A stretch of DNA of 64,000 nucleotides from Intestinimonas butyriciproducens (GTDB lineage: Bacteria; Bacillota; Clostridia; Oscillospirales; Butyricicoccaceae): contig NZ_JACJKW010000013.1 of assembly GCF_016901775.1 (NCBI RefSeq), positions 27,954-91,953 of the forward strand. The letters run 5' to 3'. Both the position numbers and the translations under genes were made by a program. The notes below the pieces were generated by a model. It did not search any database. It was given only the letters and a program-made list of their open reading frames with translations, and was not told the origin of the DNA. Shown piece by piece: positions 1 to 64,000 of this stretch (positions are counted from its first letter, which is position 1; the number at the start of each line of letters is the position of its first letter).

Positions 1-645
1 CAGGGCGCGGCGCTTGTCGTTGATCAGCTTGATGGCAGCGCCCAGTTTTTCCGGGGTCACCTTGTTGCCGGTGACTTCTTCCACTTTTTCCATAAACAAA
101 CGGATCTCATAGGCCCAATCCTGGATGTCCTTTTCCCGCTTCATCTGGGGCAGCTGCATCACATAGGTAGGCACATCTTCGCCCAGGATCTCCCAGGCCT
201 TCTTTTTGCCGTCGCAGGTGGTTTCGCCCACATACATATCGGCAATGCGGAAGAAAGGGCAGGTTCTGTCCAGCCGGGCGCCCACCGAAGCCTTGATCAG
301 GGGGCAGGTGTTGGCAGGCAGGACTTTCTCGCCGCCGGGAACCCAGAACTGAGAACCGCCGCACAGGCCAGTGGCAATGGCATCGGCAGCAAAAACGATC
401 TCATCAGGCACATAGACACAGAAGGTGCCAAAAACCTTGCCGCCTTTTTTCTGATGCTCGATCAGCTCGGCGGGGCGCACCCCGTGGATTTCGGCAATGA
501 CGAAGTTATAATAATCCATCCCCTCAGGCCGGTTTTCCTGGCTGAGATAAACCTGGCCGAACATGCCGGGCAAAACCTCACAAAGCTGGTCATGGGTCTC
601 CAGATCCATGCCCAGGCTCTTCCACATCTCATGATAATCTGCCAT
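1..645 (-). CDS. 2-hydroxyacyl-CoA dehydratase D-component / double-cubane-cluster reductase family protein (3' end cut by window edge)
   Basis: The reading frame is open from the ATG at 645 to the window edge, giving 215 codons, so the C-terminus is missing. The N-terminal half has the HgdB/YjiM look: an ADYHEMW start, then cysteines in GTFCVYVPDEI, TGLCGGS, NTCPLIKAS and RTCPFF that in this family bind Fe-S clusters. Such proteins are ATP-driven low-potential reductases (double-cubane-cluster proteins) or dehydratase components, and are oxygen-sensitive cytoplasmic enzymes of anaerobes. The substrate cannot be read from the fragment. A GAAGGGA ribosome binding site precedes the ATG. Any partner subunit or activator ATPase would lie outside the window. 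Confidence 0.8.
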   Translation of the reverse strand, partial: MADYHEMWKSLGMDLETHDQLCEVLPGMFGQVYLSQENRPEGMDYYNFVIAEIHGVRPAELIEHQKKGGKVFGTFCVYVPDEIVFAADAIATGLCGGSQFWVPGGEKVLPANTCPLIKASVGARLDRTCPFFRIADMYVGETTCDGKKKAWEILGEDVPTYVMQLPQMKREKDIQDWAYEIRLFMEKVEEVTGNKVTPEKLGAAIKLINDKRRAL

Positions 646-866
646 GGGTATTCCCTTCTTTCTGAAAAATTGGTCGAAAACAAGTTTCCCTTGTTTAACA
701 GAGTATCACTTCCCACCCTGCTTTTCCAATCGTTTCTATTTATAAAATACTATGGCATTTATAGATAAAAACAATATCTCTTTTGGGGAGTTTTTGCTTT
801 TTCTTGCCTTTTCCCACACTTTGTCTTACAATGGTGAAAACGGGGGATTTGGAAAGGGATGATGGG

Positions 867-2090
867 ATGAAACGGTTGACAGGAGCTTTTTTCTGCCTGC
901 TGGCCGCCTTGTGCCTTTGGCATGGCTTTCAGTTTGCCCGGGAGCAAATCACCGATATCACCGTACTGGATGCCCTTATCACCAAAGTGGAACAGATCCA
1001 GATCCCCGGCAGCGAGCCCCAATACTACCCCACCGTGGAGTTTTCCTATGAAGGGCAGCCCCACACCGTCCGGCTGATCCACAATCTGCCGCCCGATGGG
1101 ATGCTTCCCATCACCCACACCGCCGACGGCAGCCCCTTTGTAGGCAGTGTCAGCATTCTGGCTTCCTGGGAAAGCAGTTCTTTTGGCTACCGCACCCAGA
1201 TCGTCTACCATGAAAACCCTGACCGCATCTGCTTCTATCGCAATTACGACCTGATCCAGAATGAACAGCTGTTCTACCTGTACTGTGCCGTTATCCCCCT
1301 GGGATGTGGGCTTGTGGTTCTTTTTTTCATGTGCCTTCTGGGCCGCCGGGTCCATCTGGAACAGCCTTTTCGTTATTCCCTCCGGGGAAAACCCAAAAAA
1401 CCCGGGTATACCGCGCCCTTCCTGCTGCTGCTCTTCGGCGCTTCGGCCTTGTGGGGGGCCATTTACTACGGCGCTCCCCTGTTTCATCCTGATTGGGTTC
1501 GGGTCAAAGCTCTGCTCAGCGCCACCCACGGCTTACAAGGAGATTTTTACGCCGTCACCTCCCGGGGGCTGGACCGGCTCTCCGGCTGGCTTCTTCCTTC
1601 AGAGTGGTCTGTAGGCGATCTGGTGGATGCCTACTACGATGCCCAAAACAATATGATCCATCTGCTGCCTTTGGAATCCCTCAGCGGCCTGCTGGCCCTG
1701 ATCCTGGGTCTGATGGGGGTATTCTCTCTGTGCATGAGTCTGTATCTCATGGACGAACGCCATTATCTCCGCTGGCGCTTCCGCTTGTTTGAACCGGCTC
1801 CCCGGCCCCGGAAAAGAAAAAAGGAACAGCATTCCTCTCACTCCCAACCAGCATCGGAAACAGCCGGCCTTTCTCCTCTTTCCTCGCCCACGGAAGCGGC
1901 CCTTCCTTCTTCATCCCATCCGAAGGAGAGCAAGCCCGGCAAAATCCCTTCCCAGAAAAAAGATAAAAAGAAAAACGATCCCAAGGAAAACAAATCGACT
2001 CCGCCCAAGCATTCCGGTCCCAAAAAACAATCACCATTGAAAAAGGCCAAGAAAAAACGGATGCAAAACAGGAAACGGAAAAAGGCGTGA
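867..2090 (+). CDS. DUF3592-like membrane protein with lysine-rich cytoplasmic tail
   Basis: The start at 867 is chosen because AAAGGGA lies just upstream and the protein then opens with a hydrophobic segment (LTGAFFCLLAALCLWHGF). Next comes an extracytoplasmic part containing YYPTVEFSYEGQPHTVRL, which resembles DUF3592 domains, followed by hydrophobic segments near residues 135-155, 180-200 and 270-290. The last 110 residues are Pro/Ser-rich and then extremely Lys/Arg-rich, which places the tail in the cytoplasm where it could touch nucleic acid or acidic lipid. The function is unknown. The next gene starts 15 bp downstream with its own ribosome binding site, so the two are probably co-transcribed. 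Confidence 0.65.
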   Translation: MKRLTGAFFCLLAALCLWHGFQFAREQITDITVLDALITKVEQIQIPGSEPQYYPTVEFSYEGQPHTVRLIHNLPPDGMLPITHTADGSPFVGSVSILASWESSSFGYRTQIVYHENPDRICFYRNYDLIQNEQLFYLYCAVIPLGCGLVVLFFMCLLGRRVHLEQPFRYSLRGKPKKPGYTAPFLLLLFGASALWGAIYYGAPLFHPDWVRVKALLSATHGLQGDFYAVTSRGLDRLSGWLLPSEWSVGDLVDAYYDAQNNMIHLLPLESLSGLLALILGLMGVFSLCMSLYLMDERHYLRWRFRLFEPAPRPRKRKKEQHSSHSQPASETAGLSPLSSPTEAALPSSSHPKESKPGKIPSQKKDKKKNDPKENKSTPPKHSGPKKQSPLKKAKKKRMQNRKRKKA

Positions 2091-2105
2091 TGCCAAAAGG
2101 AGCTG

Positions 2106-2504
2106 ATGGAAATGAAGTTGTTTTTCCGCAAACACCGGCTAGCGCTTCTGTTCCTCATTCTTTTGCTGCTATTCTTCCTCCTTCTTGTCCCCTGGTATCC
2201 CTTGGAGGATTGGGAAGAAATCTCCATCCAGCAGGTGCTCACCTGGTCACAGTCTGCTGCTATAACGGAAGAAATGGATCTCCAGCACATCCCCCTTTAT
2301 CTGGGAACGCTGCAAATCTGGCCCCTTCCCCTTTCGGCCCCGCCGGAAGAAGGCTTTCTGGTAAAGTTCCTATACGATGAAGAGCCCTGGGAATTGGTGG
2401 TGGGTTCCCACAAGGCCATTCTCCGCCGGATGGGCCACACCCGGGGATTTTCCGTGAAAAACCCTTCTGTCTGGTATGGCATTCTGGAACAGGCCAAGCA
2501 ATAA
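2106..2504 (+). CDS. Small single-pass membrane protein, unknown
   Basis: This 132-residue product has a basic N-terminus (KLFFRKHR) and one long hydrophobic helix of Leu/Ile/Phe at about residues 10-30. An extracytoplasmic domain rich in Trp, Leu and Pro follows, with no motif I recognise. AAAAGGAG lies 7 bp before the ATG and the gene follows the DUF3592-like gene within 15 bp, so the pair looks like a two-gene membrane unit that ends at the terminator at 2509-2546. Confidence 0.6.
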   Translation: MEMKLFFRKHRLALLFLILLLLFFLLLVPWYPLEDWEEISIQQVLTWSQSAAITEEMDLQHIPLYLGTLQIWPLPLSAPPEEGFLVKFLYDEEPWELVVGSHKAILRRMGHTRGFSVKNPSVWYGILEQAKQ

Positions 2505-2508
2505 AAAA

Positions 2509-2546
2509 ACAAGGGGGAAAGCAATGCTTTCCCCCTTGTTTTTTGT
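2509..2546 (+). terminator. Intrinsic terminator, probably bidirectional
   Basis: A perfect 14-bp stem (ACAAGGGGGAAAGC) with an AAT loop is followed by a T-run. An A-run precedes the stem on the plus strand, so it can also stop the converging sulfite-reductase-like gene. Confidence 0.85.
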
Positions 2547-2580
2547 TTATGATGACTGAATGACTGAACGACTATTTTGC

Positions 2581-3516
2581 TTAGCACTTGGCGCCGGCGA
2601 CGGTTTCGATCTCCAGGATCTCTTCCTTCCGCTTAAGCAGATTGTCGGACACCAGCATCTTTTCCACTTTGTCCACGCCCAGGCGCTCCACAGTGTCGCC
2701 GAAACGCTCGCCGGAGATACCCTTCTGCTTGAAGAGCAGGATGGCCTTTTCCACCACCTTGAGCACTTCTTCCCGGGTAAACAGGGTCTGCAGGGGGCTG
2801 CCCATGCGCACCCGCTTGCCCCACTTGCCGCCTACATAGACCTTGTACATGGTCTCGCTCTCTTCGGTGGCGCCGAAGCGGCAGGAGCCCGCGCAGCGGC
2901 CGCAGTTATTGCACAGGCTGGTATCGATGACCGCCCTGCCGTCCTTCATGGAAATGGCGTTCATGGGGCAGGCATCGATCATGGAGCAGGAGGGGCAGCC
3001 TTTGCAGCCTTCGGGGATGATCTTGATGACCTTCTGGCCCACAATGCCCAGATCGTTCAGGTCGGGCTTGACGCAGTTGTTGGGGCAGCCGCCCACAGCG
3101 ATCTTGAACTTATGGGGCAGGATCACATCGTGATAGCCGGTATAGAACTTGTCATGGATCTCCTTGGCCAGGTCCTGGGTATCATACAGACCAAAGACAC
3201 AGGTGGTGCCTTTGCAGCTGACCACAGGACGCACCTTGGAGCCGGTGCCGCCGGTGAGCATTCCGCCCTTTGCCACCGCTTCCTGGAAAGCGGGGATGTT
3301 GTCATAATGAATGCCCGGGCACTCCACAGTCAGCCGGGAGGTAAACTCGATCTTGCCATTGCCGTACTTGGCAGCGGCTTCGCTGAGCACCTGCATCTGC
3401 TGGGCGGTGAGGATGCCGTTTTCGGTGATGATCCGGCCGGAAAATTCCTCGGTGCCCCGGTTGAGCAAAAAGCCCTCTGCTTTGACTCGCTTGATATCGC
3501 TCTGTGTAATAGCCAT
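2581..3516 (-). CDS. Nitrite/sulfite reductase-like sirohaem domain protein with C-terminal 2[4Fe-4S] ferredoxin domain
   Basis: The start at 3516 is chosen over the ATG at 3531 because GGAGGA lies at ideal spacing before it. Residues 1-150 resemble the ferredoxin-like plus sirohaem half of sulfite/nitrite reductases, with SRLTVECPGIH and the cluster cysteines in SCKGTTC and GGCPNNC. Residues of roughly 160-220 form a two-cluster ferredoxin (CKGCPSCSMIDACP and CNNCGRCAGSC). At 311 residues it is about half a canonical sulfite reductase, like the small AsrC/anaerobic sulfite-reductase-type proteins. It probably reduces sulfite or a related sulfur or nitrogen oxyanion in the cytoplasm. The divergent LysR gene and a shared operator tie it to the CoA-disulfide reductase at 4581-6263. 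The first cysteine pair is spaced C-x4-C, not the classic C-x5-C. Confidence 0.75.
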   Translation of the reverse strand: MAITQSDIKRVKAEGFLLNRGTEEFSGRIITENGILTAQQMQVLSEAAAKYGNGKIEFTSRLTVECPGIHYDNIPAFQEAVAKGGMLTGGTGSKVRPVVSCKGTTCVFGLYDTQDLAKEIHDKFYTGYHDVILPHKFKIAVGGCPNNCVKPDLNDLGIVGQKVIKIIPEGCKGCPSCSMIDACPMNAISMKDGRAVIDTSLCNNCGRCAGSCRFGATEESETMYKVYVGGKWGKRVRMGSPLQTLFTREEVLKVVEKAILLFKQKGISGERFGDTVERLGVDKVEKMLVSDNLLKRKEEILEIETVAGAKC

Positions 3517-3592
3517 ATTGTTATCCTCCATCGTCTTTCCATTCTGTTCAGGCTCTTCCTCACACCGAAAAGCCTTTTCTCATCGTGGTTCT

Positions 3593-3621
3593 ATTATACC
3601 CCTTGTCATCCATCAGGTAAA
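3593..3621 (-). promoter_or_regulatory. Sigma-A-type promoter of the sulfite-reductase-like gene
   Basis: Read on the minus strand: -35 TTTACC (3616-3621), 17-bp spacer, -10 TATAAT (3593-3598). The -35 lies within CTATTTTACC, and nearly the same string covers the -35 of the CoA-disulfide reductase promoter, so it may be part of a regulator site. Confidence 0.7.
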
Positions 3622-3643
3622 ATAGTAATATTGAATCAAAACC

Positions 3644-3659
3644 ATAGGCAAAAACCTAT
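3644..3659. promoter_or_regulatory. Putative LysR operator, ATAG-N8-CTAT
   Basis: The dyad ATAGGCAAAAACCTAT lies between the divergent promoters of the sulfite-reductase-like gene and the LysR gene. The same architecture is found at 6363-6378 upstream of the CoA-disulfide reductase. Confidence 0.55.
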
Positions 3660-3685
3660 CACATTGCCAAAAGGGAGCGATTTTT

Positions 3686-4576
3686 GTGACCATCCGTCAT
3701 CTGCGCATTTTCATCGCCGTGGCCGAGACCGGCAAAATGGGCCTGGCCGCCAAACAACTATATATTGCCCAGCCCACTGTCAGCCAGGTCATCGCCGATA
3801 TGGAAAAAAGCTACGGCGTCAAACTCTTTGAGCGGCTGTCCAAAAAACTCTACATCACACCCCAGGGAGAGCGTCTTTTGTCCTATGCCCGGCATATCGT
3901 CAGCCTTTTTGACGAAATGGAGCGCAGCATGCGCAATTCTTCGGCCCAGGTGCTTCTGCGGGTGGGAGCCACCATCACGGTGGGCGCCTGCGTCCTCTCC
4001 CCTATCATCCGCCGGTACGAAGAGCTGTTCCCCCTATCCCAGGTGCAGGTCTTTGTGGACAACACCCGGCTCATTGAAGAAATGCTGCTGGAAAGTCAGC
4101 TGGATGTGGCTCTGGTGGAAGGATCGGTGGAAAGCCCCGATCTGTGCACCCTGCCGGTGATCGAGGACGAGCTGGTGCTGGCCTGCGCCCCCGACCATCC
4201 CTTTGCCTTCCGGGAAACCCTCCATCCGGAGGAACTGGAAGGCCAGAACTTTGTCCTGCGGGAAAAAGGTTCGGGGACACGGGCCTTGTTTGAAGATTAT
4301 CTTCACGCCAGACAAATTGAAGTCTGCCCCAAATGGGTATGCCACAGCGCCGACTCCATCCTCAGCGCCGTGGAAGCAGGCCAGGGACTGACGGTGATCT
4401 CCCGTCTGCTGGCCCAGCCTCGGGCGGCTGAGGGCCGCCTTCGGCTGCTGCGCCTGGCCGACGCCCGGCTGACCCGCTCCTTCCGGCTGGTGTACCACAA
4501 AAACAAATATCTGTCAGAGCCTTTGCGTCACCTGATGGACTGCATGCGTCAGTGTGCCATGACGCCGGAAGATTAG
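3686..4576 (+). CDS. LysR-family transcriptional regulator
   Basis: This is a 296-residue protein with the canonical LysR layout: a winged helix-turn-helix at residues 1-60 (MTIRHLRIFIAVAE, then QPTVSQVIADMEKSYGVKLFER) and a two-lobed effector domain from about residue 90. Translation starts at GTG 3686, supported by AAGGGAG 8 bp upstream and by alignment with the conserved N-terminus. It is divergent from the sulfite-reductase-like gene and tail-to-tail with the CoA-disulfide reductase gene 4 bp away. Matching dyads at both targets suggest it controls them, with a sulfur metabolite as a plausible but unproven effector. Confidence 0.9.
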   Translation: MTIRHLRIFIAVAETGKMGLAAKQLYIAQPTVSQVIADMEKSYGVKLFERLSKKLYITPQGERLLSYARHIVSLFDEMERSMRNSSAQVLLRVGATITVGACVLSPIIRRYEELFPLSQVQVFVDNTRLIEEMLLESQLDVALVEGSVESPDLCTLPVIEDELVLACAPDHPFAFRETLHPEELEGQNFVLREKGSGTRALFEDYLHARQIEVCPKWVCHSADSILSAVEAGQGLTVISRLLAQPRAAEGRLRLLRLADARLTRSFRLVYHKNKYLSEPLRHLMDCMRQCAMTPED

Positions 4577-4580
4577 AAGA

Positions 4581-6263
4581 TTATTTGGGATCGTAGCAGC
4601 CGTGGTCGGGAGTCAGCTTATCGTTGACAGCGATCTCATAGAACCGCCAGCCGCCGGACAAATTGTAGCAATCATAACCAAGGCCGGTGAGCATCCGGCA
4701 GGCCAGATAGCTGCGCAGGCCGGAATGGCAATGGATATAGACCGGCTTGTCCTGGGGCAGTTCCCCTGCTCTCTGACGCAGCTCATCCAAAGGGATATGG
4801 ATAAAGCCGGGGATATGGCCCGCTTCCCGCTCAGAGGGAGTGCGTACATCCAGCAATGTGACCGAGCCGTCCCGAGGCAGCTTCTCCACATCGTTCCAGA
4901 AGAAGTTCTTCACCTTGCCGGTGAGGGTGTTTTCGATCACATAGCCCACAAAGTTCACCGGGTCTTTGGCCGAACCGAAGGGAGGCGCATAGCACAGCTC
5001 CAGCTCGGTGAGGTCATAGGCGGTCATGCCGGCCCGGATGGCAGTGGCGATCACATCGCAGCGCTTGTCCACGCCGTCATAGCCCACCAGCTGCGCACCC
5101 AGAATCTTGCCGGTGCCCTTTTCATAAAGGGTTTTGATGGAGATGCCATGCCCGCCGGGATAATAGCTGGCATGGGACTGGGAATAGGTATAGACCTTGT
5201 CATAATCCAGCCCGGCGGCCTGGGCAGCACGCTCATTGACGCCGGTCATGGCCACAGTCATGTCAAAGATCTTCAGCACCGAAGAACCCAGGGTATTTTT
5301 ATAGCTGCTCTTGATGCCGCAGATGTTGTCGGCGGCAATGCGGCCCTGCTTGTTGGCCGGGCCTGCCAGGGGCACATAGCTCTTCTGGCCGGTGACAAAG
5401 TCCACCACTTCCACAGCGTCGCCCACGGCGTAGATGTGCTCTTTGGAGGTCTGCATATACTCATTGACCACAATGGCTCCCTTGGCATTCAGCTCCAGTC
5501 CGGCAGACTGGGCCAGAGCGGTGTCGGGGCGCACGCCCACCGACAGAATCACCATATCGGTCTCGATCTCTCCTTCAGACAGATGGAGAGTCAGCTTGCC
5601 GCCCTTGTCCTCCATGCTCTGAACAGCCTTGCCCAGCATCAGTTCCACGCCCTGATCCCGGAGATAGCGATGGACTTCGGCGGCCATATCCCCATCCAGA
5701 GGGGCGATCACATGGTCGGCCAGCTCCACAATGGTCACATTCAGCCCGGCCTTTTTCAGGTTTTCCGCCATCTCCACACCGATATAGCCGCCGCCTACCA
5801 CAACAGCGCTTTCGGGGAACTCTTCATCCACATAGTCCCGGATCTTCACGGTGTCGGGAATGTTCCGCAGAGTGAATACCCGCGGATCGTCCACCCCATC
5901 CATCTTGGGCACCAGGGGCGCGGCGCCGGGGGACAGAATCAGCTCATCATAGCTTTCGGTATAGTCCTCACCGGTCTGGACATTGTGCACGGTGACCTGC
6001 TTTTTCTCCGGATCGATGGCGGTGACTTCATTCCATACCCGCACATCCACATTGAACCGGCTGTTGAAGCTCTGGGGTGTCTGAAGGGTCAGGGCAGACT
6101 TCTTGGTGATCTCACCGCCGATGTAATAGGGCAGGCCGCAGTTGGCAAAGGAGATGTATTCTCCCCGCTCGAACATGATGATCTCTGCCTTTTCATCCAA
6201 ACGACGCAGACGGGCCGCTGCGGAAGCGCCGCCGGCCACGCCGCCTACAATCAAAACTTTCAC
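4581..6263 (-). CDS. CoA-disulfide reductase family flavoprotein fused to a rhodanese domain (CoADR-Rhd)
   Basis: The N-terminal 450 residues form a pyridine nucleotide-disulfide oxidoreductase. The FAD fingerprint is VGGVAGGASAAARLRR, the single redox cysteine is C42 in FANCGLPYYIGG, the NAD(P)H motif is VVVGGGYIGVEMAENL, and the second FAD motif is YAVGDAVEV. A rhodanese domain follows (about residues 470-550) with active-site C512 in HCHSGLRS. Fusions of this type reduce CoA disulfide, CoA-persulfide or polysulfide using NAD(P)H while the rhodanese carries the sulfane sulfur. The start codon is GTG, with AAGGAGG upstream. It has its own promoter with an ATAG-N8-CTAT box, linking it to the LysR gene and the sulfite-reductase-like gene. 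Confidence 0.9.
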   Translation of the reverse strand: MKVLIVGGVAGGASAAARLRRLDEKAEIIMFERGEYISFANCGLPYYIGGEITKKSALTLQTPQSFNSRFNVDVRVWNEVTAIDPEKKQVTVHNVQTGEDYTESYDELILSPGAAPLVPKMDGVDDPRVFTLRNIPDTVKIRDYVDEEFPESAVVVGGGYIGVEMAENLKKAGLNVTIVELADHVIAPLDGDMAAEVHRYLRDQGVELMLGKAVQSMEDKGGKLTLHLSEGEIETDMVILSVGVRPDTALAQSAGLELNAKGAIVVNEYMQTSKEHIYAVGDAVEVVDFVTGQKSYVPLAGPANKQGRIAADNICGIKSSYKNTLGSSVLKIFDMTVAMTGVNERAAQAAGLDYDKVYTYSQSHASYYPGGHGISIKTLYEKGTGKILGAQLVGYDGVDKRCDVIATAIRAGMTAYDLTELELCYAPPFGSAKDPVNFVGYVIENTLTGKVKNFFWNDVEKLPRDGSVTLLDVRTPSEREAGHIPGFIHIPLDELRQRAGELPQDKPVYIHCHSGLRSYLACRMLTGLGYDCYNLSGGWRFYEIAVNDKLTPDHGCYDPK

Positions 6264-6311
6264 AAAAAAGACCTCCTTTTTGTTCTGTTGTTTTGCTCAA
6301 CTGTTGTTTTT

Positions 6312-6340
6312 ATCATAACACATCGGAGAAGCAAAGTAAA
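6312..6340 (-). promoter_or_regulatory. Promoter of the CoA-disulfide reductase gene
   Basis: On the minus strand: -35 TTTACT (6335-6340), 17-bp spacer, -10 TATGAT (6312-6317). The -35 lies in CTATTTTACT, nearly the same as in the sulfite-reductase-like promoter. Confidence 0.65.
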
Positions 6341-6362
6341 ATAGCATCTTTTCATCTTTTTG

Positions 6363-6378
6363 ATAGCCTTTTACCTAT
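6363..6378. promoter_or_regulatory. Putative LysR operator, ATAG-N8-CTAT
   Basis: ATAGCCTTTTACCTAT lies 22 bp upstream of the CoA-disulfide reductase -35 element and matches the dyad at 3644-3659 in length, ends and A/T centre. Confidence 0.5.
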
Positions 6379-6416
6379 GAATCCCCGTTTTTTTCTCTCT
6401 CCCCGATCCGGCCTGC

Positions 6417-6445
6417 TTGTGACAAATGCAGAAAGGTGCTATACT
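6417..6445 (+). promoter_or_regulatory. Promoter of pcp
   Basis: TTGTGA (6417-6422), a 17-bp spacer, then TATACT (6440-6445), 35 bp before the pcp start codon. Confidence 0.6.
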
Positions 6446-6479
6446 GACCAAAAGAACAAGCGGAGGAGGAAAGGGTCCC

Positions 6480-7121
6480 ATGAAAATTTTAGTGACGGGC
6501 TTCGAGCCCTTTGGCGGAGAGGCCATCAATCCGGCTCAGCAGATCGTGGAAAGTCTGCCGGAAACCATTTCCGGCGCTCAGGTGGTGAAAAAAATCGTCC
6601 CCTGTGTGTTTGGCGAGGCCATTAAACAGGTGCGTCAGGCCATGGAGCAGGAGCGGCCCGATATCGTTGTGTGCATCGGCCAGTCGGGCGGACGGCAGGC
6701 CATCTGCCCCGAACGGGTGGCCATCAACCTGCGGGACGCCCGCATCCCCGACAACAGGGGCAATCAGCCGGTGGATGAACCGGTGTTCGCCCAGGGAGAA
6801 AATGCCTACTTCTCCACTCTGCCCATCAAGGCTATGGTACAGGCCATCCGGCAGGAAGGCATTCCCGCCCAGGTGTCCAACACCGCAGGCACCTATGTAT
6901 GCAACGACCTGATGTACGGTCTTTTGTACCACATCCACCACAGCTTCCCCACTATCCGGGGCGGTTTCGTCCATGTGCCCTATGCCACCTGCCAGGTGGT
7001 GGACAAGCCGGGAACCCCGTCCCTTTCGGTGCCGGAGATGATAAAAGGCATCACGGCCGCTTTGGGGGCCTGCATGGAAAACGCCCAGGATGTGCACACC
7101 GCCGAAGGCGCAGAACACTGA
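6480..7121 (+). CDS. pcp: Pyrrolidone-carboxylate peptidase
   Basis: This C15 cysteine peptidase removes N-terminal pyroglutamate from peptides in the cytoplasm. The 213-residue length is normal for the family. It begins with the signature MKILVTGFEPFGGEAINP. The catalytic triad is visible as E78 (CPERVAIN), C141 (NTAGTYVCNDLMYG) and H165 (GFVHVPY). The start at 6480 has GGAGGAAAGG upstream and matches the conserved N-terminus. It is monocistronic, with a promoter at 6417 and a strong terminator at 7177. Confidence 0.95.
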   Translation: MKILVTGFEPFGGEAINPAQQIVESLPETISGAQVVKKIVPCVFGEAIKQVRQAMEQERPDIVVCIGQSGGRQAICPERVAINLRDARIPDNRGNQPVDEPVFAQGENAYFSTLPIKAMVQAIRQEGIPAQVSNTAGTYVCNDLMYGLLYHIHHSFPTIRGGFVHVPYATCQVVDKPGTPSLSVPEMIKGITAALGACMENAQDVHTAEGAEH

Positions 7122-7176
7122 GCGTGTCACGGAAAGGACAAACGGTCTCTTTTCCCATGTTGTTTTCTGACAATGT

Positions 7177-7219
7177 AAAACCGGGTGACGGAATGGGTTC
7201 CGTCACCCGGTTTTTCTTT
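7177..7219 (+). terminator. Intrinsic terminator of pcp
   Basis: A 17-bp stem containing CCGGGTGACGGAA, a TGGG loop and a T-run. It also faces the converging aminotransferase gene and may serve both. Confidence 0.85.
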
Positions 7220-7228
7220 TCTCTTTTA

Positions 7229-8392
7229 TCAATGTCCCATCAAGGCCTGGGTCTCTTCGATCCGGTCAAAAGCCTCTTTCAACCGGGGGATGCCCTGGGT
7301 ACAGGCAATGCGTATAAATCCTTCCCCGGCTTTTCCGTACATCTCCCCTGGCATGGTGAGCACATGGGCCTTCTCCAACAAAGCCCGCACCGCCTGGAAG
7401 CTGGTCAGCCCGCTTTCTTTTATCGAAGGAAACAGATAAATGCTCCCCTGGGGTCTATGCACGCTCATCCCCGGAATTTTATCAATGCGTCCGGCGGCAT
7501 ATTCCAAACGGCGTTCAAACTCCGCAGCCACCTGAGGGGTGATCTCCTCCGCCTGGCGCAGCGCGTAGATCGCGGCGCGCTGGGAAATGCTGGGGGCTGT
7601 ATACATCATAAACTCGTTGAGGTACTCTACCGCCTGAATGATCTCCGGCGGCGCCACCAGATTGCCCACCCGCATACCGGTCATGACAAAATTTTTGGAA
7701 AAGGAATTGACACACACCGTCCGGTGGCGCATACCCTGGACGGTGATCATGGGGACGAACTGAGCCCCGCCAAAAACAAAACCGGTATAGATATCGTCAC
7801 AAATGGCCAGCAAATTGTGACGGATGCAGATTTCCGCCACCTGCTGGAGGTTCTCTTTGGAATAGACGGCGCCGGTGGGGTTATTGGGGGTATTGATCAG
7901 AATCGCCCGGGTCCTGGGGGTGATCAGGCTTTCAAGCCGCTGGGGATGGAGGGCAAACTGCTCTTCTCCCCGGGTCTCCAGGAATACCGGCACACCACCG
8001 GCCAGACGCACCTGGTCGGGATAGACTGTGAAATAAGGATCCGGGATGATGACCTCATCGCCGGGATTGATGGTGGCCAGAAGAGCTTCTGTCATGCCGA
8101 TGCATCCGGCAGTGGTGACAAACACTTCCTCCATATCAATGGAAAGGCCATAGGCCCTTTGATAATACCGGCAGATCTCCCGGCGCAGTTCCCGATCCCC
8201 CATGGGGTGCGTGTATTTGGTATGTCCCCGGCGTGCATCTTCAAAAGCCGGTTCCAGAATTTTTTCCGATGTGGGCAGATCCGGATCTCCGATGGTCAGA
8301 TCGATCAGATCGGAATACTGCTCTGCCCCCTGGGCGAAATTGCTCCCTGCGGCCGATTGCAGACACCGGCGGGAAACCCATGTATGCTGCAT
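7229..8392 (-). CDS. PLP-dependent class I/II aminotransferase
   Basis: This 387-residue fold-type I aminotransferase has YTHPMGDRELRREI, the substrate-loop motif NTPNNPTGAVY, the Asp-Tyr pair in CDDIYTGFVF, and the PLP Schiff-base lysine in NSFSKNFVMTGMRVG. The C-terminal arginine motif is FIRIACTQG. Relatives transaminate aspartate, aromatic or branched amino acids, and the substrate cannot be settled from sequence alone. AAAGGGG precedes the ATG. It is single on its strand, between two convergent units. Confidence 0.88.
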   Translation of the reverse strand: MQHTWVSRRCLQSAAGSNFAQGAEQYSDLIDLTIGDPDLPTSEKILEPAFEDARRGHTKYTHPMGDRELRREICRYYQRAYGLSIDMEEVFVTTAGCIGMTEALLATINPGDEVIIPDPYFTVYPDQVRLAGGVPVFLETRGEEQFALHPQRLESLITPRTRAILINTPNNPTGAVYSKENLQQVAEICIRHNLLAICDDIYTGFVFGGAQFVPMITVQGMRHRTVCVNSFSKNFVMTGMRVGNLVAPPEIIQAVEYLNEFMMYTAPSISQRAAIYALRQAEEITPQVAAEFERRLEYAAGRIDKIPGMSVHRPQGSIYLFPSIKESGLTSFQAVRALLEKAHVLTMPGEMYGKAGEGFIRIACTQGIPRLKEAFDRIEETQALMGH

Positions 8393-8531
8393 ATGCTTAC
8401 CCCTTTCTTTCTTTTTTCTTTTATCCTACCACATCCCGCGTCTATGAAAAAGAGCGTTTTTCTCTTCCGTCAAAAAAGGCTTGCGCCTTTCTTTTTGTTC
8501 CTTCATAATAACACCAAAGGAGGAATGCGCA

Positions 8532-9089
8532 ATGTCTCTGCTGGTCATCTGGTGCAGCCCCAACCAAGAAGGGCTCACCGCAAAATGCAAATCCGCCCTG
8601 GTGAGCGGCATCCTGGAGTACGGTATGGAATGCAGTGAAGTGCATCTCAACCGGTTGAATATCGGCCGCTGCCAGGTGTGCTCCACAGGCTTCGGCCAGT
8701 GTGCCCAAAAAGGCACCTGTGTGCTGGAGGACGATTTCAACCGGCTCTATGCCCTGATGCAGCAATGCGATGCTCTGGCCCTGGTGACGCCGGTCTATTG
8801 GCATGATATGGCCGAACCCTTGAAAGCGCTGCTGGATCGGGTGCGCCGGTGCGACTGCAAGGTAAACCATGCCTTAAGCGGAAAAAAGGCCATGATCGTG
8901 GCCTGTGCCGGAGGTTCCGGCAACGGTGCTGTCCGCTGCCTGGGTCTGATGGAGGATACTCTGAAGCACATGGGAATGGATGTGCGGGAACGGATTCCCG
9001 TCACCCGTTTTTCTTCCAGCTATATGCCCAAGGCCATCCAAAGTGCTGCCTGGCATCTGTGCTATGAACTGAATGAAAAACCCCAATAG
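8532..9089 (+). CDS. NADPH-dependent FMN reductase / flavodoxin-like oxidoreductase
   Basis: This 185-residue protein of the NAD(P)H:FMN reductase superfamily begins SLLVIWCSPNQEGLT (the phosphate-binding loop of the flavodoxin fold). It carries a cysteine-rich CQVCSTGFGQCAQKGTC segment near residue 45, typical of iron-sulfur flavoproteins of anaerobes, then the FMN-contact motif LVTPVYWHDMAEPLKALLDR. The start at 8532 is set by AAAGGAGG 9 bp upstream. It probably carries electrons between NAD(P)H and a cytoplasmic acceptor. The physiological partner is not evident. Confidence 0.8.
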   Translation: MSLLVIWCSPNQEGLTAKCKSALVSGILEYGMECSEVHLNRLNIGRCQVCSTGFGQCAQKGTCVLEDDFNRLYALMQQCDALALVTPVYWHDMAEPLKALLDRVRRCDCKVNHALSGKKAMIVACAGGSGNGAVRCLGLMEDTLKHMGMDVRERIPVTRFSSSYMPKAIQSAAWHLCYELNEKPQ

Positions 9090-9147
9090 CCCTTTTCCAT
9101 AAAACCAGTGGATTTACCTGTAAATCTGCACACCTTGTCAAACACTC

Positions 9148-9191
9148 AAAACAAAGGCTCTTCCGGTTGTCCGGCAGAGCCTTTGTTTTTT
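9148..9191 (+). terminator. Intrinsic terminator, bidirectional
   Basis: The outer stem AAACAAAGGCTCT pairs with AGAGCCTTTGTTT around a second small TCCGG/CCGGC hairpin, and a T-run follows. It touches the end of the converging BlaR-like gene. Confidence 0.75.
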
Positions 9192-11026
9192 CACTGTGAA
9201 ATATATAAGATATCCAGAAAACTTCTCCCGCCGGGTGTTGCGTCCAGCATGCAAAGCGTGCCGTCTTCCATCGCGGTCAGCCGTTTCACCTCAGATCCGT
9301 CCACCTGTTTGGATAAAGTCAGCATCTTTTCCATAGGTTTTCCCTCTGCGGAGGAAAAAGCCTGAATGCTCTGTTGATCCTGGAGATAGAGAACCCCATC
9401 TCCCGCAGCCAGGCAGAAAAATTTGCCATCCTGCACTCTGGACCACTCCTCCCGGCCCGTCTGGCAATCCAGCCGATGGAGAACGGTTTCGCCGTCTTTT
9501 TCTGTAAAGAAAAAAAGGTTCCCCTGGGCATCCACATCAAAATCCACTGCATCCGGATGGGTTTCCAGCAATCGTCCGCCGCTGTCAAAAATCTGGAGCG
9601 TATTCCGGGCTGTGTGCACGATAATCCGCTCTCCCCAAATCTGCATTTTGTCCACCGGCAGCAAAACGCTCTCCAGTTCTTCCTCCCCTTCTTTCGGGGA
9701 ACATGGATCCAAGCCATCCAAAGTCACCGGCTCCCCTTGTGGAGTTCCATCGGGAGCAAAACGCTGCACCCACGCAGGGTCATCTGTTTTCTGAACAAAA
9801 AGCACAGCCAGGTTTCCCTGCCCGTCCAGGCAAATGGCGGAATACCGTTTTTCTTCTTCCCCCTGAGGTTTGCTGGCCGAAATGGTTTCTGGCAAAGTAA
9901 ACATCACCTGGCGGGTGGACCAGTTTGTCACCTGATCCTCCGCAACCACCATGACCCCATCTTCAAAGGGCACAAACAGGCGCTCCAGCCAATAGCCGGT
10001 GCCCAACTTCATAGCGGGCTGTTCATACCCCAGCGGCGAGACCTTGGCTCCCGCTATATAGGAGATCCCCTCCTGAAGGATCACTGGCTGCACTACCACC
10101 CCGTAGGAACAAAGAAACACAAAAAAGGCTGCCAAAGTGAGTGCCCTCCCGGCTTTTCTTCCTTTGACTCCCACCAAAGCGAAATTCAGACCCAATCGAA
10201 AACGCTGTATCACCCTATGACGGTAAAACCTGGGGCGATGGAAATTTCTCCATCCTCCTTCTGCCTTTTCCGGCTGAGCTGTCCGGATTGCCCGGTAGGT
10301 GCGCAGCAGCATTTCATAATAACTGTCCCGCTCCTCTTCCGGCAGTCCGGCCAGCACCTTGAAGTCGCACCGCAGTTCCAACAGCTGATCCAGCTGCCGC
10401 TTCAGCAGCCACATCACCGGATTCCACCAAAACACGCAGCAAAATCCGTAAAACATCAGCTTGATCCATTGATCCCTGTTGCAAAAATGCTGCCACTCAT
10501 GAAGGAAAATGAGACGCAGATCCTCTTTCCTCCAATGGACCGGCGGCAGGCCGATGGTGGGTGTGAAAAATCCACTGACATATGGCGCCTTGATGTCTTC
10601 GGCTACACGGATGTCGCCTTTCCCCTGGGGAATGCAGCGGCGAAACAGCTGCATCACCTCTTCCGGCGCTTTCTCCCATGTCTCCATCTGTTTTTGATGC
10701 CGTCTAAATCCTGCAAACAAGCGGCCCAACAAAAAAAGAGCGCCCAGCAGCCATAAAAGAGCCAATCCCTCCCCCAAGGAAAGTTCCCCCCACAGCGTCC
10801 GGCCCAACCAGGCTCCGCTTTTTTCCAGCTCCACCTCCACCTGCTTTGCAAAGGGCAATTCCACAGGCAGCCACATCCGAAGCCCGGCCAAAAGCAGCAG
10901 AAAGCACAGCGGCCACAGCCCCAGCTTCATAACCCATGTGGTTTGAAAGGACAGCAGGATCAGCAGCAGGGACAGCACCCCGGAAACAACCAGGGCCGTC
11001 AAAAGAGAATAGAGCGTCACATTCAT
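9191..11026 (-). CDS. BlaR1/MecR1-type membrane M56 metallopeptidase with non-penicillin-binding sensor domain
   Basis: The 611-residue protein has three N-terminal hydrophobic segments (about residues 5-25, 33-50 and 88-105). A cytoplasmic M56 protease domain follows with zinc motif HEWQH (176-180) and the downstream glutamate in LELRCDFKVLAG. A fourth membrane segment near 295-315 leads to an extracellular domain. In BlaR1/MecR1 that domain is a penicillin-binding sensor with SxxK. Here the extracellular 290 residues show no such motif and instead contain blade-like repeats (LDGQGNLAVLFV, VDAQGNLFFFTE, GDGVLYLQDQQ) suggesting a beta-propeller. It overlaps the BlaI-like repressor gene by ATGA and presumably inactivates that repressor after sensing an external signal. 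Confidence 0.85.
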   Translation of the reverse strand: MNVTLYSLLTALVVSGVLSLLLILLSFQTTWVMKLGLWPLCFLLLLAGLRMWLPVELPFAKQVEVELEKSGAWLGRTLWGELSLGEGLALLWLLGALFLLGRLFAGFRRHQKQMETWEKAPEEVMQLFRRCIPQGKGDIRVAEDIKAPYVSGFFTPTIGLPPVHWRKEDLRLIFLHEWQHFCNRDQWIKLMFYGFCCVFWWNPVMWLLKRQLDQLLELRCDFKVLAGLPEEERDSYYEMLLRTYRAIRTAQPEKAEGGWRNFHRPRFYRHRVIQRFRLGLNFALVGVKGRKAGRALTLAAFFVFLCSYGVVVQPVILQEGISYIAGAKVSPLGYEQPAMKLGTGYWLERLFVPFEDGVMVVAEDQVTNWSTRQVMFTLPETISASKPQGEEEKRYSAICLDGQGNLAVLFVQKTDDPAWVQRFAPDGTPQGEPVTLDGLDPCSPKEGEEELESVLLPVDKMQIWGERIIVHTARNTLQIFDSGGRLLETHPDAVDFDVDAQGNLFFFTEKDGETVLHRLDCQTGREEWSRVQDGKFFCLAAGDGVLYLQDQQSIQAFSSAEGKPMEKMLTLSKQVDGSEVKRLTAMEDGTLCMLDATPGGRSFLDILYISQ

Positions 11027-11418
11027 TTTCCCTGTCCTCTTTTTTCTTTCAGCATCTGCTCCAGTTCTTCCAGGGTATCCTCATCCAGAGAGAGCCCATC
11101 CAGCAAATCGCTGAAGAAATTTTTCACCACTTGTTTTTTTCCCTTCCCTCCGATCCCCATGGAACGAAGCTGGGACACAGCGTATTGGGACTGGGTAAAG
11201 GTGGGAGCAAAGGTACGCCCGTAATGGCTCCCTGTTTTCTGGTATCCCGCCACCTGAATGGCCCCCTTCTCCAGCATGCTGTTGATCAGGATGTGCAAAG
11301 AACTGTCTTTCCACCCTCTCTCACCGGGATGCTCCAGAATCTCGCTCCGGGACAAAGGACGATCCGCACTCCACAGAATGTCCATGATCTCCCATTCACT
11401 CCGGGTCAGTTTCTTCAT
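11023..11418 (-). CDS. BlaI/MecI/CopY-family transcriptional repressor
   Basis: This 131-residue winged-helix protein opens KKLTRSEWEIMDILWSADRPLSRSEI, the BlaI/MecI signature. The recognition helix is around SSLHILINSMLEKGAI, and the C-terminal part is a charged dimerisation domain (SLDEDTLEELEQMLKEKRG). BlaI-type repressors are cleaved when the membrane protease encoded next door is activated. GGAGGA precedes the ATG, and the 3' end overlaps the protease gene by 4 bp, so the two are translationally coupled. The promoter at 11451-11479 is a likely autoregulatory target. Confidence 0.9.
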   Translation of the reverse strand: MKKLTRSEWEIMDILWSADRPLSRSEILEHPGERGWKDSSLHILINSMLEKGAIQVAGYQKTGSHYGRTFAPTFTQSQYAVSQLRSMGIGGKGKKQVVKNFFSDLLDGLSLDEDTLEELEQMLKEKRGQGK

Positions 11419-11450
11419 AGGATCTCCTCCTTTTCCCCTGTGTTGTCTTT

Positions 11451-11479
11451 ACCTTATCACCGATCCCAGGGTATGTCAA
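11451..11479 (-). promoter_or_regulatory. Promoter of the blaI-blaR-like operon
   Basis: On the minus strand: perfect -35 TTGACA (11474-11479), 17-bp spacer, -10 TAAGGT (11451-11456), 33 bp from the start codon. Confidence 0.8.
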
Positions 11480-11492
11480 TATATTTTGTATT

Positions 11493-11515
11493 ACTAATCT
11501 TTAATATCACTAATC
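11493..11515. repeat. Direct repeat ACTAATC pair upstream of the blaI-like promoter (candidate operator)
   Basis: ACTAATC occurs at 11493-11499 and 11509-11515, 16 bp apart and 14 bp upstream of the -35 element. It does not resemble the classic BlaI dyad, so its role is uncertain. It also lies upstream of the divergent amidase gene. Confidence 0.35.
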
Positions 11516-11628
11516 CTCTTTACTTTTTCCGATACGCATGAAGTCCCAGGGACCGCCGGCTGCCTTTGGCACCCTTCTGTGCCCTTTTTCATATCCTGCT
11601 AAGGAAAACATCTGACAGGAGGACAGCT

Positions 11629-12363
11629 ATGCCCTGCATTTACTTAAGCCCCTCCACCCAGGAGGGAAACCGCTATGTCACTGGCGGGACGGAAGAATAC
11701 TACATGAACCTTCTGGCCGACGAACTGGTGCCTTATCTGCGCCCCAATACCATCTGCTACACCCGGAATACCCCCGAAATGACGGCAGTATCTTCGGTGC
11801 GCCAGGCCAATCAAGGGAATTACGATTTTTATCTGGCTCTTCATTCCAATGCGGCCGGCCCATCCAATGCCGGTAAAGTACGCGGTTCACTGGTTTTTTA
11901 TTACCCCACCAGCCAAAAGGGACGGCGTGCCGCAGAAATTTTCGCCGGCAATCTGCGGCTGATCTATCCTCAGCCTTCCCTGGTCCGCACCGTCTCCACC
12001 GCCACTTTATATGAAGTGGCCCGCTCCAAAGCTCCCGCCAACCTGGTGGAGATCGCCTATCACGACAACCTGGAAGATGCCCAGTGGATCACCGAAAACC
12101 TGCCGGCTATCGCCTCCAATCTGGCCGTCTCCCTCACCCAGTATTTCAATCTTCCCTTTATTGTCCCCGGCCCGGAATGGTGGGGAACGGTAGCCATTTC
12201 CAGCGGCGCTCTCAACATCCGCTCCCGTCCGGATCTCACTTCTTCGGTGATCACCCGGGCCTACAAGGGCGACCGGATCAAAGTGCTGGGCCATTGGAAC
12301 GGCTGGTACAGTGTGGATTACAATGGCACGCTGGGCTATGCCAGTGCCCGTTACATCCGTTAA
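11629..12363 (+). CDS. N-acetylmuramoyl-L-alanine amidase (Amidase_3-like) with C-terminal SH3b domain
   Basis: The 244-residue protein has an Amidase_3-like catalytic domain (residues 1-175) and a bacterial SH3 domain (about 185-244, ALNIRSRPDLTSSVITRAYKGDRIKVLG) that usually binds cell wall. Visible active-site elements are GGTEEYYMN (candidate zinc Glu), ALHSNAAGP (zinc His) and LVEIAYHDN (catalytic Glu). The usual first zinc ligand in a PGHGG motif is absent; the position reads SPSTQEG. There is no signal peptide, as in mother-cell or phage-type amidases such as CwlC, so it may act at lysis or sporulation. AGGAGG precedes the ATG at 11629. Confidence 0.8.
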   Translation: MPCIYLSPSTQEGNRYVTGGTEEYYMNLLADELVPYLRPNTICYTRNTPEMTAVSSVRQANQGNYDFYLALHSNAAGPSNAGKVRGSLVFYYPTSQKGRRAAEIFAGNLRLIYPQPSLVRTVSTATLYEVARSKAPANLVEIAYHDNLEDAQWITENLPAIASNLAVSLTQYFNLPFIVPGPEWWGTVAISSGALNIRSRPDLTSSVITRAYKGDRIKVLGHWNGWYSVDYNGTLGYASARYIR

Positions 12364-12373
12364 GTTCTTTTGC

Positions 12374-12404
12374 AAAAGCCGGCTGCTTGCTTCAGCCGGC
12401 TTTT
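12374..12404 (+). terminator. Intrinsic terminator of the amidase gene
   Basis: AAAAGCCGGCTG and CAGCCGGCTTTT form a perfect 12-bp stem with a 7-nt loop. Confidence 0.85.
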
Positions 12405-12466
12405 GTGCATTTTAACCATACACACTGTGCAAATCTCCAAAAGTGTATTTTTATCGCTTTACCCTA

Positions 12467-12494
12467 TTGACTTTCTAGCAAACTGCCGTATAAT
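12467..12494 (+). promoter_or_regulatory. Strong sigma-A promoter of the gene-less transcription unit
   Basis: TTGACT (12467-12472), a 16-bp spacer and a perfect TATAAT (12489-12494) predict transcription from about 12501. Confidence 0.8.
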
Positions 12495-12500
12495 AGAGAC

Positions 12501-13060
12501 AAGAAGAACGAAAGAGCAAAAGAAAAAAGCAGAAAGGAATGAGACCAATGGTTGAACAACAGAATCAGCGACCGGCTCTCAGTTTCCGTGAAAAGTCTTC
12601 GAAACTTGAAACGCTTCGAATTCCCTTTTAACATTCTATTTTTCACACACCTGTCGCCCGGTTAGGGCAGAAAGAATTTCTCCAGAAGTGTCTTAGTGAT
12701 GCTGGAAAAGGATCAGACCATTTCCAAAAGACAGAGCTTTGATTGCGGCAGAGGAAAATAATACAGAATCGTGAAGAATGTTTGATAGCGGAACTGAGCG
12801 ACCCGGAGCAAAAAGCAATGGATTATCCCCCGATCCATTCCCTAAAAGCAAATAAATGCTTTCTCCTGTACCTTGACAATGAAAATCCTTCCTTTTATAT
12901 AAGTGGCAAAAGCCGCTGACAAGAAAAAAAGAAGATGTCCATTGAAAAGGTTTTATCACCGTTCTTCTTTTTACATAGAGAAAATCAGAAAGGACTGGAA
13001 AAAAGTGATTTACAATTCCTGAGACCGCTTGTTTGGTAAAACGAACAAGCGGTCTTTTTT
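12501..13060 (+). ncRNA. Candidate large structured non-coding RNA (about 560 nt)
   Basis: Between a consensus promoter and a strong terminator lie about 560 nt that are AT-richer than the neighbours and contain no convincing gene. Many short perfect hairpins can be read in order, including GTTG/CAAC near 12551, TGGAAA/TTTCCA near 12703-12726, ATGGAT/ATCCAT near 12821-12837, AAAGCA/TGCTTT near 12844, AGTGGC/GCCGCT with an AAAA loop near 12900-12917, and AAAAAGAAGA/TCTTCTTTTT near 12926-12973. The only start codon with a fair ribosome binding site (12548-12631) would give 27 residues. Large ornate RNAs of Firmicutes (OLE, ROOL, GOLLD) are comparators of similar size, but I claim no identity. 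A decayed gene is the main alternative. Confidence 0.45.
13023..13060 (+). terminator. Intrinsic terminator of the gene-less unit
   Basis: GACCGCTTGTT (13023-13033) pairs with AACAAGCGGTC (13044-13054) and is followed by six T. Confidence 0.85.
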
Positions 13061-13135
13061 GCTGTCTTCTGTTTTTTGCTGGACATTTCCCCTCCCCCGG
13101 GATACAATATCCCTATATCACTCAGGAGGACTCCT

Positions 13136-13870
13136 ATGAACCAAGCTGATTTTGATGATTTTTTTGCTATCCTCAAGCCGGTGGTGGATCAGGGCCGCAG
13201 CGAGGACTTTTTCCGCCGCCATCCCCTGGAGCAGCTGAATCTGACCCAGCAGCAGGCGGTTCGCCTTCTCAAATATCTGGACGCAGGGAAATTTGCCTCT
13301 CTTTGCAAACGCTGCTTTGGCTTTGAGATGGACTATACCCCGGAAAACCTGTTGTATCTGGACATTGTTGTCACCAGCCTGTGTGCTCTGGATCTGGATG
13401 AAACCAAACTCACCCGCCTGCTCTACCGGGATGCCAATATGCCCCATGACTGGGACGATTCCGCCATGCAGCTTCTGCTCACCTACACCATCAAGGTGCA
13501 TCACGAGGAACTGAAGGACCTTCTGAAAAGCGAAGCCTTCGGCCCCCGCCAGCTGATGGCTTATGTGGATGACAAGGTGATCGCCGATTTGATGGAAGGG
13601 ATCAATGCCTATCTGTGCGAGACCTACCTGAACGGTTTTTCCGGTCACTGGCGCTGCGATGCCCTGCGGGACGGTCACGCCGATGCCTTAGGGCTGGACA
13701 CATTGGACCATGGCTATGTGTCCTTCCTGGATGCTGTCTATCGCCGGTTCTATGAAGAAGACCTGCCCCTGTGCTATGTGTTCTGCGCCCTTTGCGGACT
13801 GGATTACAGCGAAATGCCCCAGATCCTGGGTGCAAAATACCAGGCGGCCCCAGAAGAAACAAAGAAATAA
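13136..13870 (+). CDS. Hypothetical protein, 244 residues
   Basis: The start at 13136 is set by AGGAGGA 6 bp upstream. The product looks soluble and helical, with several short acidic and aromatic repeats such as LEQLNLTQQQAVRLLKYLD, LYLDIVVTSLCALDLDE and LLLTYTIKVHHEELKDLL. There is no signal peptide or membrane segment, and four cysteines are scattered with no metal motif. I do not recognise a family. It stands alone, and its terminator is the one duplicated by the repeat element at 13911-14082. Confidence 0.65.
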   Translation: MNQADFDDFFAILKPVVDQGRSEDFFRRHPLEQLNLTQQQAVRLLKYLDAGKFASLCKRCFGFEMDYTPENLLYLDIVVTSLCALDLDETKLTRLLYRDANMPHDWDDSAMQLLLTYTIKVHHEELKDLLKSEAFGPRQLMAYVDDKVIADLMEGINAYLCETYLNGFSGHWRCDALRDGHADALGLDTLDHGYVSFLDAVYRRFYEEDLPLCYVFCALCGLDYSEMPQILGAKYQAAPEETKK

Positions 13871-13876
13871 AAAGGA

Positions 13877-13904
13877 CCCAGGTTTCAAAAAACCGAAACC
13901 TGGG
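13877..13904 (+). terminator. Terminator hairpin, left copy of a duplicated pair
   Basis: CCCAGGTTTC...GAAACCTGGG. It is almost identical to the hairpin at 14089-14116, which retains the T-run. The two copies flank the repeat at 13911-14082. Confidence 0.7.
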
Positions 13905-13910
13905 AGAGCG

Positions 13911-14082
13911 TGTCGAAAAAGTGGCTTAGGCCACTTTAGGGGGTTTTGCAAGGGGCTGCATGCACGCCTTTGGCGTACACTGGCCCCTTGAGAAGTGCAA
14001 AAAGCCACGCACAGGTCGCGGCTTTTTGCGGATTGATAGGGGTAGGGCGGACGACCCTTTTCATTATATAGGTTTTTCGACA
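13911..14082. repeat. Terminator-nested structured repeat, copy 1 (172 bp, 10-bp terminal inverted repeats)
   Basis: The element starts TGTCGAAAAA and ends TTTTTCGACA. Inside are, in order, a AAAGTGGC/GCCACTTT hairpin, a CAAGGGGC/GCCCCTTG stem enclosing an ACGCC/GGCGT hairpin, and an 11-bp stem TGCAAAAAGCC (13996-14006) closing the loop ACGCACAGGTCGC (14007-14019). Related copies are at 17741-17874, 34386-34580 and 36206-36437. There is no coding capacity. Confidence 0.8.
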
Positions 14083-14088
14083 GTCTGA

Positions 14089-14116
14089 CCCAGGTTTCGA
14101 AAAACCGAAACCTGGG
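14089..14116 (-). terminator. Terminator hairpin, right copy of a duplicated pair
   Basis: CCCAGGTTTCG...CGAAACCTGGG followed on the plus strand by ATTTTTTATTTT. It also ends the converging XRE gene. Confidence 0.7.
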
Positions 14117-14121
14117 ATTTT

Positions 14122-15102
14122 TTATTTTGCATTTTTGGAAGGAAGCAGATCCAGCAGCATACGCAAGCCGGCAAACAACACTCCGGCCACCGGCCAGATG
14201 ATCCAGGTGCTGCCCCATCGGCCGGTAACAAAGCTCCAGGCCAGATAGACAACCGTGACAATGGTCCAATAAAAACCCGAGATACTTTCCATTGTCCGGT
14301 TCTTTTCCTTTTCCCCCGGCTGAAAATCCCCTTGCTGAAGAAGTTTTTCCATGCTGGCCCAGCGAACACCGGGTATAATAAAAAACATTACCCCAACATC
14401 CACTAAAAACAATGTGATCACAAGCAAAATCACCATATAGAATTGATCTTTCAACAGCGCCCCCAGAAATAATGGAATGGGCGAAAGGATGCAGATGCAG
14501 GCGCCGATCACATTGCACCGTGCATAGGTGGTCTTATATTCCTTCTGGCGCTGCTGCACCATGCCCCGCACGCCGTACTCTGTCTCGAAAAATTCCGTAT
14601 CCAAAAATTCATAGGATCTGTTTTCAAAGCCACAAAAGATAAATACCGCCACCGCAGCCGCTACCATCATCAAGAGGATCATCAATCCTCCCACCCCGGC
14701 CAGCTCTTCGGAAATACCTCCCGGGCTGTATTCTGCCCAGGCCGCCAACAGCAGCAGAGGTGCCACCGCCAGAATGCAAAGAAACACACCCACTGCAATG
14801 CGAATGGAAGCCCGCTCCCGCCAGGCCAGAAATTCATTGGCTTCTGTCAGTGTGACCCGCCGCACCGAAGTCTCCACTGCCACACCGGTATTTTCTTCGG
14901 TCTCCCGTTCGTCTTTCAGCAGATAATCCAGTGTCACCCCAAACAGCTCCCCCAGCTGCAAAATCTTTTCCATACTGGGAATGGTCTGTGCTCCCTCCCA
15001 TTTGGCCACGGCCTGCCGGGATACATTCATCTTTTCCGCCAGCTCTTCCTGGGACCAGCCGTTCTTTTTCCGCAATCGGATGATCTTATCCGCCAATATC
15101 AT
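14122..15102 (-). CDS. XRE-family helix-turn-helix regulator with multi-pass membrane C-terminus
   Basis: Residues 1-65 are a Cro/C1-type helix-turn-helix (LADKIIRLRKKNGWSQEELAEKMNVSRQAVAKWE). The remaining 260 residues hold six or seven hydrophobic segments (near 98-120, 137-160, 205-225, 232-255, 283-300 and 306-320). DNA-binding heads on membrane domains are common in Firmicutes stress or antibiotic regulators, but the signal here is unknown. The start at 15102 has GGGAGGGAAAG upstream; an earlier in-frame ATG at 15201 lacks one. No obvious target gene is adjacent except the divergent membrane protein at 15294. Confidence 0.8.
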   Translation of the reverse strand: MILADKIIRLRKKNGWSQEELAEKMNVSRQAVAKWEGAQTIPSMEKILQLGELFGVTLDYLLKDERETEENTGVAVETSVRRVTLTEANEFLAWRERASIRIAVGVFLCILAVAPLLLLAAWAEYSPGGISEELAGVGGLMILLMMVAAAVAVFIFCGFENRSYEFLDTEFFETEYGVRGMVQQRQKEYKTTYARCNVIGACICILSPIPLFLGALLKDQFYMVILLVITLFLVDVGVMFFIIPGVRWASMEKLLQQGDFQPGEKEKNRTMESISGFYWTIVTVVYLAWSFVTGRWGSTWIIWPVAGVLFAGLRMLLDLLPSKNAK

Positions 15103-15293
15103 CTCTTTCCCTCCCTCGTTGGATTCTGCCCCCATTATACTGTGAAATCCTGTTTTCCGCCAGCAAAAAGAGGGTGGAAATCTGTCAACCATCGGTTGCA
15201 TCCGGTATTTTTTCTTTCTCTTTACTTTAGTGTAAAACTATGATAAAATCTTTTTAACAAAAACCCGCCTTCGGATTCCAAGGAGGTATGGCT

Positions 15294-16169
15294 ATGAAAC
15301 GGCTCCCTTTGCTTCTGATCTGGATTTTCCTCATGCCCTTCCTGCTCTTTCCTGCCCAGGCCAACATGGCGGCTCCACAGAAAGAGGATGTGGGGTCTTC
15401 CATCACCTTTGAAAAGAATCAACAGCTGGCGGTTTTATCCCAAGTGCTGGACATTCAGGTGCAAGGTTCCCAGGCCGCCATCACCGCCTGCTACACCATG
15501 AAAAATACCACTCAGGAAGAGGTAACCACAGAAACCATGTTTCTCTCCCCTAATGTGGAAGAAAGCGGCACCCAGGTCACGGTGGGCGGCCAGGAGGTTC
15601 CCTTCTCTGTGGAGCATTATGGGATCAGCTATGATACCCGCATCGCCACCCAGGACTGGCGCTATGCCGTCCTTTCTCCCGGCGATGGGGAAAATACTGC
15701 CCCGGGGGAGCAGGTGGACAGCATCACTTTTGAAATGACCTTCCAGCCGGAAGAACAGCTGGATGTGATCGTTTCCTATCGGTATCGCCTGGGCGGCTAT
15801 CCTGACCTGGATTTCAACGCCAAATACGGCCGCATCCGCTACTACCTGGCCCCGGCCGCCATGTGGAAGGATTTCGGGAATCTTACCATTCATTTACAGC
15901 TGGATAATGCCATGCCGGTGCTGAAGGAAAGCAATCTGGATTTTGAAAAGGTGGGAAAGGGGGAGTATCAATATTCTTCCCCCACCCTTCCGGAAGGAAA
16001 TCTGGAAATCACCATCGACGAAAACTGGTTCCAGACTATTTTCAGCACCTTGCGCAATCCTTATCTGCCCATGATGCTGCTGATGTTCTCTCCCCTTCTT
16101 TTGATTCTGCTGCTGGCTGTCCTGTTTTTCCTCTGGCGCCGGCGGAAAAAGAAAAATAAGCAGGCATAA
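15294..16169 (+). CDS. Exported membrane-anchored protein of unknown function
   Basis: The start at 15294 is preferred over the ATG at 15288 because AAGGAGGT is then correctly spaced. A signal peptide (residues 1-24, ending PAQA) is followed by an all-beta extracytoplasmic domain (25-245), a transmembrane helix near 253-278 and a short cytoplasmic Arg/Lys stop (RRRKKKNKQA). The layout resembles bacterial proteins with a DUF4424-like domain, but I cannot confirm that. The gene is divergent from the XRE membrane regulator and ends in a strong terminator. Confidence 0.65.
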   Translation: MKRLPLLLIWIFLMPFLLFPAQANMAAPQKEDVGSSITFEKNQQLAVLSQVLDIQVQGSQAAITACYTMKNTTQEEVTTETMFLSPNVEESGTQVTVGGQEVPFSVEHYGISYDTRIATQDWRYAVLSPGDGENTAPGEQVDSITFEMTFQPEEQLDVIVSYRYRLGGYPDLDFNAKYGRIRYYLAPAAMWKDFGNLTIHLQLDNAMPVLKESNLDFEKVGKGEYQYSSPTLPEGNLEITIDENWFQTIFSTLRNPYLPMMLLMFSPLLLILLLAVLFFLWRRRKKKNKQA

Positions 16170-16170
16170 A

Positions 16171-16203
16171 AACAGCCTGACCCAATGGGTCAGGCTGTTT
16201 TTT
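16171..16203 (+). terminator. Intrinsic terminator, bidirectional
   Basis: ACAGCCTGACCC/GGGTCAGGCTGT stem with a 3-nt loop, an A-run before and a T-run after. Confidence 0.85.
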
Positions 16204-16453
16204 AACCTTTCAGGCCCCGCTCCTGCCGGTCCATATCTTCCACCACGATATCAAAGATCTCTCCCAGCCCGGCACAGTACTCCAATACCTTCCAAGGGAT
16301 ATTGGTGTGAAAATGAATCTTGATCAGGTTTTCATCTCCCACAGCCAGCAAGCAGTCTCCGGGAATGTGATCTGTGATGTACTGGTGAATGGCATCCTCC
16401 GAAAGGTTTTCCCCTTCGATGAGCAGCTGCGTATCGTAACGATATTCCAGCAT
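16202..16453 (-). CDS. Stand-alone FakA/DAK-like C-terminal domain protein, 83 residues
   Basis: The sequence EYRYDTQLLIEG...GDCLLAVGDENLIKIHFHTNIPWKVLEYC...IFDIVVEDM matches the C-terminal domain of fatty-acid kinase FakA and related Dak-type proteins, without the kinase (DAK2) part. ATTAGGAGG precedes the ATG at 16453. It follows the dCMP deaminase gene by 10 bp and is surely co-transcribed. This domain in FakA helps bind the acyl-carrier partner; a free copy might bind a similar partner or a small ligand. It could also be a remnant of a larger gene. Confidence 0.7.
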   Translation of the reverse strand: MLEYRYDTQLLIEGENLSEDAIHQYITDHIPGDCLLAVGDENLIKIHFHTNIPWKVLEYCAGLGEIFDIVVEDMDRQERGLKG

Positions 16454-16463
16454 ATGTTTCCTC

Positions 16464-16949
16464 CTAATCTTCCAGCTTATAGATGCTGTCGTCGTTTTCC
16501 ACCCATTCCCACACCGGCACGGCCCGGATGTGTTTTTCCTTGTCCCGTGTGACCACCATTTCGATCCCCGCATTGATGATCAGCCGGCGGCACATGGCGC
16601 AGGACTCGGGATAATCGATCATCTCTCCTGTTTTCATATCCCGGCCGGCCAGATACAATGTGGCGCCGATCATGTCACTGCGCTGGGCAGAAATGATGGC
16701 ATTGGCCTCGGCATGCACCGACCGGCACAGCTCATACCGCTGTCCTGAGGGAATGTTCAGATGCTCCCGCATGCAAAAATTCATATCGGCGCAGTTTTTC
16801 CGTCCCCGGGGTGCACCGGTGTAACCCGTGGCCACAATCTCATCGTTTTTCACGATAATGGCTCCGTAATTCCGCCGCAGACAGGTACCCCGTTCCAGCA
16901 CGCTTTCGGCAATATCCAAATAATAATTCCGTTTATCGATCCGCTCCAT
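16464..16949 (-). CDS. comEB: Deoxycytidylate deaminase (ComEB-like)
   Basis: The 161-residue enzyme of the cytidine/dCMP deaminase family converts dCMP to dUMP for thymidylate synthesis. Zinc and catalytic residues are seen in SVHAEANAI (His and Glu) and PESCAMC (two Cys). The N-terminal RNYGAIIVKNDEIVATGYTGAPRG is typical of dCMP deaminases. Here the PCxxC motif reads SCAMC, as in several Clostridia. It is followed by the FakA-like mini-protein. Confidence 0.9.
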   Translation of the reverse strand: MERIDKRNYYLDIAESVLERGTCLRRNYGAIIVKNDEIVATGYTGAPRGRKNCADMNFCMREHLNIPSGQRYELCRSVHAEANAIISAQRSDMIGATLYLAGRDMKTGEMIDYPESCAMCRRLIINAGIEMVVTRDKEKHIRAVPVWEWVENDDSIYKLED

Positions 16950-16971
16950 CCCGCAGCCTCTTTTCTTTTTT

Positions 16972-17640
16972 CTAGTTTTGCTCCTGCAGCTGTCCCTCTT
17001 CCATCCGCAGCCGCCGCCCGGCCATGGCCGCTACCCCGGCATCGTGGGTGATGAGGACGATGGTATGCCCATTTTGGTTCATCCGGCGCAAAAGCTCCAT
17101 CACCTGCCGCCCCGAAGGGGGGTCCAGATTTCCGGTGGGCTCATCTGCCAGAATCAGCGGCGGATGGGCGGCAATGGCCCGGGCAATGGCCACCCGCTGC
17201 TGCTGGCCGCCGGAAAGCTCCCAGGGCCTGTGATGAGCCCGGCGGGAAAGCCCCACCTGCTCCAAAGCCAGCCGGGAAAGCTCCCGCCGCTTTTCTCCGT
17301 CCATTCCCCGGAACACCAAGGGCAGTTCCACATTTTCCTGGGCGGTGAGGGAGGACACCAGATTGAAACTTTGGAACACAAAGCCGATTTCCCGGTTGCG
17401 CAAAACAGCTTTCTCCCTGCCGGACAACCGCCCCACCGGCACGCCGTCCAGCAAATACTCCCCTTGGGTGGGATCGTCCAGACAGCCCAGAATGTTCATC
17501 AATGTGGTTTTGCCGCTGCCCGAGGGACCGATGACCGCCACAAATTCTCCCGTGTCCACCTGCAGCTCCACATCCCGCAGCGCGTCTACCCGCAGATGGC
17601 CCTTGCCATAGGTCTTGGTCACATGGTGCAGAGTAAGCAT
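16972..17640 (-). CDS. ABC transporter ATP-binding protein (MacB/LolD type), without adjacent permease
   Basis: The 222-residue ATPase has Walker A GPSGSGKTT, the Q-loop in FVFQSFNLV, signature [15 protein letters not shown], Walker [13 protein letters not shown] and the switch His in LITHDAG. It belongs to the family that partners FtsX/MacB-type permeases. No permease gene touches it; the nearest such permease, at 20308-22917, has its own ATPase. AGGAGGAAAGG precedes the ATG. It may act with a distant permease or be a leftover. Confidence 0.85.
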   Translation of the reverse strand: MLTLHHVTKTYGKGHLRVDALRDVELQVDTGEFVAVIGPSGSGKTTLMNILGCLDDPTQGEYLLDGVPVGRLSGREKAVLRNREIGFVFQSFNLVSSLTAQENVELPLVFRGMDGEKRRELSRLALEQVGLSRRAHHRPWELSGGQQQRVAIARAIAAHPPLILADEPTGNLDPPSGRQVMELLRRMNQNGHTIVLITHDAGVAAMAGRRLRMEEGQLQEQN

Positions 17641-17740
17641 TTGCCTTTCCTCCTATTATAAGCGCCCGCCTGTTCAAATTCAATCTTCTCTTTAGCTTTT
17701 CCCACCATCTCCCTTTCTATGCTGCAAAAAAGCTCCGGGC

Positions 17741-17874
17741 GGCGAGCCGCCGCTCCCGTTGCTCTCTTTGTCCTGGGTGGTTGTATACACCCAGGCAAAG
17801 AAAGTTTGCCTGCCAGGCACCGGGCCGCCCCTTGCGCCCCCCAAAGTGGCTTTCGCCACTTTGGGGGCACGCTC
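17741..17874. repeat. Terminator-nested structured repeat, copy 4 (divergent)
   Basis: This shares its middle part (GGCGGCGAGCCGCCGCTCCC and CAGGCAAAGAAAGTTTGCCT) with copy 3 at 36206-36437, but lacks the conserved ACGCACAGGTCGC loop. It also has a CCCCCAAAGTGGC/GCCACTTTGGGGG hairpin. It is flanked by a partial duplication (AGCTCCGGGC at 17731-17740) of the terminator at 17875-17904. Confidence 0.65.
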
Positions 17875-17904
17875 AAAGCTCCGGGCCATAGACCCGGAGC
17901 TTTT
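17875..17904 (-). terminator. Terminator of the threonine synthase-like gene
   Basis: AAAGCTCCGGG/CCCGGAGCTTT stem directly after the stop codon on the minus strand. Its arm is duplicated at 17731-17740 on the far side of repeat copy 4. Confidence 0.7.
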
Positions 17905-17907
17905 CTT

Positions 17908-19002
17908 TCAATAATCGGATTTCAGCCCGGCCCCGCACATGGTGATCAGGCAATCTTCCATGGCGTTTCCCTGGTCCTGCTGGGCCAGATAGGCGGCATA
18001 ATTGGCTGCTGTGGTATGTTCGCAATAGATTCCTTTCCGGGCCAGAATTTCTCTTGCTTCCAAAATTCTGTCCTCCGGCGCGTGAATGAACTGTACCGGA
18101 TATTTTTTGGCATAAGCCAGAATCTCCCGACCCCGCATGGGAACACCGATGGCAATCCCCTCGGCCAGGGTGGGCTGGGGCGTCACCCGGACAGGATCTG
18201 TTTCTCCCCTCTCGGCCCCTTGCAGCAGCGGGTCACAATGCTCGCTCTGCACCGCCCAGACCTGGGGCATCCGGGAAATGACCCCGCTTTCCAGCAAATG
18301 CTCCAGAGCCAGCATGGCGCCCAGAAACAGGGTGCCATTTCCCACCGGGATCACAAGATTCCGGGGAATGCGGTGAAGCTGTTCCCACACCTCATAAATA
18401 TAAGTTTTCGTTCCTTCATAGAAAAAGGGGTTATATACATGATTTGCGTAATAGACCCCTTCCCGCTCCACCTTTTCCCGGCAAACCTCAGCGCAATGAT
18501 CCCGATTGCCCGGCACCACCGTACACTCAGCTCCATGGGCCCGGATCATGGCGATCTTTTTAGGAGAGGTGCCTTCTGGCACGAAGATTTCGCAATCGAT
18601 TCCAGCCCGGGCCGCATAGGCGGCGACGCTGTTGCCCGCGTTTCCGCTGCTGTCCTGCACCACCCGCTTCACTCCCAGCTCTTTGCAGTGGGCTATGAGC
18701 ACAGCGGCCCCCCGGTCCTTATAGGACAAAGTGGGCATAAAATAGTCCATCTTCAAAAGCACATTCTGGGTAAGAGGAATCACCGGCGTCATTCCTTCCC
18801 CCAGTGAGACTTGTCTCCAGGCCTCCCCGGACAGCGCCATGAACCTGCGATACCGGAAGATGCTCCACTCATCCCTGTCCACATCTTCCGGAGAGAACCG
18901 GGGCGGTACAAAATCCAGGTCCCACAAGCCGCCGCATTCGCATTTGGGCTGCATGGTATGAATGCTCACCCTTTTCCCGCATTTGGAACAGACAAAATCC
19001 AT
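17908..19002 (-). CDS. thrC: Threonine synthase-like PLP enzyme
   Basis: The 364-residue fold-type II PLP enzyme converts O-phosphohomoserine to threonine. It starts with a zinc-ribbon-like segment (CSKCGKRV...PKCECGG) seen in many threonine synthases. The Schiff-base lysine lies in TLSYKDRGA and the phosphate-binding loop in SSGNAGNSVAAYA. A glycine-rich loop IPVGNGTLFLG follows. The short length and N-terminal ribbon fit the class that lacks the long plant-type regulatory extension. A related cysteate or other beta-replacing enzyme cannot be excluded. AGGAGGATGA precedes the ATG. Confidence 0.8.
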   Translation of the reverse strand: MDFVCSKCGKRVSIHTMQPKCECGGLWDLDFVPPRFSPEDVDRDEWSIFRYRRFMALSGEAWRQVSLGEGMTPVIPLTQNVLLKMDYFMPTLSYKDRGAAVLIAHCKELGVKRVVQDSSGNAGNSVAAYAARAGIDCEIFVPEGTSPKKIAMIRAHGAECTVVPGNRDHCAEVCREKVEREGVYYANHVYNPFFYEGTKTYIYEVWEQLHRIPRNLVIPVGNGTLFLGAMLALEHLLESGVISRMPQVWAVQSEHCDPLLQGAERGETDPVRVTPQPTLAEGIAIGVPMRGREILAYAKKYPVQFIHAPEDRILEAREILARKGIYCEHTTAANYAAYLAQQDQGNAMEDCLITMCGAGLKSDY

Positions 19003-19105
19003 CGTTCATCCTCCTTTTCGCCAAACCATTCCGGCCTTTCTCCTTTCATAATATAAAACCTGCTCTCTCTTTTCAAGGAAAATCCCTGAATCGAGGAGCA
19101 AAGCC

Positions 19106-19135
19106 AAAATGGGCCCGGGAAACTTCCCGAGCCCA
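19106..19135 (-). terminator. Intrinsic terminator of the glycosyltransferase gene
   Basis: TGGGCTCGGGAA/TTCCCGGGCCCA stem with a T-run on the minus strand, 7 bp after the stop codon. Confidence 0.75.
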
Positions 19136-19141
19136 CTGTAT

Positions 19142-20221
19142 TTATCCGGCCCTTTGTACCGAAGGAGCCTGCAAAACATCCATCAATTTTCCCAGATCCA
19201 TTCCCGCCTGCAAACGGGCCATGTTCCGCCCCATTTCCTCCAAGTCGCCCTTTTGACACAGGGCGTCCTCGATCAGCCAGGACATGGCCTTGGGGTTTTC
19301 CGGAAGCACCAGGCCGATTTTCTCGTTTTTCAAAAAGGCACCATTTTCCTTTTCCTGCTCCAAGGTGGGATGGAAAGCAAACAAGGGCACTTGGGCGGCC
19401 ATGGCCTCAAACAAAGTGAGCCCACCGGGCTTTGAAAGCATCAGGCTGGCTCGGCGCAGATACTTGTCCACCTGGTTTGTAAACCCCAGCACCTCCACCT
19501 GGGGATGCACCCCCTGAAGCTTTGCATAAAGCTCTTTGTTTTTTCCGGTGATGACGGTAATGTGCACCCCGGGAATCCGGGCCAGATTCCGATAAAATTC
19601 CGGATCTTCCGGCATCAGCCCCAGGCCGCCGCCCATCACCAGCACTTCCTTCTCCCTTTTTTCCTCTTTATCAGCCGGATAGAACCCAGGCCGCACCGGA
19701 ATACCGGTAACCAGTACCTGCTGGGGGTCGATCCCCTTTTTCATCAGTTCCCGGAATGTCTTTTGAGACGGCACACAGTACAGGTCCACATGGGGAGCGA
19801 TCCATTCGCTGTGACAGCGGATGTCGGTAACGCAGCTGATCAGCTGAAATCCCCCATGTCTTCCTTTGTATTCCGAAGCCAGACGGGTGCAAAGAGGCAG
19901 AGTGGAAAGGATCACCTGGGGCGTTGCTTCCTGCATCAGCCGGTGCAGGGTCCTGAGAAATTTGCCCTGGGCTGGAACCGGCATGGCCGGGCCTTCCCGA
20001 TCCAAAGAGCGGTACAGGCGGTTGAACACCGGCCCGCCGTGACGGGCTACCATGGCAAACATTTTATAGATGCCCCGGCTTTTCCCCGGGAAAGTCTCTT
20101 CCACCAGATCGGCCACCCGGACCTGGGCCTGAGGGAACGCCGAACGGATATGCTCTTCCAGGGCCAGAGCAGCACTCTGATGCCCCATACCGAATTTTCC
20201 CGTCAAAATCAAAATGTTCAT
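19142..20221 (-). CDS. Family 28 glycosyltransferase (UgtP/MGDG-synthase-like)
   Basis: The 359-residue GT-B fold enzyme begins MNILILTGKFGMGHQSAALAL, the N-terminal loop of processive diacylglycerol glucosyltransferases and plant MGDG synthases. The donor-binding C-lobe is visible as LVMGGGLGLMPE, then LSKPGGLTLFEAMAAQVPLFAF, the family 28 UDP-sugar motif. It likely transfers glucose or galactose from UDP-sugar to diacylglycerol on the inner membrane face, making glycolipid or a lipoteichoic-acid anchor. It is monocistronic. Confidence 0.82.
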   Translation of the reverse strand: MNILILTGKFGMGHQSAALALEEHIRSAFPQAQVRVADLVEETFPGKSRGIYKMFAMVARHGGPVFNRLYRSLDREGPAMPVPAQGKFLRTLHRLMQEATPQVILSTLPLCTRLASEYKGRHGGFQLISCVTDIRCHSEWIAPHVDLYCVPSQKTFRELMKKGIDPQQVLVTGIPVRPGFYPADKEEKREKEVLVMGGGLGLMPEDPEFYRNLARIPGVHITVITGKNKELYAKLQGVHPQVEVLGFTNQVDKYLRRASLMLSKPGGLTLFEAMAAQVPLFAFHPTLEQEKENGAFLKNEKIGLVLPENPKAMSWLIEDALCQKGDLEEMGRNMARLQAGMDLGKLMDVLQAPSVQRAG

Positions 20222-20307
20222 TCTTTGTTCCCTCCTTGTGTTTTTAGTATAACAGCCCCTTCTTACAGCTCTCTTACGGGAATCCTTACAACTTTCTTAA
20301 ACTCATA

Positions 20308-22917
20308 TCAGATGTTTTCCTGGCGCAAACCATCGATGATGTTCTGTTTTCCCACCTTCCGGCTCCCATAGAGCATGGTGATGCCCACCACCAGATAAAC
20401 TGCGGCCACCGCAATGACCACGCTTCCCCAAGGGACAAAGAATCCAAAACCAAAGTTCCGGTCTACCGTGCGGTACAGCAGCACCATTACCAAAAAACTG
20501 AGGGGCAAACCGTAAAACAGCGCCTTGAGTCCATAGAACAGGGATTCATATTTCATCATCTGGCTGAAGGCCTGGGGCGTCATGCCTACGCTTTTCAACA
20601 TGGCAAATTCCCGTTTGCGCAAAGCAATGCTGGTGGAAATGGTGTTGAAAATATTGGCCACACTGATCAGGGCCAGCAGCACCACAAATCCATAAGTGAA
20701 CACCTGGAGAATGATGGTCAGGCTCTCGCCGGCCTGGCGCTGCTCCGCCATGTTGCTGATAAAGATTCCTCTCTGGGTGCTGTCCGCTATCTGCTCTTCC
20801 AGGCTTTCGGCCAAAGCATCCGGGTCCTGGCTGGTAAAGAACATCTGCGTTCTGACGCTGTAACCTGGCTCCCCGGCAGGGGAAAGCGCCTGCATCAGGC
20901 TTTCCAGGGCATCTTCCTTCATCACCAGCACCATGGCCAGGGGATCTTCCAGATATTCCGGCATCCCCTGGGGCATCACATCGGTGGTGGCTGCAACGGT
21001 GATATTCTGAGAGGCCCCCGTTTCCATCCTGCCCTCACTGTCATAACCGGTGATCTGTTCTGCACTTACCTGATCGCCTGCTTCCAGATGAAAAGCCTGG
21101 TATTTTTCAAACTGGTAGCCTTTCCGCTGCTGGACGGTATTCACCAGCACGGCCCCCTGCCCCAGGTCCCCCTGAACGCCGGCCTTCTCCAGATAAGCCT
21201 CCATGGTTTTGTCGTCCAAAGCCATGAGATACAGCCCGGTCTCAAAACTTGTTTCCTTTTCCATTCCCTCGGGAAGCCGGTTCAGCGTTTCCTCTGTCAG
21301 CTGCTCTTTCGTCAAAGCAATGCGGACATTTTCCGCCCTTTGACTCATGGATGCATCATCGGCCAACCCATCCTGGGCCAGCTGCCCGAAAAGCTGCTTT
21401 TGGGCCTGGGTCTCTTCCGGCGTATCCCCATAGGCCGAAACATACACATCGTAATTCACCCCGCTGAGGGTCATGGAATAGGCCCTTTGCAGATAGGCGG
21501 AAAAGCTGGAAGCGGTGAGAAACAGCACCACACTGATCACCAGAGAAAAGACGGTAGCCCGGTAGCGTCCCCGGTTGCGCTTTAAGTTTTTCAGCCCCAG
21601 ATCGGCGGGAAAACCGAAAATCCAGCGGGTCAGCGGAGATGTGCGCACCGTCCGCTGGCGCAGTTTGATGTCTCCCGTCTGCCGGATGGCCTCAATGGCC
21701 GAAATGCGGGAAGCCTTCCGGGCAGGAATATAAGCGGAAATAAAGATGGTCAAAGCGGAAAGCGCCACGGCCAGCGCCATGGAAGCCCAACGGATGGTCA
21801 CGCGAAGATCGGCTTCCATCCCGAAGGACTCCCGCATCATAGGACTGATGCAGGAAAAGGTGATGCCGATGCCCAGAATGCCTCCCAACAGTCCCAAAGG
21901 AATGGCCACAGCCCCCAGCACCGCTCCTTCGAAAAAGACGCTGGCGCTTTTCTGCTGCCGGGTGGCGCCCACGCTGGAGAGCATCCCCAGATACCGGCTG
22001 CGCTCGGAAAGAGAGATGGCAAAGGCATTGTAAATCAAAGACACCGACCCGATCATGATGATGACCACTACAATGGCAATGAGGATATACAAAGTATTCA
22101 TGGTGGCGCCGTCATTGACCACCCCCATGGTGCGCAGCAAAGCATTGTTGAAGTACACCTGCCCCTGGCCGTCCAGACCCGCTTTCTCACCGGTGTCCTT
22201 GGCCTGCTGGAAAATTTCCGCCGTCACCTGTCTGACCTTCATCTGCATGGTCAAAGGCTCCTGCTCCGGCTGCAAAAGGCCATAGATCTCGTAGCCTGCG
22301 GCGTTATGGTTCAGTCCCATCTGAGAAAAAGTGCCCACGATGGTAAAAGACAAGGCCTCTCCGCTTTTCTCAAAGACCTCCTCCGGGTTTAACCGGCTCT
22401 GATCGGCATATTCCACCGGCATACCGCTTTGAATGCCCCTCCGCATGCCCTGGGGCAAACGGATGGTGTCGCCGATCTTATACTGCTCATTGTCCTGAAG
22501 GAAGGAAGAAAGCACAATCACTTCCCCTTCTTTTTCCGGCATACGCCCGTCTTCCAGCTTCATGGGCAAAAGAGAAAAGCCGTTTTCATCGTAATTCTGC
22601 CAATAGAGATAGGGTCTGGACTCCCTTCCCGGGTCGGGCAGGGCCAGATAGCCCACATTGTAATGGCACCCCGCCAGAGCATTGTCCGGAGACTTTTCCA
22701 GCTGGTCGGCCTGCTCCCGGGTGATGTTCACATATTTCACCTGCCAATCCCCGGTGCGGGCCAGGGTATCCCGGCGGGCCAGATCCATAAAGGAACCGGT
22801 GAAGGTGGAAACCGCCGTAAGCATGGCCACCGAAATGACAATGCCCAGCACCGTCACCAGTGTCCGCCGCTTGTTCAGCAGCATATGGCGCAAAGTGAGT
22901 TTTTGAATCACATTCAT
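20308..22917 (-). CDS. FtsX/MacB-like ABC transporter permease (8-10 helix)
   Basis: The 869-residue permease has one N-terminal helix, a large extracytoplasmic MacB-PCD-like domain, then two FtsX triple-helix modules (about residues 270-400 and 745-855). This is the duplicated architecture of exporters of peptides, lipids or antibiotics in Firmicutes. The motif SERSRYLGMLSSVGATRQQ and its partner LRKREFAMLKSVGMTPQAFSQM are the paired coupling regions. It overlaps its ATPase gene by ATGA. The adjacent two-component genes suggest induced expression; substrates of such systems are often antimicrobial peptides, which is not shown here. Confidence 0.87.
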   Translation of the reverse strand: MNVIQKLTLRHMLLNKRRTLVTVLGIVISVAMLTAVSTFTGSFMDLARRDTLARTGDWQVKYVNITREQADQLEKSPDNALAGCHYNVGYLALPDPGRESRPYLYWQNYDENGFSLLPMKLEDGRMPEKEGEVIVLSSFLQDNEQYKIGDTIRLPQGMRRGIQSGMPVEYADQSRLNPEEVFEKSGEALSFTIVGTFSQMGLNHNAAGYEIYGLLQPEQEPLTMQMKVRQVTAEIFQQAKDTGEKAGLDGQGQVYFNNALLRTMGVVNDGATMNTLYILIAIVVVIIMIGSVSLIYNAFAISLSERSRYLGMLSSVGATRQQKSASVFFEGAVLGAVAIPLGLLGGILGIGITFSCISPMMRESFGMEADLRVTIRWASMALAVALSALTIFISAYIPARKASRISAIEAIRQTGDIKLRQRTVRTSPLTRWIFGFPADLGLKNLKRNRGRYRATVFSLVISVVLFLTASSFSAYLQRAYSMTLSGVNYDVYVSAYGDTPEETQAQKQLFGQLAQDGLADDASMSQRAENVRIALTKEQLTEETLNRLPEGMEKETSFETGLYLMALDDKTMEAYLEKAGVQGDLGQGAVLVNTVQQRKGYQFEKYQAFHLEAGDQVSAEQITGYDSEGRMETGASQNITVAATTDVMPQGMPEYLEDPLAMVLVMKEDALESLMQALSPAGEPGYSVRTQMFFTSQDPDALAESLEEQIADSTQRGIFISNMAEQRQAGESLTIILQVFTYGFVVLLALISVANIFNTISTSIALRKREFAMLKSVGMTPQAFSQMMKYESLFYGLKALFYGLPLSFLVMVLLYRTVDRNFGFGFFVPWGSVVIAVAAVYLVVGITMLYGSRKVGKQNIIDGLRQENI

Positions 22918-23597
22918 TGCATTTTCACCTCATCCCTGGAGATGCGGCCGTCTTCAATGGAGATGATCCGATCGGCCTGGAGGGCAATGCGCTCATCGTG
23001 GGTGATGACGATCAATGTCTGCTGATATTCTTTGTGAAACATTTTTAGAAGCCCGATGATCTCGGCGCTGTTTTTGCTGTCCAGGTTGCCGGTGGGCTCG
23101 TCGGCCAGCACAATGGCCGGGTTGTTGATCAGTGCCCGTCCGATGGATACCCGCTGCTGCTGGCCCCCGGACAGCTGATTGGGCAGATGCCGCAGCCGGT
23201 TTTGCAGCCCCAGGCTTTGCACCAGCTCCGAAAGGCGCTTTTCATCCACCTTGTGCCCATCCAGAAGCAGGGGCAATGTGAGATTTTCCTCCACATTGAG
23301 CACGGGGATCAGGTTGTAAAACTGATAGATCAGCCCGATCTGCCGCCGGCGGAACACCGCCAGTTTGCTTTCGTTCAGCTGGTAAATGTGGGTGTTCTCC
23401 ACATAAACTTTTCCTCCGGATGGCCGGTCCACTCCTCCTAATATATGAAGCAAGGTGGATTTTCCCGAGCCGGAGGGGCCGATGATGGCCACAAACTCCC
23501 CTTTCTTTACCGAAAAACTCACATCGTCCAAGGCCCGCACCCGGGTCTCCCCTTTGCCATATACCTTGGAAAGATGTTCTACGCGCAAAATTTCCAT
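22914..23597 (-). CDS. ABC transporter ATP-binding protein (partner of the FtsX-like permease)
   Basis: The 227-residue ATPase has Walker [12 protein letters not shown], signature [15 protein letters not shown], Walker [13 protein letters not shown] and the switch His in VITHDERI. It belongs to the LolD/MacB class. The 3' end overlaps the permease gene by 4 bp, so the two subunits are made together. The promoter region at 23635-23689 is studded with GTGAC boxes that probably bind the neighbouring response regulator. Confidence 0.92.
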
Positions 23598-23634
23598 GCC
23601 GCGCCCTCCCTATCTGTACTAACATGATGGGTAC

Positions 23635-23689
23635 AGTATACCTGCTGCAAGTGACATTGCCGTGACTTTCTTTGTGACAATTTGGTCAC
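23635..23689 (-). promoter_or_regulatory. Promoter with GTGAC-box array upstream of the ABC exporter operon
   Basis: The -10 is TATACT (plus-strand 23635-23640); the -35 position (ACGGCA) is poor. On the plus strand GTGAC occurs at 23651, 23662 and 23674, i.e. 11 and 12 bp apart, plus an inverted GTCAC at 23685-23689. Helical-turn spacing over a weak -35 is typical of OmpR-family activation. Confidence 0.55.
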
Positions 23690-23716
23690 AAAAAAGCCGG
23701 GGAACATTCCCCGGCT
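23690..23716 (-). terminator. Intrinsic terminator of the two-component operon
   Basis: AGCCGGGGAA/TTCCCCGGCT perfect 10-bp stem followed on the minus strand by a T-run. Confidence 0.85.
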
Positions 23717-23723
23717 GAAAGGG

Positions 23724-24722
23724 TCACACCGCTTCCTGATGGTAAAACCGAATGACAAAATGCCCGCCCGGCCCGGGCAGCGCCGCAATATCTCCATTCT
23801 GCCCATTGAGAAAACTGCGGGTCATGGCCAGGCCAATGCCCACGCTGCCAGCGGCGGCATTTTTCCCCCGGTAAAACCGCTGGAACACATAGGGCACTTC
23901 TTCCCGGGGAATCCCCTCCCCGGAATCCAGGATCACCAGCTGGGTATACAGGGGATTGTCCTGTACCCGCACCTGGATCAGTCCCCCTTCCGGCGTGTGT
24001 TCCATGCAGTTTTTCAGCACATTCAAAAAAGCTTCCACCGTCCACTGTTTGTCGCAGAAAAGGAGTGTGTTTGTGTCTCCTGTGATTTTCACATCGATCC
24101 CCTTGATATCCAGGGGGATCTGAATGGGCTCCAGAGCCTTGCGCAGCAGATCGTCCACCGCTTCCGGCTTTCTGGCAAACCGGATGGCCCCGCCGTCCAC
24201 CTTGGCCAGTTTCAGCAAGGAGGACACCAGCCACTGGATCCTCTGAAGCTGGGAAGCGATGCTGCGGGCAAATTCCTGCCGCTTCTCTTTTTCCAGTTCC
24301 TCCTGCCGAAGGAGATCGGTCATCATCAACATGGAGGTAATGGGAGTCTTCAGCTGGTGAGAGATGTTGGAGATGGCATCGGAAAGCGCCTGCCGCTCCC
24401 GTTGGATGATGTCCCTCTGTTCCGACAGTCGCAGCACCACTTTATAGATCTCGGTGCGGAGAAGACCCATTTCTCCTTCCTTGTGATCCTGAATGTCCAG
24501 GGAGAAATCTCCGGCCGCCACCTGCTGAAGATAGTCGTTCAGCTGTTGGATCTGCCGGTAGCGCAGACGCTGAAAGCCCATGGAAATGGCAATGAGCAGC
24601 AAAAAGCCAAACAAGAAGGCAGGCACCGCCTGAGGGGCCCACAAAGAGACCAATCCGGTGACCATCCCCGCCGCCAGGGCCTGAACCAAAAAATAATAAA
24701 ACAATTCCCGGTTGCGTATCAT
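23724..24722 (-). CDS. Sensor histidine kinase
   Basis: The 332-residue kinase has two closely spaced membrane helices (about residues 8-28 and 33-50) with almost no outside loop, a HAMP-like linker, the phospho-acceptor H122 in SNISHQLKTPITS, the N-box LNVLKNCMEHT, G1 LDSGEGIP, the F-box YVFQRFYRG and G2 GIGLAMTR. The intramembrane-sensing form is typical of kinases that work with ABC exporters of antimicrobial peptides. It overlaps the response-regulator gene by 4 bp. Confidence 0.92.
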   Translation of the reverse strand: MIRNRELFYYFLVQALAAGMVTGLVSLWAPQAVPAFLFGFLLLIAISMGFQRLRYRQIQQLNDYLQQVAAGDFSLDIQDHKEGEMGLLRTEIYKVVLRLSEQRDIIQRERQALSDAISNISHQLKTPITSMLMMTDLLRQEELEKEKRQEFARSIASQLQRIQWLVSSLLKLAKVDGGAIRFARKPEAVDDLLRKALEPIQIPLDIKGIDVKITGDTNTLLFCDKQWTVEAFLNVLKNCMEHTPEGGLIQVRVQDNPLYTQLVILDSGEGIPREEVPYVFQRFYRGKNAAAGSVGIGLAMTRSFLNGQNGDIAALPGPGGHFVIRFYHQEAV

Positions 24723-25411
24723 GCCTTCGCCCCCCGTTCCAGCTTATAGCCCACGCCCCGCACTGTTTTGATGATCCGGGGCGTCTGTGGATTGTCTTCC
24801 AGCTTTTCCCGCAGTCTTTTGATGTAGACCGTCAGAGTGTTGTCATTGACAAAATCCCCTGCCACATCCCAGATCCCCTCCAGCAGCTGGCTGCGGGTGA
24901 GCACCTGTCCGGGATGATTGAGAAAGGTAAGCAGCAGACGGTATTCCAGCGCCGTGAGAAAAACCTCTTCTCCCTGTCGCCATACCCGGGCCTCCTGGGT
25001 ATTCACCAGGAGGGAACCAATGGTCAGCTGATGGGAATTTTCCCCGCCCCGCCGGGCGCGCCGCAGTACCGAACGGATCCGGCTGATCAGCTCCCGCACC
25101 CGGAAGGGCTTTGTGATGTAATCATCGGCCCCCATATCCAGTCCCATCACCACATTGACCTCATCGTCCATGGCGGTGAGAAAAATCACCGGCGTGTCTC
25201 CCAGCTCCTTCACCCGGCGGCACAGATCGTACCCGCTGCCCCCAGGCAGCGTCAGATCCAGCAGACACAGATCGAAGGTTTTTTCCTCCAGAACCTTCAG
25301 GGCCGACGGGCAGTCCTCCCTCACCGTCACCTGATACCCTTCCTGTTCCAGAGAATAGGTCAGCCCCATCACAATGGCCTTGTCATCCTCCACCAGCAAA
25401 ATATGCTCCAT
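24719..25411 (-). CDS. OmpR-family response regulator
   Basis: The 230-residue protein has a receiver domain with acidic pocket EDD (residues 8-10), phospho-acceptor D52 (CLLDLTLPGG), Thr in FLTAMDDE and Lys in DYITKPFR. A winged-helix DNA-binding domain follows (LTALEYRLLLTFLNHPG to YIKRLREKLE, then VRGVGYKL). It is the first gene of the operon with the histidine kinase. A TGACA-N4-TGTCA dyad at its own promoter and GTGAC boxes at the ABC promoter suggest autoregulation and direct control of the exporter. Confidence 0.93.
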   Translation of the reverse strand: MEHILLVEDDKAIVMGLTYSLEQEGYQVTVREDCPSALKVLEEKTFDLCLLDLTLPGGSGYDLCRRVKELGDTPVIFLTAMDDEVNVVMGLDMGADDYITKPFRVRELISRIRSVLRRARRGGENSHQLTIGSLLVNTQEARVWRQGEEVFLTALEYRLLLTFLNHPGQVLTRSQLLEGIWDVAGDFVNDNTLTVYIKRLREKLEDNPQTPRIIKTVRGVGYKLERGAKA

Positions 25412-25444
25412 ACCCCTGTCGGCTCCTCCCGTATTCTTTCCTCC

Positions 25445-25486
25445 ATTATACCTGTTTTTTCTCTCTATGGAGTGACATTTTTGTCA
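25445..25486 (-). promoter_or_regulatory. Promoter and dyad upstream of the response-regulator gene
   Basis: The -10 TATAAT is at plus-strand 25445-25450. The perfect dyad TGACA-TTTT-TGTCA at 25473-25486 shares the TGAC core with the boxes at 23651-23689. Confidence 0.55.
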
Positions 25487-25593
25487 GATTCCCCGGAGAG
25501 CAAATGTATACCGGTATTTTTTTGTTTTACCCCTTGCCCAACCGCAATTTTTGCGGTACAATGGCCCAAACTTTCAAAGAAGGTGTTTGCTTT

Positions 25594-26436
25594 ATGGCAA
25601 AGAAAAAAAGGACCCTTCCCCCCTTTGCTGCCATGACCATAGGGACGCTTCTGGTGTCTCTGGGCGTCTATTTCTTCAAGTTTCCCAACAACTTTTCCTT
25701 TGGCGGCGTCACCGGCCTGGCCGTTGTAGCGGCTCCCTACCTGCCTATCAGCGCCAGTGATTTTACCTTTATCGCCAATATGCTGCTGCTTTTGCTGGGC
25801 TTTGTCTTTCTGGGGCGGGGCTTTGGCGTCAAAACCATTTACACCAGTTTGCTCATGAGCGTATCCCTCACCCTGCTGGAGCGGATCTTCCCTCTTTCTG
25901 CACCCCTCACCCAGGAACCGTTGCTGGAATTGGGCTTTGCCATTGCCTTACCTGCGGTGGGCGCTGCTTTTTTGTTCTCTGTGGGCGCCTCCGGCGGCGG
26001 CACCGATGTAATCGCCATGATCCTGAAAAAATACACCAGCATTGACATCGGCCAGGCCCTGTTTTTCTCCGACCTGCTCTTTGTTTTGATGGGCGGTCTG
26101 CTTTTTGGCGTGGAAACCTTCCTCTTCTCCTTTGCCGGCCTTTTGATCAAGTCCCTTCTGATCGACAATGTGATCGCCTCCATGAATCAGGTCAAGTGGC
26201 TCCAGGTGATCTGTTCCCACCCGGAAGAGATCTGCCGTTTCATCACAGAGGACCTGAAACGCAGTGCCACCTTATCCTCCGGCACAGGCGCCTTTACCGG
26301 CGAAGAGCGCTCCATCCTCTTTACCGCCATGACCCCTCGGGAGGCCCGCCGCCTGCGACAGTTCATTGCCGATGCCGATCCTTCGGCCTTTGTGATGATC
26401 TCCACCACCCATGAGATCATGGGCCGGGGATTCTGA
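25594..26436 (+). CDS. YitT-family membrane protein with DUF2179 domain
   Basis: The 280-residue protein has six hydrophobic segments with the YitT signatures PNNFSFGGVTGLAV and SVGASGGGTDVIAMILKKYT, then the cytoplasmic DUF2179 domain (VICSHPEEICRFITEDLKRSATLSSGTGAFTGEER). The family is widespread in Firmicutes; transport roles are suspected but not established. The start at 25594 has AAGAAGGTG upstream. It ends in the terminator at 26444. Confidence 0.9.
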   Translation: MAKKKRTLPPFAAMTIGTLLVSLGVYFFKFPNNFSFGGVTGLAVVAAPYLPISASDFTFIANMLLLLLGFVFLGRGFGVKTIYTSLLMSVSLTLLERIFPLSAPLTQEPLLELGFAIALPAVGAAFLFSVGASGGGTDVIAMILKKYTSIDIGQALFFSDLLFVLMGGLLFGVETFLFSFAGLLIKSLLIDNVIASMNQVKWLQVICSHPEEICRFITEDLKRSATLSSGTGAFTGEERSILFTAMTPREARRLRQFIADADPSAFVMISTTHEIMGRGF

Positions 26437-26443
26437 GTTTTTC

Positions 26444-26480
26444 AAAAAAGGCCCTCTGGTTTTTCCAGAGAGCCTTTTTT
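26444..26480 (+). terminator. Intrinsic terminator, bidirectional
   Basis: AAAAAAGGCCCTCTGG/CCAGAGAGCCTTTTTT stem with a 5-nt T loop. It lies between convergent genes and fits both directions. Confidence 0.85.
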
Positions 26481-26493
26481 ACCAAATAATTTT

Positions 26494-27045
26494 TTAGTTT
26501 TTCGGATCTTCCCGCATGGCCAGGATGGTTTTTTCGATCAGCTCATCCAAAGTCCAACCCAGACGGTCGGCGCCCTGCTGGATCACTTCCCGTGAACAAC
26601 CGGCGGCAAACTTTTTGTCCTTGAATTTTTTCTTGGCCGAGGGCAGCTCCAGATCGGAAACGCTTTTAGAGGGGCGCATGCGAGCGGCAGCTCCCAGCAG
26701 GCCGGTGAGCTCATCCACGGCAAAAAGCACTTTTTCCATCTCGTGTTCCGGCTCGATCTCACTGCACAGGCCATAGCCATGACTGGCCACGGCGTGGATC
26801 ATCTTTTCATCCAGCCCAGCTTCCCGCATCAGCTCCCGGCATTTGTGGCAATGTTCTTCCGGCCATTGCTCAAAATCCAGATCGTGGATCAGGCCCACAA
26901 TGCCCCAAAATTCCTCTTCCTCGCCGTATCCCAACTCCCGGGCAAAATAACGCATACAGCCTTCCACCACTTCTCCATGGCGGAGATGGAAAGGCTCCTG
27001 ATTGTATTTGCACAGCAGCGCCCAGGCTTCGTCTCTGGTGATCAT
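26494..27045 (-). CDS. HD-domain hydrolase
   Basis: The 183-residue protein has the HD metal motif: H (PFHLRHGEVVEGCMRYFA), HD (VGLIHDLDFEQ), a further His near EEHCHKC and a later Asp (LFAVDELTGLL). Stand-alone HD proteins of this size hydrolyse phosphate esters of nucleotides or other small molecules; the substrate is unknown. A conserved C-terminus (KKFKDKKFAAGCSREVI) is shared with a clostridial HD subfamily. It is monocistronic, convergent with the YitT gene. Confidence 0.85.
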   Translation of the reverse strand: MITRDEAWALLCKYNQEPFHLRHGEVVEGCMRYFARELGYGEEEEFWGIVGLIHDLDFEQWPEEHCHKCRELMREAGLDEKMIHAVASHGYGLCSEIEPEHEMEKVLFAVDELTGLLGAAARMRPSKSVSDLELPSAKKKFKDKKFAAGCSREVIQQGADRLGWTLDELIEKTILAMREDPKN

Positions 27046-27194
27046 CCTTTGTCATCCTTTCTTTTTCCGGTCTGTACTTTTAAGGATAGCATAGCCCGCC
27101 TTTCTCTGCAACCGTTCCTTTTTTCATTTCCGTTTGACAAAAAGACCTCCGCCCTTCATAATGTACATATTCTGTAAAAACAGGGGGATTGATT

Positions 27195-28526
27195 ATGGAA
27201 CAAAACAACAAGCGATATGGTCTTTTCACCGCCATCACCATGATCATCGGCATCTGCATCGGTTCGGGTATTTTCTTCAAAAGCGACAATGTGCTGGTGG
27301 CCACTGGCGGCAGCGTGGTTCTGGGAGCTTTTGTCTTTGTTCTGGCTGCCATTGCCATTGTTTTCGGCGGCCTGGCCATGGGGCAGCTGGCCTCCCGCAC
27401 CGACAAGCCCGGTGGAATCTTTACCTATTTTGAACAGTTTGCCGGTCCCCGCTGGGCCTGCGCTTTCGGCTGGTTCCAGGTCTTCATCTACTATCCTACC
27501 ATCACCATTGTGGTCAGCTGGGTGGTGGGGATCTATGGTTCCATCCTCTTCAACATCCAGGCCAGTCTGGAAGAGCAGATCCTCATTGGCCTTGTATTCT
27601 GCGCCCTGTGCTTTCTCTATAATGTGCTGTGGGCCAAACTGGGCGGCTTTTTCCAGAACTTCTCCACCGTTGTCAAACTGATCCCGCTGGCTCTTCTGGG
27701 CATTGCCGGAATCCTCTGGGGCGATCCCATCGGCGGATTGCGCAGCCTGTCCTCCTCTTCTCTTTCCGGCATTGGTTGGCTGGCGGCCGTAGGCCCCATC
27801 GCCTATTCCTATGACGGCTGGGTGGTGTCCACCTCCATCTCCCATGAGGTGAGAAATGCCCGGCGGAATCTGCCCATTGCGCTGACGGCGGCCCCTCTGA
27901 TCATTCTGCTCATCTATGTCATCTATTTTGTAGGCATCACCTGCTATGTGGGACCGGAACAAGTGATGGCCCTGGGCGATGCCCATGTGACAGAGGCGGC
28001 GGCCAGCCTGTTCGGCAACACCTTTGCCAAAGCCATTACCGTGTTTGTGGTCATCTCGGTGATGGGCACTGTCAACGGTCTGGTGATGGGCTACATCCGT
28101 ATGCCCTATTCCCTCTCCCTGCGCCAGGGGATGATGCCCTTTTCCTCCACCCTTTCCCGTATCCATCCCAAACTGGGCATCCCGGTGTATTCTGCGGCGT
28201 TCTCCTTTGTCATCTGCTGTATCTGGATGGTTCTCCACTATCTGGCCACCCGCTTTAACCTGCTTCCCAACAGCGATGTGTCAGAAATCGCCATCGCCAT
28301 CAGCTACCTGTTCTATCCGGTGCTCTATTTTGCCATCTACCGCCTTTATAAAAAAGGGCAGATCAAAAGCCGGTGGCAAGGGACAGGGATCCCTGTGCTG
28401 GCCTTCTGCGGCTCTTTAATCATTCTATCGGGTGCGGTGCAGAACAAGCTCTTTCCCCTTTATCTGGCCTTGTGCGCTGTGGTGGCTCTTCTGTCTCAGT
28501 TTTACTGCCACAAAAAGCTGCCTTAA
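27195..28526 (+). CDS. APC-family amino acid permease
   Basis: This 443-residue, 12-helix transporter has the APC hallmark GICIGSGIFF in helix 1 and YSYDGWVVSTSISHEVRNARRNLP in the helix 6 region (LAT-like subfamily). The start at 27195 has AGGGGGA at good spacing; the upstream in-frame TTG at 27189 does not. It probably carries amino acids by proton symport or exchange. It ends in a strong terminator. Confidence 0.9.
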   Translation: MEQNNKRYGLFTAITMIIGICIGSGIFFKSDNVLVATGGSVVLGAFVFVLAAIAIVFGGLAMGQLASRTDKPGGIFTYFEQFAGPRWACAFGWFQVFIYYPTITIVVSWVVGIYGSILFNIQASLEEQILIGLVFCALCFLYNVLWAKLGGFFQNFSTVVKLIPLALLGIAGILWGDPIGGLRSLSSSSLSGIGWLAAVGPIAYSYDGWVVSTSISHEVRNARRNLPIALTAAPLIILLIYVIYFVGITCYVGPEQVMALGDAHVTEAAASLFGNTFAKAITVFVVISVMGTVNGLVMGYIRMPYSLSLRQGMMPFSSTLSRIHPKLGIPVYSAAFSFVICCIWMVLHYLATRFNLLPNSDVSEIAIAISYLFYPVLYFAIYRLYKKGQIKSRWQGTGIPVLAFCGSLIILSGAVQNKLFPLYLALCAVVALLSQFYCHKKLP

Positions 28527-28535
28527 AAGAAAAAG

Positions 28536-28567
28536 AAAAAACCGGACGCAATCGCGTCCGGTTTTTT
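28536..28567 (+). terminator. Intrinsic terminator, bidirectional
   Basis: AAAAAACCGGACGC/GCGTCCGGTTTTTT, perfect 14-bp stem with a 4-nt loop, between convergent transporter genes. Confidence 0.9.
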
Positions 28568-28568
28568 A

Positions 28569-29507
28569 TCAAATCAGCCCCATCTGTTTCAGACCGAAGA
28601 TGATCAAAAACATGGTAAGCACCGAAAACAGTGTGGTGAAGGCCACTGACTGGCCGGCCAGATCGGCATCGGCCCCCTGCTGCTGAGCCATGATGAAAGA
28701 AGAAACGGCAATGGGTGCTCCCATCATGGTGGCCAGAGCCATCAGCTCCACATCCCGGAAGCCCATGGCCACAAAGATGGGCAGGAAAATAGCCGGGCAA
28801 ATGAGCAGCCGTCCCACTACGATAATGACCAGCTGACGGAGAAAACGCTTGGTGTCCGAGAACTTAAAGAACCCGCCCAGGCTCACCAGACCCAATGGGG
28901 TGGCCACTTGTCCCATATCCACGATGGTCTCTTCCACCGCCTGAGGCAGAGGGATCTGAAACACCAGGAACACAATGCCCAGCAAAGAAGCGATGATCAG
29001 GGGATTGGTAATGATCCCTTTGAGGATCTTCTTCACATTCATTTTGCCATGGCTGAAGGTCTCCAAAGCAGCCACACTGAGCATATTGTACAGCGGGATG
29101 ACAAAGGCGCTGATGATGGACACCACGCCCAGGCCCTCCTGACCAAACACACCGGAAACAATGGGCACGCCGAACAAAATATAATTGCTGCGGAAAATGC
29201 CCTGAACCATCACGCCCCGCCGGGGACCATCCTTTTCCATCACCGGCACCACCAGACAAAGGATCACGAAGGTGGCGAGCACCGAAATGACGGCAGTAAA
29301 GATGGTTTTCAGATCAAACATGGACTCCAGGTCGGACTGGTAGATGTTTGTGAACAGCAAAATGGGCAGAAACACCTTGAACACCAGGGTGTTCAGCTTT
29401 TTCAGCAGCGGTTCGTCCACCATATGGATCTGCCGGAGAAAATAGCCGATGGCCATGGTGAAAAACAGCGGCAGTACCACATTGATGGCTAAAATCAGAT
29501 TTTCCAT
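28569..29507 (-). CDS. AEC-family (auxin efflux carrier-like) transporter
   Basis: The 312-residue protein has ten hydrophobic segments in two five-helix repeats. It starts INVVLPLFFTMAIGYFLR and ends with the AEC C-terminal motif MGAPIAVSSFIMAQQQGADADLAG. Bacterial AEC members carry malate, other carboxylates or unknown anions. It is monocistronic, convergent with the APC permease. Confidence 0.88.
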   Translation of the reverse strand: MENLILAINVVLPLFFTMAIGYFLRQIHMVDEPLLKKLNTLVFKVFLPILLFTNIYQSDLESMFDLKTIFTAVISVLATFVILCLVVPVMEKDGPRRGVMVQGIFRSNYILFGVPIVSGVFGQEGLGVVSIISAFVIPLYNMLSVAALETFSHGKMNVKKILKGIITNPLIIASLLGIVFLVFQIPLPQAVEETIVDMGQVATPLGLVSLGGFFKFSDTKRFLRQLVIIVVGRLLICPAIFLPIFVAMGFRDVELMALATMMGAPIAVSSFIMAQQQGADADLAGQSVAFTTLFSVLTMFLIIFGLKQMGLI

Positions 29508-29558
29508 TTTTGTTCCGGTTTCCCGGTCTCCCTCTTTTCTTCGCCCGCAGGCGTTTTT

Positions 29559-30533
29559 TTATTCGCCCTTTGAATCCTCGGACTCATCCTGAGACAGCGC
29601 TTCTCCCTTTTCTTCCGTCTCCCCTTTTTCCTCCTGGATCGTTTCCTCACGATCTTCTGCCTTTTCCTCCACTCCCTCTTTGGGCACAAGGCCCGGGGCG
29701 CTGAGATCAAAGGCCGGGATGCGTTTCCATGCCTTGGTGGAGTACATCCAGATCAGGAAGATGGCGCCGGCAACGCAGCCGGCAAAACCCACCACCTGGG
29801 AAATGCGGATGCTGGTCTGGCCGATATACAGGCTGTCGGTGCGCAATCCTTCGATCAGGCCCCGGCCAAAGCCGTACCATACACAGTACCAGGCGAAGAT
29901 CTCCCCCCGGAATTTCCGGCGACCCGAGTAGAAATGCAGCACTGTGAAGCCCAGCAGGTTCCACAGGGATTCATACAGGAATGTGGGATGCACAGCCGCT
30001 CCCCCGCCGGTGGCGGTCTGGGAGATCACCATGCCCCAGGGCAGATTGGTAGCGGTGCCAAAGGCTTCCCCGTTGACAAAATTGCCCCACCGTCCGATGA
30101 TCTGGCCGATGAGCAGCCCCAAAGCCCCCACATCCAGGAAAGACAGGATGTTGAACCGGTGCCGGTTCTTCCGGCCAAAGAGCAGCACCATAAGAATCCC
30201 CACGATGACGCCGCCATAGATGGCAAGGCCCCCGTTCCAGATGGACAGCAGCTCATTCAGGTGATCCTTATAATAGTCCCAGCTGTTGAACACATAATAG
30301 GCTCTGGCCCCCAGCACGCCGCAGGGCAGAGCAATGATCAGCAGATCGATAACGGTATCGGGATCAGTTTCAAACTTTGGAGCCCGCTTCATCAGATACA
30401 AAGCCCCCAGCAGAAAAGCCATGGCCAGGATGATGCCATACCAGCGGATGGGCCAGCCCCCCACATGAAAAGCTACCTGGTTGAGCTTGAACACCTTATC
30501 AAAAAGTCCCGGGAAGGATACATAATGGACCAT
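29559..30533 (-). CDS. lgt: Prolipoprotein diacylglyceryl transferase, with acidic C-terminal tail
   Basis: This enzyme transfers diacylglycerol from phosphatidylglycerol to the lipobox Cys of prolipoproteins. The signature GQIIGRWGNFVNGEAFG is present, along with NGGLAIYGGVIVG and seven hydrophobic segments. The start at 30533 has AAGGAGGA upstream. The last 60 residues form an unusual Glu-rich cytoplasmic tail (runs of EEK, EEKGE and DESED) that is not part of the Lgt core. Confidence 0.95.
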   Translation of the reverse strand: MVHYVSFPGLFDKVFKLNQVAFHVGGWPIRWYGIILAMAFLLGALYLMKRAPKFETDPDTVIDLLIIALPCGVLGARAYYVFNSWDYYKDHLNELLSIWNGGLAIYGGVIVGILMVLLFGRKNRHRFNILSFLDVGALGLLIGQIIGRWGNFVNGEAFGTATNLPWGMVISQTATGGGAAVHPTFLYESLWNLLGFTVLHFYSGRRKFRGEIFAWYCVWYGFGRGLIEGLRTDSLYIGQTSIRISQVVGFAGCVAGAIFLIWMYSTKAWKRIPAFDLSAPGLVPKEGVEEKAEDREETIQEEKGETEEKGEALSQDESEDSKGE

Positions 30534-30654
30534 ATTCCGTCCTCCTTGCGTTTTTCCCACAAGCGGCCCTCAGCCACCCGCTTTTTTCAGAATAGCACAC
30601 CCTCCGCCACAATTCAAGCCACGGCCGCAGGGCGGTCTTTTTTTACTATTCATC

Positions 30655-30683
30655 TTGACAGAAGCAAAGATCCATGTTAAGAT
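30655..30683 (+). promoter_or_regulatory. Sigma-A promoter of the ylxM-ffh operon
   Basis: TTGACA (30655-30660), 17-bp spacer, TAAGAT (30678-30683), 49 bp before the ylxM start. Confidence 0.8.
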
Positions 30684-30732
30684 ACATACCGTTGTAAAGG
30701 CACGACACTTTACATTGTGAGGAGGTCAAAGG

Positions 30733-31098
30733 ATGAAAAGCGATACTTTTCATATGTCCATGCTGTTTGATTTTTATGGCGAACTGCTCACCGACAAACA
30801 GCGGGAACTCTTTGACCTTTATTATAATGAGGATATGTCCCTCACCGAGATCTCCGAGATCGCCGGCATCACCCGACAGGGGGTGCGGGACGCCATTGTC
30901 CGGGCAGAAAGCATTCTGCGGGACACTGAGGACCGGCTCCAGCTGGTGCGCCGCTATTCCGGCATCCAGACCCAGGTGGACCAGATCGCCCAGGCCGCCC
31001 GCCTCATCGTTTCGGCTAATGCGTCGGGCCCCCGCAATTACGAGATCGCAAAGCAGGCCGACCTGATTTTGCAGACGGCCGCCAAACTTTCGGAATAG
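30733..31098 (+). CDS. ylxM: YlxM-family helix-turn-helix protein, SRP-associated
   Basis: The 121-residue protein has a sigma-region-4-like helix-turn-helix (LLTDKQRELFDLYYNEDMSLTEISEIAGITRQGVRDAI). YlxM proteins are encoded just before ffh in Firmicutes and modulate the signal recognition particle. GAGGAGG precedes the ATG. ffh follows after 21 bp. Confidence 0.92.
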   Translation: MKSDTFHMSMLFDFYGELLTDKQRELFDLYYNEDMSLTEISEIAGITRQGVRDAIVRAESILRDTEDRLQLVRRYSGIQTQVDQIAQAARLIVSANASGPRNYEIAKQADLILQTAAKLSE

Positions 31099-31119
31099 GG
31101 CTCAGCCCGGAGGAATCCC

Positions 31120-32460
31120 ATGGCCTTTGAAAGTCTCAGCGAAAAATTAAACGGCGTATTCCAAAAGCTGCGCAGCCGCGGCCGCCTCACCGAAGCCGAT
31201 GTGCGGGCCGCCATGCGGGAAATCCGTATGGCCCTGCTGGAAGCCGATGTGAATTTCAAGGTGGTCAAGGACTTTATCGCCCGCGTCACCGAAAAAGCGG
31301 TGGGCGTGGAAATTCTGGAAAGCCTGACCCCGGCTCAGCAAGTCATCAAGATCGTCAATGATGAGCTGGCCGCTTTGATGGGCGGCACCCAAAGCCGCAT
31401 CCACATGGCCAACAATCCCCCCACTGTGGTGATGTTTGTGGGCCTGCAGGGCGCCGGTAAAACCACCAACGCCGCAAAGCTGGCGGGCTATTACAAAAAG
31501 CGGGAAAACAAGCGGCCTTTGCTCTGTGCCTGCGATGTGTACCGTCCCGCCGCCATCAATCAGCTGAAAGTGGTAGGCGCTCAGCTGGATATCCCGGTGT
31601 TCGAACAGGGCCAGGGAGATCCGGTGGCTATCGCCCAGGCCGCTTATGCCCATGCCAAGCAGCATGGCAACGATCTTCTCATTGTAGATACCGCCGGCCG
31701 GCTCCACATCGATGAAGAACTGATGGATGAGCTGAAACGGCTGAAAGAAGCTCTCCACCCCCATGAGATCATGCTGGTGGTGGACGCCATGACCGGCCAG
31801 GATGCCGTCAACGCCGCCTCGGCCTTTGACGAAGCGCTGGGCATCGACTCGGTGCTCATTTCCAAGCTGGACGGCGACGCCCGGGGCGGCGCAGCCCTTT
31901 CGGTCCGGGCTGTTACCGGCAAACCCATCAAATTCTGCGGCACCGGCGAAAAGCTGGACGCTTTGGAGCCCTTCTACCCTGACCGCATGGCTTCCCGCCT
32001 GCTGGGTATGGGTGATGTGATGAGCCTGATCGAAAAGGCCCAGCAGAATTTTGATCAGAAGAAAGCCCAGGAGCTGGAAAAGAAGATGCGGTCCGGGAAA
32101 CTGACCCTGACGGATTTTTATGACCAGCTGTGCCAGCTGAAGGGTATGGGCAGCATGGCCGACATCGCCGCCATGATCCCCGGCGCCGGAGGCAAAGCCT
32201 TGCAGGGTGCTCAGGTGGACGAAAAGCAGCTGGCCCGCACCGAAGCCATCATCCTTTCCATGACCCCTTACGAGCGGGACAATCCGGAAGTGCTGAATTT
32301 CTCCCGGAAAAAGCGCATTGCCGCCGGCTGTGGTCTGAAGGTGGAGGATGTGAACCGGCTCCTCAAGCAGTTCAACGCCGCCCAGCAGCTGATGAAGCAG
32401 TTTTCCGGCGTGGCCAAGCGAAAGGGCAAGGGCCTGCGTGGCCTGAAGCTGCCCTTCTGA
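31120..32460 (+). CDS. ffh: Signal recognition particle GTPase Ffh
   Basis: The 446-residue SRP54 protein has an N domain, a G domain (GLQGAGKTTNAAKLA, DTAGRLHIDEEL, SKLDGDARGGAALS) and the C-terminal M domain (from about 300) with MGDVMSLIEKAQ and the methionine-rich RNA-binding part. It delivers ribosomes translating membrane proteins to FtsY. The M domain ends KRKGKGLRGLKLPF. It is the second gene of the operon. Confidence 0.97.
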   Translation: MAFESLSEKLNGVFQKLRSRGRLTEADVRAAMREIRMALLEADVNFKVVKDFIARVTEKAVGVEILESLTPAQQVIKIVNDELAALMGGTQSRIHMANNPPTVVMFVGLQGAGKTTNAAKLAGYYKKRENKRPLLCACDVYRPAAINQLKVVGAQLDIPVFEQGQGDPVAIAQAAYAHAKQHGNDLLIVDTAGRLHIDEELMDELKRLKEALHPHEIMLVVDAMTGQDAVNAASAFDEALGIDSVLISKLDGDARGGAALSVRAVTGKPIKFCGTGEKLDALEPFYPDRMASRLLGMGDVMSLIEKAQQNFDQKKAQELEKKMRSGKLTLTDFYDQLCQLKGMGSMADIAAMIPGAGGKALQGAQVDEKQLARTEAIILSMTPYERDNPEVLNFSRKKRIAAGCGLKVEDVNRLLKQFNAAQQLMKQFSGVAKRKGKGLRGLKLPF

Positions 32461-32544
32461 TACTGATCCATCATCCCTTCTCCCCTGGAAGGCGATTTTG
32501 GCATAGAAAAAGAATATTTTTTGTAAAAACATGGAGGTACAATC

Positions 32545-32784
32545 ATGGTTAAGATCAGACTGAGAAGAATGGGCGCCAAGAAGGCTCCTTTCTACCGCAT
32601 TGTTGTGGCCGATTCCCGCTATCCCAGCAACGGCCGTTTCATCGAGGAGATCGGCATCTACAATCCCCTGGTGCATCCTGCTGAGATCCGCGTGGATGCT
32701 GAGCGTGCCCAGCAGTGGATCAAGAACGGCGCCCAGCCCACCGACACCGTTCGCGCCCTTCTGAAGAAAGCCGGGGCTCTTTAA
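32545..32784 (+). CDS. rpsP: 30S ribosomal protein S16
   Basis: The 79-residue S16 starts [25 protein letters not shown], the family signature, and ends with the usual [16 protein letters not shown] precedes the ATG. An 84-bp gap after ffh contains no clear terminator. Confidence 0.97.
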
Positions 32785-32802
32785 TCAAAGGAGAATGCCG
32801 AT

Positions 32803-33033
32803 ATGAAAGAGTTGCTTGTCTATATCGTCCAGCATCTGGTGGATAACCCCGACCAGGTTTCTGTGGAGGCGGTGATGAGTGGCGACACCATGAACCTCCA
32901 GCTTCGCGTAGCCCAGGAGGACATGGGCAAGGTGATTGGCCGCCAGGGCCGCATCGCCAAAGAGATCCGCACCCTGATCAAGGCCGCTGGCCTGCGGGAG
33001 AATCTGCGGACCACAGTGGAGATCCTGGACTGA
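32803..33033 (+). CDS. khpA: KH-domain RNA-binding protein KhpA
   Basis: The 76-residue single type II KH domain has the GxxG loop in DMGKVIGRQGRIAKEIRTLI. In Firmicutes KhpA pairs with KhpB/Jag and binds many RNAs. It sits in its conserved place between rpsP and rimM, 18 bp after rpsP. Confidence 0.95.
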   Translation: MKELLVYIVQHLVDNPDQVSVEAVMSGDTMNLQLRVAQEDMGKVIGRQGRIAKEIRTLIKAAGLRENLRTTVEILD

Positions 33034-33041
33034 TCATCGGA

Positions 33042-33096
33042 GGCTGTTTTGGAAAGGCGGAGCCCCGTTTTTCCAAAACGGCCTTTTTCCTTTTTT
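33042..33096 (+). terminator. Intra-operon terminator/attenuator between khpA and rimM
   Basis: GGCTGTTTTGGAAA (33042-33055) pairs with TTTCCAAAACGGCC (33070-33083), then a T-rich tract to 33096. It should lower transcription of rimM-trmD relative to ffh-rpsP-khpA. Confidence 0.75.
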
Positions 33097-33126
33097 GATA
33101 ACCAAAAAGAAATGAGGAGATACTCT

Positions 33127-33630
33127 ATGCCCGAGCTGCTGGAATGCGGACGCATCATCAACACCCACGGCGTGCGGGGAGAGGTGAAAATCGATCCCTG
33201 GTGCGATTCGCCGGTGCTTTTTGAACAGCTGTCCTGTCTTTATATCGATGGTACGGCTTACTCCATCTCTCAGAGCCGTCCCCATAAAAGTTTCGTCTTG
33301 TGCAAGCTGGAGGGCATCGATTCCCTGGACCAGGCCATGACGCTGAAAAATAAAATAGTCTATCTGGACCGGGATCAGGTAGAACTGGAGGAAGGGGCCT
33401 ATTTCATTGCCGATATCATCGGCTTTTCGGTTTATGACACCCGTACCCAGCAGATCATCGGCCAGCTGGAAGAAGTACGCCCCTCCCCCGCTTCCGATCT
33501 GTACTGCATTGCCACGCCCCGGGGACAGGTGCTCATCCCCGCCGTGCCCGCCTTTGTCAGTCGGGTGGATTTTGAAAACCGCTGTCTGGAACTGAATACC
33601 ATTCCGGGGATGCTGCCCGATGAAAATTGA
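33127..33630 (+). CDS. rimM: 16S rRNA processing protein RimM
   Basis: The 167-residue protein starts MPELLECGRIINTHGVRGEVKIDPW (RimM N-domain) and has a PRC-barrel C-domain (AYFIADIIGFSVYDTRTQQIIG, then VLIPAVPAFV). It matures the 30S head with S19. The start at 33127 has GAGGAGA upstream. It overlaps trmD by 11 bp. Confidence 0.95.
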   Translation: MPELLECGRIINTHGVRGEVKIDPWCDSPVLFEQLSCLYIDGTAYSISQSRPHKSFVLCKLEGIDSLDQAMTLKNKIVYLDRDQVELEEGAYFIADIIGFSVYDTRTQQIIGQLEEVRPSPASDLYCIATPRGQVLIPAVPAFVSRVDFENRCLELNTIPGMLPDEN

Positions 33631-34354
33631 CATTCTTACTCTGTTTCCAGGCATGATCGAAGGGGTTTTGGGAGAGAGCATCATCGGCCGGGGCCGGGAA
33701 TTTGGCCTGATCGATATCAAAGCCCACAACATCCGGGATTACACTCTGGACAAGCACCGGCGCACCGATGACTATCCCTATGGCGGCGGCATGGGAATGG
33801 TGATGCAGTGCGATCCTCTTTACCGGGCCTGGGAAGAGGTGCGGGAGGGCGAAAAGGTACATACCATCCTGATGTCCCCCCAGGGAGCTCCCTTCTGCCA
33901 GGAAAAGGCCAAGGAGCTTTTGGCCCGTGACCGTTTTATTCTGGTTTGCGGCCATTACGAAGGCATCGACCAGCGTTTCATCGACGAATGTGTGGATGAG
34001 GAGATCTCCTTGGGGGATTTTGTTCTCACCGGCGGTGAGATTGCCGCCGTGGCCATTGCCGATGCGGTGTGCCGCATGGTGCCTGGCGTGCTGGCCGATG
34101 ACCAGAGTTTTACCGATGAAAGCCATTTCTCCGGTGTGCTGGAATATCCCCAGTACACCCGGCCGGAAGAATGGCATGGCCGTCGGGTGCCCGATGTGCT
34201 CCTTTCCGGCCATCACAAAAACATTGCTCAGTGGCGCAGGCTCCAGTCTCTTCTCCGCACCCGGGAGCGGCGGCCCGACCTCTTCCAGAAGCTTCAACTG
34301 ACCCGGGAGGACCGGAAGCTGCTGGAACAATGGGAAGAGGAAGAAAATAGCTAA
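33620..34354 (+). CDS. trmD: tRNA (guanine-N1)-methyltransferase TrmD
   Basis: The 244-residue SPOUT methyltransferase makes m1G37 in tRNA. The family motifs DIKAHNIRDYTLDKHRRTDDYPYGGG, CGHYEGIDQRFID and LGDFVLTGGE (knot region) are present. It is translationally coupled to rimM. rplS, which usually follows trmD, is not here; the operon ends at a terminator carrying repeat copy 2. Confidence 0.97.
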   Translation: MKIDILTLFPGMIEGVLGESIIGRGREFGLIDIKAHNIRDYTLDKHRRTDDYPYGGGMGMVMQCDPLYRAWEEVREGEKVHTILMSPQGAPFCQEKAKELLARDRFILVCGHYEGIDQRFIDECVDEEISLGDFVLTGGEIAAVAIADAVCRMVPGVLADDQSFTDESHFSGVLEYPQYTRPEEWHGRRVPDVLLSGHHKNIAQWRRLQSLLRTRERRPDLFQKLQLTREDRKLLEQWEEEENS

Positions 34355-34356
34355 AC

Positions 34357-34380
34357 AAAAAAGCCGGTTTTCACCGGCTT
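34357..34380 (+). terminator. trmD terminator hairpin, left copy of a duplicated pair
   Basis: AAAAAAGCCGG-TTTTCA-CCGGCTT. The intact terminator with T-run is repeated at 34585-34612; repeat copy 2 lies between. Confidence 0.7.
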
Positions 34381-34385
34381 GATCA

Positions 34386-34580
34386 TGTCGAAAAAGTGTC
34401 TCAAGCCACTTTTTCGAGTTTTTACAAGGGGCTGCATGCAGCCGATTGGCCGCTTCCAGCGCTCAATCGGCCACACTGGCCCCTTGATAGGTGCAAAAAG
34501 CCACGCACAGGTCGCGGCTTTTTGCAGATTGATAAAGGGTAGGAGAAACGGTTCCCCCAGGCAAATAAGTTTCCCTGCAG
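34386..34580. repeat. Terminator-nested structured repeat, copy 2 (about 195 bp)
   Basis: It starts TGTCGAAAAA as in copy 1. Hairpins in order: CGAAAAAGTG/CACTTTTTCG, CAAGGGGC/GCCCCTTG enclosing GCCGATTG/CAATCGGC, and TGCAAAAAGCC/GGCTTTTTGCA closing the same ACGCACAGGTCGC loop. The right end is degenerate. Confidence 0.8.
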
Positions 34581-34584
34581 TCTT

Positions 34585-34612
34585 AAAAAAGCCGGTTTTC
34601 ACCGGCTTTTTT
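34585..34612. terminator. Terminator hairpin, right copy of a duplicated pair (serves trmD and sigF)
   Basis: AAAAAAGCCGG...CCGGCTTTTTT, A-run before and T-run after, between convergent trmD and sigF. Confidence 0.75.
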
Positions 34613-34614
34613 GT

Positions 34615-35337
34615 TTACCCACCATTTTCCAGGATTTTCTTCACCTTTGCAATGGCCTTTTTTTCGATACGGGAAACCTGTACCTGGGACACCCCCAGGA
34701 TCTGGGCCACCTTCTGCTGGGTCAGATCCCGGAAATACCGCAAAGCAAGCACCGTTTGCTCCCGCTGGGGCAGCAGAGCCATGGCCTCCCGCAGGGCCAG
34801 AAGCTCCACCCGGTCCTCTTCCTCATCGGGAGCCGGGCAAACATCCATCAGCCGAAAGCCATCCTCTCCCCATTCCGCATTGAGGGACAGGGCGCTTTGG
34901 CAGGCTGTCTCTCCGGCGGCGATCTCCTCCGGCGTCAGCCCGGTTTCCTCTGCGATTTCCGAAAGCCGAGGCTCTCTCCCCAGAACACTTTCCAGCCGGG
35001 CCCGGGCCGCCATAACCCGATTCTGGTTCTCCTTCACGCTGCGGCTGACCTTCAAAAGGCCGTCGTCCCGGAGAAACCGACGGATCTCCCCTGCAATTTT
35101 GGGCACAGCGTATGTAGAAAACTGCGTTGCAAAGGCCGGATCAAAGCCCTCCACCGCCTTCAGAAGCCCCATACACCCCAGTTGGTACAAATCGTCTTTT
35201 TCCACTCCCCGCCCCAGAAACCGGCGGACAATGCTCCACACCAATGGGCTGTTTTGGATCACCAGCTGTTCCATGGCCTCTTTGTCTCCCTGTTGGGCCT
35301 TTTGGATCAGCTCACACCGTTCCTCCTGGGCGGTCAA
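34615..35337 (-). CDS. sigF: RNA polymerase sigma factor SigF (forespore)
   Basis: The 240-residue sigma-70 protein has region 2 (QNSPLVWSIVRRFLGRGVEKDDLYQLGCMGLLKAVEGFDP), region 3 (EIRRFLRDDGLLKVSRSVKE, LSEIAEETGLTPEEI) and region 4 (LPQREQTVLALRYFRDLTQQKVAQILGVSQVQVSRIEK). It is the first forespore-specific sigma factor, held inactive by SpoIIAB. It is the third gene of the spoIIA operon and overlaps spoIIAB by 4 bp. Confidence 0.96.
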   Translation of the reverse strand: MTAQEERCELIQKAQQGDKEAMEQLVIQNSPLVWSIVRRFLGRGVEKDDLYQLGCMGLLKAVEGFDPAFATQFSTYAVPKIAGEIRRFLRDDGLLKVSRSVKENQNRVMAARARLESVLGREPRLSEIAEETGLTPEEIAAGETACQSALSLNAEWGEDGFRLMDVCPAPDEEEDRVELLALREAMALLPQREQTVLALRYFRDLTQQKVAQILGVSQVQVSRIEKKAIAKVKKILENGG

Positions 35338-35786
35338 ACCTGCCCTCCGGCGCCCAGACGCACCGAAAGCCGTTTTTTCATCCGTACTGCCGTCCCTTTT
35401 CCAGGCTGGGAACGGACGGTAACCTGGTCCATGAAGCTCTCCATGATGGTAAAGCCCATGCCGCTGCGCTCCTTACCCCCGGTGGTGTACAGTGGCTGAC
35501 GGGCCTTTTCGATATCGGAGATCCCCCTCCCTTTATCCCGCACCAGAATCTCCACCAGACTGTTTTCAAAGATCTTTACCGACAGGGTAATCTTTCCCAC
35601 ACAATCGGGATAGCCGTGGACGATGGCGTTGGTCACCGCTTCGCTGACGGCGGTTTTCAAATCGTTCAGCTCGTCCATGGTGGGGTCCAGCTGGGCTACA
35701 AAGGAAGCGGCACATACCCGTGCAAAACCTTCGTTCACCGAACGGCTGTCAAATGTTACTGTCATGGAATTGAGGGGTTTTTTCAT
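35334..35786 (-). CDS. spoIIAB: Anti-sigma F factor / serine kinase SpoIIAB
   Basis: The 150-residue GHKL-type kinase shows the N-box DLKTAVSEAVTNAIVHGY, G1 VRDKGRGISD and G2 ERSGMGFTIMESFMD. It binds SigF and phosphorylates SpoIIAA. It overlaps spoIIAA and sigF by ATGA-type junctions. Confidence 0.96.
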   Translation of the reverse strand: MKKPLNSMTVTFDSRSVNEGFARVCAASFVAQLDPTMDELNDLKTAVSEAVTNAIVHGYPDCVGKITLSVKIFENSLVEILVRDKGRGISDIEKARQPLYTTGGKERSGMGFTIMESFMDQVTVRSQPGKGTAVRMKKRLSVRLGAGGQV

Positions 35787-36100
35787 CTTTTTTCCTCCTT
35801 CCCCACAAACCGGACGATCCTGGGGATTCCGGCGGCATCAAAGACCCGCATGGCCTGGCGTGAAACGCCCCGCACGGTCAGACTGCCGCCAATGGCTCCC
35901 ATCTGCCGGGCCGACTGCACCACCAGGGCGATGCCCGAACTGTCCATAAAACTGACACCGGAAAAATCCAGCTCCAGGCGGGAAGGGCTCTGCTGGCTGA
36001 TGGTCTCCTCCAGACTGCGCAGGGCGCTGAGGGCTTCGTGATGCCCCAGCTCTCCCTCCAGAAGGACCGACAGCCCTTCTTCTTTTTGCTCTATTACCAT
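35783..36100 (-). CDS. spoIIAA: Anti-anti-sigma factor SpoIIAA
   Basis: The STAS-domain protein has the phosphorylatable serine in DFSGVSFMDSSGIALVV. Dephosphorylated SpoIIAA releases SigF from SpoIIAB in the forespore. I chose the ATG at 36100, which places AAAGGATG about 9 bp upstream; the in-frame ATG at 36109 is an alternative. It is the first gene of the operon. Confidence 0.94.
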   Translation of the reverse strand: MVIEQKEEGLSVLLEGELGHHEALSALRSLEETISQQSPSRLELDFSGVSFMDSSGIALVVQSARQMGAIGGSLTVRGVSRQAMRVFDAAGIPRIVRFVGKEEKR

Positions 36101-36170
36101 ACGCTTCATCCTTTTTCTTCGTTTTGGGCTTGTCCCCATTGTAGCAAAAGGACACCGCAGTTTTTAGCGA

Positions 36171-36200
36171 AAAAGCCGGGGAGAAAACTCTCCCCGGCTT
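36171..36200 (-). terminator. Terminator of folC, displaced by repeat copy 3
   Basis: AAGCCGGGGAGA/TCTCCCCGGCTT, with a T-run on the minus strand. One arm (CTCTCCCCGGCT) is repeated at 36451-36462 next to the folC stop, so the repeat element separates folC from its complete terminator. Confidence 0.65.
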
Positions 36201-36205
36201 GCGCG

Positions 36206-36437
36206 TGCCGAAAAAGCGCTTTTGCCGCTTTTTCGTTTTTTTGCAAGGGTCTGGCGGCGAGCCGCCGCTCCCATTTTTTCTTTGCTCCGGTAGGTTGTGT
36301 ACGCCTAGGCAAAGAATGTTTGCCTGCGGGGTCACCCCGCCCTTGAGAAGTACAAAAACCGACGCACAGGTCGCCGGTTTTTGTAGATCGATTCGCAGTA
36401 GGACAACAAAGCTTTTCATTCTGCGTGACTTTCCACA
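36206..36437. repeat. Terminator-nested structured repeat, copy 3 (232 bp)
   Basis: It starts TGCCGAAAAAG and ends TTTCCACA. CGAAAAAGCG/CGCTTTTTCG hairpin, GGCGGC-GA-GCCGCC hairpin, then TACAAAAACCG (36351-36361) and CGGTTTTTGTA (36375-36385) closing the loop ACGCACAGGTCGC. Compared with copies 1 and 2 both stem strands change together while the loop is identical. Confidence 0.8.
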
Positions 36438-36467
36438 GATCAAAGCAAAACTCTCCCCGGCTCATCT

Positions 36468-37754
36468 TTATTCTTCCCACAGAAAACCTTGCTTGGCATA
36501 GCCGATCATGTACAGGCTTCCGCAGGCGATGACCACATCCTCCGCCCCGGCCTGGCTTTTGGCCAGGAAAGCGGCCTGGGCCGGATCGTCCACCGCTTCC
36601 ACCTTTTCGCAATACTTCCGGGCAATCTCCGCTGCCTTCTCCGCCGGCAGCGCCCGAGGGGTATCCTGTGGGGTGGCGGCGATAAACCGGCTGGCCCTTT
36701 GGGCCAGCTGGGAAAGGCCGTAGACGTAGTCCTTGTCCTCCAGCATCCCCATGACCACAGTTACCTGTTTTCCGGCAAAAAAACGGTCGATGGTGCGGCA
36801 CAGACTGTCCACCCCGTCCGGGTTGTGGGCGCCGTCCACCAGGCACAACGGCCCATGGCAGATCACTTCCTGCCGGCCGCCGAAGCGTGCTTTTTCAATG
36901 CCCTTCTGCACAGTCTCCCAGTCAAAGTCCCAGCCCCCGGCGTTCAGCTCTTCAAAAATGGCGCATACCGTGAGGGCATTGTAAATCTGATGCTCTCCCA
37001 GCAAGGGGATGTGCAAATCTTTGCCTTTATAGCGGATGACGCTCCCCTCTCCCCCGCAGGAAAGGATCTCCAGCTGGGACAGATCGGGCACATTGGGACG
37101 GATGCTGTGTTGCCGGCAAACCTTGCCGATCACTTCCATGGCTTCTTCCGGCTCTTTGGGGTAAACGGCCACCCGGCTGCCCATCTTGATGATTCCTGCT
37201 TTTTCCCCAGCGATCTCCGCCAGGGTATTACCCAGATACTGGGTATGATCAAAGGAAACAGACGCAATGGCGCTCACATCAGGGGCATCGATGCAGTTGG
37301 TGGCATCCAGCTTGCCCCCCATGCCCACTTCCAGCACCACCATATCGCATTTCTTTCGGGCAAAATAGTGAAGGGCCATGGCGGTGTCAAACTCAAACTC
37401 GGTGACCGCCCTGTTTTCCTGCTGAAGCTGACGGAACAGAGGGGCCAGGATGCTCACCTCTTCCGCCAGATCCTCTTTTGAGATCCACTGTCCATCCAGC
37501 TGAACTCGCTCCCGGAAATCCTCCACATAAGGGGAGATAAACATCCCCACCCGCAGACCGGCCTCATGGAGCACCGAGGCCGTCATGGCCACGGTGCTCC
37601 CCTTGCCGTTGGTGCCTGCCACATGGACAAACCGAAGATGCTGCTGGGGATTCCCCAGCTTTTCCAGCAGGGGACGCACCCGATTGACTCCATTGCGTTT
37701 GCCGATGTGGGGGATGTGATTGATAAAATCCATTGCCTCCTGGTAGGTCATCAT
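36468..37754 (-). CDS. folC: Folylpolyglutamate synthase / dihydrofolate synthase
   Basis: The 428-residue Mur-ligase family enzyme adds glutamates to folates. The P-loop is VAGTNGKGSTVAM, followed by the omega-loop region ISPYVEDFRERVQLDGQ, LEVGMGGKLDATN and LVDGAHNPDGV. It lies 17 bp downstream of valS and is read in the same direction, so valS-folC is probably one operon under the T-box, as in other Firmicutes. Confidence 0.95.
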   Translation of the reverse strand: MMTYQEAMDFINHIPHIGKRNGVNRVRPLLEKLGNPQQHLRFVHVAGTNGKGSTVAMTASVLHEAGLRVGMFISPYVEDFRERVQLDGQWISKEDLAEEVSILAPLFRQLQQENRAVTEFEFDTAMALHYFARKKCDMVVLEVGMGGKLDATNCIDAPDVSAIASVSFDHTQYLGNTLAEIAGEKAGIIKMGSRVAVYPKEPEEAMEVIGKVCRQHSIRPNVPDLSQLEILSCGGEGSVIRYKGKDLHIPLLGEHQIYNALTVCAIFEELNAGGWDFDWETVQKGIEKARFGGRQEVICHGPLCLVDGAHNPDGVDSLCRTIDRFFAGKQVTVVMGMLEDKDYVYGLSQLAQRASRFIAATPQDTPRALPAEKAAEIARKYCEKVEAVDDPAQAAFLAKSQAGAEDVVIACGSLYMIGYAKQGFLWEE

Positions 37755-37771
37755 GGCCTTTCCTCCCGGCT

Positions 37772-40399
37772 TTATTTCATATTCGCCAGGTTTTCCTCCA
37801 GCTTGGCGATGAGCTGACGGGCTTTTTCGGCCTTCTGCCGCTCGGCTTCCACCACGGCGGCCGGGGCTTTCTGCACAAAACTCTCGTTTTGCAGCTTGCC
37901 CAGAATACGCTGCAGGTTCTGCTCTGCCTTTTCCTTTTCGCTTTGCAGACGGGCCTTCTCCTTCTCCATATCCACCAGCTCCCGCATGGGCATATAGCAG
38001 GTGGCGCTGTCGGTGACCACCGAAACGGTGCCAGACAGATCGGTATCCGCCTCCACCTGGCTCACCTGAGAGCCGTAGGCCAGCCGCTCCACCAGAGGTG
38101 CTGCCGCGGTAAACAGTGCGGCCTTCTCCCCGGAGAACATCAGCTGGGCCTTTTTGGAGGGCGGCACATTCATTTCGCTGCGCCGGTTGCGGATGGCCCG
38201 GATCATCTCCATCAGCACTTCCATCTGCTTTTCCTCTTCCTTAAAGGACAGGCTCTGGCTGTATTCCGGCCACTGGCTGCCCATGATGGAAGGACCTTCG
38301 TGGGGCAGGGCCTGCCAGATGGTCTCGGTGATGAAGGGCATGAAGGGATGGAGCAGCTGCATGGTGCCCGAGAGCACATAAGCCAGCACCCGCTGGGCGC
38401 CCTCGTGGGCCTTTTTCTCCTCTCTGTTCTGGAGACGAGGCTTCGTCAGCTCGATATACCAGTCGCAGTAGGTATCCCAGATGAAGGAATACAGCTTTTC
38501 AGCGGCAATGCCCAGCTCGAAGCGGTCCATATTGTCGGTGACTTCCCGCACCAAATCGTTATAGCGGGAGAGGATCCATTTATCCTCCAGAGTCAGCTCT
38601 TCCGGCAGACCGGCCTTTTCGATGTTCAGGTTCATCAGCACATACCGGCTGGCGTTCCAAATCTTGTTGCAGAAATTCCGGCTGGCCTCCACCTTTTCCT
38701 CGCTGAAGCGGGTGTCATTTCCCGGGCTGTTGCCGGTGCAGATGGTAAAGCGCAGGGCATCGGCGCCATAGTGGTCGATAACTTCCAGGGGATCGATGCC
38801 GTTGCCCAGGGATTTGGACATTTTCCGGCCCTGAGCGTCCCGGATCAGGCCATGGATATACACCGTCTTGAAGGGGATTTCGCCCATCTCGGCCATGGCC
38901 ATGCACACCATACGGGCCACCCAGAAGAAGATGATGTCATAGCCGGTGACCAGCACATCGGTGGGATAGAAATAGGACAGCTCCGGTGTGTTCTCCGGCC
39001 AGCCCATGGTGGAGAAAGGCCACAGGCCCGAGCTGAACCAGGTGTCCAGCACATCCTCTTCCTGATGGATATTCTTGCTGCCGCACTTTTCGCACTGGCA
39101 CACATCCTCTTTGCTCACCGTCACATGGCCGCAGTCGTCGCAGTACCAGGCGGGAATCTGATGGCCCCACCACAGCTGACGGGAGATGCACCAGTCATGC
39201 ACATTCTCCATCCAGTTCATATAGATCTTGGTGAAGCGCTCGGGAACAAACTTGATCCGGCCCTCTTTCACCACCCGGATGGCCTCTTCGGCCAAAGGCT
39301 TCATCTTGACGAACCATTGGGCAGAGGTGAGGGGCTCCACAGTAGTGCCGCAGCGGTAGCAGGTGCCCACATTGTGGCTGTAATCCTCGGTTTTCACCAA
39401 AGCGCCGATGGCGTCCAGGTCGGCCAGGATGGCCTTCCGGGCTTCATACCGGTCCATGCCCTGGTATTTGCCGCCGTTCTCGTTGATCTTGGCGTCGTTG
39501 TCCAGGATCAGGATCTGTTCCAGGCCGTGACGCTGGCCCATGTCAAAGTCGTTGGGGTCATGGCAGGGGGTGACCTTGACGCAGCCGGTGCCGAAGTCCT
39601 TTTCCACATAATCGTCGGGGAAAATAGGCAGCAGACGGCCTACCAGGGGCAGAATGGCGTGCTTGCCATGGAGATGGGTATAGCGCTCATCCTCCGGATT
39701 GACGGCAATGCCGGTGTCGCCCAGAATGGTCTCAGGACGGGTGGTGGCAATGATCATGTCCTCCCCGGTCTCCTGAACCTTGTACTTGATGTGCCACAGA
39801 TGGCCCTGCTGCTCATTGTATTCCACTTCGGTATCGGACAGAGCGGTGGCGCAGTGGGGGCACCAGTTGATGATCCGGCTGCCCCGGTAGATCAGGCCCT
39901 TTTTATACAGGTTTTCAAAGGTCTGACGCACCGCTTTGGAGCAGCCTTCGTCCATGGTGAAGCGGCGGCGGCGCCAGTCGGGAGAAGCGCCCAGCTTCTT
40001 CTGCTGATCCAGGATCCTTCCGCCGTATTCTTCCTTCCACTGCCAGACCCGGCGGAGAAATTCCTCTCTTCCCAGGTCGTAGCGGGTCTTGTGCTCTTGC
40101 TCCCGCAGGTATTCTTCCACCTTGATCTGGGTAGCGATGCCGGCGTGGTCCATGCCGGGCATCCACAGGGCCTCATAGCCCTGCATCCGCTTCTGGCGGA
40201 TGATGGCGTCCTGAATGGTCACATCAAAGGCATGCCCCATGTGCAGCTGCCCTGTTACATTTGGGGGCGGCATGACGATGCTGTAAGGCTTCTTATTCTT
40301 GTCCACTTCGGCTTTGAAGCAGCCGCTTTCCTCCCAAAACCGATAGACGCTGTCTTCGGTCTGTTTGGGATCGTAGACCTTTTCCAGTTCCTTTGCCAT
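37772..40399 (-). CDS. valS: Valyl-tRNA synthetase
   Basis: The 875-residue class I synthetase charges tRNA-Val. The HIGH-type motif is [15 protein letters not shown] and the KMSKS motif is [14 protein letters not shown]. The CP1 editing domain ([38 protein letters not shown]) and C-terminal coiled coil ([23 protein letters not shown]) are present. The start at 40399 follows a ribosome binding site (AAGGAGTG). A T-box leader lies immediately upstream. Confidence 0.97.
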
Positions 40400-40424
40400 A
40401 TTCGGCTTCACTCCTTCTTTCTTG

Positions 40425-40729
40425 CAGTATGGCCGAGGGCGGCTGATCAACAAAAAACCTCCGCCCCGTGTTGTTACGGGACGGAGGTAAACATTCACTT
40501 CCGCGGTACCACCCATATTTGCGTCAAAAAACGCACACTCCGGCGCCAGACAGCGCCTTTTCCCTTAACGCGGGCCAGACGGCGGGGCCTACTGTGCCCA
40601 AAGGGCGGTTCAGCCTGCGGCTCAGGGACCACATTCCCCCGGCGCCTTGGGAGCACTTCCACCAACCGTGCCCTCTCTATGCCGCTTCACCGGGATACTC
40701 CTGCCCTTCACAGCCTTTATACAGGGAAC
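40425..40729 (-). promoter_or_regulatory. T-box riboswitch leader of valS
   Basis: On the minus strand the leader carries the T-box sequence GGTGGTACCGCGG (complement at 40501-40513), an AGAGAG...GGTTGG stem I motif, and a terminator CCTCCG-CCCGT/ACGGG-CGGAGG with T-run (40452-40487). Uncharged tRNA-Val would favour the antiterminator. The specifier is tentatively a valine codon in AATGTGGTCCCTGAG. Confidence 0.9.
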
Positions 40730-40759
40730 ATTATACGGCCTTTCCTGCCCTTTTGTCAA
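40730..40759 (-). promoter_or_regulatory. Promoter of the valS T-box transcript
   Basis: TTGACA (plus 40754-40759), an 18-bp spacer, then TATAAT (40730-40735), read on the minus strand. Confidence 0.8.
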
Positions 40760-40765
40760 GGACAG

Positions 40766-40800
40766 AAAAAAAGCCGCACACCATAAGGCATACGGCTTTT
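40766..40800 (-). terminator. Terminator of the tRNA-Thr/tRNA-Gly transcript
   Basis: AAAAGCCGTATGCC pairs with GGTGTGCGGCTTTT (G-U and one A-C allowed) and a T-run follows on the minus strand. It starts directly at the 3' end of the tRNA-Gly. Confidence 0.7.
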
Positions 40801-40874
40801 GGAGCGGGTGAGCGGATTTGCACCACTATCTCTTGCCGGGAAGGCAAGCGGCTTAAAAGTTAGCCCACACCCAC
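40800..40874 (-). tRNA. Unusual tRNA-Gly (anticodon UCC), resembling non-ribosomal staphylococcal tRNA-Gly
   Basis: The 75-nt cloverleaf has acceptor GTGGGTG/CACCCGC, discriminator U and an encoded CCA. The D loop AACTTTTA lacks the G18-G19 pair. Anticodon loop CTTCCCG gives UCC. The T loop is TGCAAAT, not TTCRANY. From memory, Staphylococcus peptidoglycan-dedicated tRNA-Gly isoacceptors have the same D loop, anticodon arm and GGTGCAAATCC T arm; the changes weaken EF-Tu binding so the tRNA feeds interpeptide-bridge synthesis. It follows the tRNA-Thr with no spacer. Confidence 0.8.
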
Positions 40875-40950
<76 letters not shown>

Positions 40951-40965
40951 GTTTTGTGCCTATTC

Positions 40966-40994
40966 ATTATACAAAACTTCCCCCCATTTGTCCA
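40966..40994 (-). promoter_or_regulatory. Promoter of the tRNA-Thr/tRNA-Gly unit
   Basis: TGGACA (plus 40989-40994), 17-bp spacer, TATAAT (40966-40971), 16 bp upstream of the tRNA-Thr 5' end. Confidence 0.8.
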
Positions 40995-41036
40995 GACTTA
41001 TTTTTGCTTTTTTGAAAATTCTTCCCCGGCCAGCTC

Positions 41037-41065
41037 TTGACAAAGGGGCTTACAATGCCTATAAT
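41037..41065 (+). promoter_or_regulatory. Promoter of tRNA-Pro
   Basis: TTGACA (41037-41042), 17-bp spacer, TATAAT (41060-41065), a near-consensus stable-RNA promoter. Confidence 0.85.
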
Positions 41066-41103
41066 AATAAGGCAGTCTGCTCGAGGGAGCAGCTTGCCCT
41101 CTT

Positions 41104-41179
41104 CGGGGTATAGCGCAGCTGGTAGCGCGCTTGGTTCGGGACCAAGAGGCCTCGGGTTCAAGTCCCGATACTCCGACCA
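41104..41179 (+). tRNA. tRNA-Pro (anticodon CGG)
   Basis: Acceptor CGGGGTA/TACTCCG, anticodon arm TTGGT-TCGGGA-CCAA giving CGG, T arm CGGGTTCAAGTCCCG, discriminator A and encoded CCA. It stands alone with its own promoter and terminator. Confidence 0.92.
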
Positions 41180-41217
41180 AAAAAGACCGCATCTTGTGAT
41201 GTGGTCTTTTTCTTTTT
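41180..41217 (+). terminator. Intrinsic terminator of tRNA-Pro
   Basis: AAAAGACCGCATC/GATGTGGTCTTTT stem with a TTGT loop and a T-rich tail. Confidence 0.85.
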
Positions 41218-41220
41218 TCC

Positions 41221-41706
41221 TTATTCCCCTTGGGCCAATCCGGCCAGAGTACTCCCGGCTATGCGGTATACCGTCCAATCGGACATGGGCTCTGCACCAA
41301 GGGAGCGATAAAATTCAATGCTGGGTTTGTTCCAGTCCAGGCACCACCATTCCAAACGGCCGCATTTTCTCTCTACGGCAATGGCGGCCAGTTTTTGCAA
41401 TATGGCTTTCCCGTACCCTTTCCCCCGATGCTCCGGCTTTACATAAAGATCTTCCAGGTAAAGGCCGGCCCGGCCAAGAAAAGTGGAGAAATTGTGGAAG
41501 AACAGAGCAAATCCCACTTCTTCTCCCTCTATCACTGCAAAAATGACCTCGGCCTTTTTCCGCTGAAACAGCCATTCTTCCAGTGTCTTTTCATCGGCCA
41601 CCACTTCATCCAGCATTTTTTCATAATCGGCAAGTTCTCTGATAAATTGCAAAATTAACGGAATATCTTCCCGCTGGGCATATCGAAAAAGAGGCTCTTT
41701 TTTCAT
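41221..41706 (-). CDS. GNAT-family N-acetyltransferase
   Basis: The 161-residue GNAT protein has acetyl-CoA motif A YVKPEHRGKGYGKAIL and motif B WWCLDWNKPSIEFYRSLGAEP, close to the diamine/spermidine acetyltransferase-like subgroup. The start at 41706 has AAGGAAGG upstream; an earlier ATG at 41736 is less likely. It is probably co-transcribed with the two genes upstream on the same strand. Confidence 0.88.
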   Translation of the reverse strand: MKKEPLFRYAQREDIPLILQFIRELADYEKMLDEVVADEKTLEEWLFQRKKAEVIFAVIEGEEVGFALFFHNFSTFLGRAGLYLEDLYVKPEHRGKGYGKAILQKLAAIAVERKCGRLEWWCLDWNKPSIEFYRSLGAEPMSDWTVYRIAGSTLAGLAQGE

Positions 41707-41756
41707 CTTATTGCCTTCCTTTTCTTTTGCTCCCATGGTTTTCCCATTTGGCGGCA

Positions 41757-42263
41757 TCATGCATTTTCCCTCAGAAAAGAAAGAAAGACCGGCAAATCAA
41801 AAGAACAGACCTTTTCTTCCCCACTCCGCGGACGATCCCCCCAGGCCAGCAGATGGCTGCGGCACAAAAGTCCCCATCCCTCCGGCGTTTCCAGCACATG
41901 GGTCACTTCCCGCCAAGGAATCAGCCGCTCCCCTCCCGGCCCGGTGCGTTCCAGGCCAAAATCCCAAAAAGCAAAAAGCACCTTTTTTCCCAGCTGCTTT
42001 TTCATCCGGGTCAGGTTCCATAAGGCAGGCAGGTGCCAGCCCCATAGCGCAGCATAAATGGCCAACAGCGCCAAAATGGCATAGACCCAGCCCAGGCTGT
42101 CCCCCGATCGGGCGAACAGCCCGGCCACCGCAGCCAACGCCAGGGCCGCGGCCACCCAGGCCCTGCGGTACCCTTGGCGAAACTGACGGAAATAGACTTT
42201 TTGCAGGCTCAGATAGAGCTTCCGGTTCAAAACGGCATCCAACTGAAAAAGGGGCTGAGGCAT
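41757..42263 (-). CDS. YcxB-like membrane protein
   Basis: The 168-residue protein has a short N-terminal cytoplasmic part (PQPLFQLDAVLNRKLYLSLQKVYFRQF), two adjacent membrane helices (about residues 40-80) and a C-terminal PH-like domain with IPWREVTHVLETPEGWGLLCRSHLLAW, the pattern of YcxB-like proteins. The function is unknown. The ATG at 42263 overlaps the end of the creatininase-like gene region (stop TAG at 42265-42267), so it is translationally coupled. Confidence 0.7.
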   Translation of the reverse strand: MPQPLFQLDAVLNRKLYLSLQKVYFRQFRQGYRRAWVAAALALAAVAGLFARSGDSLGWVYAILALLAIYAALWGWHLPALWNLTRMKKQLGKKVLFAFWDFGLERTGPGGERLIPWREVTHVLETPEGWGLLCRSHLLAWGDRPRSGEEKVCSFDLPVFLSFLRENA

Positions 42264-42264
42264 C

Positions 42265-43032
42265 CTATTTGCGCCCCTCCAGAGGCACTTTGTCAAATTC
42301 ATTGATGAAGCCGGTGATGAACTCTCCTACTCTTTGGAGCATTTCCCGGCCCCATTCCTCGGTGGCATCCTTGGGATCATCCGGCCCGAACCAGCCGGAG
42401 GGGGTCACAGAACCAAAGTGACGCTGCACCGTCACATCAATGCCCTGATACCGCACGGTCTTGACGCCGGAAGTGGGCAGCCCTGCGGAGATATCCTGAG
42501 GCTCAAGGGGCATATAATCCTCCATATGTACCAGGCTGGGATCGATGGCCAGGATGGCCGCCGTCTCTTCACCGCCGCCATGACCGCCCTTCCATTTGGG
42601 CTCCAGCTCTCCCGCCAGCTGCCACCAGTTGAGCAAAGCGCCCAGAGCGCCTTTGTCCTCCAGCTGCAGGGCAGTGTCCAGAATGGCCTGATCGTTGCCT
42701 CCATGGCCATTGAGAAAAACGAAGCGGCGCACGCCATAACGATACAAACAGTCGGTGATCTTTTCCAGCACCAGACGCAGGCCGTCATAGCCCAAAGAAA
42801 CGGTGCCGGGGAATCCGAAATGATGGTCTGCCACCCCATAAGGAACGGCCGGGACAATGAGCACATCGCACTTTTCCTCAATGGCCCCGGTCAAATGGGA
42901 AGGAATGAGAAAATCGGTGCCCAACGCCAGATGTGAACCATGGTTTTCGATGCTCCCGATGGGAATGACCGCCGTATGGTGATCTTTGAAATAGCGTTCC
43001 GCCTGTTTCCAGGTAATTCGTTCCAATCGCAT
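42265..43032 (-). CDS. Creatininase-family amidohydrolase
   Basis: The 255-residue protein has the metal-binding motifs PIGSIENHGSHLALGTD, FLNGHGGNDQA and GGHGGGEETAAIL. The family includes creatininase, F420 and riboflavin-pathway formamide hydrolases and mycofactocin peptidase MftE. No pathway neighbour decides between them. The start at 43032 has GGAGCGG upstream. Confidence 0.88.
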   Translation of the reverse strand: MRLERITWKQAERYFKDHHTAVIPIGSIENHGSHLALGTDFLIPSHLTGAIEEKCDVLIVPAVPYGVADHHFGFPGTVSLGYDGLRLVLEKITDCLYRYGVRRFVFLNGHGGNDQAILDTALQLEDKGALGALLNWWQLAGELEPKWKGGHGGGEETAAILAIDPSLVHMEDYMPLEPQDISAGLPTSGVKTVRYQGIDVTVQRHFGSVTPSGWFGPDDPKDATEEWGREMLQRVGEFITGFINEFDKVPLEGRK

Positions 43033-43233
43033 GTTCCGCCGCTCCTTTTGTTTGCATATTTGCTTTTATCATACCCCACCCCCCGTCCAAAATCAAGGAC
43101 TGGGAGTGGGGTTTCTTCTCTGGGAAAATTTTTATGTTCCACCCCTTGACCTGGAAGCCTCCAAGGTGTATGCTGTCTTTCATCTTTTCCATTTTGAAAT
43201 CCATCAAAATCTCATGCAAAGGAGACAACTTTT

Positions 43234-44115
43234 GTGAAACTGTTTTATCAGCTCTCTCTGCTTTTTTTCCTCTTTTCCTTTCTGGGCTGGGTGATGGAAG
43301 TGGTGCTGGTGTCCATTGAATACCGGCGTCTGGTCAACCGGGGCTTTCTGCTGGGGCCCTGGTGCCCCATCTATGGCTGCGGCGTCACCTTTGTCACCAT
43401 TGTGGTGGGCGGCCTTCTGGGCTACCGGGGCACCTGGGGCGATGTGTTTCTGGCCGGCTTCTTCCTGTGCGGCGGCCTGGAATACTTCACCAGCTGGTAT
43501 CTGGAAAAACTCTTTCACGCCCGCTGGTGGGATTATTCCCAAAAACCCATGAACCTTCACGGCCGGGTATGGATGGGAAACCTGATCCTCTTCGGTCTGG
43601 CCTCTGCCATTATCGTCCGGGTGGTGGATCCCTTCTTCTTCTCCTGGGTTTCCCGCATCCCCCTCTTTGTGATGGCCATCCTGGTCTGGACCCTGTGGGT
43701 GCTGTTTATCGGTGACTGCGGCCTGTCCTTCACCGTGATGAACCTGCTGAAAAAGCACATCGATACCCAAAAGGGCGACAACACCGAAGAAATCGCCCAG
43801 GCCGTACGCCAGGTGCTGCGGGACAAACGGCTTCTCCGCCGTCTGCTCCATGCCTACCCCCATTGGCAGGCCCGTCCTCATGCTTTGACCCTTCGGCTGA
43901 AAAAAGCCCGGCAGGAATATAAGCGCACCCTCTCCCTTTTGCGGAAGGCCCAGAAGCAGGCCCTTCACGCCACCCGTGAAGAGCTGGAGAAGGCCATGGA
44001 GCAAGTCCACAAGGCCCGGGCCGAAAAAAGAGAAGCCCTTCGCCGTCTCCGCCTGGTACAGCGTCTGTTCCTTCGCTGGGACGAGGAAGAGGAGGACGAA
44101 ACCGGAAACCATTGA
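43234..44115 (+). CDS. Putative ABC-transporter type IV (CmpB/DUF1113-like) membrane protein with coiled-coil tail
   Basis: The 293-residue protein starts at GTG 43234 after AAAGGAGA. Five or six membrane helices in the first 180 residues carry the signature FSFLGWVMEVVL...NRGFLLGPWCPIYGCG and EYFTSWYLEKLFHARWWDYS. The last 100 residues are strongly basic and helical (LRLKKARQEYKRTLSLLRKAQKQ), probably a cytoplasmic coiled coil. The family is common in clostridial genomes and has no proven function. Confidence 0.82.
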   Translation: MKLFYQLSLLFFLFSFLGWVMEVVLVSIEYRRLVNRGFLLGPWCPIYGCGVTFVTIVVGGLLGYRGTWGDVFLAGFFLCGGLEYFTSWYLEKLFHARWWDYSQKPMNLHGRVWMGNLILFGLASAIIVRVVDPFFFSWVSRIPLFVMAILVWTLWVLFIGDCGLSFTVMNLLKKHIDTQKGDNTEEIAQAVRQVLRDKRLLRRLLHAYPHWQARPHALTLRLKKARQEYKRTLSLLRKAQKQALHATREELEKAMEQVHKARAEKREALRRLRLVQRLFLRWDEEEEDETGNH

Positions 44116-44185
44116 CATTTCCTCTCTTTTCTCTTATACTGAACTAAAGTATCCCTTTTGTTTTGTATGAGAGGAGGTGCTCCGT

Positions 44186-45319
44186 GTGAAGATCAAAGGG
44201 AAATGGATCTCTCCCATCCTTTTGGGATTTCTGATTGTTTTGGGCGGCGTCCTTTTGTGGCGTTTTTACTTCATGGGCTTTTTCCACCATTCTCCTCTGT
44301 CCGGAAGCGGCAATCTGTATCCCCGCTTTTCCTACCAGGATGTCCGCAAACCGGAGGCCCGCACCAACCTTTACACCTTGCAAGAGGGAGAATGGAACAA
44401 GGAAGGCAAAGGCATCCCCGCCTATGGAATCTACCAGGGTTTCTGCCCCCAGGAAGAAGGAGAAGCTCTAGAAAAAATGTCCTATTACACCAGCTGCCTG
44501 GTATTTGCCCAAACCATCCCTCAAGGCCAGGTCTATGTGTATAATCTGCCGGAGGAAAGCAGTCTTAGCTGGCAGGTGCTGCTGAAACAGGGACAAGATT
44601 TTCAGTTTTTCCCCTTGGAAAAAACGAGCCCCTCTGAATCCCTGGCCCATGTGGGAGCCTGGGAAAAGGGGATCTGGCTCTATCGCCTCCCGGAAGAGGA
44701 CGATCCCTTCCTCACCCTTCTGGATCTGAACACCGGGAAGAGCCAAAATAAGCCCTTCCCCCGCTCCAGTCTGCAAGCAGGTTTCCTGATGGAGGACCGG
44801 GTGCTCTATGACGACATCCGGGACCGGCTGCTGTTTTTCTACACCCGGGGCAGCGAAAAACTTTTGGGGCAATACGATTTTGCCACCGGACAGCTGTTTT
44901 CCCTGCCGCTGACACAGCCTGTATCCCATTTGCTGATGACGCCGGAGGGCTATTTTCTGGCCAACACCTCTTCCCTCCGCCAGGTGATCCTGTATTCCTA
45001 TGATTTTGACTGGAAGGAAAAAGACTCCATCACTTATCACCTGGACATTCCTCAGGATGAAATAGAGGTGTGGCAGGGCTGTCCTTTCCTGGTGATGGAG
45101 GGCGGCGTGCTCTATGGTTATCTGGAAGGCTCCCGGCAAAGCAAGCTGCCCGGTGATTGGGGAATGCGGGACTGCTTCTATGCTCTGGATACAGGAAGCG
45201 GCCAGCTTCTTTCCCTCCATTTTATCCGCCCTGGCTGGGGATTTCTCCTGCAAGGAGTGGAACTTCTGGCAGAGGAGGGAGAGACTCCCGCCTTTTATAC
45301 TCTGCCTTCCGGCTTTTAA
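44186..45319 (+). CDS. Membrane-anchored beta-propeller-like protein, unknown
   Basis: The start is GTG 44186, with GAGGAGG 9 bp upstream. A single N-terminal helix (WISPILLGFLIVLGGVLLW) anchors about 340 extracytoplasmic residues. These show blade-like strands (DPFLTLLDLNTGKSQN, DRLLFFYTRGSEKLLGQYDFATGQLFSLP, YFLANTSSLRQVILYSYDFDW) suggesting a six- or seven-bladed propeller. I recognise no family. The style resembles the external domain of the BlaR-like protein at 9191-11026. Confidence 0.6.
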   Translation: MKIKGKWISPILLGFLIVLGGVLLWRFYFMGFFHHSPLSGSGNLYPRFSYQDVRKPEARTNLYTLQEGEWNKEGKGIPAYGIYQGFCPQEEGEALEKMSYYTSCLVFAQTIPQGQVYVYNLPEESSLSWQVLLKQGQDFQFFPLEKTSPSESLAHVGAWEKGIWLYRLPEEDDPFLTLLDLNTGKSQNKPFPRSSLQAGFLMEDRVLYDDIRDRLLFFYTRGSEKLLGQYDFATGQLFSLPLTQPVSHLLMTPEGYFLANTSSLRQVILYSYDFDWKEKDSITYHLDIPQDEIEVWQGCPFLVMEGGVLYGYLEGSRQSKLPGDWGMRDCFYALDTGSGQLLSLHFIRPGWGFLLQGVELLAEEGETPAFYTLPSGF

Positions 45320-45334
45320 ATTGCCCATTTCTGC

Positions 45335-45370
45335 AAAAAAGCGCCTGGCTCCCTTGCCAGGCGCTTTTTT
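45335..45370 (+). terminator. Intrinsic terminator
   Basis: AAAAAAGCGCCTGGC/GCCAGGCGCTTTTTT stem with a 6-nt loop. Confidence 0.9.
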
Positions 45371-45428
45371 GTGTGGTAAGATGGGGAGAGAATTGGAGAA
45401 CTCTCCAAAAAGAAAGGTGGAAAAAAGA

Positions 45429-46367
45429 ATGCTTCTCAAACAACTGACTGAGGTCTATGATATCCTGGACAGCAGCACTGCCAGCGGCCAGAAGGTGGCT
45501 GACTATCTGCGCTCCATCAAGGCGGACGCCAATGTGGAAATTCAGGTGCTCTCCGGCGCCAAAGGCTCCACCGATATGGTGAAGGTGCGCATCCCCGGCA
45601 AAAACGGCAAGAGCCAGGGCGGCACAGCCCCCACCATCGGCCTGCTGGGCCGTCTGGGCGGCCTGGGCGCCCGTCCGGAAATGACCGGTTTTGTCTCCGA
45701 TGGCGATGGCGCTCTGGTGGCCCTGACCCTGGCTGCAAAACTGCTGGATATGCAGGTGAAAGGTGACTATCTGGAAGGAGATGTGTTCATTTCCACCCAT
45801 GTATGCCCCGATGCTCCCACCCAGCCCCATAAGCCGGTACCCTTCATGGGTTCTCCCCTGGACATGGCCCAGGTGAACCAGGCCGAAGTCACCCCCGAGC
45901 TGGACGCCATCCTGGTGGTGGACACCACCAAGGGCAACCGGATCATCAACACCCGTGGCTTTGCCATCTCCCCCACCGTCAAGGAAGGCTATATCCTGAA
46001 GGTCAGCGATGATCTGCTGGATATCATGCAGACTTCCACCGGCCGCCTGCCCTATGTGTTTGCCCTGTCTCAGCAGGACATCACCCCCTATGGCAACGGC
46101 CTGTACCACCTCAACAGCATCCTCCAGCCCGCTACTGCCACCAATGCTCCTGTGGTAGGCGTGGCCATCACCACCGAAACCACTGTGGCCGGCTGCGCCA
46201 CCGGCGCCACCCACTTCGTGGATTGCGAAGAAGCCGCCCGCTTCATGCTGGAAGTGGCCAAGTACTTTGGCAAGGGTGACTGCAAGTTCTACGATGAGGA
46301 AGAATATGCCCTCATCCAGAAGCTGTATGGCCCCATGGGTCATTTCCAGACCAAGGGGAGGAACTAA
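45429..46367 (+). CDS. DUF1177-family protein
   Basis: The 312-residue protein contains the DUF1177 features IGLLGRLGGLGARPEMTGFVSDGDGALVAL, GDVFISTHVCPDAPTQPH and the hydrophobic VVGVAITTETTVAGCATGATHF. The family is uncharacterised but recurs next to AroM-like and aminopeptidase-like genes, as here (next gene 2 bp away), pointing to peptide or amino-acid derivative catabolism. AGAAAGGTGG precedes the ATG. Confidence 0.85.
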   Translation: MLLKQLTEVYDILDSSTASGQKVADYLRSIKADANVEIQVLSGAKGSTDMVKVRIPGKNGKSQGGTAPTIGLLGRLGGLGARPEMTGFVSDGDGALVALTLAAKLLDMQVKGDYLEGDVFISTHVCPDAPTQPHKPVPFMGSPLDMAQVNQAEVTPELDAILVVDTTKGNRIINTRGFAISPTVKEGYILKVSDDLLDIMQTSTGRLPYVFALSQQDITPYGNGLYHLNSILQPATATNAPVVGVAITTETTVAGCATGATHFVDCEEAARFMLEVAKYFGKGDCKFYDEEEYALIQKLYGPMGHFQTKGRN

Positions 46368-46369
46368 TC

Positions 46370-47038
46370 ATGCCTTCGGTAAAAATCGGAGCAGTCACCG
46401 TGGGACAGGCTCCCCGGGTGGATGTAACAGCGGATATCCTGCCCCTGCTCCCCGGTGTGGAGCTTTTGGAAAGGGGCGGCCTGGACGGGCTGACCCGGGA
46501 AGACATTGCCGCTTTCCAGCCGGAAGAGGGAGACTATGTGCTGGTTTCCCGCCTCACGGACGGTTCTTCGGTGACTTTTGCCGAAAAATATGTGCTCCCC
46601 CGGCTGCAAAATGCCATCACGGAGCTGGAAGATGCAGGATGCCGTCTGATCCTCTTTTTCTGCACCGGGGATTTTCCCGACACCTTCCAAAGCCGGGTAC
46701 CCCTGCTTTTCCCCGGCCGGGTGCTCAAGGGCATGGCCCCGGCCATTTCCTCCCGAAAAACCGCTATTGTCAATCCCTCACCCCTGCAAAAGGACCAGAG
46801 CCTGGAAAAATGGAAACTTTATCTTCAGGAGCCGGTTTCCTTTGCCGTTTCCCCTTATGAAGGGGAAGCAGGTGTGCGTCAGTGCGCCAGACAGGTGGCG
46901 GAAACCGATTGCGATATGGTGATTCTGGACTGCATCGGCTATACCCAAAAGATGAAAGAGATCTTTCAGGAAGAAACCGGAAAACGGGTGATTCTGCCCC
47001 GCACTCTCCTGGCCCGGGTGGCCATGGAGCTTTTGTAA
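46370..47038 (+). CDS. AroM-family protein
   Basis: The 222-residue protein opens KIGAVTVGQAPRVDVTADILP, the AroM signature, with CTGDF and DMVILDCIGYTQKMK further on, like Asp/Glu racemase-fold proteins. Despite its name AroM has no proven role in aromatic biosynthesis. It sits 2 bp after the DUF1177 gene and before an M29-like aminopeptidase gene. Confidence 0.87.
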   Translation: MPSVKIGAVTVGQAPRVDVTADILPLLPGVELLERGGLDGLTREDIAAFQPEEGDYVLVSRLTDGSSVTFAEKYVLPRLQNAITELEDAGCRLILFFCTGDFPDTFQSRVPLLFPGRVLKGMAPAISSRKTAIVNPSPLQKDQSLEKWKLYLQEPVSFAVSPYEGEAGVRQCARQVAETDCDMVILDCIGYTQKMKEIFQEETGKRVILPRTLLARVAMELL

Positions 47039-47103
47039 GAGCCAAAAATATGTTGGGCGGCGCACAGCCTGCGCCGCCCAAATCAATTCAGGAGGAACAA
47101 TCA

Positions 47104-48042
47104 ATGGATCTTGTGGAAAATGCAAAATCGGTACTGCGCTCCAGCCTGGCTGTGCAGGCAGGCGAGACCGTTCTCATCGTCACCGATGACAGCCGCCCGG
47201 AAATCGGCCGGGCCCTGTATGAAGGTGCTCAGGCTCTGGGAGCCGAAGCCATGCTGATGCAAATGGCTCCCCGCTCTGTTTCCGGCGAAGAGCCTCCCGC
47301 TCCGGTGGCCGCTGCCATGGCGGTGGCCCAGGTGATCATCTGTCCCACAGACAAATCCCTCACCCACACCAATGCCCGGATCAATGCTGTGAAGAATGGC
47401 GCCCGCCTGGCCACCATGCCCGGCATCACCCAGGAGATGTTCCAGGAAGGAGCCATCACTGCCGATTATGACCAGGTGGAAAAACTCACCGGTACTCTGA
47501 CCGAAATGCTTACAACAGCCAGCACTGCCCGCATCTGCAAAGACGGCCACACTCTCACCCTGGATCTGAGGGGCCGCAAAGGCATCCCCTCCCCCGGCGT
47601 CTACCGGGAAAAGGGCCAGAGCGGCAACCTGCCTTCCGGCGAGGCCTATATCGCTCCTATGGAAAATGGAGTCAACGGCAGCATGGTCATTGATGGCAGC
47701 ATGGTGGGCGTGGGTAAGCTGGAAAAGCCCATCACGGTGCACATCAAAGACGGCGTGCTGCAAAGCGTGGAAGGAGACGACGGCAAACTCTCTATCCTGC
47801 TGCAAAAGCCGGAAAACGGCACCGTGGGCGAACTGGGCATCGGCACCAATGAAAAAGCCATCCTGCGTGGCATCATCCTGGAGGACGAGAAGGTGTATGG
47901 CACCGTGCACATTGCCTTTGGCACCAATACTTCTTTCGGCGGCGTAAACAAAGCCGATTGCCATATGGACGGCATCATTCTGAAGCCCGACCTGTATCTG
48001 GACGATGTACAGGTGATTCGCCAGGGAGAATTTGTCCTTTAA
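47104..48042 (+). CDS. M29-like aminopeptidase family protein
   Basis: The 312-residue product (start 47104, GGAGGA upstream) has GSMVIDGSMVGVG near residue 195, IGTNEKAI near 257, and an end with GTVHIAFGTNTSFGGVNKADCHMDGI. This matches the C-terminal catalytic half of thermophilic-type (M29) aminopeptidases such as AmpS/PepS, with H in VHIAFG, D in NKADCHMD and an N-terminal Rossmann-like part. Third gene of the DUF1177-AroM cluster. It probably trims dipeptides or modified peptides. Confidence 0.8.
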   Translation: MDLVENAKSVLRSSLAVQAGETVLIVTDDSRPEIGRALYEGAQALGAEAMLMQMAPRSVSGEEPPAPVAAAMAVAQVIICPTDKSLTHTNARINAVKNGARLATMPGITQEMFQEGAITADYDQVEKLTGTLTEMLTTASTARICKDGHTLTLDLRGRKGIPSPGVYREKGQSGNLPSGEAYIAPMENGVNGSMVIDGSMVGVGKLEKPITVHIKDGVLQSVEGDDGKLSILLQKPENGTVGELGIGTNEKAILRGIILEDEKVYGTVHIAFGTNTSFGGVNKADCHMDGIILKPDLYLDDVQVIRQGEFVL

Positions 48043-48071
48043 AATCGAAAAGCCTTATTGAAAGGCTCCAG

Positions 48072-48106
48072 ACCGGCCCTTTCTGCGGAAAGGGCCGGTT
48101 TCTTCC
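48072..48106 (+). terminator. Intrinsic terminator of the DUF1177-AroM-M29 operon
   Basis: ACCGGCCCTTTC/GAAAGGGCCGGT stem followed by TTTCTTCC. It lies only 22 bp before the next start codon. Confidence 0.7.
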
Positions 48107-48128
48107 ATTTGAAGAAAAGAGGAAAGAT

Positions 48129-48650
48129 ATGAAACAAGGATATTTGCAGATCTATACCGGCAATGGAAAGGGAAAAACCACAGCGGCCATGGGCCTGGCC
48201 CTGCGGGCCGCCGGAGCCGGATTACAGGTCTATATCGGCCAATTTGTCAAGGATATGAAATACAGCGAAGTTCGTCTGATGGAACAGGTGCTGCCCCAGA
48301 TTACCATAGAACTTTTGGGCAAAGGCTGCTTTATCGACCGTCCGCCGGAAGAGGGCGACCGGCAAGCCGCCCAGGAAGGGCTTGATCATGTGGCCCAGTT
48401 GATGAAAAGTGGCCAATATGATGTGATGATCCTGGATGAGATCAGCATTGCCATTGTATGCGGATTGATTCCGGAAGAAAATGTACTGGCCTTGATTGAA
48501 CGGCGTCCTCAAGAAATGGAACTGGTGCTCACAGGACGCTATATGCCCTCCTCTTTGATGGAAAAAGCCGATCTGATCACCGAAATGCAAGAAGTTCGTC
48601 ACTACTATACAGAGCAAGGCGTTTTGGCCCGGGACGGCATCGAACGATAA
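48129..48650 (+). CDS. cobO: Cob(I)yrinic acid a,c-diamide adenosyltransferase (CobO/BtuR type)
   Basis: The 173-residue P-loop enzyme adenosylates corrinoids with ATP. It has LQIYTGNGKGKTTAAMGLALRAAGAG at the N-terminus, IGQFVKDMKYSE, then DVMILDEISIAIVCGLI (Walker B-like) and ELVLTGRYMPS. No cobalamin riboswitch is visible in the short leader. It stands alone here, suggesting corrinoid salvage rather than a local biosynthesis cluster. Confidence 0.92.
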   Translation: MKQGYLQIYTGNGKGKTTAAMGLALRAAGAGLQVYIGQFVKDMKYSEVRLMEQVLPQITIELLGKGCFIDRPPEEGDRQAAQEGLDHVAQLMKSGQYDVMILDEISIAIVCGLIPEENVLALIERRPQEMELVLTGRYMPSSLMEKADLITEMQEVRHYYTEQGVLARDGIER

Positions 48651-51043
<2,393 letters not shown>

Positions 51044-51140
51044 ATTAGCCTCCTTCCCTATCACATTACACCTATATTATACTGCTTTCCACTGGCATCA
51101 TCAAAAAATGGGAAAAGCAACTCAAAGGTAAGCGATAGAA

Positions 51141-51404
51141 TCAAAGGCCACTCTTTTTTCTCTGAAGAAAGGAAAAAAGCACATCTTGCAGAGACGGCCC
51201 ATGTTCTGCAAACTCCAGTTTGACACCGAGCTCGCCCACGCGGAAACAATAGGGATTTCCGATGGCGTTAAGAAGATAGGCCGCCCGCAATTCCTGGGGG
51301 ACCTGGGGATCAAAACACAAACCGCTGGCATCCACCAGTTCTCCTTTGCTGATCTTTTGAATATTCACACTTGCCAGTTCCGTGAGATCGACCTGTTTTT
51401 GCAT
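51141..51404 (-). CDS. DUF6870-like small protein of integrative elements
   Basis: The 87-residue protein begins MQKQVDLTELASVNIQKISKGELVDASGL and contains NAIGNPYCFRVGELGVKLEF, similar in layout to small DUF6870-type proteins in clostridial conjugative elements. The start at 51404 has AAAGGAGG upstream. Its function is unknown. It is read toward the integrase on the same strand. Confidence 0.65.
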   Translation of the reverse strand: MQKQVDLTELASVNIQKISKGELVDASGLCFDPQVPQELRAAYLLNAIGNPYCFRVGELGVKLEFAEHGPSLQDVLFSFLQRKKSGL

Positions 51405-51464
51405 AGACCATGCGCCTCCTTTCTGCAAGATATATGCGCTGGATAGTTTGTCCTATGCGAGAAC

Positions 51465-51504
51465 GCGCAAGGCCACCACCCCTTTTCGGGTGGCGGCCTT
51501 GCGC
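51465..51504. other. Long perfect-type hairpin between two small element genes
   Basis: GCGCAAGGCC-A-CCACCC pairs with GGGTGG-C-GGCCTTGCGC around CTTTTC. There is no T-run, so it may be an RNA stability element or a protein site rather than a terminator. Confidence 0.5.
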
Positions 51505-51525
51505 CTTATCAAAGGACAGAGAAAA

Positions 51526-51726
51526 CTAATACGGACTTTGCTCGTAGTATGCCTGAGCCTCCTGTGGGCTGGTAAAGTCGAGCAGTTCGTGGAGTTCAGA
51601 CATGACCCGCTGGATTACCGCAGTTTTATATCCACACCGCTCCAAAGCAAGGATCGTGTACCCTCGGCAAACACTCTCATTCCACGGCTCGGAGAGCAGG
51701 GCAGCCAGTTCGGTGTCATAGCTCAT
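51526..51726 (-). CDS. Small hypothetical protein of the integrative element
   Basis: The 66-residue acidic protein (MSYDTELAALLSEPWNESVCRGYTILALERCGY...) has AGGAGG before the ATG at 51726. It has no recognisable domain. Its position between the DUF6870-like gene and the sigma-factor remnant is typical of element cargo. Confidence 0.55.
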   Translation of the reverse strand: MSYDTELAALLSEPWNESVCRGYTILALERCGYKTAVIQRVMSELHELLDFTSPQEAQAYYEQSPY

Positions 51727-51924
51727 GGTTGTGCCTCCTTGATTTTTTAGGTTTGGGAGCGCCGTGCGATAGGTTCGGCCTGTCATCAGACAGCAGTTGT
51801 CGTCACAGCGCTCCCGCGCATATGGCCTGGTTCCCATCCCAATACCGCACAGAGGGAGAAAAGATTTCCCTCTACTTACCCAGGTCACTTTGAACGCAAA
51901 TACGAAACAGTCTGCGGATAATTT

Positions 51925-52338
51925 TTAGAAAAATTTTCGCATCGCACGCAGGCCACGGTTAATGGAGATTTGCACCGCCCGGCAGCTCACATCTTCGGCC
52001 AAAGCGATCTCCCGGATCGACCAGCCCAACAGGTAGTGCGCGTCGATCCGCTGCCCCTGAACCGGGGGCAAATGGTTGAGCGCACAGCCGCCGGTACTGC
52101 TCCATCAGGTCCAGGGCAACCTCCGGGGAAGGCTGAAACTCACAGGCGGCGTATTCAATGCCATCATCGCCATCATCCGCGTCCAAAGAGTAGTTGGCCT
52201 TGTTCCTTTTCATACGCCGGTGGTGGGTGACTTCATACCGCTTGTCAGCTCGCAGTTCCTCGGCCACCTCGTCCGTCACCTCTATGTATTCATCGGTCTT
52301 GTACCAATAAAAAACTCTTTCAAGTTGATGGTCGTCAT
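51925..52338 (-). pseudogene. Frameshifted sigma-70-like factor of an integrative element
   Basis: GGAGGA and an ATG at 52338 open MTTINLKEFF, then the frame is lost in a run of six T; one more T would join it to YWYKTDEYIEVTDEVAEELRADKRYEV...LDLMEQYRRLC. A second shift near 52085 is needed to reach ALNHLPPVQGQRIDAHYLLGWSIREIALAEDVSCRAVQISINRGL, a sigma region 4 helix-turn-helix, ending at TAA 51925-51927. Two lesions make a functional product unlikely. Confidence 0.75.
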
Positions 52339-52418
52339 TTGTAATTCCTCCGTTCAGATGGTGGGTTGAAGCAATCTGAACAAAGGAACGGCGGTGATCT
52401 GCACCGTGGGAAAATGGG

Positions 52419-52441
52419 GGCCACTTTGTCCCAAAGTGGCC
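52419..52441. other. Hairpin GGCCACTTTG/CAAAGTGGCC
   Basis: Perfect 10-bp stem with a 3-nt loop in the gap upstream of the sigma-factor remnant. Possible attenuator or protein site. Confidence 0.4.
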
Positions 52442-52485
52442 CAAACCTATTATTACATGGCAAAAAAACACAAAAAACAACAAAG

Positions 52486-52523
52486 AGAAGTCCCGCAGAG
52501 GCCTTAGCCTCTGCGGGACTTCT
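52486..52523. terminator. Strong hairpin, perfect 17-bp stem
   Basis: AGAAGTCCCGCAGAGGC/GCCTCTGCGGGACTTCT with a CTTA loop and T-run. A diverged relative with shared downstream sequence (ATCAGGA...GCTCCTTTATT) lies at 53183-53215. Confidence 0.7.
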
Positions 52524-52800
52524 TTTCAGCGTTATTCGGTTTTCTGCTATCAGGACGCGCTCATATTATGCTCCTTTATTGCCTTGTTGTAGGAAAAGAA
52601 TATTAGGTTCTTTATAAGATGGTATCCTTGGCGTAGGTGCTCCCCCGCATATGAGGGGGAGCGGCTTGTAGCCTCTGCGCCCTCATGAGGAGAGAAAATC
52701 TTCTCTCATATACCGCAAAAAAGCGGGCTAATAGAGCACAGAATCGAAAAATTTTCTTAGGTTCTCCAAGTCGCAGCGAATGGACTCCCAGATGGCTTTC
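52524..52800. other. Gene-less stretch with small hairpins
   Basis: I see no credible coding sequence here. It contains GCTCCCCC/GGGGGAGC (about 52638-52661) and GAGAGAA/TTCTCTC (about 52690-52707) hairpins. It may be a leftover of the integrative element's regulatory region. Confidence 0.4.
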
Positions 52801-53029
52801 TTATCTATGTATTCTCCCGGGCGATCTGCCAGAAGTCTTAGCTGGGATCAAATCGGCGACCACTCGGCGAATCTGGGCCTCCGGCAGGGAGCTGAGGGCG
52901 TCCAGAGCCGCATGAATAGCTCCGCATAATCCCGCAACTCCTGGCCATGGACTCATGGAAGCAGGCCATATATTTGATCCCATCACGCAGTCCATGGGTG
53001 AAACGCTTTTTCAGATCGAAGGATATCAT
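52801..53029 (-). pseudogene. Probable frameshifted small element gene
   Basis: GGAG and ATG 53029 open MISFDLKKRFTHGLRDGIKYMACFHESMAR, then a frame change leads to GLCGAIHAALDALSSLPEAQIRRVVADLIPAKTSGRSPGRIHR, which ends at 52801. Both halves look protein-like and a single shift joins them. I do not recognise the family. Confidence 0.45.
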
Positions 53030-53182
53030 TTGTATCACTCCATTCAGATTAAGTCTAAAGATGACATTCTGAACAGAGAACTGGATGGGAGTGACAGCGG
53101 GGCGGCTCCCGCCGGACCTTGGGACGCTGTGTCCCAAAGCTGTGGAACTGCGGCAGAATCTACTAATTAAGCGACAAAGGAA

Positions 53183-53215
53183 AGCCCCGCAGGGGCTGAA
53201 AGTCTCTGCGGGGCT
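53183..53215. terminator. Hairpin related to the one at 52486-52523
   Basis: AGCCCCGCAG/CTGCGGGGCT stem. Flanking ACAAAGGAAAG on the left and ATCAGGATAAGCTCCTTTATT on the right match the 52480-52590 region. Confidence 0.55.
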
Positions 53216-53319
53216 CAACTTTGCCAGTATCCAGCTGTTTAGAATCAGGATAAGCTCCTTTATTCGCAGAATCGGAATCCTGGATTAGTTCGGATACCAG
53301 GGACGGATTATTCCGAACC

Positions 53320-56300
53320 CTACTTCACCACATTCTCACAGAACCGCATGAGGATGGTGGCAATCTCGGCGCGGGTAGCCTGGCCCTGGGGGGACAGGGT
53401 TGTGTCGCTAGTGCCGGTAATTAGGCCGGTAGCCACGGCCCAGTCCATGGCCTGCTGGGCCCAATCGGAGACCTGGCCGTAGTCAGTGTACTCATGGGCC
53501 ACCATACTGACTTGGCTCACGCTATAGCCTTTGCACTGGGCGTAACGGTAGAGCATAACGGCCATCTGCTCCCGGGTAATGGTGTTATTGGGAGCAAAGG
53601 AGGTGCCGTCTCCCACGCCTTTGACGATACCCTCAGACGCCGCCCAAGTCACCGCGTCGGTATACCAAGTCCCGGCAGGCACATCGGTGAAGCCGGCTGC
53701 TCCGGAGACGGTGGGCTCATCCTCCAGCCGGTAGAGCAGGGCGGCCAGCATGGAGCGTGTAGTGGTCATGCTGGGTGCAAAGGTGGTATAGCTGGTGCCC
53801 TCCATGAGACCGTTTTCATAGGCATAGGCCACCGCATCATAGTACCAGTCGCTCTCCGACACATCGGTGAACGGCAGCGCCTCCACGGCGCTCTCCTCCC
53901 GGAAGACCGCCTGCACGGTGACCGCAGAGGCGGGCATCTCGAAGGTATACTTGCCGTTCTTTTCGGTAAGGGAAATCTTGTCGCCGCTCTTGTCGGTAAC
54001 GGTCAGGGTATCCAGCACATAGCCCTCATCCGCCGAGATGGTCAGAGTGATGCTGTCGCCCTTGGAAGCTGTGGTCTTGCTGGCGGTGACACTGCCGTTG
54101 GCGCTCTTCTGCACCGTGATGGAGTAGGTAGTGACAGAGGACCCGCCGGAACCGCCGGAGGGCGGAGTAGGCGTAGTGTCGGTAATGACCGCTTCCGCCG
54201 TCATAGTGCCGCCACTCAGAGCAGTCAGCAGAGCATCGGTCAGCTCGGTGTAGACCTGGTCGCCGATGCGCCAGCCGTCAAAGCGCTGGTTCTCGGACAC
54301 GGTCACCGTGGGCAGCGCCTTGCCGATATCCTCGGGGGTAAATACTCTCTTCTGTGTTCCCGTCTCACCGAAGTCGAAGGTCACGGAGCCGGTACGGCTG
54401 TCGGACACCACCTCGAAGACGGAGAAGCCGGTGGTCTGGAAGGTGACGGTCTGGCCGGTAATGCTGGGCCGGATGTATTCGATCCGCCCGTCGGACCGCT
54501 CATGCCGGATATAAGTGGTACCGTCAGTCAGAGCAATTCCAGCGGGCACCTGCAGGGTCACCTGCACCGGCACGGTAAGTTGGTCGTTGGTCAGGGTGCC
54601 GGAAGCGATGGGCTCGGCAGAAGGATTAGGCTCCCCGCCTGCCCCTTCCTCGTCCTCCGCGTTGGGGACGATCTGATAGACGGGGGTGATGTCCACCTTG
54701 TAGGACTTGCCGGGTTTGTACTCCTTCACTTCCAGTCGCTGGGAGACCTCTATTTTGACACTGGTGATAGTCTCATCTGCCCCCTCCAGAGCATCCTCGA
54801 CGATTTTCTCCGCGGAGGAGGCGATGGCGGCCAGAATGTTGGTGAACTTGTTTTCCTCGGAGCCGACCGCCGTGTTCATTTGCTCTCTCTGCGTTTCATC
54901 CAAACCGGCAGTCACCTCATCGGCGGGTTCTGCTACCTGGGTCTCACCGACTTCCAGAGACACATTCGTGGGCTGGACCGTAAGGCCGCTGGCATCCACA
55001 CTGTAGCTCACACCACCCAGCTCAACGCTGCTCTCGCCGCCGGCAGATACCTCTGCGGAAGTAGCAGTGGAGCCGCTGGAAAGGGTCGCGGTCACCGTCA
55101 CGGTAATCTTACTCTCTTTATTGCTCATAAAGCCGCTGAGGCGGATGGTGGTGCCGTCCAGATACCAAATGACCTGCTTAGAATCAGTACCGGACAGGCT
55201 GATCTCCGGCATGGAGATGATGAAGGTGCAGGTCTTGTTCTCCGCATTCTCTGCCACCACATAGTTGGGGTTCTTGCTGACTGCGGAGACCACATAGGTC
55301 CCGGCCTCCGTGGCGGCGGGCACACTGAACTCCACGCTGTCGCCTTTCACCAGGCCGCCAACAGCCGCAGCCGTCGGCGCCAGAGGCTGGCCGGTGTAGG
55401 TCAGTTCCGTGTTGCTCCAGGTCAGGGAAGTGATGGAAGCGGGCAGGATGGTGTAGGAAACCGTGTTGTCCGCCGGTACCGTGTAATTGGGGTTGTCGAT
55501 CGCAGCAGAAGCCGTGTGGGTCCCAGCATCCTTGGCATCGCCGCCGGTCACGGTCACATTAGCAATGTCACCCCCCAGCAGGCCCTCCGCGGAAGCGGTG
55601 ACCTGGGAGGCCTGTCCATTATAGGTTCGATCATCAGTACCGGACCAGACCAGAGTGACCTCCTTGGGCTGGACGGTCAGCCGGTACTGGCCGGTGACAT
55701 CGCCCTTCACTGCCGTGATCACGGTGGAGCCCGCGCCCACGATGGTCACCTCGCCGGTGGCTTCATTCACCGTGGCCACAGTGCTGTCCGCACTGCGGTA
55801 GGTGAAGCCCTCCGAGGAATCGCCCAGGCTGGCGGCATTGGTGAACAACTCGTCGCCGTAGGTCTTGGTGACGGTGCCGTTCTCCTGGAAGGAGACGCCG
55901 CCGCCCTGGATATCCGCGGTGACCACATCGGAATTCTTGGTGGAATAGTAATCCTTGCCGTCCACCGTGGCGAAGGGACGGATCATGAACTGATAGGAGC
56001 CCTGGCTCAGTCCCGTGGCGGTGTACTCCGCCTCATCCACGATCCCCAGGCGGGTCCACGCGCCGTTCACCATCTGATAGACGATGTAGTGGGTAGCGCC
56101 CCGGGAGGGCTTCCACTGGAGATGGACGCTGTTGGAGGTGGTGGTGACGGTGAAGTCCTCCGCCGTTACATTGTTGGGCACGATGTCGAAGGTCAGAGTC
56201 GCCACGCCGTAGTAGGGGCCGTCGGAGTAGCCCACGATCCGGACGGTAGCGGTACCCACGTCCACATTATTCTCCCAGTAGGGCATGTAGTCGCCGTAGG

Positions 56301-59300
56301 TGGACTGGCCGAACAGCTCATAGCCGGTCTCAGGGTCGGTGACAGTGACGGCAGGACGCTTGGCCTCGCCGGTGTAGAAGCCGTACAGATAGGCCAGCTC
56401 CATGTCCAGAGTGGCGATATCCTTGCCCTGGAGTCCGCAGGTCTCATAGGTGAAGGTATCCATGTTGAATACCTGACGGGTGCAAACATGGTTCTCGTCG
56501 TAGAGGTGGCCCTGCCGCCGGGTCCCGGACAGCTGATAGAATTCGTTGCAGTCCTTGCACCAGCAGCCCAGATAGCCGTCCTCCCAGCACTGGGCGGAAT
56601 TCACGGTCTCGGAGTTGTGCAGCAGACCGTCTTCCCCGGCGTGGTGGACCGTATCCTCACCCACCGCGAACACGCCGGTCATCAGCTTGCCTGCGTTGAG
56701 ATAGACCGTACCGCTCTTCCCCGCCGGGGTGGTATAGGCCGCATAGCCGGTATAGGCGGCGGAGGAGATACTGTAGCCGCAGGAGCAGGTCAGGCGGGAG
56801 CTGCCGTCCCAGGTGTAGCTGTGGGTGTGGGAGCCATCGCCCTTGGTCTTGGTAAAGGTGTCGATCTTCGACACGCCGCTGCTGGTATAATCGTAAGTGT
56901 CAATGGTCAGGGTGCTGTCCGTGGTGGACAGGGTGAGATAGATGGCGTTGTAGTCGTTGGTAGCCTTGGCGAAGTGGAAGCCCTCCGTGTCGCTGACGGT
57001 GTAGCCCTTGTCACCCAGGCTGCCGCAGATGTAGTAGGTGATGCCCTCGTCGGCGCCCACCACTTCGCCGTCCCTCAGAGGCTCCGTGCGGGCATAGGAG
57101 TGGTCATGGCCGGAGAGGACCACATCGATGCCGGCCTGCTGGCAGGCCTCGGTGAGCGCCTTCTGGGTGCTGCTGTCCATACCGGCTATCACATTGGTGT
57201 AATACGTCGGCTGGTGGGTCACCAGGATCTTCCAGGTAGCACTGGAGGCGGTGGCGTCTTCCACCAACTGATCCAGGTTCTCCTGAGAGAAGCCGCCGAA
57301 AGCAATGGTGGCAATAAATACGTTGCCGGTTTCCATGGTGTAGTAGGTGCTGTCATCCTGGTTGTACATGACCTTGTGGGTATCCACAGAACCGACCTCA
57401 TGGTTGCCCACGGCAAAGAGCCGGGTCATGTCCAGAGACTCCGTCATGCCAAGGGCGCTGTCCCAGTTCCCGTAGGAGGAACCGTCGTCCACCAGATCGC
57501 CGGTCTGGATGGCCAGATCATATTTGCCGAGATCCAGGCTGTTCAGAATACCGGTAATGTTGGTGTTCTCCCGCTCCTGCAGGTCGCCCAGCACCAGGGC
57601 GTTGATACCGGTGTTGGCATAGCCGGTGGTAAAGGACTGGGCCTCGGACCAATGGGTCCCGTCGCCCACCTGATAGTAGTAGGTAGTACCGGGGGTAAGA
57701 CCGGTAACCTCCGCGCCGCAGACATAAGCCGCGCTGCCGTCGGTGAAGGCGACAAGGTCACAGTAGTCGGCATTTTGCGCTTCGGCGCTCTCAAGGCCTG
57801 TCTCACTGTCGGCCAGCCGCAGCTTGGCGGTACTCGCCGCATAGAGGGGATTGGCCAGCCAGCTCACGTTCAGACTGTCGGCGGTATCCGCCGCATTGCG
57901 CCACACATGAGTAGGCGTGCCGTCGGTATTGCCCTGGGGCGTATAGACCACGGCAATGTAGGGGGCTGAGAGGTTGCCCTCGCTGTCCTTTGCGGTGACC
58001 GTAACCGGTCCCTGGCCGGCCTGAGCGGGATAAGCCACCCGGCCGTCCGCATCAGAGGTTCCCAGCAGCATATCGCCCTGGTAGACCCCCACGCCGCTGG
58101 CAGGCAGGCCGGTATCCGAGTGGGTGACCAGGAAATAGCAGGTGTCGGTCAGTCCCGCCACCATCTGACCGCTGGTGACCGTATAGGGGGCGGTAACGGA
58201 CAGAGAGATGGTACTGTTGAAGGTCTCGCTGCCCGCCAGACCGTTCACCCGGCAGGTAAAGCTGCTGCCCGAAGAGGCAGTGCCGGGAATATTCAAGGTC
58301 AGCGTAGCCATGGGACCGCTGTTCACCGTACCGCTCACGGCGAAGGAGAGGGTCCCGGAGGCGGCGTTATAAGAGGCCTCCTGCGTGATCTTGCAGCCCT
58401 CCGGCACCGTCAGCCGGAAGCCCTGGGCATACGCCGCGTCCAGCGTCAGGTCGGCTTCCAGAGTATCCACGGAGTTGTCCCGGGGGGTGAAGGTCAGGGA
58501 GACCGTCTTGCCCAGAACAGCGCTGCCCTCCAGAGCGGCCACTTCCACCGGGGCCTTGCTGCCGTCCGGATCGTTGACGGTGACGGTGAACTCCCGGCTG
58601 GTCTCGTTGCCGTAGCCGTCCACCACGGAGATCCGGATGGTATGATTGCCATTGGCCAGATTGATACCGGCCCGCAGGCTCTCGCTGTCGGTGACCACGC
58701 CGGTGCCCTCGATCTTCCGCCCGTCAATGTACAGAGAGGCGGAGGACACGCCGGTGTTGTTGCGGTCATCCTGGGTGCTGTCGGAGAACAGCGCCTCGAT
58801 GTCCAGTGCACCGGAGGTGAGGGTCATACCGGTGGCGAGATCCACCTGCTCCCCGCTGCCCGCCCTGACTTTGACAGAACTGATCTTCGGGGCGGTGGTG
58901 TCCTCCGGGGTGCTGCCGTAGACATAGGTCAGGTTGTCGAAGTAAAGCGTTCCTCTGAGGTCGCCCTTGGTCAAATTGTTGCCGTTCTTATCAAAGGTGG
59001 CCAGATATTCCGGAATAGGAACCTTGCCGATGGTCACGGTCTCCCCGTTCACCGTAGCGGTTTCGGGAACCACCTCGCCAATGTTCAAGGTTGACCCGTT
59101 GGCCTCCAGATAGCCCCCGCCAAAATTGGTCAGGCGCGAATCGGTCCGGTCCACCAGAATGATATTGCCGTTCTCATCGGTCTGGCACTTGACCCAGCCC
59201 ACAGGAGACGCCCACAGCTTTCCTGCGCCGATGCTCTGCTTGGGGTTGGCCATCATGATACGAATGGACATGTTGGCCGGGATGGTAACCGGTGTTTGCA

Positions 59301-61485
59301 GCTTGCTGATATCGGCCTCAAAGTAATGCCAGTTATCGTCGGCGTTCCGGGCCACATTGTTGGGCATATAGATGGTGTTATCGGTAAAATCCAAATAGGA
59401 GGTGTTGCCGCTGCCGTCGGTGTATTGCAGCCGCAGCCACAGGTTGGGCGTTCCCTTGGGAATATACACCCAAATTCCAATACGGGTGGGATTTCCCATG
59501 TTTGCCAGCTTGATTGCCTCTGTTGCGCCAAAGCACACACCGTCCGTGCTTCCGGTGTTAGTGCTGAAATCATAGTCGATCTTCAACGACTGCTCCCCGA
59601 ATCGAACAGGGTAGTCGTCTGCCTTGGTCACTACCTCAGCTTTCCCAACCTGTCTGCCGTCGGTGGTTCTTCCGGCATAGGAAACACAAGTATAGTCATA
59701 GCCCTCTGCGGTGATCTCCGCAGCTGATTTCGGCGTGTCAAAAGTGGTGTATGTCCCATTTTCATCAAATTTGCCGCCGTAGTCAGTAAGGCTTTGGAAG
59801 ACTTTTGTCCCCTCCCCTTCAAAGTCCATGGCCACCCGGGGATCCTTACAGGCTTCCAGGGTGACGGTACCGGACACGCTGGGATTCGCCTTGCTGGTCA
59901 CCGTCACTCTGGCGGTGATCGCGGAGGCGGTTTTTTCAATATCAGTCAATTCATAATCGGAAGACACATTGGAATTGGTGTTCTCACCATCGTATACCGG
60001 CGCACAGGTCAGTTGGTTGTCCGTGACCGTACCAACGGTAAGCATTTTCATCTGATCGGGACTGCTCTCAGCAGTCTCCACAATGGTCTCATATGTACTG
60101 CCGGACCCGGTCCACTGCTTGCGGCTGTACTGCGTCGGCTCGATGGTCCAGTTAAAATCGCCGTCCTTGTAGTGGACTTCCCGCTGCTTGTAGTAGACCC
60201 GCAGGCCCAGATCGGAGGTATCGCCTTCGCCCATGCTGGCCGTAGTCTCAGCAAAGGTGATCTGGTCGGGATTGGCGATGGTGATGGTGGTGGTACCCAC
60301 CACCTGTCCGCCGCTGTTGAGAGAGACGGTGACATCACCGGTCTTGCCTGTGGAGGTGAACAGGCCGGTGCTGCTGTTGATGGTGCCGTAAGCGGCGTCC
60401 ACTGTCCAGCTCACGTCTTCGGGCAGAGGCGCAGGAGCGCCGGACTTGTCCGCGCCCACGGCGGTGAACTGCACCTGAGAGTTGGGGGTGTACACCTCGT
60501 TGGCAGGGCTCAGGGAGGCGTGGTCAAACACGCCGTCCGACTTCACCCGGGAGAGGATAAAGATGGAGGAGCTCACCTGCCGCTCCTGGCCGTCGGAGGG
60601 ATTGTTGCGGGTGACCACCTGGCTGTCGCCCTCCCGGCGGGAGACGAAGGTGGAGGAACCGCTGCCGTCCAGCAGCAGGGCGGTGACGCAGCCCCGGGCC
60701 TTCATCATCTGGGCCACCTCATACTGGGTGTAGCCGCAGGAGACGGGGTAGCGCTGGCCGTAGCACACCATGGAGACCACGGTGCCGTCCGCCTTGATAC
60801 CGATAGCGGTGTAGGTCACGTTGCGGCCGCCCTGGCCCACGTTGACCTGGCCGTTCTTCACCAGAAGGGTGCCGCCGGCCACCGCGTGCTGCAGATTCGC
60901 CAGATCCTCCTCAGCGGTGCTGTTGGAGATCAGCGCCTTGCCATCCTTGTCGATGGCAAAGTAGTAGCTGCTGCTGGGCTTGTTGTAGGTGACGCCGTCG
61001 ATGATCAGAATGCCGCTGGGCTGGCCGGTGGCCATGTTGTAGTAGTCGGCATTCAGCGCCGCCACGATGGTGGCGTCGGCGTACTCGCTGGAGCGCCGGA
61101 AATAGCTCTGGGTGTCCTTCACCTGATCGGACACCGTCTGCATCCGCCAGCTGATGGTGTTGTCCGTGAGGATGGTCTCCATCCCGGCGTATCCGGCCAT
61201 GATCTCCGCCTGACTCAGATCGATCTCACAGAAGTAGTCCACGTTCTGATTCAGACCGGAGGGCTCGTTGGTGTAGGTCACATACTCCGTGACGCCAGGG
61301 GCCAGGGGATAGGCCGTCTCCGACACGAACTGCCGGTCTTCATTGCTCTCACCCTGGAAGAGGGTCTCGCCTGGCGTCTTGTCCGCAAAGGACGACGCTG
61401 CGGAAACAGTGATCGCCGGACACAGCTGAAGCACCATGATCAGGGTCAGCAGTACCGAAACGATCCGTTTACGACTGTGCCTCAT
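53320..61485 (-). CDS. 2721-residue SLH-anchored enzyme: phosphodiester glycosidase plus metallophosphatase
   Basis: A signal peptide (1-30) leads to an NAGPA-type phosphodiester glycosidase domain (about 60-312; AALNADYYNMATGQPSGIL, LLLDGSGSST, RQVSSSIFI). After Ig-like and carbohydrate-binding-like regions comes a FnIII-like domain and a calcineurin-type metallophosphatase (about 1290-1500) with GDLQERE, GDLVDDG, GNHE and SGHDHSY. Then zinc-ribbon-like and FnIII segments, a BIG2-like domain (about 1860-1930), two MBG-type domains (about 1935-2080), a repeat-type beta domain (about 2450-2530) and three SLH domains (2541-2721) bind it to the cell wall. AGGAGG precedes the ATG. It is downstream of the smaller SLH gene and probably shares its switchable promoter by read-through. 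Confidence 0.88.
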   Translation of the reverse strand: MRHSRKRIVSVLLTLIMVLQLCPAITVSAASSFADKTPGETLFQGESNEDRQFVSETAYPLAPGVTEYVTYTNEPSGLNQNVDYFCEIDLSQAEIMAGYAGMETILTDNTISWRMQTVSDQVKDTQSYFRRSSEYADATIVAALNADYYNMATGQPSGILIIDGVTYNKPSSSYYFAIDKDGKALISNSTAEEDLANLQHAVAGGTLLVKNGQVNVGQGGRNVTYTAIGIKADGTVVSMVCYGQRYPVSCGYTQYEVAQMMKARGCVTALLLDGSGSSTFVSRREGDSQVVTRNNPSDGQERQVSSSIFILSRVKSDGVFDHASLSPANEVYTPNSQVQFTAVGADKSGAPAPLPEDVSWTVDAAYGTINSSTGLFTSTGKTGDVTVSLNSGGQVVGTTTITIANPDQITFAETTASMGEGDTSDLGLRVYYKQREVHYKDGDFNWTIEPTQYSRKQWTGSGSTYETIVETAESSPDQMKMLTVGTVTDNQLTCAPVYDGENTNSNVSSDYELTDIEKTASAITARVTVTSKANPSVSGTVTLEACKDPRVAMDFEGEGTKVFQSLTDYGGKFDENGTYTTFDTPKSAAEITAEGYDYTCVSYAGRTTDGRQVGKAEVVTKADDYPVRFGEQSLKIDYDFSTNTGSTDGVCFGATEAIKLANMGNPTRIGIWVYIPKGTPNLWLRLQYTDGSGNTSYLDFTDNTIYMPNNVARNADDNWHYFEADISKLQTPVTIPANMSIRIMMANPKQSIGAGKLWASPVGWVKCQTDENGNIILVDRTDSRLTNFGGGYLEANGSTLNIGEVVPETATVNGETVTIGKVPIPEYLATFDKNGNNLTKGDLRGTLYFDNLTYVYGSTPEDTTAPKISSVKVRAGSGEQVDLATGMTLTSGALDIEALFSDSTQDDRNNTGVSSASLYIDGRKIEGTGVVTDSESLRAGINLANGNHTIRISVVDGYGNETSREFTVTVNDPDGSKAPVEVAALEGSAVLGKTVSLTFTPRDNSVDTLEADLTLDAAYAQGFRLTVPEGCKITQEASYNAASGTLSFAVSGTVNSGPMATLTLNIPGTASSGSSFTCRVNGLAGSETFNSTISLSVTAPYTVTSGQMVAGLTDTCYFLVTHSDTGLPASGVGVYQGDMLLGTSDADGRVAYPAQAGQGPVTVTAKDSEGNLSAPYIAVVYTPQGNTDGTPTHVWRNAADTADSLNVSWLANPLYAASTAKLRLADSETGLESAEAQNADYCDLVAFTDGSAAYVCGAEVTGLTPGTTYYYQVGDGTHWSEAQSFTTGYANTGINALVLGDLQERENTNITGILNSLDLGKYDLAIQTGDLVDDGSSYGNWDSALGMTESLDMTRLFAVGNHEVGSVDTHKVMYNQDDSTYYTMETGNVFIATIAFGGFSQENLDQLVEDATASSATWKILVTHQPTYYTNVIAGMDSSTQKALTEACQQAGIDVVLSGHDHSYARTEPLRDGEVVGADEGITYYICGSLGDKGYTVSDTEGFHFAKATNDYNAIYLTLSTTDSTLTIDTYDYTSSGVSKIDTFTKTKGDGSHTHSYTWDGSSRLTCSCGYSISSAAYTGYAAYTTPAGKSGTVYLNAGKLMTGVFAVGEDTVHHAGEDGLLHNSETVNSAQCWEDGYLGCWCKDCNEFYQLSGTRRQGHLYDENHVCTRQVFNMDTFTYETCGLQGKDIATLDMELAYLYGFYTGEAKRPAVTVTDPETGYELFGQSTYGDYMPYWENNVDVGTATVRIVGYSDGPYYGVATLTFDIVPNNVTAEDFTVTTTSNSVHLQWKPSRGATHYIVYQMVNGAWTRLGIVDEAEYTATGLSQGSYQFMIRPFATVDGKDYYSTKNSDVVTADIQGGGVSFQENGTVTKTYGDELFTNAASLGDSSEGFTYRSADSTVATVNEATGEVTIVGAGSTVITAVKGDVTGQYRLTVQPKEVTLVWSGTDDRTYNGQASQVTASAEGLLGGDIANVTVTGGDAKDAGTHTASAAIDNPNYTVPADNTVSYTILPASITSLTWSNTELTYTGQPLAPTAAAVGGLVKGDSVEFSVPAATEAGTYVVSAVSKNPNYVVAENAENKTCTFIISMPEISLSGTDSKQVIWYLDGTTIRLSGFMSNKESKITVTVTATLSSGSTATSAEVSAGGESSVELGGVSYSVDASGLTVQPTNVSLEVGETQVAEPADEVTAGLDETQREQMNTAVGSEENKFTNILAAIASSAEKIVEDALEGADETITSVKIEVSQRLEVKEYKPGKSYKVDITPVYQIVPNAEDEEGAGGEPNPSAEPIASGTLTNDQLTVPVQVTLQVPAGIALTDGTTYIRHERSDGRIEYIRPSITGQTVTFQTTGFSVFEVVSDSRTGSVTFDFGETGTQKRVFTPEDIGKALPTVTVSENQRFDGWRIGDQVYTELTDALLTALSGGTMTAEAVITDTTPTPPSGGSGGSSVTTYSITVQKSANGSVTASKTTASKGDSITLTISADEGYVLDTLTVTDKSGDKISLTEKNGKYTFEMPASAVTVQAVFREESAVEALPFTDVSESDWYYDAVAYAYENGLMEGTSYTTFAPSMTTTRSMLAALLYRLEDEPTVSGAAGFTDVPAGTWYTDAVTWAASEGIVKGVGDGTSFAPNNTITREQMAVMLYRYAQCKGYSVSQVSMVAHEYTDYGQVSDWAQQAMDWAVATGLITGTSDTTLSPQGQATRAEIATILMRFCENVVK

Positions 61486-61507
61486 GGGGGTACCTCCTGA
61501 ATAAAAT

Positions 61508-61535
61508 CAGGGCGACGGCTTTCGCCGCCGCCCTG
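61508..61535 (-). terminator. Hairpin between the two SLH genes (partial terminator/attenuator)
   Basis: CAGGGCGGCGGC/GCCGTCGCCCTG with a GAAA loop, followed on the minus strand by ATTTTATT. The T-run is short, so read-through into the large SLH gene is plausible. Confidence 0.6.
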
Positions 61536-61559
61536 TTGGGTGTAATGCTATTTACCTAA

Positions 61560-62813
61560 TTAAAGAGTAGGAGCCATGGTATTGGAACCACCAAGAGCTT
61601 CTTCCACATCCTCGGTAGGAACATACTCTTCCTCGTCATCCTCATGGACAAACCATTCACCCAGATCGTGGTCGTAGGAGTACTCCTTACCATCCACGGT
61701 GATAGTCATATCTTCGCCAGCTTCTTCAATGGCATCCATGATGTCACCAATGGAGACATACTCTTTCTCTTCACCGTCACCGATGAAATACTCGCCCTCT
61801 TCTTCATCCCACTGGTAGTGATTGTCACCAACTACAATATTGGGACGCTCGGTGGAGGGAACATCAGGCTTACCGGGCTCGGTGCCGCCGCCGGTGGAGC
61901 CACCGCCGCCGGGCGCGGGCTGCTCCTCAGGAATGACGATCTCTTCGCCGGCCGCGACGGCCTCGCCGTTGACGGTGGTGCCGGCAGCATCATCCGCCAC
62001 GGTGATCACGGTGCCCGCGGGGGCGTTGGTGATGGCCACATCGTCGGCCACCACGCTCACAGTGGCGTCGCCGGTGTAGCCCTTCATGGACACCTTGGCG
62101 CCCTCGGCAGCCACCACCACGGTGGCGTCCGCGTCGCCGGTAATGGTCACATTGTCGGCCAGAACCAGAACAACGCCGCTCTCCTTCAGCTCAACAGTGC
62201 CGTCCTCGACCACATAGTAGGCAATGGTCTGGTCCAGCAGCGCCATCACGCTGGCGCGGTTGATGTTCAGCTCGGGGGAGATGACGCCGTCAGCAGTGCC
62301 TTTCACATAGCCGTTGTTGATGAGAGCGTACACATAGCCCTTGGCCCAGGAAGAAATCTCAGAGGCGTCGGTGAAGTCGCCCTTCAGGCTGCTCTCCTCC
62401 TGAATGCTCAGAGCACGGGCAAACATCACAAAGAACATCTCACGGGTCACAGTGCCGGTGGGATCCATCTGATCGGCTGCAACACCATTCATGATGCCCT
62501 GTGCCACACAGGCGGCAAATGCATCGGCATACCAGGCGTCAGCAGCGACATCAGTATAGGCGCTGAGGTCGGCCTTGCCAGTCAGCTTCAACAGATTAGT
62601 GAATACCTGGGCAGCCTCCGCCCGGGTCATCATGCCCTCTGGGTTGAACTGGCCGTTGGAGCCCTGAACCACACCCGCATCGCTCCAGCGGGCGATGCTC
62701 TCCTCTGCCCAGTGCCCGACGGTATCCGGGTACTCGGCGGCCATCGCCACGGCGGGCAGAAGAGATGTCAGCATGCACAGGCAAGTTGCAATAGCCAATA
62801 GTTTCTTCTTCAT
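61560..62813 (-). CDS. SLH-domain cell-surface protein with acidic C-terminal repeats
   Basis: The start at 62813 follows AGGAG; the signal peptide is residues 1-25 (ATCLCMLTSLLPAVAMA). Three SLH domains follow (about 28-205: YPDTVGHWAEESIARW, YTDVAADAWYADAF, FTDASEISSWAKGYVYA). A beta-rich part (VTITGDADATVVVAAEGAKVSMKG) leads to a Gly/Pro linker (GGGGSTGGGTEPGKP) and two copies of a 35-residue acidic unit with YxWDEEEGEYF and YSYDHDLGEWF. It is first behind the invertible promoter segment and may be an S-layer or adhesion subunit. Confidence 0.88.
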   Translation of the reverse strand: MKKKLLAIATCLCMLTSLLPAVAMAAEYPDTVGHWAEESIARWSDAGVVQGSNGQFNPEGMMTRAEAAQVFTNLLKLTGKADLSAYTDVAADAWYADAFAACVAQGIMNGVAADQMDPTGTVTREMFFVMFARALSIQEESSLKGDFTDASEISSWAKGYVYALINNGYVKGTADGVISPELNINRASVMALLDQTIAYYVVEDGTVELKESGVVLVLADNVTITGDADATVVVAAEGAKVSMKGYTGDATVSVVADDVAITNAPAGTVITVADDAAGTTVNGEAVAAGEEIVIPEEQPAPGGGGSTGGGTEPGKPDVPSTERPNIVVGDNHYQWDEEEGEYFIGDGEEKEYVSIGDIMDAIEEAGEDMTITVDGKEYSYDHDLGEWFVHEDDEEEYVPTEDVEEALGGSNTMAPTL

Positions 62814-62887
62814 GTTTTTACTCACTCCTATTATGTTGATTTCTTGTTGCGCTGTTTATCGGTGCACAGTGCGGAGCCGGAGCATTA

Positions 62888-62895
62888 CCCCCCCC
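62888..62895. repeat. Eight-C homopolymer in the SLH gene leader
   Basis: A run of eight C (G on the transcript) followed by five T lies between the inverted repeat and the SLH start codon. Such tracts can vary by slippage. Confidence 0.5.
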
Positions 62896-62902
62896 TTTTT
62901 GT

Positions 62903-63207
62903 AGACAAAATTGATATTCTGACGCACAGGCCAGTCGATGGAAATAAAGATTTCCATTTCCTGTTCTTCATTTTAGCACACTTCGCTTTAAAAGGCAATT
63001 ATAATTTTGAAATAACAACTATAATTTCCATACCAGGCATAATAGATTAGCCCGTCAGTGCGAGAGATGTACCGACGGCCACTTTTTTTGCGCACAAAAC
63101 CACAATTTTGTGGCCCCTCAAGCCGACATGTCGGCCTGAATGCTGGCCCGCAGACAAATTAGAAGTAAGCTGTGGAGCGGATGTGCGTCAGAATATCAAT
63201 TTTGTCT
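62903..63207. other. Candidate invertible DNA segment bounded by perfect 26-bp inverted repeats
   Basis: The left repeat is 62903-62928 (begins AGACAAAATT) and the right repeat 63182-63207 is its exact reverse complement (ends AATTTTGTCT). The 253-bp interior holds a good promoter pointing to the SLH gene, the palindromes GCCGACATGTCGGC and CCACAATTTTGTGG, and no gene. The right repeat is 2 bp from the stop of a tyrosine-recombinase coding sequence. This matches promoter-inversion switches; a 305-bp MITE is the alternative. Confidence 0.75.
62970..62998 (-). promoter_or_regulatory. Promoter inside the invertible segment, reading into the SLH gene
   Basis: On the minus strand: TTGCCT (plus 62993-62998), 17-bp spacer, TAAAAT (62970-62975). 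Transcription would cross the left inverted repeat and enter the SLH gene 150 bp on, so the sequenced orientation looks ON. Confidence 0.7.
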
Positions 63208-63209
63208 CC

Positions 63210-64000
63210 TTATGATATGAGACGCAGTTGCTCCAGCACTTTGGCGTGCTCCGCTCCCGTGGAAAGAAGATAGATGCGAGTGGTCCCGATGGAAGAATGG
63301 CCCAGCACATCGGCCAGCTTTACCACATCCCGGCATGCCTGGTAAAACGTCCGGGCGAGCAGATGCCGCAGGTTGTGAGGGAATACCTTGGCAGGTGCCA
63401 CTCCCGCCCGCTGGCACAGCCCTTTCATCTCTCTCCATATCTGTTTTCCGGAGAGAGATGTCCCGCTTCTGGTGAGAAAGATCTCGCCGGAGGCGATTTT
63501 ATTTTTTCTGGCATATTTCAGAAGCTTGCGGCAAAGCTTGCCCGGCAAGAGGATGGCGCGGATCTTGCCCCTGAGCGCTACCTCTACCTTCCCGCACCGG
63601 GCGGCATCCACGGTGGGGTATCGCACCTCGCTGACCCGGATGCCAGTGCTACAGATGCTCTCCATCAGCTTGCCGTTTGCCTTGCGGCGCAAGTAGTTCT
63701 GGTGAAGCCTGTCCTTGCGTTCCTCTTTCTTCCGCAGTTCTTCCTGTTCCTCCGGGGTCAGGGGAACCGGCTGCAAGGCGGGCGGGATATACCGGCCCAC
63801 AAAATCGAAGTAGATTTCAACCTCCTGCGTGGTGTCCTGGCTGTCTTTGCGGGCGCGTTCATGGACAAGGATTTTCTCTACAAACTCGTTAAGCATGGTG
63901 TTTGTCAGCGTGTCGAAGTTCTCGTACTTATCAATCAGGGCAATAAACTTCTCCGCAGATTTCCGGCTCTGCTCATAGCCGGTAACGGCCTTTTCCAGTT
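63210..64000 (-). CDS. Chimeric recombinase: serine recombinase C-terminus fused in frame to tyrosine recombinase catalytic domain (5' end beyond window)
   Basis: From the window edge to about 63680 the frame encodes the C-terminal DUF4368-type part of a large serine recombinase (LIDKYENFDTLTN, VEKILVHERARKDSQDTTQEVEIYFDFVG, LHQNYLRRKANGK). It then continues without a stop into a tyrosine recombinase: catalytic Arg in CSTGIRVSEVR, HNLRH, LGHSSIGTTRIYL with the nucleophile Tyr. The tyrosine recombinase lacks its N-terminal core-binding domain here. The simplest reading is that a second integrative element, lying to the right, inserted into the tyrosine recombinase gene. The stop codon is 2 bp from the inverted repeat at 63182-63207. 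Confidence 0.8.
   Translation of the reverse strand, partial: LEKAVTGYEQSRKSAEKFIALIDKYENFDTLTNTMLNEFVEKILVHERARKDSQDTTQEVEIYFDFVGRYIPPALQPVPLTPEEQEELRKKEERKDRLHQNYLRRKANGKLMESICSTGIRVSEVRYPTVDAARCGKVEVALRGKIRAILLPGKLCRKLLKYARKNKIASGEIFLTRSGTSLSGKQIWREMKGLCQRAGVAPAKVFPHNLRHLLARTFYQACRDVVKLADVLGHSSIGTTRIYLLSTGAEHAKVLEQLRLIS

What the first reader, a model, noticed from the sequence alone, without database searches (positions are those of the whole stretch)
62814..63209. Phase-variable promoter switch for SLH surface proteins
Seen: perfect 26-bp inverted repeats (62903-62928 and 63182-63207) enclose 253 bp with a 17-bp-spaced promoter (TTGCCT/TAAAAT) directed at the SLH gene, and a tyrosine-recombinase coding sequence ends 2 bp beyond the right repeat. 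Known: C. difficile cwpV is switched by RecV-mediated inversion of a short promoter segment between inverted repeats, with one repeat ending in the 5' leader. Inferred: inversion here would turn the 417-residue SLH protein, and by read-through the 2721-residue SLH enzyme, ON or OFF. The sequenced state appears ON.
Basis: partly seen in the sequence, partly recalled or inferred. Interest (0 to 1): 0.93.

Follow-up and report, generated by a model that had tools for sequence, protein, structure and literature searches.

The report
Promoter flip-switch with truncated recombinase
Perfect 26-letter mirror-image repeats flank a 253-letter DNA segment with a predicted promoter that would, by flipping, turn a predicted bacterial surface-protein gene on or off; the recombinase gene beside it lacks its front part, so here the switch is likely stuck ON or flipped by a second recombinase elsewhere in the genome.

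Summary
Relatives of the neighbouring recombinase carry an inverted-repeat pair just after their stop codon in 72 of 100 loci (window included), against 1 of 1938 control positions and 0 of 13 unrelated tyrosine recombinases. Sites have the form GACAAAAT-N4-ATTTTGTC; the N4 centre is identical within 70 of 70 pairs but agrees in only 4% between loci. Two related MAGs have collinear flanks around an inverted 464-bp middle. Predicted promoters face the downstream gene in 18 and the recombinase in 54 of 78 loci. The window is thus a likely promoter-inversion switch, caught in the predicted ON state. Corrections: the local recombinase is truncated and fused to a serine-recombinase tail; a strong hairpin precedes the 2721-residue gene; the cwpV promoter lies outside its inverted segment. 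Clostridial invertons linked to tyrosine recombinases are published, so this is a new member of a known kind. Flipping in this strain could not be tested.

The parts
62903..62928 (.). Left arm of the inverted repeat: A-GACAAAAT-TGAT-ATTCTGAC-GCACA; would lie in the 5' leader of the SLH transcript
63182..63207 (.). Right arm, perfect reverse complement of the left arm, 2 bp from the recombinase stop codon
62929..63181 (.). 253-bp segment predicted to invert
   Evidence: family comparison
62970..62998 (-). Predicted promoter TTGCCT-17-TAAAAT with extended -10 TG, pointing at the SLH gene (predicted ON)
61560..62813 (-). SLH-domain protein, 417 aa, the predicted target of the switch
61508..61535 (-). 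Terminator-like hairpin, 12 pairs, followed by ATTTTATT, between the two SLH genes
   Evidence: -28.7 kcal/mol for the stretch, z -5.45
53320..61485 (-). SLH enzyme, 2721 aa (NAGPA, Metallophos, SLH); possible second target by attenuated read-through
63210..63667 (-). C-terminal catalytic part of a tyrosine recombinase, equal to residues 130-281 of the intact relative P0006
63668..64000 (-). Tail of a large serine recombinase (DUF4368) fused in frame to the tyrosine recombinase; runs off the contig end

Best explanation
The 305-bp unit 62903-63207 is likely an invertible promoter: a tyrosine recombinase would exchange strands at the two GACAAAAT-TGAT-ATTCTGAC sites and flip the segment, so that its predicted promoter points at the SLH gene (predicted ON, as sequenced) or at the recombinase's 3' end (predicted OFF). 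Shown by the calls: perfect arms with identical site centres; arms of the same kind beside the recombinase in 72 of 100 related loci; one pair of related genomes with the segment inverted between collinear flanks; and a recombinase beside the window's switch that lacks the N-terminal domain found in 107 of 111 relatives. Inferred: promoter activity, inversion at this very locus, and the effect on the SLH protein. Because the local recombinase is truncated and fused to a serine-recombinase tail, I take present-day flipping in this strain to need the full-length paralogue on contig C16 acting in trans; if that does not happen the switch is locked ON.
For: Perfect, unique arms. IR pair of 14 bp or more after the recombinase stop in 72 of 100 loci with room, against 1 of 1938 random positions and 0 of 13 unrelated tyrosine recombinases; 10 of 15 further loci. 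Site form and N4 centre: 70 of 70 pairs equal within a locus, 194 of 4830 between loci. L172/L184: 923 bp (84%) and 1460 bp (91%) collinear, 464 bp between them inverted at 88.6%. Promoters in both directions, ON 18, OFF 54, undecided 6 of 78; scores above shuffles, median 13.0 against 7.8. Published flipping of recombinase-linked clostridial invertons of similar size (PMC11892184). Paralogue C16 is full length with half-sites of the same type.
Against: No read data, so no second orientation has been seen at this locus. The promoter match alone is not above chance in the simple scan. The local recombinase is truncated. No relative of the 253-bp segment itself was found in 87 genomes of the family or in the 99 genomes, so orientation could not be compared for this locus. 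Of the eight related, non-duplicate pairs with a matching segment, six have it in the same orientation and two inverted. 28 of 100 loci lack a perfect pair of 14 bp. Action of the C16 enzyme in trans is inference, and its site centre differs (CCCC against TGAT).
Confidence: 0.8

Rival explanations
1. A fossil switch locked ON: loss of the recombinase's N-terminal part, through a serine-recombinase remnant, fixed the promoter toward the SLH gene and no enzyme flips it now.
For: Recombinase lacks residues 1-129 of 281, while 107 of 111 relatives have the N-terminal domain; predicted ON is the minority state in the family (18 of 78).
Against: Arms are still perfect over 26 bp and the centres identical; a full-length paralogue with similar half-sites exists in the same genome. 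ON also occurs beside intact recombinases, so ON is no sign of locking.
Confidence: 0.4
2. The local chimeric recombinase is itself active and flips its own switch without the usual N-terminal domain.
For: In-frame fusion without stops; the Arg, Lys, HxxR, His and Tyr positions conserved in the family are kept (their catalytic role is recalled knowledge).
Against: The whole N-terminal domain and the start of the catalytic domain are missing; the 120 best of 8000 scored relatives include no such fusion; its start lies beyond the contig end.
Confidence: 0.07
3. A cwpV-type switch: inversion acts through a terminator or RNA structure in the leader, with a promoter outside the segment.
For: The segment folds as RNA better than its shuffles (-79.2 against -63.6 kcal/mol, z -3.30).
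Against: The terminator scan found none in 62780-63260; the only promoter-like site outside the segment on the SLH strand there (62858-62830) ends 17 bp before the start codon. In the family the promoter lies inside the segment, 28-63 bp from the arm it faces in 64 of 72 decided loci.
Confidence: 0.04
4. The 305-bp unit is a MITE or other small transposable element that happens to lie here.
For: Terminal inverted repeats around a short non-coding piece.
Against: The arms occur once as a pair in the genome and the unit has no other copy in it or in the genomes; the 8 bases next to the two arms are not duplicates.
Confidence: 0.01

Closest known systems
Clostridial inverton group 139 linked to invertase group 35 (PMC11892184; section 8 and passages read)
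   Same: Short segments between inverted repeats in Clostridia with a nearby tyrosine-type recombinase gene; quoted examples have 14-bp repeats 227 bp apart (Intestinimonas butyriciproducens) and 26-bp repeats 205 bp apart (Clostridium sp. D5), and reads in both orientations.
   Different: The window's recombinase is truncated.
E. coli fim switch (FimB/FimE), as described in PMC2784873 passages
   Same: Promoter inside the inverted segment; tyrosine recombinase gene close by.
   Different: The window's recombinase matches NCBIfam tyrosine-type DNA invertase models only far below their cut-offs (32.2 and 23.5 bits against 222 and 221); intact relatives are XerC/XerD-like with an N-terminal SAM-like domain.
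C. difficile cwpV switch with RecV (PMC2784873; abstract and passages read)
   Same: Inversion between short repeats (21 bp, 195 bp apart) upstream of a surface-protein gene in a clostridium.
   Different: cwpV promoter lies outside the inverted segment, with a terminator model; recV is not located near cwpV. Here a predicted promoter is inside and a recombinase remnant is adjacent.
C. difficile Cdi7 (PMC5903667; passages read)
   Same: An invertible site with a recombinase gene in its vicinity, whose inversion did not depend on RecV.
   Different: Sequences not compared here.

Membership tests
Recombinase-linked GACAAAAT-N4-ATTTTGTC switches (family defined here) | Inverted-repeat pair a few bases after the recombinase stop, about 200-300 bp apart | tested here: met
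   d1 = 2 bp, spacer 253, 26-bp arms
Recombinase-linked GACAAAAT-N4-ATTTTGTC switches (family defined here) | Site core of the family form with identical N4 centre in both arms | tested here: met
   GACAAAAT-TGAT-ATTCTGAC twice; outer half perfect, inner half 6 of 8 to consensus
Recombinase-linked GACAAAAT-N4-ATTTTGTC switches (family defined here) | Full-length tyrosine recombinase with N-terminal SAM-like domain beside the switch | tested here: not met
   Catalytic part only, fused to DUF4368
Recombinase-linked GACAAAAT-N4-ATTTTGTC switches (family defined here) | Predicted promoter inside the segment | tested here: met
   Score 13.9 toward the SLH gene, 6.1 toward the recombinase
Inverton group 139 / invertase group 35 (PMC11892184) | Repeat motif of the group | not testable with these tools
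Inverton group 139 / invertase group 35 (PMC11892184) | Reads in both orientations | not testable with these tools
   No reads available
fim-type tyrosine DNA invertases | Match to the curated invertase models above cut-off | tested here: not met
   PRK09871 32.2 of 222 bits, PRK09870 23.5 of 221
cwpV-type switch | Promoter outside the inverted segment, terminator in the OFF leader | tested here: not met
   Best promoter match lies inside; no terminator found by the scan in the sequenced orientation; the inverted orientation was not scanned
MITE | Several scattered copies with target duplications | tested here: not met
   One copy; bases next to the arms differ

The most novel reading that the evidence does not exclude
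The window shows an orphaned switch inside a self-addressed switch system: recombinases of this family recognise a common half-site, while the private 4-bp centre of each pair decides which two sites recombine. One intact paralogue (contig C16, centre CCCC) drives the window's switch (centre TGAT) in trans after its own recombinase was broken by a serine-recombinase remnant, so several surface and regulatory genes flip independently under one enzyme pool.
Probability: 0.3. Interest if true: 0.65.

Novelty: new member of a known kind. Interest (0 to 1): 0.48.

Why it matters
If it works as predicted, it ties a pair of surface-layer genes (an SLH protein and a very large SLH enzyme) to an ON/OFF switch, while one genome of another genus has the pair without the switch. 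The family around it is found in many Oscillospiraceae and Lachnospiraceae records, has a readable site code, and its predicted state can be typed from assemblies alone. The truncated local recombinase makes a natural test of whether such switches are run in trans by paralogues.

Tried and rejected
Rejected: MITE; cwpV-type terminator switch; the idea that the window's recombinase is an ordinary intact enzyme; free operon read-through to the 2721-residue gene. The inverted repeat at 34352/34601 has switch-like spacing but consists of two copies of a terminator-like hairpin with no promoter match, so spacing alone is not evidence.

Led nowhere: no repeat pair of this type in L102-L104, which hold the SLH homologues of three other genomes; no viral contig holds the exact 21-base site; the plasmid collection gave one distant recombinase only. 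The spacer lengths of the two quoted group-139 invertons (227 and 205 bp) match none of the pairs listed, so identity with that group stays untested. Within-genome centres differ in 13 of 13 pairs, but only about 0.5 equal pairs would be expected by chance, so an address code is not shown.

Dropped rows and limits: one search took in 116 loci; 115 gave a match, 4 of these had no stop before the contig end, and 11 of the other 111 had under 330 bp after the stop, which leaves 100. L073/L195 and L075/L204 are the same loci held twice and both are in the 100; L195 is also in the 78 and was dropped (77). Scored without the arms, one search gives 16 ON and 56 OFF. One search scanned 59 of the 61 downstream frames picked (I left out L066 and L093, short and open); 3 loci without a forward frame and 13 flagged as reverse, of 77, were not scanned. 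One search used 94 loci at 60% identity or more with room; 70 passed the core threshold. In one search equal centres follow partly from how the arms were found; one search is the independent test. Loci are related to each other, so all family counts are of loci, not of independent events. The promoter weights used are approximate and recalled. One search stopped with a script error after two of four comparisons; the other two were not repeated. In L156/L166 the recombinase side is collinear (879 bp) but downstream there are only short matches, so it is weaker than L172/L184. L172 itself is undecided in the promoter scoring (12.7 against 11.0), L184 is OFF.

Full report
Observation. The 26-bp arms at 62903-62928 and 63182-63207 are perfect inverted repeats 253 bp apart and occur nowhere else in the 2.58-Mb genome at up to 3 mismatches. 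Inside, on the minus strand, TTGCCT-17-TAAAAT with an extended -10 TG points at the 417-residue SLH gene. The recombinase stop lies 2 bp outside the right arm. The promoter match alone is weak evidence: the scan finds 2 sites in the region where shuffles give 1.0 on average.

The recombinase is not what it seemed. The frame 63210-63998 joins DUF4368, the C-terminal end of a large serine recombinase, to the catalytic part of a tyrosine recombinase. Full-length relatives fetched here are mostly about 280-300 residues (open frames), and metagenome relatives of 281 residues carry an N-terminal SAM-like domain. The window's copy begins at the residue equal to 130 of 281 in P0006. The N-terminal domain was found in 107 of 111 related loci; the exceptions are the window, L141 and L142 (cut by contig ends) and L179. 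At the junction the DNA follows another copy of the serine recombinase in the same genome (C7 start, 328 of 340 bases) up to GGCAAGC and then leaves it. The window's end and the C7 start both overlap the C7 end and the C25 end by 108 bp, which reads as an assembly-graph overlap, so what lies beyond the window is one of two contigs. The serine-recombinase part of the window has its own differences from C7, so it looks like a real second copy. A search of the assembly with the full-length paralogue found no closely similar orphan N-terminal piece.

The family. Of 100 loci with room, 72 (window included) have a perfect inverted-repeat pair of 14 bp or more that starts within about 130 bp of the recombinase stop, against 1 of 1938 random positions in the same loci. 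Of 13 unrelated tyrosine recombinases with room, none has one. Of 15 further loci, 10 have one. The sites have the form GACAAAAT-N4-ATTTTGTC. When the two cores were searched for independently, 70 of 94 loci had both, and in 70 of 70 the N4 centre was identical in inverted register, while centres of different loci agree in 194 of 4830 comparisons. Tyrosine recombinases need matching sequence between the two sites at the point of exchange (recalled knowledge), so this is what sites kept in use by recombination would look like.

Inversion in the family. L172 and L184, two MAGs labelled Acetatifactor in a collection that holds one genome per species, are collinear over the recombinase (923 bp, 84%) and over the downstream gene (1460 bp, 91%), while 464 bp between them are inverted at 88.6%. 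L156 and L166, two loci of one MAG, have 182 bp inverted at 81%, with the recombinase side collinear but only short matches downstream. Among the pairs with recombinase genes at least 82% identical over 400 bp or more, and leaving out loci held twice and the contig-end loci of G042, eight have a matching segment: two inverted (L172/L184, L135/L136) and six in the same orientation (L141/L142, L142/L158, L153/L157, L160/L161, L174/L176, L187/L198); L135 has no perfect pair. Promoter scoring puts 18 loci toward the downstream gene, 54 toward the recombinase and 6 undecided, of 78. Scores exceed those of shuffled segments (median 13.0 against 7.8; 63 of 77 against 55 of 616 at 11 or more), and the -10 ends 28-63 bp from the arm it faces in 64 of 72 decided loci, 12 of 16 ON and 52 of 56 OFF. 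Most assemblies are thus in the predicted OFF state; the window is predicted ON.

Targets. Among 59 downstream frames scanned, the commonest Pfam matches are Phage_int_SAM_1 (8), Phage_integrase (6), DUF4379 (4) and Beta_helix_3 (4); SLH has 2, the window included (the first 25 of 63 families shown). Several frames begin with a signal-peptide-like stretch (by eye). The switch is a general module, not an SLH-specific one.

The window's target. In G016, of another genus in the same family, an SLH gene (58% identical over residues 3-327) is followed by a NAGPA protein 45% identical over its first 766 aligned positions to the 2721-residue protein. No repeat pair of this type was found in that locus, and that genome has no close match to the recombinase. 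So the gene pair also occurs without the switch; which state is older is not known. Between the two genes both genomes have a terminator-like hairpin and no promoter match. I read this as attenuation, an abundant first protein and a scarcer second one, if read-through occurs at all.

Can it still flip? The genome's only other close family member, on C16, is full length (open frame of 289 residues, 74% identical in the catalytic part) and has its own site pair with half-sites GACAGAAT and GACAAAAT or AACAGAAT and centre CCCC. The only exact matches to ACARAAT-N4-ATTYTG in the genome are the two window sites and the two C16 sites. The C16 enzyme could act on the window's sites in trans; this is inference. 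If it does not, the switch is locked ON. Perfect arms fit either recent loss of the local enzyme or continued use. Relatives of 281 residues, 88-95% identical over the shared part, exist in metagenomes, and three contig-length coincidences suggest that some sit beside an SLH homologue.

Known systems. PMC11892184 (section 8 and passages) describes inverton group 139, 32 of 33 from Clostridia, linked to tyrosine-type recombinase group 35, with shifting orientation in reads of Clostridium sp. D5 and Intestinimonas butyriciproducens. Size and setting agree with the present family; the motif was not available to me. PMC5903667 (passages) reports a C. difficile site, Cdi7, with a recombinase nearby. 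Eight literature searches were read as listings with abstract openings; I saw none there about an SLH gene under an invertible promoter in Oscillospiraceae. Two of them found nothing, and most subscription papers are not held.

Verdict. A well-supported member of a known kind of promoter switch, with a truncated local recombinase as its unusual feature. Flipping at this locus is untested.

Noticed in passing
L131 (G000:C7:79000-82208), 2262-3024: A CRISPR-like array of 12 copies of a 36-38-nt repeat at 65-67-nt spacing, with cas1/cas2-like frames upstream by eye, directly before the serine-recombinase piece that may continue into the window's chimeric recombinase.
   Followed up: partly
L130 (G000:C25:12000-15889), 2408-3889: Frame in which the middle and end of the same serine recombinase follow an unrelated-looking N-terminal part (by eye), so this recombinase appears in more than one fusion in this genome.
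   Followed up: no
G042: L088, L090, L091, L093, L096-L098, L101: This genome has 11 listed matches to the recombinase, many at contig ends, three of them 58-84 bp after the stop; mixed orientations or repeats may have broken the assembly there.
   Followed up: no
L138, L141, L146, L147, L149, L168, L187, L193, L196, L198: Beyond the switch lies another integrase-like frame instead of a surface gene (assigned by eye), so some switches may regulate a second recombinase.
   Followed up: partly
L065 (G000:C16:34000-41000), sites about 2847-3148: Second switch of the same genome, predicted ON, before a DUF4379 zinc-finger protein, beside the full-length paralogous recombinase.
   Followed up: partly
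window 34352-34368 and 34601-34617: 17-bp inverted repeat with switch-like spacing that consists of two copies of a terminator-like hairpin, no promoter match.
   Followed up: yes
window 48672-51064: A collagen-like Gly-X-Thr repeat frame overlapped at its 3' end by a serine recombinase on the other strand.
   Followed up: no
proteins P0004 and P0045: Two 151-residue metagenome proteins of different alleles that begin at exactly the methionine next to the window's fusion point; a shared break point or a start-codon choice.
   Followed up: no
window 62929-63181, minus strand: The segment folds as RNA better than its shuffles (z -3.30) although no terminator was found; meaning unknown.
   Followed up: no
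Pusillibacter faecalis record NZ_AP023421.1, 430999-431424: A relative of the recombinase (69.9% DNA identity) on a 504-kb plasmid record predicted conjugative.
   Followed up: no
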